Assembly: GCF_019649055.1 (NCBI RefSeq) | Contig: NW_026570227.1 | Location: 2,294,001-2,358,000, forward strand | Length of the DNA stretch: 64,000 bases | Direction: 5' to 3' | Source: Paramacrobiotus metropolitanus | Taxonomy: Eukaryota > Tardigrada > Eutardigrada > Parachela > Macrobiotidae | In this document: piece after piece, positions 1 through 64,000 of the stretch | How positions within the stretch are numbered: the first letter of the stretch is position 1 | How the letters are laid out: every line of letters begins with the position of its first letter | Translations under genes and position numbers: made by a program | The notes under the pieces: model-generated | Databases searched by the model: none | The model's input: the letters and a program-made list of their open reading frames with translations, nothing else | What the model was told of the DNA's origin: nothing

Positions 1-360
1 TAGCGGGCAATCCTTTGCAGCTCTTTTTAAGGGAATTTCGGAAGTTTTCAGCTGAGTGCCACGCCGTGCTGGGTAAAAATCCGTCACTGCAACAAACCGT
101 AGAACAAATGCAGACATAGAATTGGCGAATCCGTATAAATGGGTCAACTTAAAACCTTGGCATACTAACAATTTTCCAAAATCTTCGCAGTCAACTTCGA
201 TGACGTAACCGCCGTCAGCGTCCGTATCATCTCCAAGGACTATTGCCTTAATGGTAATTGCACAACTTAACACCTTTCTCTTCCCCGGGTCATCCGTTCG
301 AGGAACGGCCACTTTAAAAGTTTTTCCATGCTCCACACTGAAGGAGTATTCGTAATTCAT
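1..360 (-). CDS. hypothetical protein, 3' end beyond window
   Basis: An uninterrupted frame of 120 codons runs from an ATG at 360-358 to the window edge with no stop, so the gene is incomplete here. I do not recognise the family. The visible part has no hydrophobic segment and is rich in Asp and Gly around residues 50-62 (GDDTDADGGYVIEVD). The frame is supported by a degraded plus-strand copy at 9788-10257, which shares the start (SVE.G.TF.VA), the IKAI.GDD.DA.GGYV block and the later FxxRF...TD.Y block. Sharing of protein-level motifs shows the frame is real. Function is unknown. Confidence 0.6.
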   Translation of the reverse strand, partial: MNYEYSFSVEHGKTFKVAVPRTDDPGKRKVLSCAITIKAIVLGDDTDADGGYVIEVDCEDFGKLLVCQGFKLTHLYGFANSMSAFVLRFVAVTDFYPARRGTQLKTSEIPLKRAAKDCPL

Positions 361-1182
361 CTATAGCAAATTATAATGTAATTGAAATGATGTAGTCTAG
401 AGCAAATATTCTAGAGAAAGCATCAAAACTCAATTAAAAAAAATACGTGACGAGCAAATGAAGAAGTAGTTACCGAAGAATCCATTATTCTGAGAGTATG
501 CTCAACACATAAAACTTCAGAACAGAAGATTTTCTTTAAAAAAGCGCATGCTTCTTAATTAATTTTGTTTAGTCTAAGCAAATCAATATGAATTTGAAAA
601 TATCTTTGAAAGAGAAATTTTAAATTGTAAAACAAGTCTCTGCCCTTTAAACCAAGACGTAAACACGCGCGTGAGAGAATTGTGTCAGTGATAGGTTTTA
701 CGTTCGCACAAGCCGTTCTATTGGCTGGGCTGGTAGCAGCCCTTTAGCTGCCGGACACTGCACATACTGTAGCGGATATTTGACAAAGCAGGTGGGTTTG
801 GCTATGTGCTCTTCTGTGCCGCAACTTATGCAAAGTGGGCGGTCAGAACACGTTTAAACTTGTAGAAGCGCCCATATTTTCTTTCCGGCTGCCTTGATTT
901 CGGTAATGTGAAGGGCGATTCGTTCTGCTCGTAGAGACCTTAAACTTATTGAATTCGCCAATGCTCGTAAACTACGCTCGTGGTTACAGTGACTTTCGAG
1001 AATTCTCTCGAAAGTTTGCTATGTTTGGCGGGTTTTGCCATTTCTGATTACAGCAACACACACTGAAGGCTGTTTTTTTAATAATTTTGTAGGTTTGCGT
1101 AATTTCGTAACAGTTTGTGCGCTGATCTGGCAAACATAACAGAAAGAAAGAAGTTCAAGCATCTGGAGTTTTCGTTGCCATT
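361..1182. other. intergenic region, possible divergent promoter
   Basis: AT-rich at first, then mixed sequence. It separates the divergently oriented edge gene and the KDZ-type gene, so it should hold both promoters. I see no clear TATA box, repeat or open frame. Confidence 0.4.
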
Positions 1183-8794
<7,612 letters not shown>

Positions 8795-9787
8795 AGCCAT
8801 TGCTTATTTTTTATTGCAAACTCCGTATATATTTTAATTATACTCCGTATACTTTAATTAGCACATGGTGGATGCATTGTGTGTGTGTCAATGTTTCTTA
8901 ATCTCCAGGTTGCATCATTATTCTTTATTGTGCCTCCTCATATTAGCGCTAGGTGGGGGTGTAAGCGCCCCTCCCGTAGGTCACGAAATAATAAAAGCCC
9001 CTTCCCCGAATTTATCACCTCAAGGCGTCTAAAAAGTTGCCGTGTTGCGTTTTTGGTATGTTGTTTGCACACCCTACCTGCGCCAAAATGCTCATTTAGT
9101 TTTTGAATTAAATCCCACTTATGCCCCGCGCAGACCGTTGATATCGGATTTTACGGTAGTTGTGCTAGCGCAAACTTTAATGCTACCCACAACAAAAGAA
9201 TTCAAAACAATCCAGGAAAATATTACGCGAAAACCAATAGAAGTTTTTGTTGACAGTTTACATCTTTGTTTGGTTGAACTGAAAAGCGCTTTAAAATCAC
9301 TTTACTGTTAATTGCGTAACGCCACCCTCGCGGAGTCTGACTCATGTATCATCCTTCTACACGCACCATGTTGCGAAAACAGCCAGGTGCACGGGAAAAT
9401 ACGCCCGCTCCCTTCAACTTCTTATTCAGTACAAGCCACGCCCAGCAAGGTAAGAGGGCAGCGGAAGGGCCAGCCAATAACGTAGCGTTTGCCACCGGGT
9501 AGCACACCATGCTGACCCACTTATCTCACTTGCATTGTCACTTTGGTGAAATTTTATTTGATTTTTTTTTGCGGGCACTGGATTACTGGATTGTTGATTA
9601 GAATAAATTTGCAGTGCTTGAATGAAAATTTTTATTGTTTTTAATCGCTTCCAATTTCCACATTGTGAGAATGGGTTGACTAAAAACTCGAATGGCAGAA
9701 TAATTTGCAAGCATAAATTTTTTTGTTGTACTGGTATGTTGGCGTCGTTGATGTACTTATTTATGATAGCAATTTGTGCTTCTGTGG
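8795..9787. other. intergenic, nothing recognised
   Basis: Follows the stop of the KDZ-type gene. AT-rich, with no polyadenylation signal I would insist on, no repeat and no convincing frame. Short open frames on both strands look random. Confidence 0.4.
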
Positions 9788-10573
9788 ATGAACTTAAATT
9801 GCTCCGTTAGTGTGGAGATTGGAAACACGTTTGAAGTCGCCATTTCTCTCGAGCAGTGGACGCCGGCAGAAGAATGGTGATACGGTGTACTATTGCTATT
9901 AAGGCCATATTTCCTGGAGATGATTCCGACGCTAACGGTGGTTACGTTGTCGAGGCTGATTTCGATGACGTTGGAACGTTCTGAGTAGCAATGTCTGGCC
10001 TGTAGAAAATTTATTTCGGGAATGTCTGCTTGTTGGCACGTTCCAGTGAAACACCGTATACCTTTATTCGTTTCCGCATATTTGCGCTCGAATTCACTGA
10101 TACGTACTTGGGGAGCGCAACAAGCACTCCGCTGGGAACTTTCGCGGTTCCCTTTGAGATGGCCTTTGCAGCCTTTCGGACCGCAGTGTTTCGGAAGGTT
10201 AGCCATACCAATTTGAAGAGCTTTAGAGAATTTAACGCTACAAATTTTATCAGATAGAAGAAGTGTTTGTAAACCGCTGCATTGGTTTAGCCTTTAGCAA
10301 GATCCCACGACAGTTGTTTGCATTCTCGTGCTATCACCTTGATCGTGTTACAATTCTGCCACATGCAAGCACTTCGCCCGATGCTCGTTTCGGCCACCAA
10401 TCCAATCGGACACCAATCGATTCGGATTTTAATATGTCTACACAGTATTGGTTAATTTGTAAAGAATTATTTTTATATTCGAATTTACAGACTCTTTTGC
10501 TTACAAAATAACCGACGACGAACTTTCGGAAATTTATGATTTTTACGAAACGGTGGATGGCATGGGCTACTGA
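9788..10573 (+). pseudogene. frameshifted copy of the edge gene at 1-360
   Basis: The ATG at 9788 opens MNLNCSVSVEIGNTFEVA, matching the start of the edge protein, and runs into a TGA after 30 codons. A different frame then carries CTIAIKAIFPGDDSDANGG and stops at 9982-9984. A third, 10030-10257, carries FIRFRIFALEFTDTYLG and a match to the edge protein's TSEIPLK region. At least two frameshifts relative to the edge copy make it a likely pseudogene. Two further exon-like blocks follow: 10301-10458, and 10491-10573 ending SEIYDFYETVDGMGY and a stop. They may be the family's C-terminus, which the edge copy does not show. Joining them needs a 32 nt intron, so that part is weak. Confidence 0.6.
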
Positions 10574-11760
10574 ATGCGTGATTCAACTTGCATTTGTGTA
10601 CATTGTCCGCAGTTTACAATTAAAGACCAACCTGTACTGCAGTCAGCATAATGTAGTAGCCGGTAATGTTAAACAGCTATTTAATTCTTATTTGTTACGC
10701 GCTATTGACTTTTGCAGATGAAAGTATTGTTGAAGTATGGTGCAGAAATGTTCCAGCTTTCTACTCGTAGAATTCTGACTTTTGTAACTATTTCTTTACA
10801 TGACGAGTAGCCATTTAGATTGAGAAACGTACTTTTGTTTTCTTAAGATCACAAAGATTTGGTTGGTTTGCTTAAGCCACGAAATTCAAATTTTTTAGCC
10901 TCTAAATAAATCTTTACGCTCACGTTGTAAACACCTTACTGTTGAGTATCAGTTTATTCGCTCTTCCACATTGTCGCGGTCGTAAACACGGCACCACAGT
11001 CAACTTCTATTTACAACCTAAAATTTAGGATTCTGAGTACAATGGGAGAGGTCAATTGCTCTGTGTAAGCGTTACAGGACGCTCAAGCCACAGCCGAATA
11101 TTAAAACATGACGTCACAGCGCGTAAGCAGGTAAAGGATTTGATTGTTAAACAAGAATTCTGGGATGGGTTTTCAGCTTTCCCGTCCGTGTAACCGTTTC
11201 GCTCGACGTTGAAAAACCATAACCCAAGCTAACTCTTCTGCACAAATCAACCAAAGTTTTGTGTGTTTCGAGCAAAAGTACATCCAGCAACCCATATTCG
11301 CGCGTCTAAACACAGAATTAACTTTTTCGACGTAATACTGCATAGTGCATACACCACGTTACAGCATCAAAAATGATTTTTTCATTTCCAGTTCGGTGTT
11401 CAATTTCCTTCTCGGCACGGAAGCAAATTCGACTTACGATTAAACGGTATTTTTTTCGCTGAGACTTACATACTTTTTCGTGCGTTTCTTTGTTACCTGG
11501 CGCGCATAGCTACCCAAATACGGTTGACTTTAACCGTTTAATTGCGAGAACTTGTGTGACCTTTTTACTACTTGCACTGTTACCTGCATCTGTGCAGACC
11601 TTGGTACATGGCAAGGCCGGAAAGCCATGTACATAAATCAGGATCTGGATCAACGTCCGCTTTTATTATAAGTTAAGTAGACATTTGTGGGCAAACGAAG
11701 TCTAGTCTAGTTTGCGAAGTAAATCTTCTTGTCAATGGTATGATGGTGTTCGAAAAATAA
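10574..11760. other. intergenic, nothing recognised
   Basis: About 1.2 kb of unremarkable AT-rich sequence. No repeat, RNA gene or convincing frame seen on either strand. Confidence 0.4.
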
Positions 11761-12110
11761 GTGTCCGACCAAAGAAAAAATTTATTTGTGGGTAGCACCT
11801 ATACTGACGAATACTTTATTTTCAGGAAAGTCAGCCAGGACGATCTCCATCTGTACACCACAAAGCTCACGCGTAACGGTCGTCATTCTGATAAAAAAAT
11901 CGTTCCATCTGGTCGTAGCGCTCAGTTCGACGGCGTCTTGGAGCGCGTGCTGCTTCACGATACCGATTACAATCAAATTCTCAGCTTCCCCATACAATTG
12001 TCAATTACGGAGTCGTTTCCAGCCCAGCTCGACATCTTCAAGTTCCTTGCGTCGTTGCTGCAGAAGGAGGTGCATTTTGGATTCCTCCATAGTTTAGGTA
12101 GTTTGATAAG
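11761..12110. other. ambiguous coding-like block, strand undecided
   Basis: Two competing readings overlap. The plus strand is open for 226 codons from a GTG at 11761, with plausible composition (FDGVLERVLLHDTDYNQIL). The minus strand has a helical stretch (LLLQQRRKELEDVELGWKRL) continuing in the same frame after one TGA into LYGEAENLIVIGIVKQHALQ. One is probably a gene remnant and the other its shadow. I cannot decide without conservation data, and I recognise neither. Confidence 0.25.
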
Positions 12111-12296
12111 GCATTACTGTACAGTACTGCAGAGTATATCGTCAAAATTAAAACGCTGCTCTGCGCAGCTATCGGTTATCTGCTTTCGTTTGCATACTAT
12201 CTATGCGTATAATATGGATTCCTGTTACCGAATCCCCTTGCACGCAGTAAAAACAACAGAAGCTCGAAACCGCCAATTTGTCATATCCGCTTCTGG

Positions 12297-12505
12297 AAAT
12301 TTTTGGGTCGGCCAAGATTACCTTTGCCTCCCCTTTGCCTTTGCCTTTTCACTTTGCCTTTTTCAACTTTACCTTTACCTTTGCCTCTGCCGCCGCGAAC
12401 ACCTTACCGTCGGAGTTAGCCTTTCCAAAAAACCGCCCTAAATTACCTTTACCGTTGGCTTTAGCCGATGCATGACAGAAGGCCGTCAAACACTTTACCA
12501 TTTCC
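12297..12505 (+). repeat. left arm of a large inverted repeat, CCTTTGCC-rich
   Basis: About 200 bp that reappears in reverse complement at 13435-13643, at roughly 90% identity by eye over the outer 180 bp. It opens with TTTTTGGGTCGGCCAAG and consists largely of CCTTT and GCCTTT words. It may be the terminal repeat of a 1.35 kb non-autonomous DNA transposon. No target duplication could be fixed. Confidence 0.75.
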
Positions 12506-12624
12506 GAAGTTTTTTAGCGCCGTGGTATCTTCGACATGGAAAATTATGAAATTTTTGCTTTATACAGTATACTCGTATTAAATTATACCATCGTAACCAT
12601 TTTTTATTTATATTTTTTTTTATT

Positions 12625-12696
12625 AGATCAGTTTATTTTCGCAATATGTACAAAGGCGAGGTTCGCTTTTGTACATATTGAGAAATAAACTGATCT
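12625..12696. repeat. near-perfect 72 nt hairpin
   Basis: Two arms of about 34 nt (AGATCAGTTTATTT... and its complement) are separated by three bases, with one or two mismatches. It lies between the arms of the larger inverted repeat. It could be a small foldback element or the centre of a decayed palindromic transposon. Confidence 0.8.
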
Positions 12697-12952
12697 TTTT
12701 ATTGTACATTTTTTATTGTACATAGTACATACTGTACGTCTTATCGCCTTTTCACCGCATAATAGCCAGGTTTAAATTCCCACGCTAGATTCGATCTTAG
12801 CTTTCAATGGGTTACCTGCCTGCCGTACAATAAACAATAATAGAATCAATGGAATAATAGATCCACACCATCGAAACAGTGGCTGAGTGGCGGCAAGCGA
12901 TTTATCTCATGCGTCGAAAGACTGGAAACTGCAAAACGCTGGCAAACTGGAC

Positions 12953-13846
12953 ATGACTGGCCTAACTGAAAACGCTATCGTGGTACCGTGCGAGTTTGAT
13001 TCTGATGGGGCCAAGGTCAACGACATTGTGAGCACTCCTTATTTGCTGTCGCTGATAGCGCAGAACGGTAAATTTTACTCAATTAGCCTTCGATTAGATA
13101 AATTTTGCCGATACAGTATCAGTATTTTAAGGGTTTTGTAGAATTTTTAATACTTAATAAGGCAAGCGTCTTTTACTGTTTATACTAAAACAATCTGAAT
13201 CCATCTTCAAATATGAGTTCCATATAAGCATCTATCCGCTTGAATGTCAGCAGTCGGTCAGAGATATCCTGAATGTATCCTAGCCTATCTCTTATTAAGT
13301 CGGCTACTACTTTATGACTACCACAGTTTGCGTCGACGCCACTGTTAATAATCGAACAGGATCTGATCTAAAACGTTAGTCGCCGGTCCAGTTATGTTTA
13401 CATTATTTTGTTGCTTGACGTCAATTATTAAAAAAAACGGTAATTTGTCTGACGGTAGTCTGTTATGCAAAGGCTAGAGCCAACAGTAAAGGTCATTTAG
13501 AACGGTTTTATGGGAAGGCTAATTCGGACGGTAAGGTGTTCGCGGCGGCAAAGGCAAAGGTAAAGGTTAAGTTGAAAAAGCCAAAGTGAAAAGGCAAAGG
13601 CAAAGGGGAGGCAAAGGTAATCTTGGCCGACCCAAATTTTTAGAACCTGGCCACAACCACGCGGCTGTTGTAAGCGTCCACAAGATGACGCCGGTGCTTA
13701 TGCGCGTGCGTATGAATAATGGGGAAGCTTTTACCGACAGCAGGGTTTTGGAAATCTTTGCATCAGCACTAGGAGGATCCGACCTTTACGATCGGAGAAC
13801 ACTGTTTTCAGCCGCACTGCAGCAACTTTCCGCCGGACAAGCATAA
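12953..13846 (+). CDS. small hypothetical protein, two exons (105 residues)
   Basis: Exons 12953-13067 and 13644-13846 join in phase (a G|gtaaat donor and a tttttag acceptor restore a GAA codon) and end at TAA 13844-13846. The product starts MTGLTENAIVVPCEFDSDGA and continues with GHNHAAVVSVHKMTPVLMRV and EIFASALGGSDLYDRR. No family is recognised. The frame is open upstream of the ATG back to about 12890, so more 5' coding sequence may exist. The second exon begins exactly where the right arm of the inverted repeat ends, so the acceptor is supplied by repeat sequence. Alternatively exon A is repeat-internal and the join is fortuitous. Confidence 0.5.
13435..13643 (-). repeat. right arm of the large inverted repeat
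   Basis: Reverse-complement partner of 12297-12505, rich in GGCAAAGG words and ending CCGACCCAAATTTTTAG. Its last bases form the splice acceptor proposed for the exon at 13644. Confidence 0.75.
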
Positions 13847-14559
13847 ACTTTAGTTAATCTAAGCATTATCGGCCCAGAAACTGTGAAAACGGCTGTCAAT
13901 CAAACGGACGAAAAAAAACCCTTAGCAGCCAACAAAGAACGACGGCTCACTCGGACATCAGCCGTAAGAACTCTTAACGCAGATGCCCTCAACGACCTTC
14001 GCAACTTCAATAAGTATGACTTATATACTGCTTGATAGAACTTGAAACTTTTAGCGAAACAATCGTTCTTTTTGTAGCGCACTTGGTATGTCTCGTTCTG
14101 TGATTATCCCGTTCCCCGAATATATCCCAGCGAAGGATGTCGAGTCCCACGCTCGTGATAAAGGGATTGTTACTGTCTTTTCTCGGCAGTAGGTGAACGG
14201 ACTGCAAGTTACGGCACCGATCATAGCAAGACGAAACCTGACGAAAAAAGTTGAAAGCTGTTTAAAGTGACCTTCCAGAAAGAACTCAGCCCAGGACGCG
14301 CAAGAGGCGTTAAAATTTGGAATTTATTTTTTCTCGATCATAAAGTTAGTGCTTTCCACCGCTCATATGTGGCACTAATAGTTTGACGTGGTGCCGGAAA
14401 TGGAACCGTTCCTGTTTTTGATCAAGTCAGTGTTCAGAACTAGCTGCTTGGCCTTCATTTCATGAAACGAACTATGCGTTCTTTGAAAAATTTCAGCAAA
14501 CTAAAAAATATTGCATTACATCTGAGCAGGATGTTTTCACAGCGCGTGTCCGTCAAGTG
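13847..14559. other. intergenic, nothing firm
   Basis: Short open frames on the minus strand here are not convincing. If the receptor pseudogene continues downstream, its last membrane segments should lie here, but I could not find them. Confidence 0.35.
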
Positions 14560-16148
14560 TCAAGCATTTTGCACATCGTATTTTACAGTCAGATAAAAGT
14601 AGGCTGATATCTTGGCATATCTCCTATCAAAAACCGATAACCTTACGTTACAATGGTCAGGTTTTCTCGCGGGATTCAGCCGGCGTTTCTTCCGGTACTT
14701 ATACAGAATGAATGGGTACGGCGCCACAATCAACACCTCGAGGACGCAGATAATCGTGGCGCACACCGTGATGGCCGTCGTTATTGTTCGAGTGTCTAGT
14801 GTGCTTGATGTGCAGTGATCCACAAAAAAAAACAAATATTGAAATTTACCGTTTAGGTATTTGTGTTCTACCCGCAATTTGGTGGCATTTAAACGTTTTG
14901 GCAATAAACTGTATATATGGCCTGGTTTGGATTTGATAATTTCTACAATGATCCTTTTTCTCGTGATAAATTAAACCGGAGAAAAGTATGAAAATTTAAA
15001 ATATGTTTAAGGAAGTAATCCGGTTCATGTTCCAAAGAATGGAGTACAGGGGTACACACATGAAAACATCCCACTTTCGCACAATTCAAAACATCTTTTT
15101 GCGTCGTTTTATTGCATTCGGTAGCCAACTAATCTGTATGCACTGGTGTAAAAGCCGTTTGTTCCCGCATCCAATTGTGCCATTATGGATGAAATAACAG
15201 TCCGAAAAATCCAAAGACAACAAGGAATACGTTTTCACTTTTCAGGTCAACGTATGCAAATCATTGGGCTACAGAATGCAATAAAACGATGCGAAATAGT
15301 ACTTCGGAGAGCGTCAATGGGACAGTTTTTGAGTAAAAAAACATATGGCATGCATATTACTCGAATTTGGCATCATGTACCGGGTCAGCTCCGTTATTAA
15401 AGCTCTAGTAGGCTGATGAAAAACGTGATATACACATATAGCCTATAGGACAATTGCATATGTTATCGGTAGTACTGCAGCGCCGGTCCGTGCAACTCCC
15501 GCAGCACCACCAACGGCAGCATCGTCACGTGCGTCACCAGGAATGCCGCGGCGCACAAGATAACCGCTGGTCTCGGAGTGTGGGAATTAATCCCAGTATC
15601 CCATCGGGAACACGGTAGCGGTTAGCCATGATCAAAACGTGGCAGAAGATAGTCCTGCGTCCGATGACCTAAGCGCCGTGCAGGTAGAAGCCACAGGCAT
15701 GTTCGCCCAGCCAGAACCGATTGCAATTGTTCTGCACCAAATACAGCTACAGTGAGGCAGCTATAATTCATTGAGTCAGATTTAAGACGTATAGATAAAA
15801 AGCGTTATGCAGGAGGCTGTAGTTTGTCAGGTAAAGCAGACAGGTTAGACCGTTGACAAGCAGGGAAACCGCAGCGAACACGCTGTTAATGAGATGACGG
15901 TCCCGCTGGTTACACTGGAAACCGCGGTTGCATTGGATTTTTACATAGTTGACACAGACAGGGTTTGGCTGGCTACACTGGTAACGGTGGTCGCATAGAT
16001 GTCCTCCATAGACCATAATTTTTTCAATTTTAAGACGTAACGGTGATAATGTGGTCGCTGTCTTATTAGCTGACACTGGTAAGTTGGCAACCACAAACGT
16101 AGCACAGGAAACTGCATATATCACACGATTTGCGATTACTGAAGCCAA
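14560..16148 (-). pseudogene. rhodopsin-like (orphan) receptor remnant
   Basis: Reading down the minus strand, 16148-15768 gives a Cys-rich N-terminus, then a membrane pair (FAAVSLLVNGLTCLLYL with the TM1 Asn, then NAFYLYVLNLT like TM2). 15768-15468 gives WLGEHACGFYLHG, then after a stop IFCHVLIMANRY, which resembles TM3 with an NRY in the DRY position. After a frameshift it gives AAAFLVTHVTMLPLVVL, like TM4. 14904-14560 gives TTAITVCATIICVLEVLIV followed by a basic loop, like TM5. The order fits a class A receptor. Two stops and a frameshift, plus repeats inserted between the TM4 and TM5 pieces, argue for a dead gene. TM6-7 were not found. Receptor identity is inference from motif order. Confidence 0.45.
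15012..15398. mobile_element. inverted pair of a dispersed repeat family
   Basis: 15012-15183 (plus) and 15239-15398 (minus) are inverted copies of one unit. Shared words are CGTTTTATTGCATTC.GTAGCC, a GACCCGGTACATG..GCCAAATTCG end and a CGTATGCA end. The same unit recurs singly at 19496-19567, 33437-33600, 41709-41866, 42757-42836 and 60357-60402. The pair looks like a foldback element with a short spacer. No open frame; presumably non-autonomous. Confidence 0.65.
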
Positions 16149-16533
16149 ATACCGTCGTTTTGTAAAACTACCGCGATATATAATCTTGGAATTGCGTGGC
16201 TAAAACTGAAAAGCCGGGATGTTCCCGTGGTTTTAAAACAAAGCCCCAAAAATCGCGCGTTGTTTAGGATTATAACGGTTACTCATTGCAATGCAGCGCG
16301 CGACTACTTCGTCTACGAAATGAGCATCAGATGTGCAGCCGGATTTAAGGCATTTGCTGCCGGTAACCAGATTTTTCAGTCGGAGATCCATTAGCCTGTC
16401 GTGCTGTGTTAGAATAAGTTACTTTCACAGTAACATATTATTACTTATTAATGAATCGCAGCATGGTGCTTTTAAATGACTGCATTAGAGCTCCTACATC
16501 GAATCAATAGACCGTATTGGATGCTGTTTTATA
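16149..16533. other. spacer before the minisatellite
   Basis: Unremarkable sequence between the receptor remnant and the 81 bp array. Nothing recognised. Confidence 0.4.
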
Positions 16534-18250
16534 CAGACATCGGGGCCATCGCGGCGTCGCGGCAGTATGCCTGACTGCCGTATATGCCGTGTCGCGGTGC
16601 ATCGCGGCAATATACAGGCATCGCGGCCATCGCGGCGTCGCGGCAGTATGCCTGACTGCGGTATATGCCGTGTCGCGGTTCATCGCGGCTATATACAGGC
16701 ATCGCGGCCATCGCGGCGTCGCGGCAGTATGCCTGACTGCGGTATATGCCGTGTCGCGGTTCATCGCGGCAATATACAGGCATCGCGGCCATCGCGGCGT
16801 CGCGGCAGTATGCCTGACTGCGGTATATGCCGTGTCGCGGTTCATCGCGGCTATATACAGGCATCGCGGCCATCGCGGCGTCGCGGCAGTATGCCTGACT
16901 GCGGTATATGCCGTGTCGCGGTTCATCGCGGCTATATACAGGCATCGCGGCCATCGCGCCGTCGCGGCAGTATGCCTGACTGCGGTATATGCAGTGTCGC
17001 GGTGCATCGCGGCAATATACAGGCATCGCGGCCATCGCGGCGTCGCGGCAGTATGCCTGACTGCGGTATATGCCGTGTCGCGGTTCATCGCGGCTATATA
17101 CAGGCATCGCGGCCATCGCGGCGTCGCGGCAGTATGCCTGACTGCGGTATATGCAGTGTCGCGGTGCATCGCGGCAATATACAGGCATCGCGGCCATCGC
17201 GGCGTCGCGGCAGTATGCCTGACTGCGGTATATGCCGTGTCGCGGTGCATCGCGGCAATATACAGGCATCGCGGCCATCGCGGCGTCGCGGCAGTATGCC
17301 TGACTGCGGTATATGCCGTGTCGCGGTGCATCGCGGCAATATACAGGCATCGCGGCCATCGCGGCGTCGCGGCAGTATGCCTGACTGCGGTATATGCCGT
17401 GTCGCGGTGCATCGCGGCAATATACAGGCATCGCGGCCATCGCGGCGTCGCGGCAGTATGCCTGACTGCGGTATATGCAGTGTCGCGGTGCATCGCGGCA
17501 ATATACAGGCATCGCGGCCATCGCGGCGTCGCGGCAGTATGCCTGACTGCGGTATATCCCGTGTCGCGGTGCATCGCGGCAATATACAGGCATCGCGGCC
17601 ATCGCGGCGTCGCGGCAAGTATGCCTGGCCGCGGTATATGCAGTGTCGCGGTGCATCGCGGCAATATACAGGCATCGCGGCCATCGCGGCGTCGCGGCAG
17701 TATGCCTGACTGCGGTATATGCCGTGTCGCGGTGCATCGCGGCAATATACAGGCATCGCGGCCATCGCGGCGTCGCGGCAGTATGCCTGACTGCGGTATA
17801 TCCCGTGTCGCGGTGCATCGCGGCAATATACAGGCATCGCGGCCATCGCGGCGTCGCGGCAAGTATGCCTGGCCGCGGTATATGCAGTGTCGCGGTGCAT
17901 CGCGGCAATATACAGGCATCGCGGCCATCGCGGCGTCGCGGCAGTATGCCTGACTGCGGTATATGCCGTGTCGCGGTGCATCGCGGCAATATACAGGCAT
18001 CGCGGCCATCGCGGCGTCGCGGCAGTATGCCTGACTGCGGTATGTGCCGTGTCGCGATGCATCGCGGCAATATACAGGCATCGCGGCCATCGCGGCGTCG
18101 CGGCAGTATGCCTGACTGCGGTATATCCCGTGTCGCGGTGCATCGCGGCAATATACAGGCATCGCGGCCATCGCGGCGTCGCGGCAAGTATGCCTGGCCG
18201 CGGTATATGCAGTGTCGCGGCGCATCGCGGTTATATACAGGCATGGCGGC
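16534..18250. repeat. GC-rich minisatellite, about 21 copies of an 81 bp unit
   Basis: Anchored on TATGCCTG, copies recur every 81 bp from 16566 to 18189. Since 81 is 27 codons, several frames on both strands stay open for hundreds of codons; those are not genes. Three copies, with AAGTATGCCTGGCCGCGG at 17617, 17861 and 18186, carry one extra base and lie 244 and 325 bp apart, so the right half has a higher-order arrangement of three or four units. Units contain strong dyads, for example GTATATGCCG facing CGGCAATATAC. The GCGG-rich composition contrasts with the AT-rich surroundings. Confidence 0.97.
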
Positions 18251-18367
18251 GTCGGTGATCCATATTGGCGTCGCGCCAATTTGGTCCGCGACGAGACAGT
18301 GACAGTGAATTAGAAGTTTGGTACAGATTGAGCCACTTCTGCATTGTATTGCAACCTGCGTGTCTTT

Positions 18368-19332
18368 ATAGCATCCCTCCAGTGCTGCAAAAGTCACTTT
18401 AGACAAAGTGGATATGCCCAGACGGCGCAGATTCATCGTATCCCATCGCTGGGGATTGTCGTCGCAGACTCGCAGCCAATACTGTTGAACCTGATTAACA
18501 AACCATGATTTCGAGAAACGTACTGAAAACGAATGAAGTTTGCCTAAACGGCATTTACACTCGAAGGAAGGCTCGAATGCTGCTCCATTCCCCGGAATAA
18601 ATCAGCGTCTTCGCCCAACGCGCTTGTATCGCTGTGACCTTATCACGTACACGCTGAGAAATCTCCGGGCAGTTGTCGTTGGCGATGGTTACAAAGCGCC
18701 GACACCGTTCAGCAGGCGTTTCCGTGGCCCGGAAGCGCAAAAACGGAATAAGCACATGGTCCACATCCAAGCGAACGTCATCTCGGCGACACCATTACCT
18801 TTCGCGTTCAAAAAATCCCGGTTCGTCATTGTCGAGCAGTATCTCAAGAGCGGATCCGATTAAAGCTTCCATCGCGGAGTAATTAACCAGCAGTAGTTCC
18901 TCACACACCGCCATTTGCATGGACAGCATCTGCGCTGCATATTCTGCACTGTATCCAACACGGTAAATGGCCAAGAACGGTGTTTTATGTAGAGTATGCG
19001 CAGCGTTCCTCACGATGATCCGTGGCAAGCGGATGCCCTTCGCTTCCAGTAATATTCGGATCCCCGACATTTTTTCGCTGATATCAAACCTGGCGTTGGG
19101 GTATGTGCCGTCATCCAGCAGTGCCAGCGTGCGAGTGTGTTGATCAACGGTGCGGTTCAGTATGGTCATGAATCTGTACGCGCGAAAATATTTTTCCACT
19201 TTCAAATCGTGGTCATATGGTTTTCTTGGGCACATTCCCGGGCTGTCGAAAATCATGTCCCGATGACTGACGTATTCCAACAGAAGAAGCCGCCACAATG
19301 CGCATACCCTAACCAGGACATTACTGTACAGA
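18368..19332 (-). pseudogene. unrecognised minus-strand gene with one in-frame stop
   Basis: Acceptor tgtacag opens a frame at 19332 (VLVRVCALWRLLLLEYVSH...) that continues through a single TAA at 18797-18795 into LDVDHVLIPFLRFRATETPA and ends near 18555. A gtgtaa donor there and a ttaatcag acceptor join it in phase to VQQYWLRVCDDNPQRWDT...LEGCYKDTQ, reaching about 18368. Apart from the TAA the frame is clean for over 300 codons. The first block vaguely recalls a nuclear-receptor ligand-binding helix (LLRACALE...LLL.Y), but the rest does not align, so I make no family call. It may be a recent pseudogene, a spliced-out stop or a sequence error. Confidence 0.5.
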
Positions 19333-20243
19333 AGGAGTATTGTACACCCACGAAATATTCGTGCACTCCGAAGCACTTTTCACATTACAGAGTATGTAAT
19401 ATCATTTTGCAACCGGATTACTTGAAAGCAAAGCCCAAAATGATGCTTTAAACTTTGTTCCATTTTTATTTAGCAACCGAATGCGGTGTACAAACCAATT
19501 TGTAAATGAAAACCATCTGGTTGTAGACTGATACTCGAATAAAACGATACAAAATGTATTTCGGAGTGTGCAAAGCTAAATGTACGTACGTATTAAAACG
19601 ATGCTGTGCTAGTAACCGTGCTAGTAGACGAAGTGTTAAAGCATCTCCACTCGAATTGCTTACTCAGCGCTTCGAGGGAGCTCACTGACTCTTCAGGTTG
19701 GAAAAGGATGCGAGGTCACGAAGCAGCTACATACTGTATGATTACGATTACCAGAATCGAGAAACACCAATTCACTGTGCGGCCAGAGCGCAGGCCTGAC
19801 TTTATTAGTACGTCCGTACGAACGGACGAAGAACGAAAACTAAAATCAGGTTCAGAAATAGAAGGGCAGCTTCCGATAAATGTGTTTAGTCATGCTGTGC
19901 GCACGGTGAACTGGTCAGAACAGGTAGCCACACATGGTGAACCGCTCAGACAACATTCATTAGCTTTAGTATCTTACTGGGCCATATAACCTTAACATGA
20001 CTGTTTTTTACTGCTTACTTTTACACTACGGCTTCACGTTTACTGATACATCACGAAGATAAAGACGTAAAAACTTACCGATACATCCGGAACTGGGTAT
20101 ACACATCCAGATTAGCAAGAACACAAGCGAAGACCGGATGCGCAAGATCATTGATGACCCGCTCACTCATACCTATAGAGGACAAGCAATGCGCGTCATA
20201 TTAGGAGTACGCACTGTAATCAGTTTACTCGTGTAGCGCTCCA
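19333..20243. other. intergenic with one dispersed-repeat fragment
   Basis: A minus-oriented fragment of the dispersed repeat lies at 19496-19567 (GTAGACTGATACTCGAATAA, then AAAACGATACAAAATG). An open frame on the plus strand at 19606-19989 starts with GTG and has no support. Nothing else seen. Confidence 0.45.
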
Positions 20244-21473
20244 TCAAGTAGCGCCACACAGTGGGATGTACGAAAATGTACACAACCAGAATGGCTCAAT
20301 ATTATATGCAGCTGGGGCGGTGAACAGCAGGGACACCACAACATCCAGCCTGCCAGCGGTGCGGTTTGCTTCTGTGTACTTATACAGTAAAGCAGGGAGT
20401 CTGGACTCTGGAGGCGATTTATTTGCTAGACATTTGCCAATCGTCCGCTTACCATGCTCGAGGACAGTCGATGGACGAACTTGAACGATATTCGACTGTT
20501 CCGCCAGCTGCTGAGAAAGATAGTTTTCGCAGGCTTCCTGTAAGGATTCCCCGCTCCAGAACATACTGCTGTTGGGGTATAAACTCATCCACGAATGATA
20601 TCGACCGGCATCTTTGTGGACCTCGGCGCAGATCAGGGTGATCGTGTCCACGTCCGCTCGAACATACACGCGGCAGCCCACATAGAACTCATAACGCTCC
20701 CCACTGGACGCCCGATGTTTAGTTTGACAATTAAAAGCAAATCTGTCGGTCCGCACGTCCCGTGCGTAACGGCAGTCGGAATTACACACCGCACGCGGAT
20801 CCAGTCCCAATTGACACGTATTGGTCAGGAAACAGGGGAAGAAATCAATATCTCGAAGGAGGTGGGCGTTGGGGAACTTGATGACATGTTTCTTGAACAA
20901 AATCCACGTAGATCTCTCGAAGAAGCAGTCTTCGGGCGACGGAATACTGGCGAACTGGGTAAAGTGCGCCAAGTGACAGGTCACCGTCTGCGTAGTGCCT
21001 CCATCATCCACACGCACGATGTAGAACATGGAGTCCAGAATGTGAGTGATAGTTATCAGGCGAAGTACCAGGGGACCACCGGCTTCGTCGCGCAGCGCCA
21101 CCCTCGCCGGACGGTCGGGAATTGGGTCGGAATATGACGGACGCGTGAACTGATGTGGCCAGATATGGCGGGAGTGAATCCATTCGGCATTGACCGTGCT
21201 GGCGTCGAAGTCAACGAAGAAATTATCGCCGTCAATATCCTGAACGTATCCCAGCCACCACTGACCGTTATCACGCTCCACCAGCACCGTGTTGCCGTAG
21301 TTGACTTCGCGTGCGCCCGAATATAGCTGACGAAAATACCGGGGCGTTGCGTTCATGGTGAATTGGCGATGTCCCTGGTGACACGTGTAGGTACAGTTAC
21401 CGAAACTTCTCAACAGTATTTTTACAATAAGAAGTAAAAATACGCGGCTAGGCCATATGATTTGGATTCGCAT
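20244..21473 (-). CDS. Tudor/SH3-like orphan protein, single exon (409 residues)
   Basis: One uninterrupted frame of 409 codons. Near its start (after about residue 56) is a compact beta-rich block, VLVERDNGQWWLGYVQDIDG, then FFVDFDAS...WIHSRHIWP. It matches in layout the N-terminal domain of the F-box genes at 43-50 kb (VGVIGDDGFVRCGLVVDVAD...LIDF...LTSWP). That pattern, a reader of charged loops ending in WP, looks like a Tudor or SH3-type fold (inference). Two starts are possible: residue 1, which gives a signal-like hydrophobic stretch, or Met40 at 21356-21354, which fits an intracellular protein; I favour Met40. A Cys-rich middle part (residues 210-270) and a hydrophobic C-terminus follow. 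No F-box is attached. Function unknown. Confidence 0.7.
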   Translation of the reverse strand: MRIQIIWPSRVFLLLIVKILLRSFGNCTYTCHQGHRQFTMNATPRYFRQLYSGAREVNYGNTVLVERDNGQWWLGYVQDIDGDNFFVDFDASTVNAEWIHSRHIWPHQFTRPSYSDPIPDRPARVALRDEAGGPLVLRLITITHILDSMFYIVRVDDGGTTQTVTCHLAHFTQFASIPSPEDCFFERSTWILFKKHVIKFPNAHLLRDIDFFPCFLTNTCQLGLDPRAVCNSDCRYARDVRTDRFAFNCQTKHRASSGERYEFYVGCRVYVRADVDTITLICAEVHKDAGRYHSWMSLYPNSSMFWSGESLQEACENYLSQQLAEQSNIVQVRPSTVLEHGKRTIGKCLANKSPPESRLPALLYKYTEANRTAGRLDVVVSLLFTAPAAYNIEPFWLCTFSYIPLCGAT

Positions 21474-22569
21474 ATGTTAATTGGATTGATTTTATTTTTT
21501 GAAAACTACGTTTTAGCTTGATTCAGCTTTCTTGTGCACGTGTCACTTACAGTCTTACACTGCGACGGCACAGCCGCACGCGTACGGTGGTGGCTGCAAC
21601 TATCGTAATGCAGCGCAGTGGTTCGCCGGGGCCCGGGTGTGACTTAAGTGTTTCGTCGCCATTTTCTTAACGATGTACTGTGATTGAAAGAAAACGACTC
21701 TGACTCTTTTAAAATTTCAAGTGCTATGCAAAGGCTGCGTTTGGCTTTACCACGTAAAGGAAAACGCTGGAAAAGAAACGGGGTGTGGAAATTGTACGTA
21801 ATTCACGATGGCCAGATCGAACGACCGTACGAGAGAAGGATGCTGATGCTTGCTGTAAAGAGCACGTTACAAAACACTCCAGTGGACTGCAACGTTTTTA
21901 TACTCCGAAATTTTTGTGTTGAACCGTTTCGTTCCCGGTTGTCCATTAAAATCGCCGTAATATCCCCCAAGATGTTCCCTACATCCTGATGACGAAACAC
22001 ATGAGCTATGGTTTATTTAATGGTTTACTTAAACTTAAACTCCGTGTAAATAACCATAGACGAGTGAGAGTGTTAATAATAATTCATCAGTCCTTAATGA
22101 TCGACTTGGCCTGACGGAACCATACAAATTGTGGATTATGACACATTGAGAGGCCGGAAGTTGGCGGCAACGGCGAATTTGGTTTGGAGACTTTACGTTA
22201 CACAAAAAGGTCATCGCTGATGGACTGTACTGGTCCTAAAGTGCAGTTCACACGTGCCATTATACTTCCATCCATCCGTCCAGTCCATTATACTTCCTGG
22301 GCGTACTCTGCAACGAATGCACGCCACGGAAAGTGCTGGATACGAAGAATTACTTCTCACCCGCGACAGTGGAAGGCAGAGAATGTCATTTACACGGAAG
22401 CGCTGCAAATCCTGAGACGGCCTGCTGATCATTACGAAAGACCGCCGAATTGTTGCACTGGTCGCAATGAAACTGTTACGCTGCATTACTGCGACGTACA
22501 ATATGCACTGTGCATGGGATACTGTTCCTGTTGAAAAATACCTGGAAATTTACTACTTACGAGACCGCT
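21474..22569. other. intergenic with weak coding-like stretches
   Basis: Upstream of the Tudor-like gene. The block 21730-22000 is open on both strands (minus: GNILGDITAILMDNRERNG) and 22184-22534 is open on plus. Neither has a recognisable motif or splice support. Possibly decayed exons. Confidence 0.3.
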
Positions 22570-22915
22570 GCAGCTTACATGCGCTCGCGAAGTTTGGCCT
22601 GCTTCATGCGCATGACGCCGCCGGTCGTTCGCCTTCACTTCAGTTATTCGCCTGCTCGCGTATGGCAGTTTTGCAGTAAGTTTTCCATCTCTTCGGGGAC
22701 TTAGCAAATAATCACTTCCAAGTGGGAAGCTAACTAAATCAAGCTGCCAAACCAGGAGGTTGCCATTTGTTCACCCACCGGAAGCAGTTGGAATTTGTAA
22801 TTTTAAAATTTTCGGTTAATTTGCTTTTACAAAACGCTTAAACAAATTAGAAGTAAATAAATTTACGGAGGAATTCGGGTTAGGTAGCTAGCAAAAAATC
22901 AACTGCCCGAGTGAC
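22570..22915. repeat. segmental duplication, copy 1, left half
   Basis: About 345 bp matching 40004-40312 at high identity, from GCTTACATGCGCTCGCGAAG to CAACTGCCCGAGTGAC. On the minus strand it contains the conserved start MLSPRRDGKLTAKLPYASRR of an open frame shared by both copies. The right half of the duplication resumes only at about 27430. Confidence 0.9.
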
Positions 22916-24674
22916 GTTTTCCGGCAGGCGATGGGGGGTTGCCATCGCGACAGAGGGTGTTTAGCACCCGAGACCATATGGCTCTGTTGTGTAGAATTTG
23001 TAAGGGTAGTCTTTTTTGTAGAAGCAGTAGTTTAGCCATATGTGTCCTGTCAAGGACGATTTTCGGGTTGGGTGTTTCGATATAAATGAGGCCGCTTTTA
23101 AAGTTCTCTGACGAAATGATTTTTGATTGGAAGTTATCGGATGGGGGAGGTAGGTATTTGCTGGTGATTGGTGGTTTTGTGAAGTATAGTGTGTTGTGGG
23201 TATATAAAGGAAATCGGAGTGCGGTGGAAATTTAGTTGGTTAAGGGAAATTGTGAGAAGTTTGTTGTGTGGATTGTGTTGTAAGATCTTATTTGATAGTT
23301 TGATAGCAAAGGTTGTTGTAGTAAGGTGGAGAGTGGTTTGGAGTGCCTGGGAAGAGGTGTTTGAATGGATTTTGGCAGATTTGTGACAAGTAAGGAATTT
23401 TTTTAGTGAATTTTGTCATTATTGGTAATTTTTTGTTGCATTTGGTTTTCTAAGTTGAATAGATTAAAAGATATTAAGGAATAATTAGAGAATTGGTTGG
23501 CTTTGGCTTTATGGTAGTGTGGTTTAAACGGAGTTTTAAGGATATCTACGGAGTTTTAAGGATGTTATACAGTATATCTGTATATTCGGATGTTTGGTGT
23601 GTAGATAATATCAAGTAGTGCAGCTGCTTTTCGCTTGTGTGAAAGATAAAAAATTTTTAACGTGCTACTAGTAGAACTTTTAGTACTTAACATTATCAAT
23701 AATGTAACTTACTAATATAACGAGCTAGGAGTTTTGTTGTAATGACTTTTGGTAATTACCTCTCGTAACGAAGAGATACATTAGTCGTTCGTCAGAAAGA
23801 ATATGAGAAGGAGAGATTTTTTGCTAGTGTAGATTTTTTTGGAATTTCATGTTAAAATTTTAATGCTTTTTTGGGGTTTGAGTGTTTCGGGTGGGTGTTT
23901 TGTTATTTTTGCGATTTTTATGTTTTTTATTAGTCAAGTGCCAGTTATGACAACTCTTGAAACATAGTAGAAAAATATATTATTCCATTACTGCGTTTAC
24001 TAAATTTATTACTTAATTTTATTTTCTTTCTTATCTTTTTGCTTTGTGGCGAACGTTATTTGTTCTTTTATTCACTTCGATCAAGATTAACTTTCAATCG
24101 ACTACCAACTGATGAAGTGCCCAGAAAACAGCTATACTATTTACAGTTTTACTGTAGTACTTACTATGGTGTTGCGCGGTATTCATCGTTATATTCACTG
24201 ACGCTTATTGATATACTTTTTCGAACTACACCCAATCATTTTTTCTGTGAGAATTCAAATGTGCAGCACATTAATGGTGCATTACTATAGAATTTTAAAA
24301 TAGTGGCGAGCGCTTACTTATTTTCACTAAACACCGGTATCGCTAGAGTAGGTTGTTGCACGACGTATAGGTCGTTTTTGAGACTGTTATCTGGGACAGT
24401 TTACATAAATGCAGTTTACTTAACTGCAGAGGACTTTCTGTAACCGGTAACTGACGTTATCATTAATAGGAAGGTAGTTATAATATTTATGTTAATAAAT
24501 GATGAAAGAAAAGGAAAATATGGATCATATGAAGGAAAATAGAAATTATATTATGGAAAAAATGGAAAAGTATATTCTGGTAAAATATAGAAAGAATAAG
24601 TGGCATTATAGAAAATTTATTTGGGATTTTTAGAGTTATGTTGTGTAGATATTGTAGTTGATAAAATCAAATTG

Positions 24675-25080
24675 AAGAAACAGGTGGATGTAGTGTTCCG
24701 TATGGTTTATTGTATAGTATATGTTGCGATAGTATATGATGCGTATGCGTATATAGTATATGATGCGTATAATGTACTGTAAAGTTGATTGGTTTTATGG
24801 TTTGAATCTGGGTATGTTTTGGAGTAAATGTAGTTATGGATGAATGATTATGTGTGTGGGAATAAGATATTTTGAAGAAACAGGTGGGTGTAACGATCCG
24901 TATGATGTGAAGTCTGTTGTATTTGGCGATTTTTATTTTACTAAATCTAGTAAATATTTTGAAGAAACAGGTGGGTGCAACGTTCCGTATCATTCAGTAT
25001 TTTAGGGTATTTTGATCCGTTTTGAGATTGGCAAGTGAAGTTGGAGTTATGAGAGACAGGTGGGTGCAATATTCCGTTTA
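24675..25080 (+). repeat. four dispersed copies of a 30 bp motif
   Basis: GAAACAGGTGGGTGCAACGT followed by TCCGTA occurs, with small changes, at about 24675, 24873, 24961 and 25051 (spacings near 198, 88 and 90). The intervening sequence differs between copies. It lies upstream of the 5-exon gene within the insertion, so regulatory binding sites or subterminal transposon repeats are both possible. Confidence 0.75.
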
Positions 25081-25295
25081 GAGGTTTACAAATGTTTTTT
25101 ATTGTAGATTAAAATTGGAAAAATTTGGAGAACATGACTTTCATTCCGATTTTTGTTGCGGTTGTTTGGTTGTATGTTTGAGTTGTTTTTGTATACATGC
25201 CATTTTAGGTGTATGGTTTTATTGGTAAGTGTTTTAATTTAATTTGATTGTGCAAAAATTTTTATTTGCTGGTTTTTTAAGGTATTGAAACGAAA

Positions 25296-26142
25296 ATGGG
25301 GACAAGAATTTGGGTAAGTTATACAAAGATGGAAAAAAGAGGTGTTAAGCGAAAGTGTGAAAAGAGTAAGAAACCTAAGAAACCTAAGAAACAGATAAAA
25401 GAACAAATATTTGGCAGTTCATATTTTAATAAAATTATGGTTAATTATTATCCTTGACTGAGCCGAAACCATCGGAAGTTACATTTGTCTACAAGCCAAT
25501 AACTGTAATTACGATAGTCATGAAGCATAAGGTCCTAATTTATATTACAAATTCTTTTGTTATTGTAGTTGCGAATCGTTGACGACAGTGGTGTTGTGGA
25601 TGTTGTGGGATATAATCAAATTCAACAGCAATTATTTGGACATTCAGCTGCTGCGCATCAAAGCGGATTGATTGGGATTCACGATTTTTCAGCTATGAAT
25701 AAGCAATATCGCGTCATACTGAAACAGTCTTATGCTTATATTGAAGTTAGCAATAAAAACGTTTCATAAATATAACAAGATATTAACACAAGTTATAATT
25801 TTTAATTTTTATAAAATATTCATATAGGGTCGGAGCAAAGAAACAATCAGCAAAACGTATATGGAAGAAAAAAAGCCAGGTATAACCTTTTTTACGAGAA
25901 TAAATTAATTATTAATCTTCAAAATTAATAATGAATTTTTATTTTGATAGACGAAATTCCAGGAAGTGCTATGGATATTGTTGTCACTGACGACAATACA
26001 ACCGTACTGCAGCCTGACTCCAGCAAACGATCTGTTGGTAAGAATTTAAATATAATTATTAATTTAAAATTTATTTTTTTTAAATTTATTTATTTACCAC
26101 TTATTTGTTTATACAGGAACTCCGAAGAAACGAAATAAATGA
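25296..26142 (+). CDS. unrecognised nuclear-looking protein, 5 exons (166 residues)
   Basis: Exons 25296-25439, 25569-25760, 25828-25879, 25951-26037 and 26117-26142 join in phase (144, 192, 52, 87, 26 nt; 501 in total) and end at TGA 26140-26142. The N-terminus is strongly basic (KRKCEKSKKPKKPKKQ), like a nuclear localisation signal, and the last residues are TPKKRNK. The middle (VVDVVGYNQIQQQLFGHSAA, later QYRVILKQSYAYIEVSN) suggests a small folded domain. The third part is acidic (MDIVVTDDNTTVLQPDSS). No family recognised. It lies wholly within the 4.5 kb insertion. Donors gttaat and gtttca are weak; an alternative donor gtaagt lies at 25314. Confidence 0.55.
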
Positions 26143-26750
26143 ATGGAATAGCATGAACCGTTGCTTTTACTTCGAGATGGACCAATCGTTTTCATTTTTA
26201 TTGTTGTTATTTGAGCGATTCATGAATTTATTACCGCCATTATACCATTTTTTCTAAGTGCATTATAGTTACCTGTGGTATTATTATCTGACAGTGGTGG
26301 TGCGGTATTATTATCTATGTGATGTAGTTATGTTGAATTACTCGTTTAATACTTGTAAAGTTTGTATCTTAGTATTTTTCTTATACTGAAATAAACTATT
26401 ATTTTGTTATTTTGTATTGGTTTTGTAGTAATTAACTTTTAAAGTTACCAATAACTAAAGGACGAAATAAATAAGGCAATTTCTTTGTTTTCAAGTTTGA
26501 GTAGATCATAATATTTTATAAATATGCGACCTACTGAGTCCAAGTAACAACTTACTGGTAGCTGAGAACCTTTAATAATTATCATGGTACGAGTACAAAA
26601 TATGCATTAGAACAAAACGGCCTTAACGAAAAGAACAGTTGTATTATGCTATCCTGATCGGGATCATACCGATTACACAAACCGAAAGTCAGCTGATGTG
26701 TGGTAACAATAAGTGAAAATAAAATTAAAAATTAAGATGGGTAAATTTTA

Positions 26751-27224
26751 AAATATGCGTCCAACTGCGCCCAACCAGCATTTACTGCCAGCTCGTAGGA
26801 GGTAGTATTTAGAGTCAGGTGTGTGTTATAAATATGCGCCCAACTGCGCCCAACCAACAGTTACTGCCAGCTCGTAGGAGGTAGCAGTTAGAGTCAGGTG
26901 TGTGTTATAAGTATGCGCCCAACTGAGCCCAACCAACACTTACTGCCAGCTCGTAGGAGGTAGCATTTAGAGTCAGGTGTGTGTTATAAATATGCGCCCA
27001 ACTGCGCCCAACCAACAGTTACTGCCAGCTCGTAGGAGGTAGCAGTTAAAGTCAGGTGTGTGTTATAAGTATGCGCCCAACTGCGCCCAACCAACACTTA
27101 CTGCCAGCTCGTAGGAGGTAGCATTTAGAGTCAGGTGTGTGTTATAAGTATGCGCCCAACTGCGCCCAACCAACACTTACTGCCAGCTCGTAGGAGGTGG
27201 GATTTAGAGTCAGGTGTATGTTAT
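26751..27224. repeat. 79 bp minisatellite, six copies
   Basis: Copies start at 26751, 26830, 26909, 26988, 27067 and 27146, each holding GCGCCCAACCAACA.TTACTG and GCTCGTAGGAGGTAGCA. Two variants (aaatatg with CAGTTA, and aagtatg with CACTTA) partly alternate. A diverged single copy lies at about 26518. It sits near the right end of the 4.5 kb insertion. Confidence 0.95.
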
Positions 27225-27230
27225 AAATAT

Positions 27231-27267
27231 GCTCAGTTAGTTTATGTATGTTATAAACTAACTGAGC
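27231..27267. other. perfect 15 bp stem hairpin, 7 nt loop
   Basis: GCTCAGTTAGTTTAT at 27231-27245 faces its exact complement at 27253-27267. It abuts the 79 bp array. It could act as a terminator-like or transposon-end structure, or be remnant. Confidence 0.9.
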
Positions 27268-27434
27268 TGCGTCTCTATCGGAGTCCTACGCACAACCATA
27301 CTTCCAACTTCATTAACCATTCTTCTTCATTAACCAACATTCAATCAATTATACAAACACCAGGTGGCGCTTCTAACTCTTAAACCGCCTGCCACTTGGC
27401 CGCCTCCCCCGAGGTGGCCGCCCGTTAGGTGTTG

Positions 27435-27897
27435 ATTTGAACTTCCGAAAGTTTAAATAAGCCGCTCAGGCACATGGATGAGAGCGAGTATTTTCCTCCC
27501 AGCAGAGAGAGAGAGAGAGAGAGAAAAAGAGAAAGAGGGCAGACAGAAACGCCACTCTGGTCTGCTTGCTAGCGATGCAACTACAGTAAATCGCCCGCAT
27601 GTATTTACGGCTACTTGCCCAGCTGCACTTCCAGTTTTATCGATCGCTAGTCGCTACTAAGCGCATGTATGTAGTATTTTCACTATGTACAACTACGGTA
27701 CGTACGGTAATAAATTAATGTATAACTCAAAAGCTGTTCTATCAGCCGTCTGGCACGATACATCTAAGATATTATTTTATTCTGCTAAGAATTTCCTGGG
27801 ATTATAGTATTGAATACATGTACTCGTATGGTTGCGAATACCTTGAATGTGGGTCTGTGCCTAGCTAGTACTTACTGACCAGTGACCACCATTAACT
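27435..27897. repeat. segmental duplication, copy 1, right half (upstream region)
   Basis: From TTCCGAAAGTTTAAATAAGC to the start codon at 27898 this matches 40320-41158, minus the 382 bp MITE there. It contains a purine GA tract near 27503-27538 (also in copy 2) and presumably the promoter and 5' UTR of the membrane-protein gene. The MITE empty site CTAGCTAG is at 27861-27868. Confidence 0.9.
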
Positions 27898-28308
27898 ATG
27901 ACTCTCGTTAAATGGCTTAAATCGCTGATAAAGGCACAACCGGATATTAAAGGATCAGATGCCGCATCCGGTATTCAACTCGAATCTTCTGCACGTGCAG
28001 TGAAAACTTTCGAAGAGCGTGGCACTCAAACGGATGCCAATCCTGCCGGGACGAAGCCACGTCTGCCTCATCCCAAAATTCTCCCGAATGGAGGCCTGCA
28101 GTTTGAATCGTTTGAGGATTTTCTGGCTTACTGTAGCTATGAGAATCTGCATCAAATTGGTACCACCGAAGAAACTCCCCCTTGTCGAAGAGGCTTTTCG
28201 TGGTGCCTGGATAACTGTGCCTGGTGGATTCTCCCTGTGCTGCTGATTGGCTTGTGTGGCCTCATAGTGTATCTAATCGTGTACATACTGTTTGACTTTG
28301 AGGGATAA
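27898..28308 (+). CDS. small tail-anchored membrane protein, copy 1 (136 residues)
   Basis: An intact frame from ATG 27898 to TAA. The first 100 residues are soluble and charged, with a TFEERGTQTDAN stretch and PHPKILPNGGLQFESFEDFL. A Cys/Trp-rich collar (CLDNCAWWILP) precedes a single membrane helix near residues 108-131 and a four-residue acidic tail, so the bulk should face the cytosol (tail-anchor topology, inference). No family recognised. The paralogue at 41191-41559 keeps the same layout, which supports a real, selected protein. AATAAA at 28473-28478 may be the polyadenylation signal. Confidence 0.75.
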   Translation: MTLVKWLKSLIKAQPDIKGSDAASGIQLESSARAVKTFEERGTQTDANPAGTKPRLPHPKILPNGGLQFESFEDFLAYCSYENLHQIGTTEETPPCRRGFSWCLDNCAWWILPVLLIGLCGLIVYLIVYILFDFEG

Positions 28309-28989
28309 TTTTCGTCTTCGTTCTTCATTTCGGGAAACCGTTAGTTTTGCCATAGTGTGCTGCACAGAAAAGTAGTGCATACGCCCTTATACATTGGCTG
28401 TATTCCAGACCGTTAGTGTCATATATGATTGTTTTTCAGTACTTAAGTAACATTATTTACATATTGTTGTATAATAAATTTTTCAGGGAATGTGGTGCTG
28501 ATTTCATAATTGTTCTTCCATTTGCGCATTTAGAAATGGTTGGGTTTTAAATACTACGGTAGTAGTAATTTCGCAGTCAGTGCTCTTCAACAAGATTTTG
28601 TTATTTTTCCGACTTTGAATGTATTTTGTCACAACGTTACCACGTTTATGAGGTCAAAAGAAAGTGCGGAATAAAGGAAAGCAGCCTCTTATCGTCTCCT
28701 TAATAAATTATTATCGTAAAACGTTCGATATGTGCAATAATCAGCGTCGGATACACGTTAGATATTTCAGGGAATGTTTTTTGCGAACTGTATTCCCAGT
28801 ATGCACTTATCTAACGCTAATATTTACCATTACGATGTTTAATACTTTCAGCGCAAAATCTTTACTTACTTAAAGTTCTTTTACTGTATTCAAAAACTTT
28901 ACTGTTCATTTACTGTTTAATATTAGGTTACTGTTTAGTGTTTACTGAGTAAATCCTTTTATTTTACTGTTTACTAAGTAACACAACAT
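28309..28989. other. 3' flank of the membrane-protein gene
   Basis: AT-rich. Contains the AATAAA noted above. Nothing else recognised. Confidence 0.4.
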
Positions 28990-29130
28990 TGCTAATAAGC
29001 ATGCACTCAGAATCCAAATTCCCGCGGATGCGTGTAATGAAGACATTGTCCATGCACAGAGCGCCGCTGTCTTTATTTCGCCATTGAACAATAATCTCCT
29101 CGTTCCACCGGTAGGGCAGTTAGCCGCAGT
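28990..29130 (-). pseudogene. fragment of the Tudor-like/F-box gene exon 1
   Basis: On the minus strand this reads YRWNEEIIVQWRNKDSGALC, then MDNVFITRIRG. It aligns with VIVHWRNEASGALCTDIVLA of the gene at 49544 and with the same region of the gene at 43331. The match is about 40 codons, with the frame lost on both sides. It is a dispersed relic 14 kb from the tandem array. Confidence 0.7.
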
Positions 29131-29941
29131 TTGTACCCCACAACACGCCCTAATGACCGTTGCACACGAAAGTATTTTCAAGCATGTTACACAAGTACAT
29201 AGTAGATAGTACTAAACTAACGTACTCGTTTGGCAAAGGTGATACGTTTCTTAAACATTTACTGTTTACACCTCTTTAATAGTGTCGGTACTACAGAAAA
29301 TTCGGACATTCGAAAGTTGTGCATTTGCATGACACTTTGTCGTAACTTTTCAGCATCAACTTTTTTCGGCAAACAAATGCCGGATTTAGCTTTTTCTGTA
29401 TGCCACAATCCATACATTCTGCTGAGTGCTGACCAAACTAGACATGCAGAGTGGCCGACAATCCATAATTAAATGATAATTTTGTCTTTATTTTGTCATC
29501 TGATCTCGAAAATTAAATTCTCACAGATTGTACAATGGTCATCCTACATTTGCAAATCGATATGGAGTCACGGAGACCGTCAGAATTTGCATACACAAAC
29601 CGGGTCAAACCCATCTCTCAACAGTGTCACGGGAGAAAATGAAAACATGGTCTTGACAATCGGCAGGCCTACGTAGGCAAGCTACGCTCCTGTAACTCCA
29701 TCTCTTATACTGATTACCGTATGCGGCAAAGTCAAATTGTGCATGCTGTTGCTGCACTCACTGCATCACGTATCACAGAATTAGAGCGCTACACTGCGAT
29801 ATTTTCTCGGAATTACTGAATGCTGGCTCGTGACTTCCTTGTTCTATACGTGAATTACAGCATATAAGCTATCAAACCAGCCGAGCGAACAAACGACAGA
29901 ACTCGGCGGTCGCTGACTACGGCAAACGCCATCGAATTGGA
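29131..29941. other. intergenic, nothing recognised
   Basis: Open frames on plus at 29230-29472 and 29473-29676 have no motif or splice support. This region lies downstream of the 11-exon gene and should hold its polyadenylation site. Confidence 0.4.
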
Positions 29942-32900
29942 TCAAACCGGCAGCATCCCAAACTCCGGTCCGTCATCCACACCATCCTCCTCCAAAACCG
30001 GGAGCGGCGCGCTCACCGTGACCTCTCCTAGCATCTCCGCGTCGGCATGGCTCGGCGACGGCGGCTGTATCACCCGGAAACATTCGTGGTTCAGCAGGCG
30101 GTCCAGAGCAACACGGGAGCCCAGCCGGCCCTCCGGATCCAGGCACTCGGTGAAGGAATCCGAAGGCACTAGGGTTGTGGCGTCGGTGCACACCGACACG
30201 GTCAGATCGGCGTGTACGGTGACCGTCTGGGTGGTCCAGTCCCCGGCCAGGGTCAGCTGCTGCCGGCTGAAGACGACGGATTTCGTGGTGCCCTTCAGGA
30301 GCTGCCAGCCGACATCGGGGGCGGTGTAGTTATGGCTGGATAGTTCATCCCTAGAAAAATTTCAAGTTGCCAATCTTAATGCAACATTTCACCTAGGACC
30401 TACATATTGCCCTCTCACTGCGCGAGGTTCAGCAGACGGAAACATCTTAACCAAAATAACCTTGACAGCAAAGAGTGTTTAAAGCAGAATGTTTTTTCGT
30501 TCGTACACCGTAACACCGGTTTAGTCACTTTTGCAGTCCGTACCATAGAAATATTTTAACAAGCACGATCATTCTAACATTAACGCAATAATACATAAGT
30601 ACGAGGCAAGCGACAACTCTTTCCCATCGCTTGAGTAAATTTTATCACTTTCCCTGCTGCATCTTACCCGTGTGCAGGCGCTCACGTGATACTTGATTTT
30701 AGCCGTCACGTCGGTTTGCAGCTATAGTTGATTGTGCAAACTGATAAAGAATATAGAGAAGAGCACGGCAGGCGAGATTTTATCGCCGGCTCAGTAAGCG
30801 GTGATTACAATGGATACGATATCAGTATCACGTGAGCGCCTGCACACGGGTAAGATGCAGCAGGGAAAGTGATAAAATTTACTAAAGCGATGGGAAAGAG
30901 TTGTCGCTTGCCTCGTACCAACAATCGAAAATTAGAAATAAGTAAAACCGTATTTTTAAATACGGTTTTACTTATGTTTTACGGGCATGCGCGATAACAC
31001 AAATCATTCACAATAAAAACTGTATTTGAAATGTAACGGCCAAAGCAAGGGTACAGAGCATAATAAAAAATTCGGAAGACTAACAAAAGATTGATCAAAA
31101 AATAAAGAATTACAATAAACTGATGATCAAACCACTCTTCAATTAAAAGACAACAAATTAAATTAAAAACGAAACACATTATTCGAAAATTCTTTTAAAA
31201 AAATGTATAACGCCGACCTGGTGCTGTATTGTACGTCAAGGGAGATCAGAGGAATGTTAAACATTTTCTTACCATAAATCATAGCGTGCCGGTTGGGGGA
31301 GACCGTCCGGATCATCGTCAGGAAGACAGTTCGTCGGCAGGATATCCGGCACTTTGCCGGTCCGCTTCTTCCGCTTAATAACCGGCTCTTGCGTCTCTGC
31401 GGCTTTCTTGTCGCTATCAGCCGCCACGGGGACTGGCGCCGACGGCTCTTCCTGTGATGACTGTTGCCGTTTCTTCCATCGGCTTTTTCTAGGCGAGTCA
31501 GGAACGATTTCATTGAACGAACACGTGAGAAATTCTTCCCGCTGGAAAGTAGCGGTAGCTGGCTTCTTTGTCGTGGCGGATTTCTTGGCACCCTTGGATG
31601 TTTTGGATTTCTTGGCACCCTTGGTACCAGACGTCTGCTGACCGCTTCCGCTCTGAAAAAAAAAAATAAAATCCTGATGTCAGAAGTCTTAAAACTGTTT
31701 GACTTAACAAATTTTTCAAAAGAGATTTTTTCTTGACTTCTCGACAGTTAAGCAAATTTCCGCTTTTAGGTTTAGGTTTTAGGTTTTAATCGCTTAGTGT
31801 CTACAGATACAAGGAATCACTCCTTATCGAGATCTATAGACAGGTCAACATAATCTATTACAAAAAAAAACAAATAAAACTTATATAAGAAAACAGTAAA
31901 ACATTTCATCAATTTCATCGATTTAACAAAAGTCAAGGTTATTCGACGGCAGATGGTCGTTAGCAGATGCGATCTCCTTCCAAGAGACGTCTTCCAATGC
32001 TCTTTGGAATGATTGCAGTGAGCAGTACGATGACGGATCTAAATTGAGGTCGTTCCAAAGTTTAGCAGTCCTCCATGAGAAAGAATTTTCGCTGGCTGGC
32101 ACTTCCGTTCCACAAAACTTGTTCTGGCAGCTTGAATCGGGAATGGGTGGCGCGACATCCGATCGGCATTCCGAGTGTTACCTGCAACAGTATCGACGGC
32201 AGTAACTGACTCATAACAAATAAAAAAATGGCTGCCAAAAGGTATCATGCCGAATACGAGTTTATATGCAACACACAAAGACGTTTTAATGCGACGCAGT
32301 TCAACACAATCCCAATTTATCTCGCGAAGCCTGCCATTGAAATTTGACCATTGAAATTTTTCAAACAGATTTCTTTCAGCTTTTCGACTACCCGAGTAGA
32401 CAAAAAAAATAATTTTCTTTCGGCAAAAACTTTCAGCTTTCTGCAAATTGACAAAATCGCCGAAAAATGTACTCCGCTAACTTAACTCTAAATTGCAGTC
32501 CAGTGTCATTTTGAACATAATGCTCATTTTGAAATCACTGCACAACTCAGCGAATGCTGTAGCAAAAAATTAATCGCCATCTGCTTAAATTTTTAAAATC
32601 ACTTTTGATGGTAAATACATCATTCCCTGCTCAGGAATATGATCACCGATGATTATGATCACCGTACTAGTAGTACTCACGTGATGACAGCGGTAAGCCC
32701 ATACACTACAAATCTTAACAAACGCCATGTTAGTACAAACGATGCGAAACGATTTTTTGAAAGCCAGCTCAATTCATCCACATTTTCACCGATTTAAACC
32801 CAATAACCTGTTAATTTATTGCAGTTAATTTTCCGGTTCAATATAATAACCTTGCGAAGAGTTTCAGTGTTCGTTTACTAGCTTTTATCGGTTGTTTCTC

Positions 32901-35900
32901 ACCTTCTCCCGGGCGGTCTTCTCCGCCATGAACTCCCCGGCCCGCAGCATCCGCACGGGATACGCGCCCTTCTTCAGCTTCCATCCCACCCCGCCCAGCT
33001 TCTCCACCATCTCTTCACTAAAATGCCGCGAACAAATCATATTCCGCTCATCCCACGCCCGCGCATTCTCCAGTCCAATGGCCTTCACCCATTTCTCATA
33101 CACCAACTTCTTCTCCGCACTGTCCTCATCCGCCGGTTTCTTCAGGCACCGGTGCAGGGTCACGCCCAGGCGTTTCTGGTCCACCATGCGCGCCGTACAT
33201 CCCCGAATTATACAGGTCTGCCGGTGTTTTTTCACCAAGTGCGGCTTGTTGGTGCGGATGCGCGGGACGCGGACGGAGGGGTCCGCTGGCGGCGCCGGGG
33301 GTTCCTGGTAACACGGGCGAAATTTGAGACCCTTCTCTGGCGTTTGCGAAATGAGTTTAAAGGAAATTAAATTTGAAAGTTTAATTATGTCATATAATAT
33401 TCACATTCATCTGACAGTATTAAAATTCAGATTTGCGCGCGCAAACGGATTTCACAACTACGTACACAATTCTTTTGGCTACAGAATACCATAAAGCAAT
33501 GCAAAAAAGTGTTTGGGAATGCGCTGTCGAGAGTGCGCGACAGAGAAAGTTCCCGTGGATGTACCGAATTTGGTGCTATGTATCAGGCCAAATCCCTTAA
33601 ATCTTGCGATTCATCCGCTTAAAATTGTTTTTCTTAAGAATTATCTGTAGTATATTCAAAAATTAATTCTACCATTCCAGTTATTTTGAACACGCGAAGC
33701 TCTATTTGAGTTTCAAATGATTATCTAAAATAATTATGTCATAATATTAACTCGGAAGCTTTCACTATCAGGCGACGGAATGATGAGAATAAATCATATT
33801 CTTCTATCATATTTTATTTTCTGAAATGTACTTCGTGAAATCATTAATTAAACCCTGGTTTTTTTCCGCTAAATTTGTTTTCTAATGATTCATTATTTTA
33901 TTAAAAATCAATTTCATCCATTTCCTGTCATTTGGACGACGCGAAAGCCAGATGTATTTTGGAATGAATTTAATTTATCGTTCCAAATGTGAAACTGTAA
34001 CTGTAACCTTACCTGGTATAAACCGGAGCCTTTGGGACGGCGCGGGTAGGTCTTCAGTGTCCAGTGGGGTTTGTCGCGGCGGGCGCGCTCATAGGCGTCA
34101 AACGCCGCTTGGATGGTGTGCAGAAGGGTGTCGAGATGCTGGAGATCGGCGGCGGCGGCCCGGTGGAAGAGCGGCCGGAAGGCCAGCGCCTGCAGCTGAC
34201 TGGCTTGCAGGAGTTTCTGGAGACGCTCGCGACACGGCCGGTAGTTGAGGGGTCTCTCGTCTACCTGAATATTTCGCCAATCAGCTCGCAATTTGTGCAG
34301 AATTAGATCACATAAAATATGTTTAATAACCAATCTCAGAACTTACGAGGTAATTATGATTTTCACAATATACAAGTATTCCGCAAAAATATTACCACAA
34401 AAGCGCCTGCAAAACATTTTTTTGCATTATATTTTCTAAAGATTCTCCCGTTATATCCGACATAAATATTCACCAAAAAACTGCCCAACGTAACTCCCGT
34501 TCCATATTATCACGGGTCGTACCATAATACCATCGTACCAGACATAAACTAATCAGAAATAAATCCCTAAAAAATCATGGAATTATTTTTGTAAGTTATT
34601 CGAGTTTGAGTTTTTATAATCATATTTATTTCTAAACAATATTTTTGTAAGTTATGGAATTATTTTTGTAAGTTATTCGAGTTTAAGTTTTTATAATCAT
34701 ATTTATTTCTAGACAATATCCTAGTAACGATTATTATTTTTAAAGAATCAGAACTGTTAAACTGTAAAGTAGCAATTTTCAAACAATATAATTAAAATGC
34801 AAAAATATTTTGGTGCTCCCGTTGGCAGTTAGAACTCACTTTAGCATCGTTATATGCCTGGAGAACCTTTGTCCATGCCGCGCAGTAATCAATTTGTTCG
34901 GTGTGCTGAAAGGGATTGATTTCCGTGATAAATTCCACCAGCTTCAGTTCCGACTGGAAACTGTGGTAAGGACCGGCGTCACCGTCTTCTCCGCGTTCCA
35001 CGGCCCTGTTTAGTAATAATCAAACTTTTTTGAACATTGAATATTGTACATCAAGTTACCAACCTATATTCAATAACATATTCATCTGGGATATTTATCT
35101 ATCTTCACTGATTTTCTTCATAGGATATTTTTCTATTTATTTTTATTTAATTTGTTTGTACTCGTAATAATTTATTTATCAACGCTCACTATGTTATACA
35201 GCGCTTTCTTCGTTTATTAAGTTAACATTTTTTAGGTGATCACATCTTTATGTAGTTATCAGTTACTTGTATTATGTTGTACGAGTATGTGTTTATATAG
35301 TATAAGATGCTAAATCCGGTTGTTACCAATCGCGAGACAAGGTAACAAAAACGCCAACGCACCGCCGTCGTTTAACCGGCAGTTCCCGGTTGACTTCCGG
35401 CGCCAAGTGTTCGGCATGGAAACGCCGCAGATGGTTGAGCAGTGTGGATGTCGTGTTGGCCAGAAACAGTTTAGAGCAGTAATTACATACGTTCCCCGCG
35501 GGATACGCTGGGCGGAAATGCAGCCATGCCGGAGATTTCGATTTAATTTCGCTCTTTTCTGCAAACAAACTTCAGTGCACATTCAATGCAGTCAACATTC
35601 CTGCACGTTTCTTGGGAACTGGAACTTCCTTAAAAATCTTTCGAAATTACAGTACATGAGGTTGTCGTATTTATTTTATACAATTATTTTAAAAGTCGAG
35701 ATACACACTTCAGTAAAATTACGCCAAAACTATTTAAAATAAAACCTAAAAATAAATTTAATTAAAAAAAGTTTAAACGACAAATAAGAAAATAAATAAA
35801 TAAAAAGAAGAATAAATAACAAAATAAAATAAATAAAAATAATTTTTAAAAAAATGAATTAGAAAAAAATAAATTAAAGCTATAATTATGAAAAAATTCA

Positions 35901-38814
35901 GCCTATGCTTTACGAACACAACAACACCCATTAACGCTATAACAGCATCACTATTCGCTATTATTTCGTTGCCGGTAGATTTTCGCAGATTGTTGGAGCA
36001 ATAAACCATTCAAAACATTTCCGTGCAAATACCGTTCTCGGCATTTCCTCCATCGCACACGGCAGCTCCACGACGATACAGTGATAAAATTTTCCACTGC
36101 CCGTTGGCGTATTTCTGCATACGCTGATCTATTAACGCTGTATTCCCTTCGATCGGTAATTTTTTCACTGCAAAATACCCCAGAACATAGCAATCCAAAA
36201 TTAAATTATGACAAAAATTATCACGCATTTATCAGCGACAAAATATTATCACAAAAAGCGCAAATCCCATGTAAAAATATTTCAAAGTTAACACAGCATA
36301 CACCGAACTCGAATCTCACGCTGAAAAAAAAACTAAAAAAAGCCTAAAAAATACTTCAGAATTAATACCTACTGGCTACTGCTTGCACAAATTAGAAAAC
36401 AAAATAAAAAGGTAAGTAAAAACAACTGTCTGATTAATTCAGAGAAAAATAACGATTGTACAAATAAAATTAAACTCCCACAGGAAATAAAAAAAATGAT
36501 CTAAAAAACACCGTAGAAAATAAATAACAAAAAGATAAAACCAATAAAAATACGCTAAATAAATTTTATGGAAAACTGCATCAACACAAATTTACGGAAA
36601 GTATGGATAACCGGCACTTACACGAGTTGAGGCTGTTCTCCGGGAGGTTGCGTGTCGGCATGGCCTGCGCGCGCACCGGGAGGACGGCGGTGATATCCAC
36701 ATCCTCCGCGGAAAAATGCTCCGTACAGATGTACAGCTCGTGGGTTTTACCCACGTACGGCAGCTGCAGCTGCTGGAAGGCCGCCTTGCGGGGCGGCATG
36801 CGCTCGTACAGGCGGATGAAGCGGACGAGGCGGGGGTCCGTGTTGTCGGCGGTGTGGGTGCACAGCGGCACCACGCACGTCTCACACGCCACGATCACCG
36901 TCACGCCGCTGCTGTCGGGCATCCCCACAGACTCCTCGGTCTCTGCACCAGCCGGACCGGGGCTCGGATCGGTGTCTGCAAGCATAAAGGTAAAAGAAAT
37001 ATCATGAGAATCTAATATGGTGCTGATTATCCGAAATTAAAAGATTAAATACACAGAAACTACAGTATTTAACAATTACTTACTTATTTAGTTATTACTT
37101 TTTTTAATGTATTATGTGTGATCCCTGAAAATAAAACGCTTAAACTACACCCCGAAACGTGAAATTTAAACGCTTATTTATTTAAAGTAAAGTCATTTCC
37201 CTTTAACTTGTTATGTGTAATCGAACGCTTTATTCGTATTTAAATTATTTTACATATCATATGAAGTATAACGTCTTATTTAAATTCTTGTTTTAATTCG
37301 ATTAACTTTGATTCTGATTTTATTGTTATGCCAATCAGAAACAATTAACGTTTTGTGCAAGGAACAACGATGCCGCAGACGCTAACAGAAAAGGAAAACC
37401 AGTTAAATTTTTCCATTGATACAATTTTTCGCGCAAATTCCCTGATTTGCTTACAATTCCCAGGTTCCTACCTGGCACAGTGGCCATCAGGCGCTGGTAG
37501 TCGGCATCAGCTTGGTTGCGAAAGTATGTGTCAATTAATCGAAAATGAGCCATGAAGCTGTAATCCGTTACTTTGGATACCACGGCTCGACAGTCCTTCT
37601 GCAAACATGGAGAAAGATGAATTCTGTTCATGTTTTCACTGAAGTGTTAATTTTTTTATTTCTCTAATTCTTTTCCATATAAACAGAAATGTCACAATGG
37701 AGTCTGCACTCAGTGTACTGTACACAGAAATTTCAAGAGATTGTTAGAATACATATCTAGACTGATTATATGTTTATGAATATTGTTCAGAACAGCACAT
37801 TTGTTATGAAACTGGAAACTTTTTACTTGTTAAATAACTTAAATTTAAATCATTTCCACTAAAATTCCTTCGACTCCTTCTACAGTTATTATTAGTATAC
37901 TGTATTCACGTTTCATTATAACCAGCATTTTACTTATTATTTTCCTTTTATTAACTTTTTATTTTTTAATTTATGTACGATGTGTGGCATTTTTGGCAAA
38001 ATTAAATATCTACGTACAACAATTATTCTTGTACGAAAAATCTTCATAAGAAATCTGTGAAGAAAATTAATTCCAGGAGAAAACCAAGAATAAAAGAACC
38101 AAACATGTGGCATTTTCGACAAAATTAATTAAGGTATCGCCGCATCTGAAAAAATTATTTTTAGACGAAACATTCTCATAAGAAATCTGAAGAAAATCAG
38201 TGGCAGAAGATGAGAAGAAACTAACATAAAAGCCAGTCTTACAAATGTGATTGTAATAAGAAAATTACCCACGAAATTAAGTGAAGACATTAATCAGAAT
38301 TCAGCGTTACCCGATATCGTTTAAGAAGCTTCTGCCATTTGGCTCGCAGCTGCAGCGGGGTCTTGGGGACCAGAGCGGGGAAGCGCTGACGAAATCGCTC
38401 GCTGATCTGCTGCCACAGATGATCCTGCTTGCCTGGCTTCCTGTCATCAACCGGGAGGACGTCGAACAGGAACAGCGGATTCATAGCGATGCGCGTCTCC
38501 ACCAGCCATCTGCAGAGAGTACAGCACAGCTATCACGAGTGCGTGATCGTCTTACTCATTGAGCATCATTTCAACGATGCCAACAGCAGCACCCGATTCG
38601 GTGCTACTGTTGGCATGGCTGAAATGTGCCGCAGAATCCTACTCCCCAGAAACCCCAGGGCCTAAGAGGCTAAGTCTCTTAAGAGATCGGAAATTCGAAC
38701 AGCAAAGCAGCAAACGGCAAACACTCACTGGGTTTCTTCAGCCTGTGCGTCACGGCTCGGTCGGGAACACGATACAGGCGCCTTGACGGCGCTCTCACCG
38801 TCAGGATCATCCAT
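29942..38814 (-). CDS. multi-domain DNA-binding protein MADF-THAP-BED-Myb-THAP, 11 exons (901 residues)
   Basis: Exons, in transcript order: 38814-38729, 38509-38311, 37598-37472, 36975-36622, 36167-36033, 35558-35363, 35005-34840, 34264-34013, 33304-32903, 31652-31273, 30350-29942. They total 2706 nt and every junction keeps phase with GT/AG sites. Domains: MADF-like, residues 30-120 (WLVETRIAMN...LRAKWQKLLKRYR). THAP 1, 165-250, with Cys171, Cys176, Cys221, His224 and AMPT at 242. BED finger, 308-352, with Cys325, Cys328, His343, His348. Myb/SANT-like, 380-460 (INPF...WTKVLQAYN...RPCRERLQKLL). THAP 2, 530-625, with Cys536, Cys541, Cys596, His599. Then a Lys-rich, nuclear-signal-like stretch (640-760) and a unique C-terminus. 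No transposase catalytic domain is visible, so a transcription or chromatin factor is likely. A MITE lies just upstream. Confidence 0.85.
30599..30918. mobile_element. foldback MITE with 95 bp terminal inverted repeats
   Basis: Arms 30599-30693 and 30824-30918 are reverse complements with one mismatch seen (CGCTTGAG against CGCTTTAG). Ends read GTACGAGGCAAGCGACAACT. The 130 bp centre has no frame. It sits in the last intron of the 11-exon gene. A target duplication could not be fixed. Confidence 0.92.
31761..32446 (-). mobile_element. LINE 3' fragment in intron 9 of the 11-exon gene
   Basis: The minus strand from 32446 encodes the end of a non-LTR reverse transcriptase protein (RRIKTSLCVAYKLVFGMIPF, later FVERKCQPAKIL). 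After a frameshift near 32080 it continues FSWRTAKLWNDLNLDPSSYC to a stop at 31925-31923.  The WxxAKLWNxL block is typical of the C-terminus of such elements. The 3' flank ends in a short CCTAAA-like run (31764-31795). It is truncated at 5' and dead. Confidence 0.75.
33437..33600 (-). mobile_element. dispersed repeat, single copy
   Basis: Member of the family at 15012-15398: GGCTACAGAATACCATAAAG and GTACCGAATTTGGTGC...GTATCAGGCC in minus orientation. It lies in intron 8 of the 11-exon gene. Confidence 0.65.
34577..34730. repeat. tandem duplication of a 77 bp unit
   Basis: ATGGAATTATTTTTGTAAGT...AATCATATTTATTTCT occurs at 34577 and again at 34654 with two or three differences. It is intronic to the 11-exon gene. 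Confidence 0.9.
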
Positions 38815-39000
38815 TCTCCAAAAGAAAGAACATGTATAAAAAACTGTACACCACAGTTATTTCAGTTCGAGAGGATAGTAAAGACATTCGCAATCTGATG
38901 AGACTCAATGACTCCGGAGAGATCAAAATTCGAATACGAGTATGTGTACCATGTAGTTCTATGTATGTAGTATGTACAATACGTATTAGATCGCGTAAAG

Positions 39001-39225
39001 GGGGGATCCATAAATTACGTACGCAGCGAACCAGGGAGGGACGGGTCCAAAAAACGTGACAAGCTGTGACGACCCCCGACGAACTGGGGAGGGTGGTCAT
39101 CTCCATGTATTGCGATTGAGCGAACCAGGGGGGAGGGGTCAAGCAAACGTGACGGACCGCTACGAAGGGGGAGGGAGGGGTGAAAAAACCGTGGTTTTCT
39201 GCGTACGTAATTTATGGATGCTCCC
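39001..39225. mobile_element. MITE with ATCCATAAATTACGTACGCA terminal repeats
   Basis: Both ends carry about 26 bp inverted repeats (GGGGG/GGGAG then ATCCATAAATTACGTACGCA). Two subterminal direct repeats of GCGAACCAGGG...AACGTGAC lie inside. No frame. It begins 187 bp upstream of the start codon of the 11-exon gene, within its probable promoter. Elements with similar ATCCATAAATTACGT ends are known from other invertebrates (established, no name claimed). Confidence 0.85.
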
Positions 39226-39329
39226 AAACGGTACGGGTAAACTGTAAAAAATAGAATCAGATACTGCCCTCCTGGGCGGTCGGCATCTCCGCATAAAATA
39301 GTAAGTAGTATTTAAAGTACGAGTTATAA

Positions 39330-39587
39330 CGTCATAACTCGTACTTATGAGTTATGACGTATAGCCGTCCAAAACGTCCGAACACGAGTTACAAATTCAG
39401 TAGAAACTTCCGGATACGAATTCTCACTGATCCCTTCTGTTTACGATTGCAGACTATACGTCATAACTCGTACTTATGAGTTATGACGTATAGCCGTCCA
39501 AAACGTCCGAACACGAGTTACAAATTCAGTAGAAACTTCCGGATACGAATTCTCACTGATCCCTTCTGTTTACGATTGCAGACTTTG
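39330..39587. repeat. tandem duplication of a 129 bp palindrome-bearing unit
   Basis: Two near-identical 129 bp copies start at about 39330 and 39459. Each contains the inverted pair ATAACTC/GAGTTAT with ACGTCA flanks (TACGTCATAACTC facing GAGTTATGACGTA). Identity looks complete, so the duplication is recent. CRE-like TGACGT cores occur four times. Confidence 0.92.
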
Positions 39588-39689
39588 CAGTAGTATCGTG
39601 TTCGCATAGTGCATGTGTCCATTTTATTTCAGCAGCATCCAAAGCTGAGTGTTGCATGCGCCAGTCAGACCGCACGGAATTTCGAACAG

Positions 39690-40136
39690 CTAAGTTGAGC
39701 TAACCGAAAGGGCTCTAGGCCAGACTGCAGCGGATATAATTATAAGTTTATGCATTAAAAGCGGAAATGCGCACATTACGAAAGCACGAACGCAATGGTC
39801 TCTATGACAATTCCCGTATGTCGCACAAAATTCCGCCAAAGGCATAAATGTTTCCACCTTTCGCACGACTAGTTCGGCATTGTCCCCGAGTATTTCGAAA
39901 TAGAGCTGTAATTTGTAGCCGCCCAAAAGTTTTGCCCACCAGATTTTTTTGCGTTTTACGTTACGCAGAAAGGTCATCACTCTTAGGTCAGATTTCAGAA
40001 GGCTTACATGCGCTCGCGAAGCAGGGCCTGCTTCGTGCCCATGCCGCCGCCGGTCGTTCGCCATCACTTCAGTTTTTCGCCTGCTCGCATATGGCAGTTT
40101 TGCAGTAAGTTTTCCATCTCTTCGGGGACTTAGCAA
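39690..40136 (-). CDS. hypothetical open frame spanning a duplication edge (148 codons)
   Basis: An uninterrupted minus-strand frame. Its first 45 codons (MLSPRRDGKLTAKLPYASRR..) are shared with a frame at 22707-22486, because they lie in the segmental duplication. The rest (KKIWWAKLLGGYKLQLYFEI, later AEFCATYGNCHRDHCVRAFV) is unique. The WWAKLLGGYKLQLYFE part vaguely resembles an MBT-type strand pattern, but no complete domain is present. It could be a chance fusion of a repeat with an old exon. Confidence 0.3.
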   Translation of the reverse strand: MLSPRRDGKLTAKLPYASRRKTEVMANDRRRHGHEAGPASRAHVSLLKSDLRVMTFLRNVKRKKIWWAKLLGGYKLQLYFEILGDNAELVVRKVETFMPLAEFCATYGNCHRDHCVRAFVMCAFPLLMHKLIIISAAVWPRALSVSST

Positions 40137-41158
40137 ATAATCACTTCCACGTGGGAAGCTAACTAAATCAAGCTGCCAAACCGGGAAGTTGCCATTTGTT
40201 CACCCACCGGAAGCAGTTGGAATTTGTAATTTTAAAATTTTCGAATTAAACAAATTTATGGAGGAAGTCAGGTTAGGTAAGGAGAAATCAATCAACTGCC
40301 CGAGTGACCGTTTAGGAATTTCCGAAAGTTTAAATAAGCCTCTCAGGCACGTCGGATGAGGGCGAGTGTTTTCCTCCCAGCAGTTAATAGGCGAAGAGAG
40401 ACAGAGAGAGAAAGAGGGCAGACAGAAACGCCACTCTGGTCTGCTTGATAGCTATGCAGCTGCACTGCTGCAGTAAATCGCCCGCATGTACTCTGTACAG
40501 TATTTCCGGCTGCTTGCACAGTTGCAGTTCCAGGTCTATCGATCGCTACTAAGCGTGCAGTACATACGTTAACACTCGTAACAATATGTTATTAATTTTA
40601 CATGTATAACTCGAAAGCTGTTGCATCAACCGTTTGGCATGATACATCTAAGATATTATTATATTCTGCTAAGAATTTTCTGGGGAATCCAGGACCTTGA
40701 ATATGGTTGCGAGTAACTTTTTGAATGTGGATTTATGCCTAGCTAGTAGTGATAATTAAACTCTTAATTTTGCTGGGAATTAAACATTATGATTAATTCA
40801 ATTAAAATTATGGCAATTTTGATTATGCTGAGCGTAATTAAAATTGTGCATTTTTAATTAAGCTTAAGCATAATTAAAATTCGTCAATTTTAATTATACT
40901 TAAGCTTAATTCTGAGTCAAATTATGAACAATAAAATAGTCTGATCAAAGAAAACTGAATTTTAATTATGATAAGCAAAATTAAAATTGAATTTTAATTA
41001 TGCTCCAGTTTAATTAGAAATTGTTGAATTTGATTATGCTGATCATAATTAAAATTGATCAATTTCAATTATGATAAGCTTAATCAAAATTATAAGCAAA
41101 ATAATTATGATGAGTTTAATATTCACTACTAGCTAGTACTTACTGACCATCATTAACT
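40004..41158. repeat. segmental duplication, copy 2 (upstream part)
   Basis: Contiguous counterpart of 22570-22915 plus 27435-27897. It lacks the 4.5 kb insertion of copy 1 but contains a 382 bp MITE that copy 1 lacks. It carries the GA tract near 40390-40420 and presumably the promoter of the second membrane-protein gene. Confidence 0.9.
40747..41128. mobile_element. hAT-type MITE with 8 bp target duplication
   Basis: Flanked by CTAGCTAG at 40739-40746 and 41129-41136. Copy 1 has the site once (27861-27868). Ends are TAGTGATAATTAAACTC and, inverted, TAGTGAATATTAAACTC. An 8 bp duplication and a YARNG-like TIR start are hallmarks of the hAT superfamily (established). The inside is AT-rich with many AATTAAAATT inverted words and no frame. 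Confidence 0.9.
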
Positions 41159-41190
41159 ATGAAATACTCGTTAAATGGCTTAAATCGCTG

Positions 41191-41559
41191 ATGAAGGCAC
41201 AACCGGAGGTTAAAGGATCAGATGCAGACTCCGGTATTCAACTCGAATCTTCTACACGTGTAGCGAAAACTTTCGAAGAGCGTGGTACCCAAACGGATAT
41301 CAATCATGCCGGGACGAAGTCACGTCTGCCTCAACCCAAAATTCTCCCGAATGGAGGCCTGCAGTTTGAATCGCTTGAGGATTTTGTTGCTTATAGAGGC
41401 TGTAAGGCTAAGGATCATATTTTAACCACTGAAGAAACTCCCTGTGAAAGATGCTTTTCGTGGTTTCTTGATAACTGTGCCTGGTGGATTCTACCTGTGC
41501 TGATAATTGGCTCGAGTTGTCTCATGGTGTATCTCCTCTTAATTGTCCCCACTATTTGA
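41191..41559 (+). CDS. small tail-anchored membrane protein, copy 2 (122 residues)
   Basis: Paralogue of 27898-28308 with the same order: soluble charged part, TFEERGTQTDIN, QPKILPNGGLQFESLEDFV, CLDNCAWWILP-like collar (FLDNCAWWILP) and one membrane helix, ending after a shorter tail. The ancestral ATG at 41159 is followed by two extra bases and now opens a 10-codon frame whose TGA overlaps the next ATG (TGATG at 41189-41193). The remaining protein starts there, 14 residues shorter. It may still be made by reinitiation or may be decaying. Substitutions are spread along the frame without stops, which argues for some constraint. Confidence 0.6.
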   Translation: MKAQPEVKGSDADSGIQLESSTRVAKTFEERGTQTDINHAGTKSRLPQPKILPNGGLQFESLEDFVAYRGCKAKDHILTTEETPCERCFSWFLDNCAWWILPVLIIGSSCLMVYLLLIVPTI

Positions 41560-41708
41560 AGGATAGAAATTTAGAGGAGATAGGATAGAGGGTAGGGATT
41601 TAGATTCGTCTCATGGTGTATCTCCTCTCTTAAGCCTGCTGATTTATTGTTAAAATGAAAACATTCTAAGCGATCCGTTCCATTTAGCAGATGACTGGTT
41701 AAGGGACG

Positions 41709-41866
41709 TGACCCGGTACATGGTGCCAAATTTGGGTACATTCACAAGACCATCCACTTTCGTGCACTCCCAATCACGTTTCTGCATCGTTTTGTCACAT
41801 TCTGTAGCCAAACATTGTATACGTTGGTGTGATCGAAAACCGTTTGTGCGCGCAAGATCCGGTTGG
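41709..41866 (+). mobile_element. dispersed repeat, single copy
   Basis: Begins GACCCGGTACATGGTGCCAA and contains CATCGTTTTGTCACATTCTG, then TAGCCAAACATTGTATACG. It is the most complete plus-oriented member of the family described at 15012. Confidence 0.7.
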
Positions 41867-42894
41867 GAAGTTATGGGCGATACCAGATCCCGAAAAATTT
41901 AAATGCAAGGTGTACCAAAAGTCGGATTACGAACAGATCTCTTTCGAATTTTGCAAAAAAAGGCACATAAGTATAAAGATCATTTTGACACAGAAGCAAA
42001 ATTCTGGAATTTTTTTCGAATTTTGAAATGAATTTTAAAATTTTTTAAACGATTTTTAAAAAAACAATTTTACGGTAACCAAAGTAAGTCTCACACAGGG
42101 TAATTGCTCCCATATTTAATGGTCTTAATTTATATGGTCTGATACAGCAAGTATGTCTGTGCAGTATACAGTATCAGTTTATTCTAACTAATTCGTGAAA
42201 TCAGATTGTTAGAGTACCGGTTTCGGAATATTGATTACATTTATTACAGCATTTTCCTTTACCTTAACAGGCGACTTTCCAATAGCAGCTTGTGATGAAG
42301 TACTGGCAAGCGGAAAGTACTTATCTTGCAGTAAAAAAAATTTTAGGTTTGATAATCGTTTTACCGAGAGCAACTGCTTACTCAGGTGGAACCGAGAATT
42401 ATTGGATGTCAGCCCAAAAACAAATCCACCATTTCCACTACGCAAACCAGACGATTTGTGTGCTTGGTTGTGCGTTCAGCGGGTAATTTCTAGTGATGTC
42501 GGATGTCTTTCGGCTGAAAATACTAACCTTCTGCGGAAGATTCGAAGATCATCCATTTGCACTGACATTTTCTTCCCTCACCTTCTTCCGAAGATGGTGA
42601 GGAAAGCAAGTCTCACTGCGAATTAAAGACTTCCTACGAATCCGATCACAGCGAACGCGAGTGGTAAATACCAATTCCTTACAGATCTATATTCTATAAG
42701 CTATAATAAACTATTATAAGGTATTATCTATATTCTATAATAAACTATTATAACGAGTGACACGGTACATGGTACCAAATTCGTGCACTGCACATGCATG
42801 AAAACATTCGCTTTCGCGCACTCCAAAAAATTTTTTGTATTCTTTACAAAAGTATAAAAAGCCCTACCCGGAAAAAATCAAATTGTACGAAGTC
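41867..42894. other. intergenic with one further repeat fragment
   Basis: A second copy of the dispersed repeat start (CACGGTACATGGTACCAAAT, then TTCGCTTTCGCGCACTCC) lies at 42757-42836. An open frame at 42231-42626 has no motif. Nothing else seen. Confidence 0.45.
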
Positions 42895-43330
42895 GTCCGT
42901 ATCTGACTGAAAAGACTGGGTCTACTGCACATTCGGTTGGCTGTTATCCTTTTTAGTACCTTCCGCGATCGTCTAATTGGTGTATGCACCAGTTGTAGCA
43001 CCCGCCTTCGATGGCTTCGATGGCCTTCGATGGCTGGAGTAGAATGTATGCATTTTCTACGGAAATATTCATATCGAAGTGGCTATTTTGCCGCAGTGTT
43101 TGCGGCTAAATAGCCAGTTGGCTATTTTGCCGCACTAAGGTGGGCAAAATAGCTTGTTGGCTGTTTTACCGCACACTCTCTCGTTTTACCGCACTTTTAT
43201 CTCTCGTGCTTTAAGCATTGCAGTTTTGAACCGTAGTCTTTGCAGTGAATCCGCGCTCAGTTGCCGAAAAATTCCTATCCGAGTTTATTAACCAGAATTA
43301 GCTCAGTTTATTAACCTGAATAATTTGTCA
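42895..43330 (+). promoter_or_regulatory. conserved upstream block of the F-box family
   Basis: CTGGGTCTACTGCACATTCG...GTCTAATTGGTGTATGCA...GTAGCACCCGCC recurs, diverged, upstream of the gene at 49544 (49270-49370) and of the pseudogene at 52070 (51895-51990). It lies a few hundred bp from the start codon, so it is probably the shared promoter. Short TTTTGCCGCA repeats follow at 43085-43195. Confidence 0.55.
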
Positions 43331-45506
43331 ATGCAAAAAATGCTTCCCATAGAGCACCGTGCGAACAGCGTAGGAGTTATTGGGGATGATGGCTTCGTGC
43401 GCTGCGGCCTTGTGGTGGACGTGGCGGACAACGGACTGCTCATCGATTTTCGCTGTTCTCAGCAAAAATTTCAGCTGATTCCGTTCGATAAAGTCCTCAC
43501 TTCATGGCCAATACCGACACGTGATGTGGCCAAAAAGACTTCCGACCTTTATGTGAAGGTTCCCGTAGAGCTTCTGGTACCAGAGACAGCGAGTGGTCCA
43601 TGGATCTGGGTGCCCGCTGAAATGAATGTTGTGGGGCACGATATACCCCACCTATGGTACGAGGCAGCTGTTGTCCAGTGGCGGGATAAAGACAACGGCA
43701 CTCTGTGCACGGACATAGTTCCCCTTGAACGCATCCGTCGGACCCCAACCTTGCTACACTCGGCAGTGATGGAGATGGGTCCTGACCTGGCTTACCGCTG
43801 CACCAAACCAGGGGAATTAGTCAAGGCCAGTATGCCGCTAAATGAAAAGGTTGCATTGTTGTCTGCGGAAAAACTTGAAAATTTGATGAAGCGGTTAAGT
43901 GAATATCTTCGGATTACGCTGTGGTCGCGAGTTGCCATAGTGGACCTTGCGGACGGCCGATTGGATTACATATTTAAGTCTGGTGCTTTTCCATATGATT
44001 CTCAAAATAAAATGATCCTGGTAAGGATAATCGGCTAAGCACAAAAACATCGGGAAGCTGCTGTGCTGTTCTGCTGACTTCCCCGTTCCTTTTTCTGTTT
44101 GCGGCAGTTTTTTCACCTGGTCCGCTTTGCAGGCGCATGTGGGCTATGCCAACACCTACTTGACGGAGCTCTTTCTGTCGAAAAGTTCCGCAGAAAGCTG
44201 CGGAGAAGTACCGTTGGAGCAGATGTCGCTTCCGGCGGAAGTGTTGCTTCAGGTCTTTTCCCAGCTGGACACTGTCACGCAGACAGTGCTGAGCAGGGTT
44301 TGCGCATCTTGGAACTGGATGATGGAGTCGCCCACGCTGGCCTCCACTGTTGTCATTAAGGATTCAGCGGATTTCAAGAGCGACTGGGCTTGTTACGTGT
44401 ATGCGCAATTCTTTTATCCGGCCGTCATCTATAAACGCCTTCGTACTGGCACGAAACACATCGTGGTGGCCAGGGAACGTTCAGAGCTGAGCACCAAGAA
44501 CGTGTTTAATGTGCTGGACATGGTCCGTTACGTTGCTGACCATCAGTCTGCCATCCGCTTGCGAACGCTGCATCTGAGCGGCAGGAATCTCCGATTACGG
44601 ACAAACTGCGCTAAGAACACATTGCGCTGGGACCAATGCACCCAGCATGATGTCAATGTCGAACGTAACCCGGAATGCTTGAAAGGTTTTGTGGAATTGT
44701 ACGGCGCTCTGCCGTGTCATGTCTTACGTCTGACAAACTGCACAATCACCCTGCACTGCTCTATTTCCGGAGTGTCTACGTGGGAGGAGTTAGGCCCTAC
44801 TTTATCAATGGAAGTTTCGACGGCGAACATCGGACTCGGTGCCGATTTCGGTTGTACACTGTGGAATGCGTTGGAGGCGGCGCTGTCGGTGCCGCGTGCG
44901 GAGGAATTGGTTGAGCTGTCGCAGTGGTTGGCACAACTGAGTGACTCGCAAATGGAAGACAAAATAGTCGTTTGCAAGGTACGTAGAAGAAACGGCGGAA
45001 TTGCGTAGGATTTGGAAAGATATCATTGATGTACATAAGGTAGTAACATGGATTTAAAGTGTGTAAATATGTAGGTAGTGCTGCATCACTCTTTTTCATG
45101 TGTGACATAAGCCATTTGAGAAAACATTTTATAATTTTTATTCATAAAAAAGATAAGTGTCAATAGATGCACTGAAATGCGTAATCAAGATAAGGAACAC
45201 TCATTTTCCAGTCAAAAATCAGTTAGCAGGTGAAATCGATAGTTTGCAACTTTGCAGTAGAAGTAAATCCTGTGGCATAAGTGGAATGAAATGAAAGTCA
45301 ATGCTTCATATTCAGGTTATTCAAGTTATTAATTTTTGCAGACTTTGTGTGCGGTGCAGTCGTGTGATCCACGTCTATCTTCGCATTATCGCGGGAAGAA
45401 GTGGTGCGTGGAGGGCTTGCAACAACTGCAGTTGGAGAAGCTGTCGAGGCTAGCCCTGCATTTTCTCCTGCAAATCCAATCGAAAAGTGATGAGACGGGA
45501 GGTTAA
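43331..45506 (+). CDS. Tudor-like/F-box protein, copy A, 3 exons (566 residues)
   Basis: Exons 43331-44020, 44133-44978 and 45342-45506, all phase 0. Exon 1 encodes an orphan N-terminal domain (VGVIGDDGFVRCGLVVDVAD...FDKVLTSWP, then WIWVPAEM and VVQWRDKDNGTLCTDIVPLE) that looks like paired small beta barrels reading charged ligands (inference). Exon 2 opens with an F-box near residues 262-305 (SLPAEVLLQVFSQLDTVTQ, then ASWNWMMESPTL), which would bind Skp1 in an SCF ubiquitin ligase. A Leu- and Cys-containing region follows (RLRTLHLSGRNL, FVELYGALPCHVLRLTNCT), probably the substrate side. Exon 3 ends with KLSRLALHFLLQIQSKSDET. Copy C at 49544 has the same structure, which supports the model. 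Confidence 0.85.
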
Positions 45507-45707
45507 GTGGGGTGCCGGACTTTCTCAACCTAGTGCAATGCAATTATAATGCTTTTTATCCTATGCATTCGGAGGATCCTATGCAACGGCGACATTTAAC
45601 TTCTTTCTTTTCTTTCGTAGGCAATGTAAACCGCTGTTTCGATTTATATGTATTTTTGTGTAGGATCATAGGATGTGCAGCCAATAAATTAGCGGTGTGA
45701 GTTTTTA

Positions 45708-47890
45708 TGCGCAGCCTAGTTGCCATAGTAGACCTCGTGGACGATCAGTTGGATTACATTTACAAGACCGATGCCTATCTTTATGATACTGAAAATAAAA
45801 TTCTGGTAAACATAATCGTCTTTCTTTGTTAAAAACGTCGGAAGACTGCTAAAAAGTTCAACTGAACTCCTTGCTCCTTCATTTGTTTGCGATACGTGTA
45901 CCACAAACACAATAACACCATACCATCCGTGTTTTATCTGGTCCGCTTTACAGTCCTTAGTAAACTGTGCCAACAACTTATTAACACAAGCCTGGCTGTC
46001 AAAGAACCCCGTAGAATACTGTGGAGATGGACCTTCGGACCGGCTATTGCTCCCGACGGAAGTGCTTCTGCAAATCTTTGCCCAGCTGGAAACTGTCACG
46101 CAGACAGCGTTGAGCGCGGTTTCCGCTTCCTGGAAAGAGATGATGGAGTCGCCAACGCTAGTTTCCACTATTGTCATTAAAAATTCAGCCGATTTTAAAA
46201 GCAAGGTTTTTTACACTGCCAGTCACCATTTTTTTCTCTCGGCCACCATTTACAAACGCCTCCGTCCTGGCACGAAACGCGTTGTAGTAGACAGCGAACG
46301 TTCGCAACTGGACATCAAGAACGTGTTGAAAGGATTGGACATGATACGCTACGTTGCTGATCACCAGTATGCCACTGGACTCCGAACGTTGCATCTGAGC
46401 GCCATGAAGCTCTGTCTGGGGATGAGCTGCGTCAAAAACATCCTACGCTGGGACGAATGCACGCATCACCAGCCCAACCGTACGGATTTCCAACGTAACC
46501 CGGAGTGCCTGCACTGTTTTGTGGAATTGTACAGCGCTCTGCCGTGTGATGCTATCCGTCTAACAAACTGCACGGTTGCTTTGACGTGCTCTATTCCCGG
46601 AAGGTCAAAGTGGGAGGGATCAGGCCCTACCGTGTCAATGGAAATTTCGACGGCGCACATTAGACTGGGTACCGGTTTCGGTTGCACACTGTGGAATGCT
46701 TTGGAGGCGGCGCTGTCGGTGTCGCGTGCGGAGGAACTCGTTGAGTTGTCGCAGTGGTTGGCACACGTGAATGACTCGGAGATGGATACCAAAATAGTCG
46801 TATGCAAGATATGTACTCATCGTGACGGAATTTCGTAAGTAAGGTCCTGCCTAACATCTGTACTTTGTAAATGTAAGATAGGGCTAACTTTTTGTGACTC
46901 CATTAAATAACTATAAATAAATGAGAAGAGATGTACGGCAATGCCCAGATGAAGGCAAGAGACACTGATATGTACTCCTGGTGACAGAGGAAATCGCTTG
47001 TTTAGCCATTACCATGGGGCAGGGGTTCCGTGGGTATCTGCGATAAGCATGGTCGAATGAAAAGAATAACAAAGCTTGTTATTCGGCCTATTTAACTCTT
47101 TGTAAACTTTGTGTGCGACGCAGTCGTGTGATCCGCGACCATCTTCGCATTATCGCGGGAAGAAGTGGTGCGTGGATGGCCTGCAACATCTGCAGTTGGA
47201 GAAATTTTCAGTCTGTAAACCTTTAATAAGTATCACAATGCTAGTACAAAACTGAGTACCAAAGCAGAATATAATTTATAATAAAAACACTTCTTCGATG
47301 CTATCCTGTTCGGGGATTGTACCCATCACCCTTATCGCGTTTCCCCGTTGCATTTGAATAGATAGCCGCTGCCTAAAAAACTCTTTTGCGCGTTTTTGGC
47401 CGGTAGCAGTTGCAATTCCGTTTCTTATCTTCTGGACGAGCGTTTTAGTTCCATTTCCCCAGGGTCCGTAGATTTCAAATGCTGCTGCCATGAAATTGTA
47501 CCTTGGTTGCAGCCAGCCGTGTTTTGTCAGCTTTCCTCGCTCCGCGTGCTCGGCCGCAGCCCCGACGTTCACCAGGGTCCGATCAATATACGAAGCCGCC
47601 AGTGTGTCTACGCAAGTCACATCGATAGCCAGTGGCTTTCCGCGCTCCCAGGGTACGAGCGTGATCACGTCCGGCCTTTTGCGATCTTTCACAGAGAGAC
47701 CTTTTGGTTCCATCCTGGCTGGGAAACCTGCGGTTTTCAGGCCGCGGGTGAACTCTCCGCTGAGGCCATCATGTCTTGGCAATCTGCCGGCTGACCGTTT
47801 ACAACGGAGCCCGTGCCGCCCCAGTTGGAGAAATTGCCGCGCCTAAGCCTGCACTTTCTTCTGCAAGTCCGATCTAAAACTGAAAAGACG
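45708..47890 (+). pseudogene. Tudor-like/F-box gene, copy B, decayed
   Basis: Only the last 30 codons of exon 1 remain (LVAIVDLVDDQLDYIYK). Exon 2 is intact as a frame (45955-46809) with the F-box (LLPTEVLLQIFAQLETVTQ). The exon 2 donor, gt in copies A and C, reads at (TGCAAG|atatgt, 46810), and the exon 3 acceptor cag reads taa (47110). Exon 3 is interrupted at 47212 by a retrotransposon fragment and resumes at 47823. There is no counterpart of the promoter block. Exon 2 could still be expressed as a single-exon product, but the gene as such is dead. Confidence 0.85.
47212..47822 (-). mobile_element. retrotransposon 3' fragment with endonuclease-like domain
   Basis: Inserted into exon 3 of copy B and flanked by CAGTTGGAGAAATT on both sides (47198-47211 and about 47823-47836), a 14 bp target duplication. 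On the minus strand 47782-47276 encodes 168 residues: RPDVITLVPWERGKPLAIDV, CVDTLAASYIDRT, HGWLQPRYNFMAAAFEIYGP, QRLSIQMQRGNAIRVMGTIP. I know this pattern from the C-terminal region of invertebrate reverse-transcriptase elements, where RPD..L..W..G..L..DVT suggests a PD-(D/E)XK-type nuclease (inference). The frame is open but lacks the reverse transcriptase, so it is a 5'-truncated copy. Confidence 0.8.
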
Positions 47891-48159
47891 GGCAATTAAG
47901 TGAGGTGCTAGGTTTTTGTTTAGCTAGCGCAATGTTGGTTGAGTTTTAATGGCGCTTTGTTTTATAATACTGAGCTGCTCTTTCCCCTTTTTATTGCTTT
48001 TATTTCGCATTCTTCGCTGAGTTTCGTTTATAGCGGCGACGGTTGATTATTCTTTCGTAACTGCCACAAGCCCTGTAATGGTTTCTGTTCATATTTTGTA
48101 AGAAAACGCAACAGTGGGTTAGCGTTGTCAGTTTTCGCATGCTACATTCAGCTGCTGAG

Positions 48160-48422
48160 ATACCGTAATTATCGAATTTGAAGCCCCCCCGTAATTAGAG
48201 CCCACCCCCAAGGTCGTTTGAAAGTTATAAGCCCCGAAATAGAGGCCCATGGGCTTAATTAAATACCGTAAACCCCATTTAAAAAATGCCAAAAAGCTGG
48301 TTTGAAAAATTGAAGCCCGCCCCCTAAATACAAGCCCATGCCCGTATTCGTAATTGGAGCCCACCCCGTGGGTCATTTGTAATATTTGTAACCCTGGGCT
48401 TCTAATTCGATAAATACGGTAT
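48160..48422. mobile_element. 263 bp MITE with ATACCGTAATTATCGAATT terminal repeats
   Basis: Left end ATACCGTAATTATCGAATT.GAAGCCC; the right end, inverted, is ATACCGTATTTATCGAATTAGAAGCCC-like. Inside are several GAGCCCACCCC words in inverted and direct orientation. An apparent minus frame through it is meaningless. Confidence 0.88.
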
Positions 48423-48713
48423 TATGGCGAATTAAAAGTTAATGAAAAACAGCTCGCCAAAATCCGCGCGCTTTGCAACCGGTAGTGGAAGTTCTTATTC
48501 ATTCAGTTGATTAAATCGTACGTAACAACGAAATAGGTTCTCTAAATAGAACTCGTATACAGTACCACATCTTATTGTCATGTTATACAGAGGTCTCGCA
48601 CATCATCTAGAAAACTATGCAGGTAACGCATTTAGAGCATCTGATCGACAAGCAGCGTCGCACCATAAATGCTAAACTCTCAAGGATCGACTTGGCACAA
48701 GAAGTAGAAGGGC

Positions 48714-48995
48714 CTACTCCTCCCTATACACTGCGAGTGCCAGCAGATTGGTGAAAAGGAGGACGGCGGCGGCGCAGCTCACCACCACCCAAGGCTGGTT
48801 GCGGGGTTCTTTATTCGTCAGGAAAAGGTCATGGCCCATAATCTACTAGCGTACAAAAGATCACGGTAGGCGGCCGATAGACCACTGCTGTTGACCTCGT
48901 AGCTCTAGAGAATGCTCAGTCGGATATTGGCGGCCGTCGACTGTCCGTGCAGTTCATCCAGCAGTGTGATGATGGTATTGGTTTCGTGAGGAAAA
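48714..48995 (-). pseudogene. remnant of a membrane protein
   Basis: Minus strand: TNTIITLLDELHGQSTAANI then a TAG, then SYEVNSSGLSAAYRDLLYAS, a frame change, and GHDLFLTNKEPRNQPWVVV followed by a clear membrane helix (SCAAAVLLFTNLLALAVY) and a stop at 48714. The soluble part, linker and helix could be the end of a transporter or receptor. Family not recognised. Confidence 0.4.
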
Positions 48996-49543
48996 ACTGG
49001 CAAATGCCATCAAATACAACGCCCAAGAGCAAACGAAAACAGGAGGGACGCAGATAATTTCTACAGCATCACGAGAGAGTGATGATCACATGGACGACCA
49101 GCTGCGTTGTGCAGTCGATGGCGGAGTGGCTGCACGTCGGGACTCCGGAATCGAGTCGGTCGCGGTGGCGTTCTAGATCACGTTTGTCATGTAAACATAC
49201 AAAACGTCAAGTGCTGCCAGCCAAGCACTACCCTTTACTATGGAACAGCCGTGACTTCCTGGAGACTCGAAGGGCTGGGCATATTGCATACCCAGTTAGC
49301 TGTCCGAAAAACGGTCAGGCCGTCTGATTGGTGTACACAATAGCCGCCCTCTTAGTGCGTATAATGCATGCCTTTCCAATGGAAATTATCAGTTCTCTCG
49401 TGTTCAAGCATTATAACCGTAGTCTCGCGTGCCCATGGTATTGTACTTTGCTGAATGAATTTGCATTCAGTTGCTGAAATTGCTATCCAATCATTTGCCC
49501 AAAATTCAGTTTATTAACCAGAATTATTTGTCGATGCAAGAAG
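48996..49543 (+). promoter_or_regulatory. upstream region of F-box copy C
   Basis: Holds the diverged counterpart of the copy A promoter block at about 49270-49370 (GGGCTGGGCATATTGCATAC, later GTCTGATTGGTGTACACAAT). The leader GTCGATGCAAGAAGATGGCT shows the copy A start context, but the older ATG at 49532 is out of frame here, so 49544 is used. Confidence 0.5.
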
Positions 49544-51453
49544 ATGGCTTTTCTAAAGCACCGCATGAACAGTGTAGGGGTGCTGGGGGCTAACGGCCTC
49601 ATGTACTGTGGCCGTGTGGTGGGCGCTGCAAACAACGGACTTCTGCTAGAGTTTCACGGCTTCCAGCGAGAACGCTTTCTATTCCCGTTCGACAAGGTCT
49701 TCACATCATGGCCAACACAGGAAAGTCATGTGGCCACAAATTCGGACGAGCTATACAGGAAGATGCCAATAGAGCTTCTGGTACCGGAGACAAAAAGTGG
49801 TCCATGGATCTGGGTGCCCGCTGAAATGACTATTGTGGATTTTGATACTATTTTCTGCCAGTGGTTCGAGGCGGTTATTGTTCATTGGCGAAACGAAGCC
49901 AGCGGTGCTCTCTGCACGGACATTGTTCTTGCTGAGCGCATCCGCAGGGGTCTGACATACGAGTGCACCAAACCAGGAGAATTCGCCAAAGGCAGCGTGC
50001 CACTGAATGAAGAAGTTCGGTCGATGTCTCCGGAGAAACTGGAAGACCTGATGAAGCGGTTGAACGAATATTTTCGATCTAAGTTAAATTCGGGTGCTGT
50101 TATCGTGGACCTCGTGGACGGCCGATTGGATTACATTTATAGGCCTGATCTCTGTAATTCTTATGCCGATAAGGAGATTCTGGTAAGGGTAATAAGCGGA
50201 AGACTGCTAACCTGTTTCTCCTGACTTCCGTGTTCCTTTTATATGTTTGCGGCGCGTGTTTCATCTGGTCCGCTTTGCAGGCGCGCGTACACTTTGAGAG
50301 CACCCACTTAACACAGCGCTGGCTGACGAGCAACCTGGTGGAAAACTCTGGAAATGTGTCACCGGACCCGCTGTTGCTTCCGGCAGAAGTGTTGCTGCAG
50401 GTCTTCGCCCATCTGGACACTGTCACGCAGACAGCACTGGGCGCGGTCTGTGCTTCTTGGAATTGGATGATGGAGTCACCAACGCTAGCTTCCACTATTG
50501 CCATTAAAGCTTCAAGAGATTTCCAGACCAGCTGGGAGTATTCCAAAATCAACCATTTCTTCTACGTGGCCGCTATCTATAAACGCCTGCGCCCATGCAC
50601 GCAACGTGTTGTAGTCGCTAACAAACATTCGGAGATGGGCATCCGCGACGCGTGGAGAGTGCTGGACATGATCCGCTACGTTGCTGACCATGAGTCTGCC
50701 ATCCGACTGCGAACCTTGCATCTGAGCCGCCGGAATTTCCATTGGGGGATCCACTGTGCTAATAACTTTCTGCGCTGGGAGGAATGCTGGCAGCATCAGC
50801 ATGACCTAACCAAGGCTCAGCTTTATCCAAATTGCCTTCGCTGCTTCGTGGAATTATACAGCACTCTGCCGTGTGATGCCATCCGTCTGACAAACTGCAC
50901 GGTTACCTTGATCTGCTCTATTTTCGAATTGTCAGGGCGCAAGGACTTAAGACCTACCGTGTCAGTAGAAATTTTGACGGCGCACGTTAAATTGGGTGAC
51001 GATTTTGAGTGCACGCTGTGGAATGCGCTGGAGACGGCGCTGTCGATGCCGCGTGCGGAGGAACTCGTTGAGCTATCGCAGTGGTTGGCACAATTGGATG
51101 ACTCGCACACGGATGCCAAAATAGCCGTGTGCAAGGTATGCAATCAAAGTGGCGGGAACTCGTAAGGTTTGAAGAGAAGTCTTTGCTGTGGTAGTATGGG
51201 TGTTTGCGATATACACTGAGCTGCTGGCCGAATGAAAAGAATGACAAAGCTCGTTATTCAGTGACTTAAGCCACTCAATTCTTTGCAGACTTTGTGTGCG
51301 GCGCAATCGTCTGATCCGCGTCCATCGTCGCATTATCGGGGGAAGAAATGGTGCGTGGATGGCTTGCAACATCTGCAGTTGGAGAAGCTGTCGCGATTAG
51401 CCCTTCACTTTCTCCTGCAAGTCCAGTCAGAAACTGATAAGACGGGCGATTAA
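49544..51453 (+). CDS. Tudor-like/F-box protein, copy C, 3 exons (552 residues)
   Basis: Exons 49544-50182, 50281-51135 and 51289-51453, phase 0 throughout, intact. The same architecture as copy A: N-terminal orphan domain (VGVLGANGLMYCGRVVGAAN, FDKVFTSWP, WIWVPAEM, HWRNEASGALCTDIV), F-box near residues 244-288 (LLPAEVLLQVFAHLDTVTQ), the RLRTLHLSRRNF and FVELYSTLPCDAIRLTNCT blocks, and a short last exon ending LLQVQSETDKTGD. Its expected role is a substrate adaptor of an SCF ubiquitin ligase, with the substrate unknown. The start moved 12 bases downstream relative to copy A because of a frame change in the leader. Confidence 0.87.
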
Positions 51454-51889
51454 GGGGTGGGGCCCAAGTTTCTTTAACCTAGCGCAATGCTAGTTGAGAG
51501 TAAAGTTTTAACGGCGCTTTATCCTATTGTATATTGTCCAGTTCTTTTTATGTTTTCTTTGCAGCGACGAAATTTGATTGTTCTTTCGCAGCTGTCAAAA
51601 ACATTGTGAACGATGCGTTCTATTGTAACGTTTAGAGCATTCGGCCTAAGAATTCGGCTGCTGAGATTGTATTACGGAATTGAAATGAACCGAATGTCTG
51701 AAATATGCGCACTTCATTGTCAGTTTGTCGCTGTGGCACTTACTTAATCGTGCTGAAACAGGTCAAACTACTAATACAATCATCAAACCAAACAAGTTCT
51801 TCAGGTTACATATTTACGAGTAGGACTAACTCTATACAGGCCAAACTCAAAGATCAGAAAAAGTCACGTGACGGTAGATGAGACGCCGT
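51454..51889. other. intergenic between copies C and D
   Basis: Resembles the 3' flank of copies A and B (TTCTTTCGCAGC, GTATTACGGAATTGAAATGA), so it is part of the repeated tandem unit. No gene. Confidence 0.5.
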
Positions 51890-52564
51890 TGTTTAGCCTG
51901 GGCCTACTGTACATTCGCTTGGTTGTTTGGAATACTGCCCGGTCCTCTGATTGTCATATGCAACAGTAGCACCGCCCGCCATTGATGGGTGCTTGAGTGG
52001 GATGTACGCCTTTGCTATGGCAGTGATCAGTAACTGAGTAAATGTTAGCCTGCAATGTTTTGTGAAGTTATATATGTAGCACTCTGCCGTGTGATGCCGT
52101 CCTCCGCACAAATACCGACAGCGCCGCCTCCAACGCATTCCACAATGTGCAGCCGAAATCCTTACTCAGTCTGATGTGCGCCGTCGGAATGTCCAACCGT
52201 AAAGTAGGACCTAATTCCTCACGCTTGGCCTCTTCGGAAATAGAGCAGGTCAGGGCAGTCGTGCAGTATGTCAGACGGAACTCGATGAACTGTCGCAGTG
52301 GTTGGCGCAACTGGATAACTCGCGCAAGGACGCAATCGTCGTGTGCAAGGTACGTTGAAAAGGAGTTGGCGTTGAGACTGAGGCTACATAACGTTTTTCG
52401 CAGACTTTATGTGCGCAGTCAGGTGATCCACGTCCATCTTCGCATTATTGCGAGAAAAAGTGGTGCGTGGACGGCTTGCAACATCTGCAGTTGGACAAGT
52501 TGTCACACCTGGCCTTGCATTTTCTTCTGAAAGTCCAGTCACAAGCCGGCAGGATGACCTATTG
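51890..52564 (+). pseudogene. Tudor-like/F-box gene, copy D, deleted and internally inverted
   Basis: The family promoter block is present at 51895-51990, but exon 1 and the F-box are missing. From about 52070 the end of exon 2 follows, and within it a segment of about 180 bp (52096-52277) is inverted in place. The minus strand there reads TCSISEEAKREELGPTLRLD and CTLWNALEAALSV, while flanking bases on plus read CTCTGCCGTGTGATGCC and ATGAACTGTCGCAGTGG in the normal order. The donor (GTGTGCAAG|gtacgt) and exon 3 (acceptor ttcgcag at about 52404, stop near 52563) survive. Confidence 0.85.
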
Positions 52565-53366
52565 AGCGTGGTACAAAGAAGTCAGTCCTGCTTAACCTTG
52601 ATAATAACTGAGTAGGAAGTTGGTGGTATTTTGCATACTGCTGCAGAGTCTGCACATTTTGCGTTCTAGTTTTTGAATATCGTTTGCTTTTGAATCGTGT
52701 TAGCAACTAATGGGTAGCAACTTTGCAGTGTCAGTTATCGCGTGCAGCATTCGGTTGCTAAGACTGTACTGTGGCGAATTAAAAGGAACAAAACAATTGC
52801 GTGCACTTTATCGCCGGTAAGTTTCGGTGTCCAGTTGCCGCGGTGGAATTAAATATAAAACTAAAATAAAAGTTTTTATACAGCATGCTTACGCCAGATC
52901 AATTGGCAGTTGTGTAGCTGTACTGCTAACTGGAATACCTAGTTTAATAATATTAATCCTGTTATAACTGTAATAGTCGTGTACGGATAACTGTCAAAAC
53001 AGCTGCGAGCAACAACCATTCATTTTAATTTTTAGTTCTTATAGTAAAGACTGTATAATATTACTGCGTAAGAAACCCAATAGCTCTCGTCACTGAATTC
53101 ATAGTTTTCGTCCCAGTCTGTATAAAAACGTGAGCAGTGATTCACGCAGCAGCTTCACTACTATAGGAAAACAACCGCACGCAAAGGATATTATCGCACA
53201 CAATCTTTTCCATAGTTTTCTTTCGCGTCATCAGTAGCCGTCCAAACATGAAACACTACCGCATTTTCTTGTCAAACTGCTGGAGAAACGTGACATGTAC
53301 AGTATACAGTGTTCAGGGATTCGGCAGATATCCATTTGACCGGCATTTGTCACTTGCCGGAACGAA
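52565..53366. other. intergenic, nothing recognised
   Basis: AT-rich. The repeated 3' flank of the F-box unit fades out by about 52800. No gene or repeat seen after that. Confidence 0.4.
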
Positions 53367-53651
53367 TCATTTTCCAGGGTTGTTGTTCGGGTTAGGGTTG
53401 TTGTTAGGCGCGTTAGGATTACTGCCAGGTCCAGCACCACCACCCGGTTGCGGAAATCCATTCTGATTATTATTAGGGTTATTGTTGCTGTTAGGCGCGT
53501 TGGGACTGCTGAACGGTAGGCCGATATCGTGCATGAGTGACGGCACAAAACCTGTCAGTGGACCCTGATTATTTGGATTAACCACGTTATTAGGATTTTG
53601 GGTTGTGCAGAAGCCTACAAGGAAAAGAAGAAGGAGGATAGCACGGTTCAT
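53367..53651 (-). CDS. secreted Asn/Pro-rich protein (94 residues)
   Basis: From ATG 53651-53649 the frame gives a textbook signal peptide (MNRAILLLLFLVGFCTTQ). A short segment (GPLTGFVPSLMHDIGLPF) follows, then an Asn/Pro/Gly-rich tail with two copies of SNPNAPN-like and NNNPN runs, ending NNNPGK and TGA. The frame is open 44 codons upstream, but only this Met gives a signal sequence. It is low-complexity and probably disordered; such proteins occur in cuticle, mucus or antimicrobial peptide precursors. No family assigned. A possible TATA box for it was not found. Confidence 0.6.
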   Translation of the reverse strand: MNRAILLLLFLVGFCTTQNPNNVVNPNNQGPLTGFVPSLMHDIGLPFSSPNAPNSNNNPNNNQNGFPQPGGGAGPGSNPNAPNNNPNPNNNPGK

Positions 53652-53864
53652 AATGGCGTTGTTGTCGTTGCGGAGGCACAAAAATATAGGGATTTTGATT
53701 ACGTTATATGCTGCGTACGAAAGCGAGTATCGCGGATTGTACGAAAGCTGTACAATAATCAAAGTATCGATGAAATTGTTCAACGTACCAAACCTTCGGC
53801 GAGCTGTTTATATGCTGGCTCGGGTGAAAGCATCGGAAAGTTCCGTCAATCAACAATTTGGTAT

Positions 53865-53975
53865 GATTGACAGTCAATTAGTTTATTGTGTCTGTTGGCT
53901 TTGTCTCTGTTAGTTGTGTTGTTGTTTTTCTCTGAATCGAAGATTACCCCATAAAATATTATTATTATTTCTAAC
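53865..53975 (-). pseudogene. 3' end remnant of the tandem-kinase gene family
   Basis: TTTATTGTGTCTGTTGGCTT...ATTACCCCATAAAATATTA closely matches 57898-57980, which is the C-terminal and 3' end of the kinase gene on the minus strand. No kinase domain is left here. It indicates a second, deleted kinase copy in the same orientation. Confidence 0.6.
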
Positions 53976-54660
53976 TGCCTGTCAGCGTGGCACTCGCGGG
54001 CTGTTCGTTTATAAGGTACTATATACCTACTTCGCGGGGTTCGGTTGACTGATGCCACGAAAATGTAGCTAGCTAGCACTTGTAAGAGTATTCGCATAGA
54101 TATAATTATAGACAAACATTTTATACTGGCGCACTCTACTTACTGTACAGCTTTGACTACTGTGCCGAGATTTAACGCGTATTTAACAGTTAAACTCGCA
54201 ATTTCTTGGTTCGTACTTCGTTATCTCCGTACACAGCTTTGCAGTGATTCTAAACCGCTTTCGGTTGGACACTTGCTTCTTATTGTTAGATAATACATAA
54301 ATAATCAAAATAGGAGCTTTACTACTCATAATATGGTATCTACTGTATTAGGCTTTTAAGGAGGCCCTTAGAGTACTTAAATTTTTTTCATGCTTTCGTA
54401 GAACTAAGTAATTACGGTTGTAGTATCTGTACAGCGCAAATTTTATGCAGAGAAAATGCCCTTAGGAAACAATTATAACGGTGTCGCCGTTAACACCGAA
54501 GCGGAGGTCTCCGTTGTTATCGCAGCCGGTATAAAAGCCTCGCAATTGCAAGATATTGCGAATAACTAGTCAAGTGCACCGCTGTTGACTGGCATAAAAT
54601 AGGATCAAAGCCAAAAAAACTGAACTGCATCAACTGTTTATCGAATTAAAAACAGATATG
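53976..54660. other. intergenic with a TATA-like box
   Basis: TATAAAAGCC at about 54532 on plus, 130 bp before the short kinase-like ATG at 54658, could be a core promoter. A small GCGGAGGTCTCCGTTG inverted word precedes it. Nothing else. Confidence 0.4.
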
Positions 54661-54723
54661 GTAAACTTAAAGAAAATCGAGAAAAACAAGCGAATTCTGG
54701 GCTCGGGAACGATTCCTGTGTAA
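54658..54723 (+). pseudogene. kinase glycine-loop fragment
   Basis: ATG GTA AAC... encodes MVNLKKIEKNKRILGSGTIP, then V and a stop. KRILGSGT is the classic start of a protein kinase glycine-rich loop. No downstream lobe follows on this strand. It is either a first exon whose partner is lost or a remnant. Confidence 0.35.
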
Positions 54724-54865
54724 TGTATACGAATTATTTGGCTGTTATAAGACATAAAACGATGGACATAAGACGCGTTCTCATACAAAAAAGTGTATCA
54801 GAGCGAGCAAAAGCGAAAGTTTTAATAAATGGGACGAATTTGGGACAATAAGCCGGGGCATTTCC

Positions 54866-54935
54866 TTCCAGAAGCTGTGTGACGCTTCCAGAAGCTTCCA
54901 GAAGCTTCCAGAAGCTTCCAGAAGCTTCCAGAAGC
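54866..54935. promoter_or_regulatory. perfect array of heat shock elements
   Basis: GAAGCTTCCA repeated head to tail gives ten consecutive alternating TTC and GAA pentamers from 54886 to 54933, each exactly 5 bp apart (nGAAnnTTCn), plus one more TTC/GAA pair at 54866-54873. This is the binding pattern of trimeric heat shock factor (established). The nearest open frames are a weak one on plus at 55025-55267 and the kinase fragment at 54658. No heat shock gene is recognisable nearby. Confidence 0.7.
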
Positions 54936-56404
54936 TATTTGTGAAAATACGCACACGTTTCTGCCGACAAGGTCAATTGGCCGCGGCGGAAGTACGTTAT
55001 CGTGCGGAATAATAAAGCAGTTAATTGATAAAATCCTCAAACCAATTAAGTTCTTTAAGCAGCATTCTTGCAATAAATCTTGCTGTCAGTAAAGTTACCC
55101 GGATGGGCGAAGTTAATGATACATCAGAAGTATCACTACATTATTTGTTACATTGTGGTGCTTTGAACAATCAATTGCGCGTGAGGGAAGTAATAGGTTT
55201 ACCGCAGGCTAAGCACACTACAGATTCTATCAATATTGGTAACGCGTTCAGATATGTCTATATATGACCGACGAACAACGTGTGAGATGAGCTGCCTTCT
55301 ACGGTATATTGCCACTACCGACGGATGAATGTAACTGAAATCGATTGTCACTCAAACTTTTCATAATTTACCAACAGCCTCTGGATAACTAAACCAAACC
55401 CCGTGCTGAGATGTCAGTGCTACTTTTCCCCGAATACCTTCTGTAAATGTGTGTCTCTTTTATTGGTTTAGTTAGCTGGCAGAATTAGAAAGATCACAGT
55501 TAAAAACATTATAAATTTGAAAGTTTGTAAATTAAGAGAAAGGTATCTTACCTACTAAGCAGCGAAGTGCACCGCTTCAGGCTAGAACCATAAGATCGAA
55601 GCGAAGCTAAGAACAGTTCAGGTAATATTGGTTTTAAAAGCGTGTATTGTGTAGCGGCTCATAGTGGGAAGGACTGAAGTCTGAAAGTGCATTAACTGGG
55701 GAAGTGGTACTATAAATAAGACTTTAATAACGTCCCACAAAATAAAAGAGAGCAACACACATCAGTGCCATCGCAAACGATAAAAAATGCAGCTGCTATA
55801 GTAATCACATAAGTATCTGATGCTTTTCCCTGTGGATTTGCCTCTCAGTATTCACAGGAATGAATGCAGCAGTTTTACAATCTACATAGCAACGCATTCG
55901 CCAATGTCTCGTGTTGTGCACATTTGTATTCACCAATCTTCTCATACAAGAATGATGTGACGTGTCGTCCACAACCCCAATTATGTAGCCGGAGTTCAGC
56001 CGCGAAACCGGTATACAGATAACTTGTTATTATTGTTGCACAGTGAGAATCGACGGTCTGCGTGAGCGTGAATTATTATTCCGGATGTCTGCTTACCGGT
56101 GATTATGTCGGCTTTTTACGGCGTGCGCATTACGAGAACTTTCCGCGACGTCCATGAGAAAACTTTAAGCTGTTCGAACGGAATCAATTTTAGGTAATGA
56201 TTCACTTGAGTGAAATCGAATGCTAAACAAGTAATTATATAAGGAGCACTTGTAGACAGTTTACAGTTCTATGTACTGTACCGTAGACAGAACAGCAAAA
56301 GGCACCGCACAGATTGCCTTGCATTATGTATCGCATTTGCTTCGTGTAAAGCGTGAAATTTAGTACGGTATGTACTCGTACTATGTTGCCTTTGGAACTT
56401 CGTT
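54936..56404. other. intergenic, one weak frame
   Basis: Plus 55025-55267 is open (MGEVNDTSEVSLHYLLHCGA) but has no family or splice support. The rest is AT-rich and featureless. Confidence 0.35.
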
Positions 56405-56767
56405 TTAACCTGACTTCTTGCTAATCTGTCTTCTTGATCTAATGGCACATATATGTTCGCTACCCATCCGTCTGTTTCTGGTTGTTGTACTGCACCGGCA
56501 GGTGAGGATCAAGTAGATTTCTAAGTTTCGAGCTGAAATGTTAAGTTTCAACTGCATCGTTGAATCGTTGAAATTCAACTGCATCGTTATTTTACGATAG
56601 GGTAAATGGATATCGGCACAGTCATCCGGCGTGACAGGTTTGTAATTATAAAATTCTTTGTTATGGTTAACCGTAGAAAAAAGGGACATACTTACTAAAA
56701 TATACACAAGCAACTTTGCAATATAAATCTGAAACCGCAGACCACTTGAACTGCAATGGTACAGCAC
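56405..56767 (-). CDS. possible receptor-like exon
   Basis: A minus frame of 120 codons with an N-terminal hydrophobic stretch (IYIAKLLVYILVSMSLF) then KPVTPDDCADIHLPYRKITM and NFNDSTMQLKLNISARNLEI. It resembles a signal peptide plus the start of an extracellular domain with N-glycosylation sites. The last part after LILTC looks like intron. Orientation matches the kinase gene 1.2 kb away, but the order (downstream of the kinase) does not make it part of that gene. Unassigned. Confidence 0.35.
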   Translation of the reverse strand: MLYHCSSSGLRFQIYIAKLLVYILVSMSLFSTVNHNKEFYNYKPVTPDDCADIHLPYRKITMQLNFNDSTMQLKLNISARNLEIYLILTCRCSTTTRNRRMGSEHICAIRSRRQISKKSG

Positions 56768-56844
56768 ACACGTGACAGAAAGAAGTCAGTGATGGTGTCG
56801 AATTGCTGTCAGCTTTATTGTGCTCAATTTTATCTTGTTTTCAG

Positions 56845-57705
56845 ATTCGCTAATGGCAGAACTCGACCATACAGTCAAAACAGAATCTAGCCAAATGCAG
56901 TACTTCGTGACAACAGATGCTCGTCTTCTTATTTACCAGACGGAAACCGTGAGGAATATGCAAATTCAGCAGATTCATGGGATATGGTGCCACGTTTTAA
57001 GGGCCAGTAGGTGCAAACTTCAGAACAGTGTTATTTAATTTCTTATATTCTACTATGCAACTAAATATACTTACGCATTGCTTTAAAATCATTATTTCTG
57101 TCAGTAAAAAGAATTTTTCTCTTGTTGGGTTTTTTCACTAAAGAAATAAGAGCCACAGTCAATTTACAGATGATGACTGTTCATCCGTTCTGTTCTTCTC
57201 GTGGAACGTTACGACAGTGCCACCCAAATCAGAAACCTCTTATTCTATAAAGGAAATTGTCCACTTTGTCATTGTCAGTCCCAGATTTAAACCAGAGGTT
57301 AGTAACGATGCAATTCGGAACGAATTCGACCAGATGCTGATAAAACAAGCCATCTGGGGCGTCAACGCTGTCGATACCGGGAATAGCGACCCTTTCGCTT
57401 TGATTGATTCGGTGTGGATGTACTCGAACGACGATGTCAAAACCCAGTTGTTGGAAGAGCTGAAAAGGTTATGGCAAAAGGTGCTGGGCGACGTTGTATC
57501 GCGCCTGGAACTGCATAGAGTGGAGATCATTCCCGAATCTGCACAAGAATTTGATACTGCACGGTCTGTACCCATCAAGGTGGTGTTCTTGGTGTTTGGC
57601 GAAAGTACCGAGAGGATTAACGAGGATCAAGCCAAGCTGAATATCCGTCAGGTGGTTTCCGGTACACGCATACCGACATTTCTCTGGTCACCGTTTTCGG
57701 TGTAG
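56845..57705 (+). CDS. extracellular-type gene fragment, last exons
   Basis: Acceptor tttacag at 57168-57169 opens an exon with DDCSSVLFFSWNVTTVPPKS, continuing without stops through IKEIVHFVIVSPRFKPEVSN and VFLVFGESTERINEDQAKLN to a TAG at 57705. It looks like a Cys-poor extracellular domain (NVT glycosylation site). A preceding exon-like block at 56845-56980 (SLMAELDHTVKTESSQMQYF) follows a tttcag acceptor, but the donor joining the two is not clear. Family unknown. Upstream exons with a signal peptide would be needed for a complete gene. Confidence 0.45.
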
Positions 57706-57929
57706 GAGACCAGTTTGTCCAAGAGGAGGGTGCAATGGCATCTCGAAATTCTTTGAAAACAAGGGCTGCTATTCGGTTAAAAAGTATATTTCATCGTCGA
57801 AACCTGACTCACGCTGTTTATAAACTGGATCTGGCTAAGGCAGGAGATTTCCGGCAATAAAAACTTGACATCATTAGCACCCAGCAGGTGTACTTAATTT
57901 ATTGTGTCTGCTGGCTGTGTCACCGTCAG

Positions 57930-60870
57930 TTATTTTATTGTGCTTTTCTCAGTCGAAGAATTACCCCATGAAACAATATTACGTATGTGAAACAGCTTGC
58001 CTTGTGTGGCTGCTGTCATTCGCGTCGGAAAAAATGAATTCGCGATGTGACCCGGTAATTTTCCTTGCTTAAGTTGATTTCCACAAAGGTCCCGAAGATT
58101 ATCCAGAAGTGTCGTGCTGGTTATGCGTTCAGAGCTTCTGGTCGACAAACAACGTCGCACCATGCTCGCCAGATATTTAGGGATCGGCCTTGACACCGGA
58201 GGGACATATCCCTTAGTGAGTTTAAGCAGGGACGCATCGGATGAAAAATGAGTTTGCTGGATTTTATCCATCTTGAACGCCTCTCCCTCCAGCTGCGCTA
58301 TCCTGTAAAACCATCTGGTCTGGATTTCGTAACAGCAGTCAATCAGGTCGTGTAATACACCGCCCAGACTTCATATATCCGTGAGGAACCCCACCGGTTC
58401 GTGCTCCAGTCCGAAGTGGGACATTGCCATTTCCGGGGACATAATATTATAAGAAGCGGTGCCCTTCATCTTGAAATCGGTCTGGTTGGCACGTTCATCA
58501 ACGTGCACGGCTCCATCCAGATCTCCGATGAGAATTTTGTTGCCGTTGATTACCGGTTTCAGAAAAATGTTGCTGGGCTTCACGTCGCCGTGAATGAAAC
58601 GATTTCGATCAAGAAATTCAAGACCGCTGGCTATTTGCGCAGCATAATTTATCATGACATGATTGACATCCACTTTGAGACGGTTTTTGCTTGGCTTGCA
58701 GTGATCAATAAAGGATGCGAGGTCCCGCCTAATAGTTTGCGGTTTATTAGGAAAGAGACACTAGGCGTCTAAACTTTTAAGATGCATTGACTGTGAAATA
58801 TCTCAAGCACTTTTTAATGTGAGCTCCGTTAGATGTTACCTCGTCCGGTCGTACGATTTCGGAAATCTTGTGCCCGTTCAACCGGACCAATCGGACCGGC
58901 TTATCGAAATTTTCTAAACAGCATCTTTCAGCATTCCTTAGTAGGGTAAACCAGTTTTTGCGCCCCACGTGTCACCCTGACTTTGTGACTCGTACATGCG
59001 AATACTTAACGTGAATACACTTGATTAAGAATTGCCAGTACTTTGTTTGTGATTGAAGCGGAATGCTTTCCCGAATCGTTCCTTCGCAATATTCTGTCAT
59101 AAAGAGCAAATCCACGCCTCTGATCAGTTTCCGGAAAGCGAGTTGATGGTAGGCTACTAAATTCGCATGCCTCACATTCAGCAAATTTTTCCACTGTTCT
59201 TGAAGCCGGCTCCAAGAGTTTTAACGTTTCAGCCGTTTAACCTGGACGTTGGATAACAGAATTTCTTTAACGGCCACTACATTTCCCCCGGTATAACTAC
59301 CACGTTCCGTGATCTTCGTCCTATAAACAGTACCAAATCTACCTTGTCCGATGAAATCCTGTGGGAAGGTATAATCATACTTGCATATACAGCCAACGAC
59401 TTCCATCAAAGGCTGACCTTTCTCCCGGTTAGTGCTTGCATTATCGCTATAAAGGCTTCGCTTATCGCTGTATTCCCAAGTGCTTCCATACGTCTGTTCT
59501 TCAATTTCGACCAATTTATTGAGTTGGTCTCCAGCAGTTATGCGCTGCTCGCAATCCGTGGATAAACACCGATTAATAATACCAGCAAAATCTTTTGGGA
59601 TGCTTTCCGAGGTATGCAGTACGTAATCATCCGCTAAAGCTTGCAAAACCTCGAACGGTCAACGCTGCGTAATGATTAACGGATTTTTAGTTATCCTGTG
59701 GCGGAATTCCCGGCGGAATTCCGCTGGTTTTCGCTGCCGGCTGGCTACGAAACAGCAGCGTGCCAGATACTGAATCATGCAACCCAAACTCCAGATATCG
59801 GTTGATCGCTCTACACACTGGCGCGGATTTATCAAAACCTTCTGGAGTTTTTCCGGTGACATGAAAAGACTTTCCGTGCGTGATGGAGGAATGTCTGTGA
59901 CACCGGTTCGAAATTCCATCGATTCTAGCGTGCCGGTATTGAAATGCAAAATAAAATTTTGGTTACCAATTGGCCGGTTCACCAAAACGTGGCTGGGATT
60001 CAGTTTGCCGCGGATAATGTCCTGTTCATGCCAATAAGCCCCATTGCCCAACTGTTCGCCACAGGCATATTAACATTTAGTGGCCGTTTCCACCCCATGC
60101 TATCAATGATACTATGCAGATCTCTACCTAAAAAAGTTTAATTTAACTTTAACACTAAACTTATTAAATTACAATTAACCTACAGAGCTACTCTGTATGC
60201 TAAGTGCCCTTAAAGAATTGCCTGTATGTATAACTAAGTATAATTGTGTTTTTAACGTAAGTGCTATGTATAATTAAGCGCTTGTTACAAAAAGTTTCAA
60301 GAAGATCGGAAAATAGCCTGCTCTTTAATACAAGCTCATACAGTTTTAATTTTTACGCCAATATATGCAAATCATTTGGCTGTAGAAAATGTAGAAAGTA
60401 ATTCATAACATGCCCAAATTTGAGAATTTCAGAGGATGCATACGAAGCTGGTACCATTATGCAAGAATCTCTTCCCCCAATTCGAGGATCTATTCCAATA
60501 ATCAGTCTTTCTGACCTGCACAGTAATCCATAAGAAGCTCCGTGTATATCTCTTGCTTTTCATGGAGCCGGTTAAAGCAAACTTTATGCACAAAAATCAC
60601 GTCCTCATGGCGCAATTGCAGCAGCTTCTCATAATCCTTGGTAATGTCGCCCATCTTCAAATTACTCAGCATGTTCTTTATCAGGACATCGTTTGGAAAC
60701 AATGTTGTGATCTTCTTAACAGCAACTACGATCCGTAACTGTAGCATAAATACTGTACTGAAAGGTCGCCGTGTTGAACCTAGCTTGGTCCATAATTATG
60801 CGGCAGTGCGCTCCCAAATCCAGCATTACGTGGATTGTATCGCTGACGCAACGGCCCGATTTGCTAACGT
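57930..60870 (-). pseudogene. tandem protein kinase gene, decayed
   Basis: Two kinase domains in a row on the minus strand. Domain 1: KLGSTRRPFSTVFML with VVAVKKI (60810-60700), LLMDYCAG, then a degenerate catalytic loop (DIIRGKLNPSHVLVN), SPEKL and ERSTDIWSLGCMIQYLA (60051-59659), ending FAGIINRCLSTDCEQRIT. Domain 2: FIGQGRFGTVYRTKI and VVAVKEI (59380-59250), VRHANLVAYHQL, MTEYCEGT, then FIHGDVKPSNIFL (58600), DLD for DFG and MSPEM for APE. It continues as DI*SLGGVLHDLIDCC, where TGA at 58373-58371 replaces the expected TGG, and ends LASMVRRCLSTRSSERIT. Frame breaks occur between blocks; some may be introns. Domain 1 is a pseudokinase by motif loss. Confidence 0.75.
60357..60402 (-). mobile_element. 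dispersed repeat, short fragment
   Basis: CGCCAATATATGCAAATCAT then TTGGCTGTAGAA matches the minus-oriented arm at 15239 (CAACGTATGCAAATCATTGG). Too short to place further. Confidence 0.45.
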
Positions 60871-61644
60871 GTGGATAATCGGTTTCCTCATTTGCTTCTT
60901 CCATGATACACAATATTGATAATCATCGAAAATCTGATCGACTGTAATAACTGTCAGCTTAAGAAATTACGAAAACATTCACCGCGATCTGGTAACATGG
61001 ATTCAGTAATTATTATTGTCTTTGAGTTCCCGTGTGCAGTATTATGAGCTTGCTGTACATGTGCCACCATATTGGCGCATAGCGAACCTCACATGTGGCA
61101 TAAGAATAATCAAGTTATTATGTACAGTTTACCACGACGCAAGTAAAAATATGTTCGAGTATCACAACAGAACGTTAGTCTGTGTTTATTTGCTTTTCGC
61201 ATGGCAGCAATCAGAGGTTCGGTGTATATACACCTCGAAGCTCGATCCATGGTGATCGTTGACATTAATTTTAGAATAAAAGTGATTACGAGAATTGGTC
61301 GAATGCATTAAACTTAATGCGCAGAAAGCATTTTAATCAGATTTGTGTGGCGCAACTGCGTTGCAGGTTGCACAGAAGTATCGCCCTTACACGCGTCGGT
61401 TGTTTTCCGGATGAGCTTGCACAGTGTGTACATCGGTACTGACGGTACATGGTACATAATACATGCCGAGTTAAATGTTAGTGCTGTACATTCGTATAAG
61501 TAATTCTGTTTGCGTGAATTAAAAGACTTTTGCTGCGCTTCCGGTAGGTGAAACGTTTTTTTTGCGTATTCAAAAAATGATGTTATATCTATAAACTATA
61601 AAGTTTTAAGTGTTTGTGAATGTACATACGACTATTCTCGTACC
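60871..61644. other. intergenic, nothing recognised
   Basis: Upstream of the kinase remnant. Its first coding residues and promoter would be expected here, but I see only unsupported frames (minus MEEANEETDYPHVSKSGR at about 60905). Confidence 0.35.
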
Positions 61645-61852
61645 ATGTATAAGAGGGGATGTCAGTGGCTCACCTAGATAATCCCTGTACTTGCTGCCGT
61701 CAGCCGACTGGAGCATGACGTTGTGGCTATACATGGTGCTTATGTACCGCGCCAGATTTAGCCATATGTATTGCCGTAACGTCACACTCCAGGCGGGTGA
61801 CGGCAGCAATACAGGGAATCGTCTAGGTGCGCTACTGTCATCCCCTCGTATA
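61645..61852. mobile_element. foldback element with about 92 bp arms
   Basis: GAGGGGATGTCAGTGGCTCA...CTTGCTGCCGTCAGCC...TGGCTATACATGG on the left is answered by its diverged reverse complement on the right (roughly 80% by eye), with a loop of about 20 bp. No frame. It is older than the element at 30599, judging by arm divergence. Confidence 0.8.
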
Positions 61853-62233
61853 CTATCGCTATCGCAGGTTCTTGGTGTACGGATAATAAGCAACCTTGTT
61901 TTTTATGTACTATATGAACGCATTCCGAACGCTGAACGACAGAACTTGAACTTTTCTTATTGGCACATGATGTATCAAGTATCATCGTAACAACAAGCCA
62001 AGCATCACCGCGACACAATAGCCACGACAAAACAACCAGCGTTCAACCGCGTATACGCGTCTGGAATTGCAACCCACCAGTAATACCAACATCATCGATG
62101 TGAAAGCATAACAATTCGGCATATAAGGATATGATAAGTAAATATCGTAACATGAAGGGAGGAATATCACAAAGGCATGTTGCTTCTACAGTATGTATTA
62201 TATACAAAGAGGAGTAAAGGGAGGCGAGCCGGT
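61853..62233. other. 3' flank of the small charged gene
   Basis: No gene or repeat recognised. The polyadenylation site of the minus-strand gene at 62234 should lie here. Confidence 0.4.
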
Positions 62234-62901
62234 TCAGTAATAGCTGTTACCGCACTGTTTAAGGAACTGCTGGTAGGCTTCCTCGTCCTCGGCGGTGCGG
62301 ATGCTTCTTCGGCGCTGGTTGTCGCTCATCAGGTCGAATTTCTCCTCCTCCGACAACTGGCGGCCGACTTCCTTCCGTAAGGCACGGCGGTTATCCTGTT
62401 CACGTTCCCATTGCTGCAAAAGGTCACCGATTAGAATACCGAACAAACACAAAAGAAAGTCGCCAAAATATGGCACACCTATATTTTAATTTCCAAATTT
62501 AGGAACAGAATAGAGAGGAATTTTTCTTGTGCAGAGTATTCTTGTGCATGCAGCTTTCAAGTATAAATGTATTTTTTTAAATGTCTATAAATGTCTAATA
62601 TTTTTTTAAATGTCTATAAATGTCTAGTTTCTAATTAAGTTCTTAAGCACAATTTTTAGTGAAAAAGAAAGCGGATTTGAAAGAACGGCATTTGCAGTAA
62701 GTAATTCCTTTCAAAGCAATAAGAAACCATTGCACCATATAGCATAGATAGAAGAAATATACAAAGGTCAAGGAAGTTAAAAAATAAAAAAAATCAAATT
62801 ATTAGGCAGTCTAAAATTTAATGAAGGTCATCGGTACTTACGGCCTTGGCTTTGCCGGGAACCCATTCCTGATCCTGGGAGTTCTTCCGCGAGCTCGACA
62901 T
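62234..62901 (-). CDS. small highly charged protein, two exons (79 residues)
   Basis: Exon 1 62901-62842 (MSSSRKNSQDQEWVPGKAKA, donor GCC|gtaagt) joins in phase to exon 2 62413-62234 (acceptor tttgcag). The product continues QWEREQDNRRALRKEVGRQL, SEEEKFDLMSDNQRRRSIRT and ends QFLKQCGNSYY. It is almost entirely charged and helical, with no signal peptide or membrane segment, so cytosolic or nuclear and perhaps coiled-coil. No family recognised. A consensus TATA box about 180 bp upstream and clean splice sites make this one of the more believable small genes in the window. Confidence 0.7.
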
Positions 62902-63076
62902 TTTCAAACCGGCAGATAAAAGGTAGCGCAGACTACGAAAACCAAAGGTCACCCGAGCTGTTTACACAGCGAACGTAAGAAAACGCAGTGGCAAAAATCA
63001 GCGTACTCCTTGTGAGCGTTCAAGAAATGTAATAACACTAATTAAGCGAATGGCCTAACGAGCAGCTCGCGGCGCA

Positions 63077-63084
63077 TTTATATA
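63077..63084 (-). promoter_or_regulatory. TATA box of the small charged gene
   Basis: TATATAAA on the minus strand within a GC-rich context (CCGGCTATATAAATGCGCC). A start site about 30 bp downstream, near 63050, would give a 150 nt leader before the ATG at 62901. Confidence 0.6.
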
Positions 63085-64000
63085 GCCGGTGGCGCGCATG
63101 TCCTACTTTCCCTCAGCGCGGCGCAAGATAATCCCTCGTCACCGGAGCGCGGATACAAAAATAGCCACCCGCCGAAGCAAGCTGCGTTGTATTTTTACAT
63201 GATGCAACGGAAATGTTGACGCCGGATGGGCGCGAGATCGGGTTGTCATGTATTTGTGGATGGCATGCTGAAGTTATCCGGAAAAAATAATAATTATCAC
63301 CGCACGCTAACGGACATTCCGCAGACGTGTACCAGGAACTAACACCGCCAACATTATTTTAACTTATGCAATATTCTGGTGGCTTTTCAACAAGGTATTG
63401 GATAAGATGTAAAAATATGCACTGCGGTATTTTAACGACGGAGTTGAGCAACGGAAATTGCACAACTTTTCAAAAGGAATTAAAGTTTATTGGTGTAATT
63501 AAAGTTTATGTTTCAATCGCCGAACGCTTCGTGAACTTGGCAACATAATACTGAAATTTGGTATTGAAAATAGCAAACAGTTATACAACTACATTAACTA
63601 GAAAGATTCTGCCAGATTTTTTGCCGAATACACGTAAAAAATTTTAAGAAAATAAAAAATAAAATTCGTAATAATTATTTATACTTGTATTAAAACTTCT
63701 CTACTTGTATTAAGATTTGGTACACATACAGGAATAAATATACTTGTATAAAATTTATTATACCTTTATTTAATATGTAATTACTCTGTAGTACAACTAT
63801 ACTTGTATAAAAATTGGGTAACTGCTTATTTTTATATAATTGGCACAGGTTTTATTGTTTGCAGTTTAAAATTCAGTCTAATTACTAATAATAATGTTGT
63901 TGTTTGTATTTATTTGTATAATATTCACGAATGTGAACACATTTATTTGTTTTTCTAATAATTTGGATACGTATTGCAAATGTTGTACGCATTTATATTT
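63085..64000. other. right edge, AT-rich, nothing recognised
   Basis: After a GC-rich promoter-proximal part the sequence becomes very AT-rich. TATACTTGTATAAAA-like words recur at about 63680, 63740 and 63805, which may be a degenerate short repeat. No frame is convincing. Confidence 0.4.

Follow-up and report, generated by a model that had tools for sequence, protein, structure and literature searches.

A predicted multi-module DNA-binding protein with Myb/SANT-like, THAP and BED domains in the tardigrade Paramacrobiotus metropolitanus

Does a chain of DNA-binding modules of the kinds typical of transposons, strung together at one tardigrade locus, represent a single working host gene, and what could such a protein do? 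The locus lies in the window analysed here (64,000 nucleotides, contig C7:2294001-2358000), part of a 169.8 Mb genome in 533 contigs that was also searched. LOC129582162 forms a chain of 11 exons on the minus strand (window 38814..29942), in which all ten introns are GT-AG and phase is preserved at every junction. The earlier note had counted eleven joins in phase; the phase stands, and the count is corrected to ten joins between 11 exons. Rebuilding the minus-strand chain confirmed a coding length of 2706 nt including the stop codon, or 901 amino acids, with no frameshift and no internal stop. Introns range from 219-1250 nt and have a G+C content of 27-38% in nine of ten cases (intron 1, 51%), the coding sequence having 59%. 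The gene model comprises the following features, in window coordinates.

38729..38814, minus strand: exon 1, with the start codon (exon chain; also in NCBI isoform X2)
38311..38509, minus strand: exon 2, bulk of the N-terminal Myb/SANT-like (Myb_DNA-bind_4 / MADF-like) domain (exon chain and Pfam)
37472..37598, minus strand: exon 3, where the Myb/SANT-like region ends (exon chain; isoform X2)
36622..36975, minus strand: exon 4 (exon chain)
~36653-36877, minus strand: THAP domain 1 (C171, C176, C221, H224), in exon 4 (Pfam, 24.7 bits)
36033..36167, minus strand: exon 5, without recognised domain (exon chain; isoform X2; Pfam)
35363..35558, minus strand: exon 6 (exon chain)
35416-35535, minus strand: BED zinc finger, in exon 6 (Pfam)
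34840..35005, minus strand: exon 7, opening portion of the central segment claimed as Myb-like (exon chain; without Pfam match)
34013..34264, minus strand: exon 8, remainder of the central segment (exon chain; without Pfam match)
32903..33304, minus strand: exon 9 (exon chain)
32954-33214, minus strand: THAP domain 2, in exon 9 (Pfam, 41.4 bits)
31273..31652, minus strand: exon 10, lysine-rich linker, net charge +9 (exon chain and codon bias; absent from isoform X2)
29942..30350, minus strand: exon 11, acidic C-terminus with net charge -14 and the stop codon (exon chain and codon bias; absent from isoform X2)

Pfam profiles were compared with the whole 901-aa protein and with seven segments singly, and matches at E ≤ 10 were listed. 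THAP scored 58.5 bits on the whole protein, both copies together (cut-off 23.9), and each copy exceeded this cut-off when scanned alone (24.7 bits for THAP1 and 41.4 bits for THAP2). BED scored 26.7 bits on the whole protein and 33.5 bits alone (cut-off 20.6). The claim that two THAP domains flank a BED module in one gene model therefore survives, with profiles recovering both domain types, and the zinc ligands proposed for the three fingers (C171/C176/C221/H224, C325/C328/H343/H348 and C536/C541/C596/H599) are all at those residues (12/12). At the N-terminus, which had been named a MADF module, a Myb/SANT-like domain is indeed present, but the MADF label is borderline (19.0 bits on the whole protein and 22.0 bits alone; cut-off 22) and Myb_DNA-bind_4 fits better (30.0 and 33.5 bits; cut-off 27). 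A PDB sequence search returned GT-1 trihelix matches only, weak ones (E 0.12 and 0.3), under residues 57-96. The proposed central Myb-like module (residues ~379-441) was not recovered, exons 7-8 scanned alone matching 0 Pfam families at E ≤ 10, and we do not treat this segment as a proven Myb domain. Likewise, no Pfam family matched exon 5 or exons 10-11 when segments were scanned. The absence of a catalytic domain was borne out, Pfam finding no transposase, reverse transcriptase or other enzyme in the whole protein or the seven segments. BED/ZBED-like proteins have a hAT transposase / RNase H body and a C-terminal dimerisation domain as family traits; neither was found at E ≤ 10 in the whole protein or the seven segments. 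No repressor domain was found by Pfam. Single-sequence AlphaFold2 prediction of the 689-aa isoform gave a mean pLDDT of 33.7, with 0 residues at or above 70.

Both THAP domains of LOC129582162 are divergent, as judged by alignment with 18 THAPs of the same genome (17 distinct, two rows being one place, C17_1322351). THAP1 and THAP2 both retain the C2CH ligands, the C..HF motif and the late proline, and both have lost the conserved FP pair; the conserved W is present in THAP2 and is replaced by F in THAP1. The THAP1 exon (residues 138-255) has a net charge of -7, an argument against contact of that module with DNA; the THAP2 exon (residues 506-639) has one of +13.

The gene is already annotated by NCBI, with no function assigned there. 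Its annotated form is LOC129582162 isoform X2 (689 aa, uncharacterized protein, P. metropolitanus), which is identical to the predicted 901-aa protein over residues 1-639, encoded by exons 1-9 (100% identity, 71% of the query). After exon 9, isoform X2 departs to two different 3' exons and does not include exons 10-11. These exons, and a miniature inverted-repeat element found in intron 10, are placed as follows.

32681..32713, approximate ends, minus strand: isoform X2, first alternative 3' exon (isoform X2 mapping)
32065..32182, approximate ends, minus strand: isoform X2, last coding exon, within a retroelement-derived repeat (isoform X2)
30599..30918, no strand assigned: miniature inverted-repeat (MITE-like) element in intron 10, 320 bp, with 95-nt arms 99% complementary

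The repeat under the last exon of isoform X2 has 26 matches in the genome, three of them reported as 100% identical, counting the window's own. The copy on contig C77 extends into a reverse-transcriptase frame of 456 aa (RVT_1, 97.4 bits), and in the stretch common to isoform X2 and this copy, the frame of X2 differs from that of the reverse transcriptase. In the window, a retroelement fragment occupies ~31930-32330 in intron 9 and is seemingly 5'-truncated, its start having been judged by eye. The end of isoform X2 stems from this fragment, either as a real exonisation or as an artefact of misplaced reads. Whether isoform X2 proves that a short protein exists is doubtful: with 100% identical matches to the repeat that holds its last exon, transcript reads could have been misplaced there. 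Of 80 candidate places for the MITE-like element of intron 10, 40 were scored; one copy elsewhere, on contig C60, is reported as 100% identical across 322 bases.

Further repeats and coding frames were observed around the gene. A short way upstream of exon 1 are an inverted-repeat element at 39000-39225, whose 37-nt arms are 86% complementary, and, at 39329-39584, a tandem duplication of 129 bp that is perfect. Two tandem arrays lie farther off in the window: a perfect (TAT)n array of 139 units (2775-3190) and an 81-bp repeat of 21 copies with 96% matches, in which several frames are open on both strands (16530-18250). A frame at 8261-8791 matches KDZ (Kyakuja-Dileera-Zisupton) transposase weakly, its 18.1 bits falling below the cut-off of 26.6. 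Two frames at 44031-46835 are F-box-like (31.0 and 30.9 bits), and a third, at 50173-51165, is similar to them by eye. Protein kinase matches were found on the minus strand at 58374-58760 (38.5 bits, above cut-off) and 59662-60069 (19.4 bits, below cut-off).

The tail encoded by exons 10-11 is predicted from splice sites and codon bias. These exons are open in phase with good splice sites. Exons 1-9 served to train a codon table, a measure that is weak on short exons; by it the predicted frame scores 0.87 bits per codon versus 0.19 and 0.30 in the other frames, a score reached by 0 of 2000 composition shuffles. On this codon bias, a chance frame was rejected. Among exons 1-9 scored singly, the own frame ranks top of the three in eight of nine: another frame scores higher in exon 1, and in exon 5 the own frame scores -0.09, yet is the best of the three.

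Relatives were sought among 5.8 billion proteins clustered at 90% identity, in a length-limited search that required shared exact 5-residue words. Only the gene itself was recovered in this word-based search, both with the whole protein at E ≤ 0.001 (one of 8000 scored candidates) and with residues 301-640 at E ≤ 10 (one of 7048). Such a search may miss distant orthologues; other tardigrade proteomes exist at NCBI, according to the available part of PMC12941274, and no match showed any of them in the searched database. The earlier suggestion of a newly assembled gene fits the absence of relatives, but since exact words were needed, it may also be an old, fast-evolving gene.

Family lists from the same genome suggest that LOC129582162 is apparently single-copy. 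Among the matches listed, BED occurs 14 times on 14 contigs and Myb_DNA-bind_4 13 times on six, and the only contigs found in both lists are C7, which carries LOC129582162, and C17. No second locus bringing BED, Myb_DNA-bind_4 and THAP together was found among these matches in the genome. Apart from that of LOC129582162, a single listed BED match, C17:1178059, has a THAP from the list within 50 kb, at a distance of ~24 kb, the lists having been compared by reading. The THAP list holds at least 150 matches (150 of 180 candidates scored) and omits weak THAPs, among them THAP1 of LOC129582162, so that THAP co-occurrence is a lower bound. When the protein was compared by tblastn with C17:1.13-1.33 Mb, 14 rows were returned at E ≤ 1, the best at E 0.001 in the THAP2 region; THAP regions account for 13 of the 14, and the remaining row falls in the central segment (E 0.70). 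Membership of the multi-THAP family on C17 was rejected, the similarity over this interval being weak only. LOC129582162 is, on the evidence of its predicted product, an orphan multi-module DNA-binding protein in which known parts are newly arranged.

We propose, with a probability of roughly 60%, that LOC129582162 is a host gene for a non-enzymatic nuclear DNA-binding protein that would read a composite site, act in a tail-dependent manner and have arisen in the tardigrade lineage by the joining of modules. Zinc-finger and helical modules, several of them in a single chain, could together recognise an extended composite site in DNA; the BED finger and THAP2, which keeps its W, would be the chief contacts and the degenerate THAP1 a weaker or protein-binding module. 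In the full-length form, the lysine-rich linker and acidic tail of exons 10-11 would recruit other factors and alter transcription; an isoform stopping after exon 9 would bind DNA without that tail. The joined modules would be of kinds also carried by transposons, and the tardigrade lineage is the most likely place of origin. The predicted product is probably a lineage-specific gene regulator. If orthologues were found and targets mapped, it would become a worked example of a regulator assembled from several transposon-associated DNA-binding families.

Two neighbouring genes, one encoding Myb-THAP-BED and the other the central segment with THAP2, could have been wrongly fused into one model, and introns of 219 to 1250 nt would accommodate this; yet the annotated model, isoform X2, runs from exon 1 to exon 9 and spans both halves, and none of the ten junctions breaks phase, which makes such a fusion quite improbable. 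We hold it similarly improbable that the locus encodes a transposon protein in decay, or consists of exonised transposon debris, instead of being a working host gene. The module types are typical of transposons and the alternative last exon of X2 lies within a retroelement-derived repeat, but 2706 nt without internal stop or frameshift and spread over ten introns, a best-scoring own frame in 8/9 of exons 1-9 and in joined exons 10-11, and the absence of a catalytic domain by Pfam all argue against debris, as does the finding that, among the matches listed, BED and Myb_DNA-bind_4 share no other contig but C17.

In a role in transposon silencing, also raised by the earlier note, transposase-like modules would recognise transposon ends and the protein would recruit repressive chromatin there. 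The available part of PMC10027918 describes a tie of THAP, BED (ZBED) and MADF with DNA transposons, and a retroelement and a MITE have inserted in the introns of LOC129582162 itself. However, no link connects binding by the protein with any repeat, and Pfam gave no repressor domain. Transposon insertions in introns are, moreover, ordinary. Silencing is possible, the evidence favouring it no more than ordinary gene regulation, and as a specific explanation of the locus we rate it unlikely. Neither silencing nor the earlier note's idea of construction from several transposon families drew direct evidence from this analysis. A host DNA-binding protein that reads a composite site remains our preferred reading.

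We note that the same genome holds a second group of multi-module genes, outside the window. A region of ~200 kb at C17:1200000-1410000 is a cluster of multi-THAP genes, many with a PR/SET domain downstream. C17:1.20-1.41 Mb holds 83 of the 150 scored THAP matches (of 180 candidates), and one frame within this interval has 8 THAP domains; its relatives, among 7998 scored candidates, were P. metropolitanus proteins in four of four cases. PR/SET (PF21549) has 85 matches in the genome, 74 of them on four contigs (50 on C17, 10 on C73, 9 on C12 and 5 on C104); human PRDM genes, for comparison, number under twenty. In C17:1.20-1.41 Mb, 15 of 17 PR/SET domains are preceded on their own strand, at a distance of up to 8 kb, by THAP matches, the nearest lying within ~1.3 kb in 14 of these 15. 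Four NCBI proteins were scanned: P0002 (partial) and P0005 combine THAPs, PR/SET and C2H2 on one chain, and the remaining two have THAPs with C2H2 and THAPs only. A MADF match was also observed at C17:887432, 1.6 kb upstream of a PR/SET match. We know of no described architecture combining THAP, PR/SET and C2H2, and the C17 cluster looks more unusual than LOC129582162 and the stronger lead. At least 150 THAP and 85 PR/SET matches suggest that this stress-tolerant animal has many such regulators. A tentative and rather doubtful extension is that the tardigrade lineage repeatedly built regulators by shuffling transposon-associated modules, with LOC129582162 and the C17 cluster as two products of one process, possibly a genome defence that evolves against transposons in the manner of mammalian KRAB zinc fingers.

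The Myb/SANT-THAP-BED-THAP architecture was not described in the titles and abstract openings of the papers listed for THAP, BED, MADF, HIM-17, tardigrade THAP and PRDM, in keeping with the earlier note, whose author did not know this module order. Within the genome itself, the C17 multi-THAP / PR-SET / C2H2 genes resemble LOC129582162 in carrying several THAPs per protein and differ in having PR/SET (two of four scanned proteins) and C2H2 (three of four). Transposon-derived ZBED and THAP factors across Metazoa form lineage-specific families with THAP or BED, as here; in the available part of that survey, which mentions no tardigrade, the Myb/SANT-THAP-BED-THAP order is not described and MADF genes are left out (PMC10027918). 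The LIN-15B-domain proteins of Caenorhabditis (LIN-15B, GON-14 and IVPH-3), as described in the available part of PMC12570147, are taxonomically restricted, LIN-15B and two others have THAP or THAP-like domains, and their predicted structures resemble ZBED proteins. LOC129582162 is similar in its apparent taxonomic restriction and its THAP domains; compared by description, it differs in that the LIN-15B domain has an RNase H fold, of which Pfam found none here (PMC12570147). The closest known system in way of working would be HIM-17 of Caenorhabditis, a THAP transcription factor called transposase-related that regulates promoters co-opted from MITEs (PMC9757741). The available part of that source mentions THAP domains only, with no BED or Myb/SANT module, and the two proteins are likened by description: HIM-17 has six THAP domains and, as in LOC129582162, several are carried on one chain (PMC9757741).
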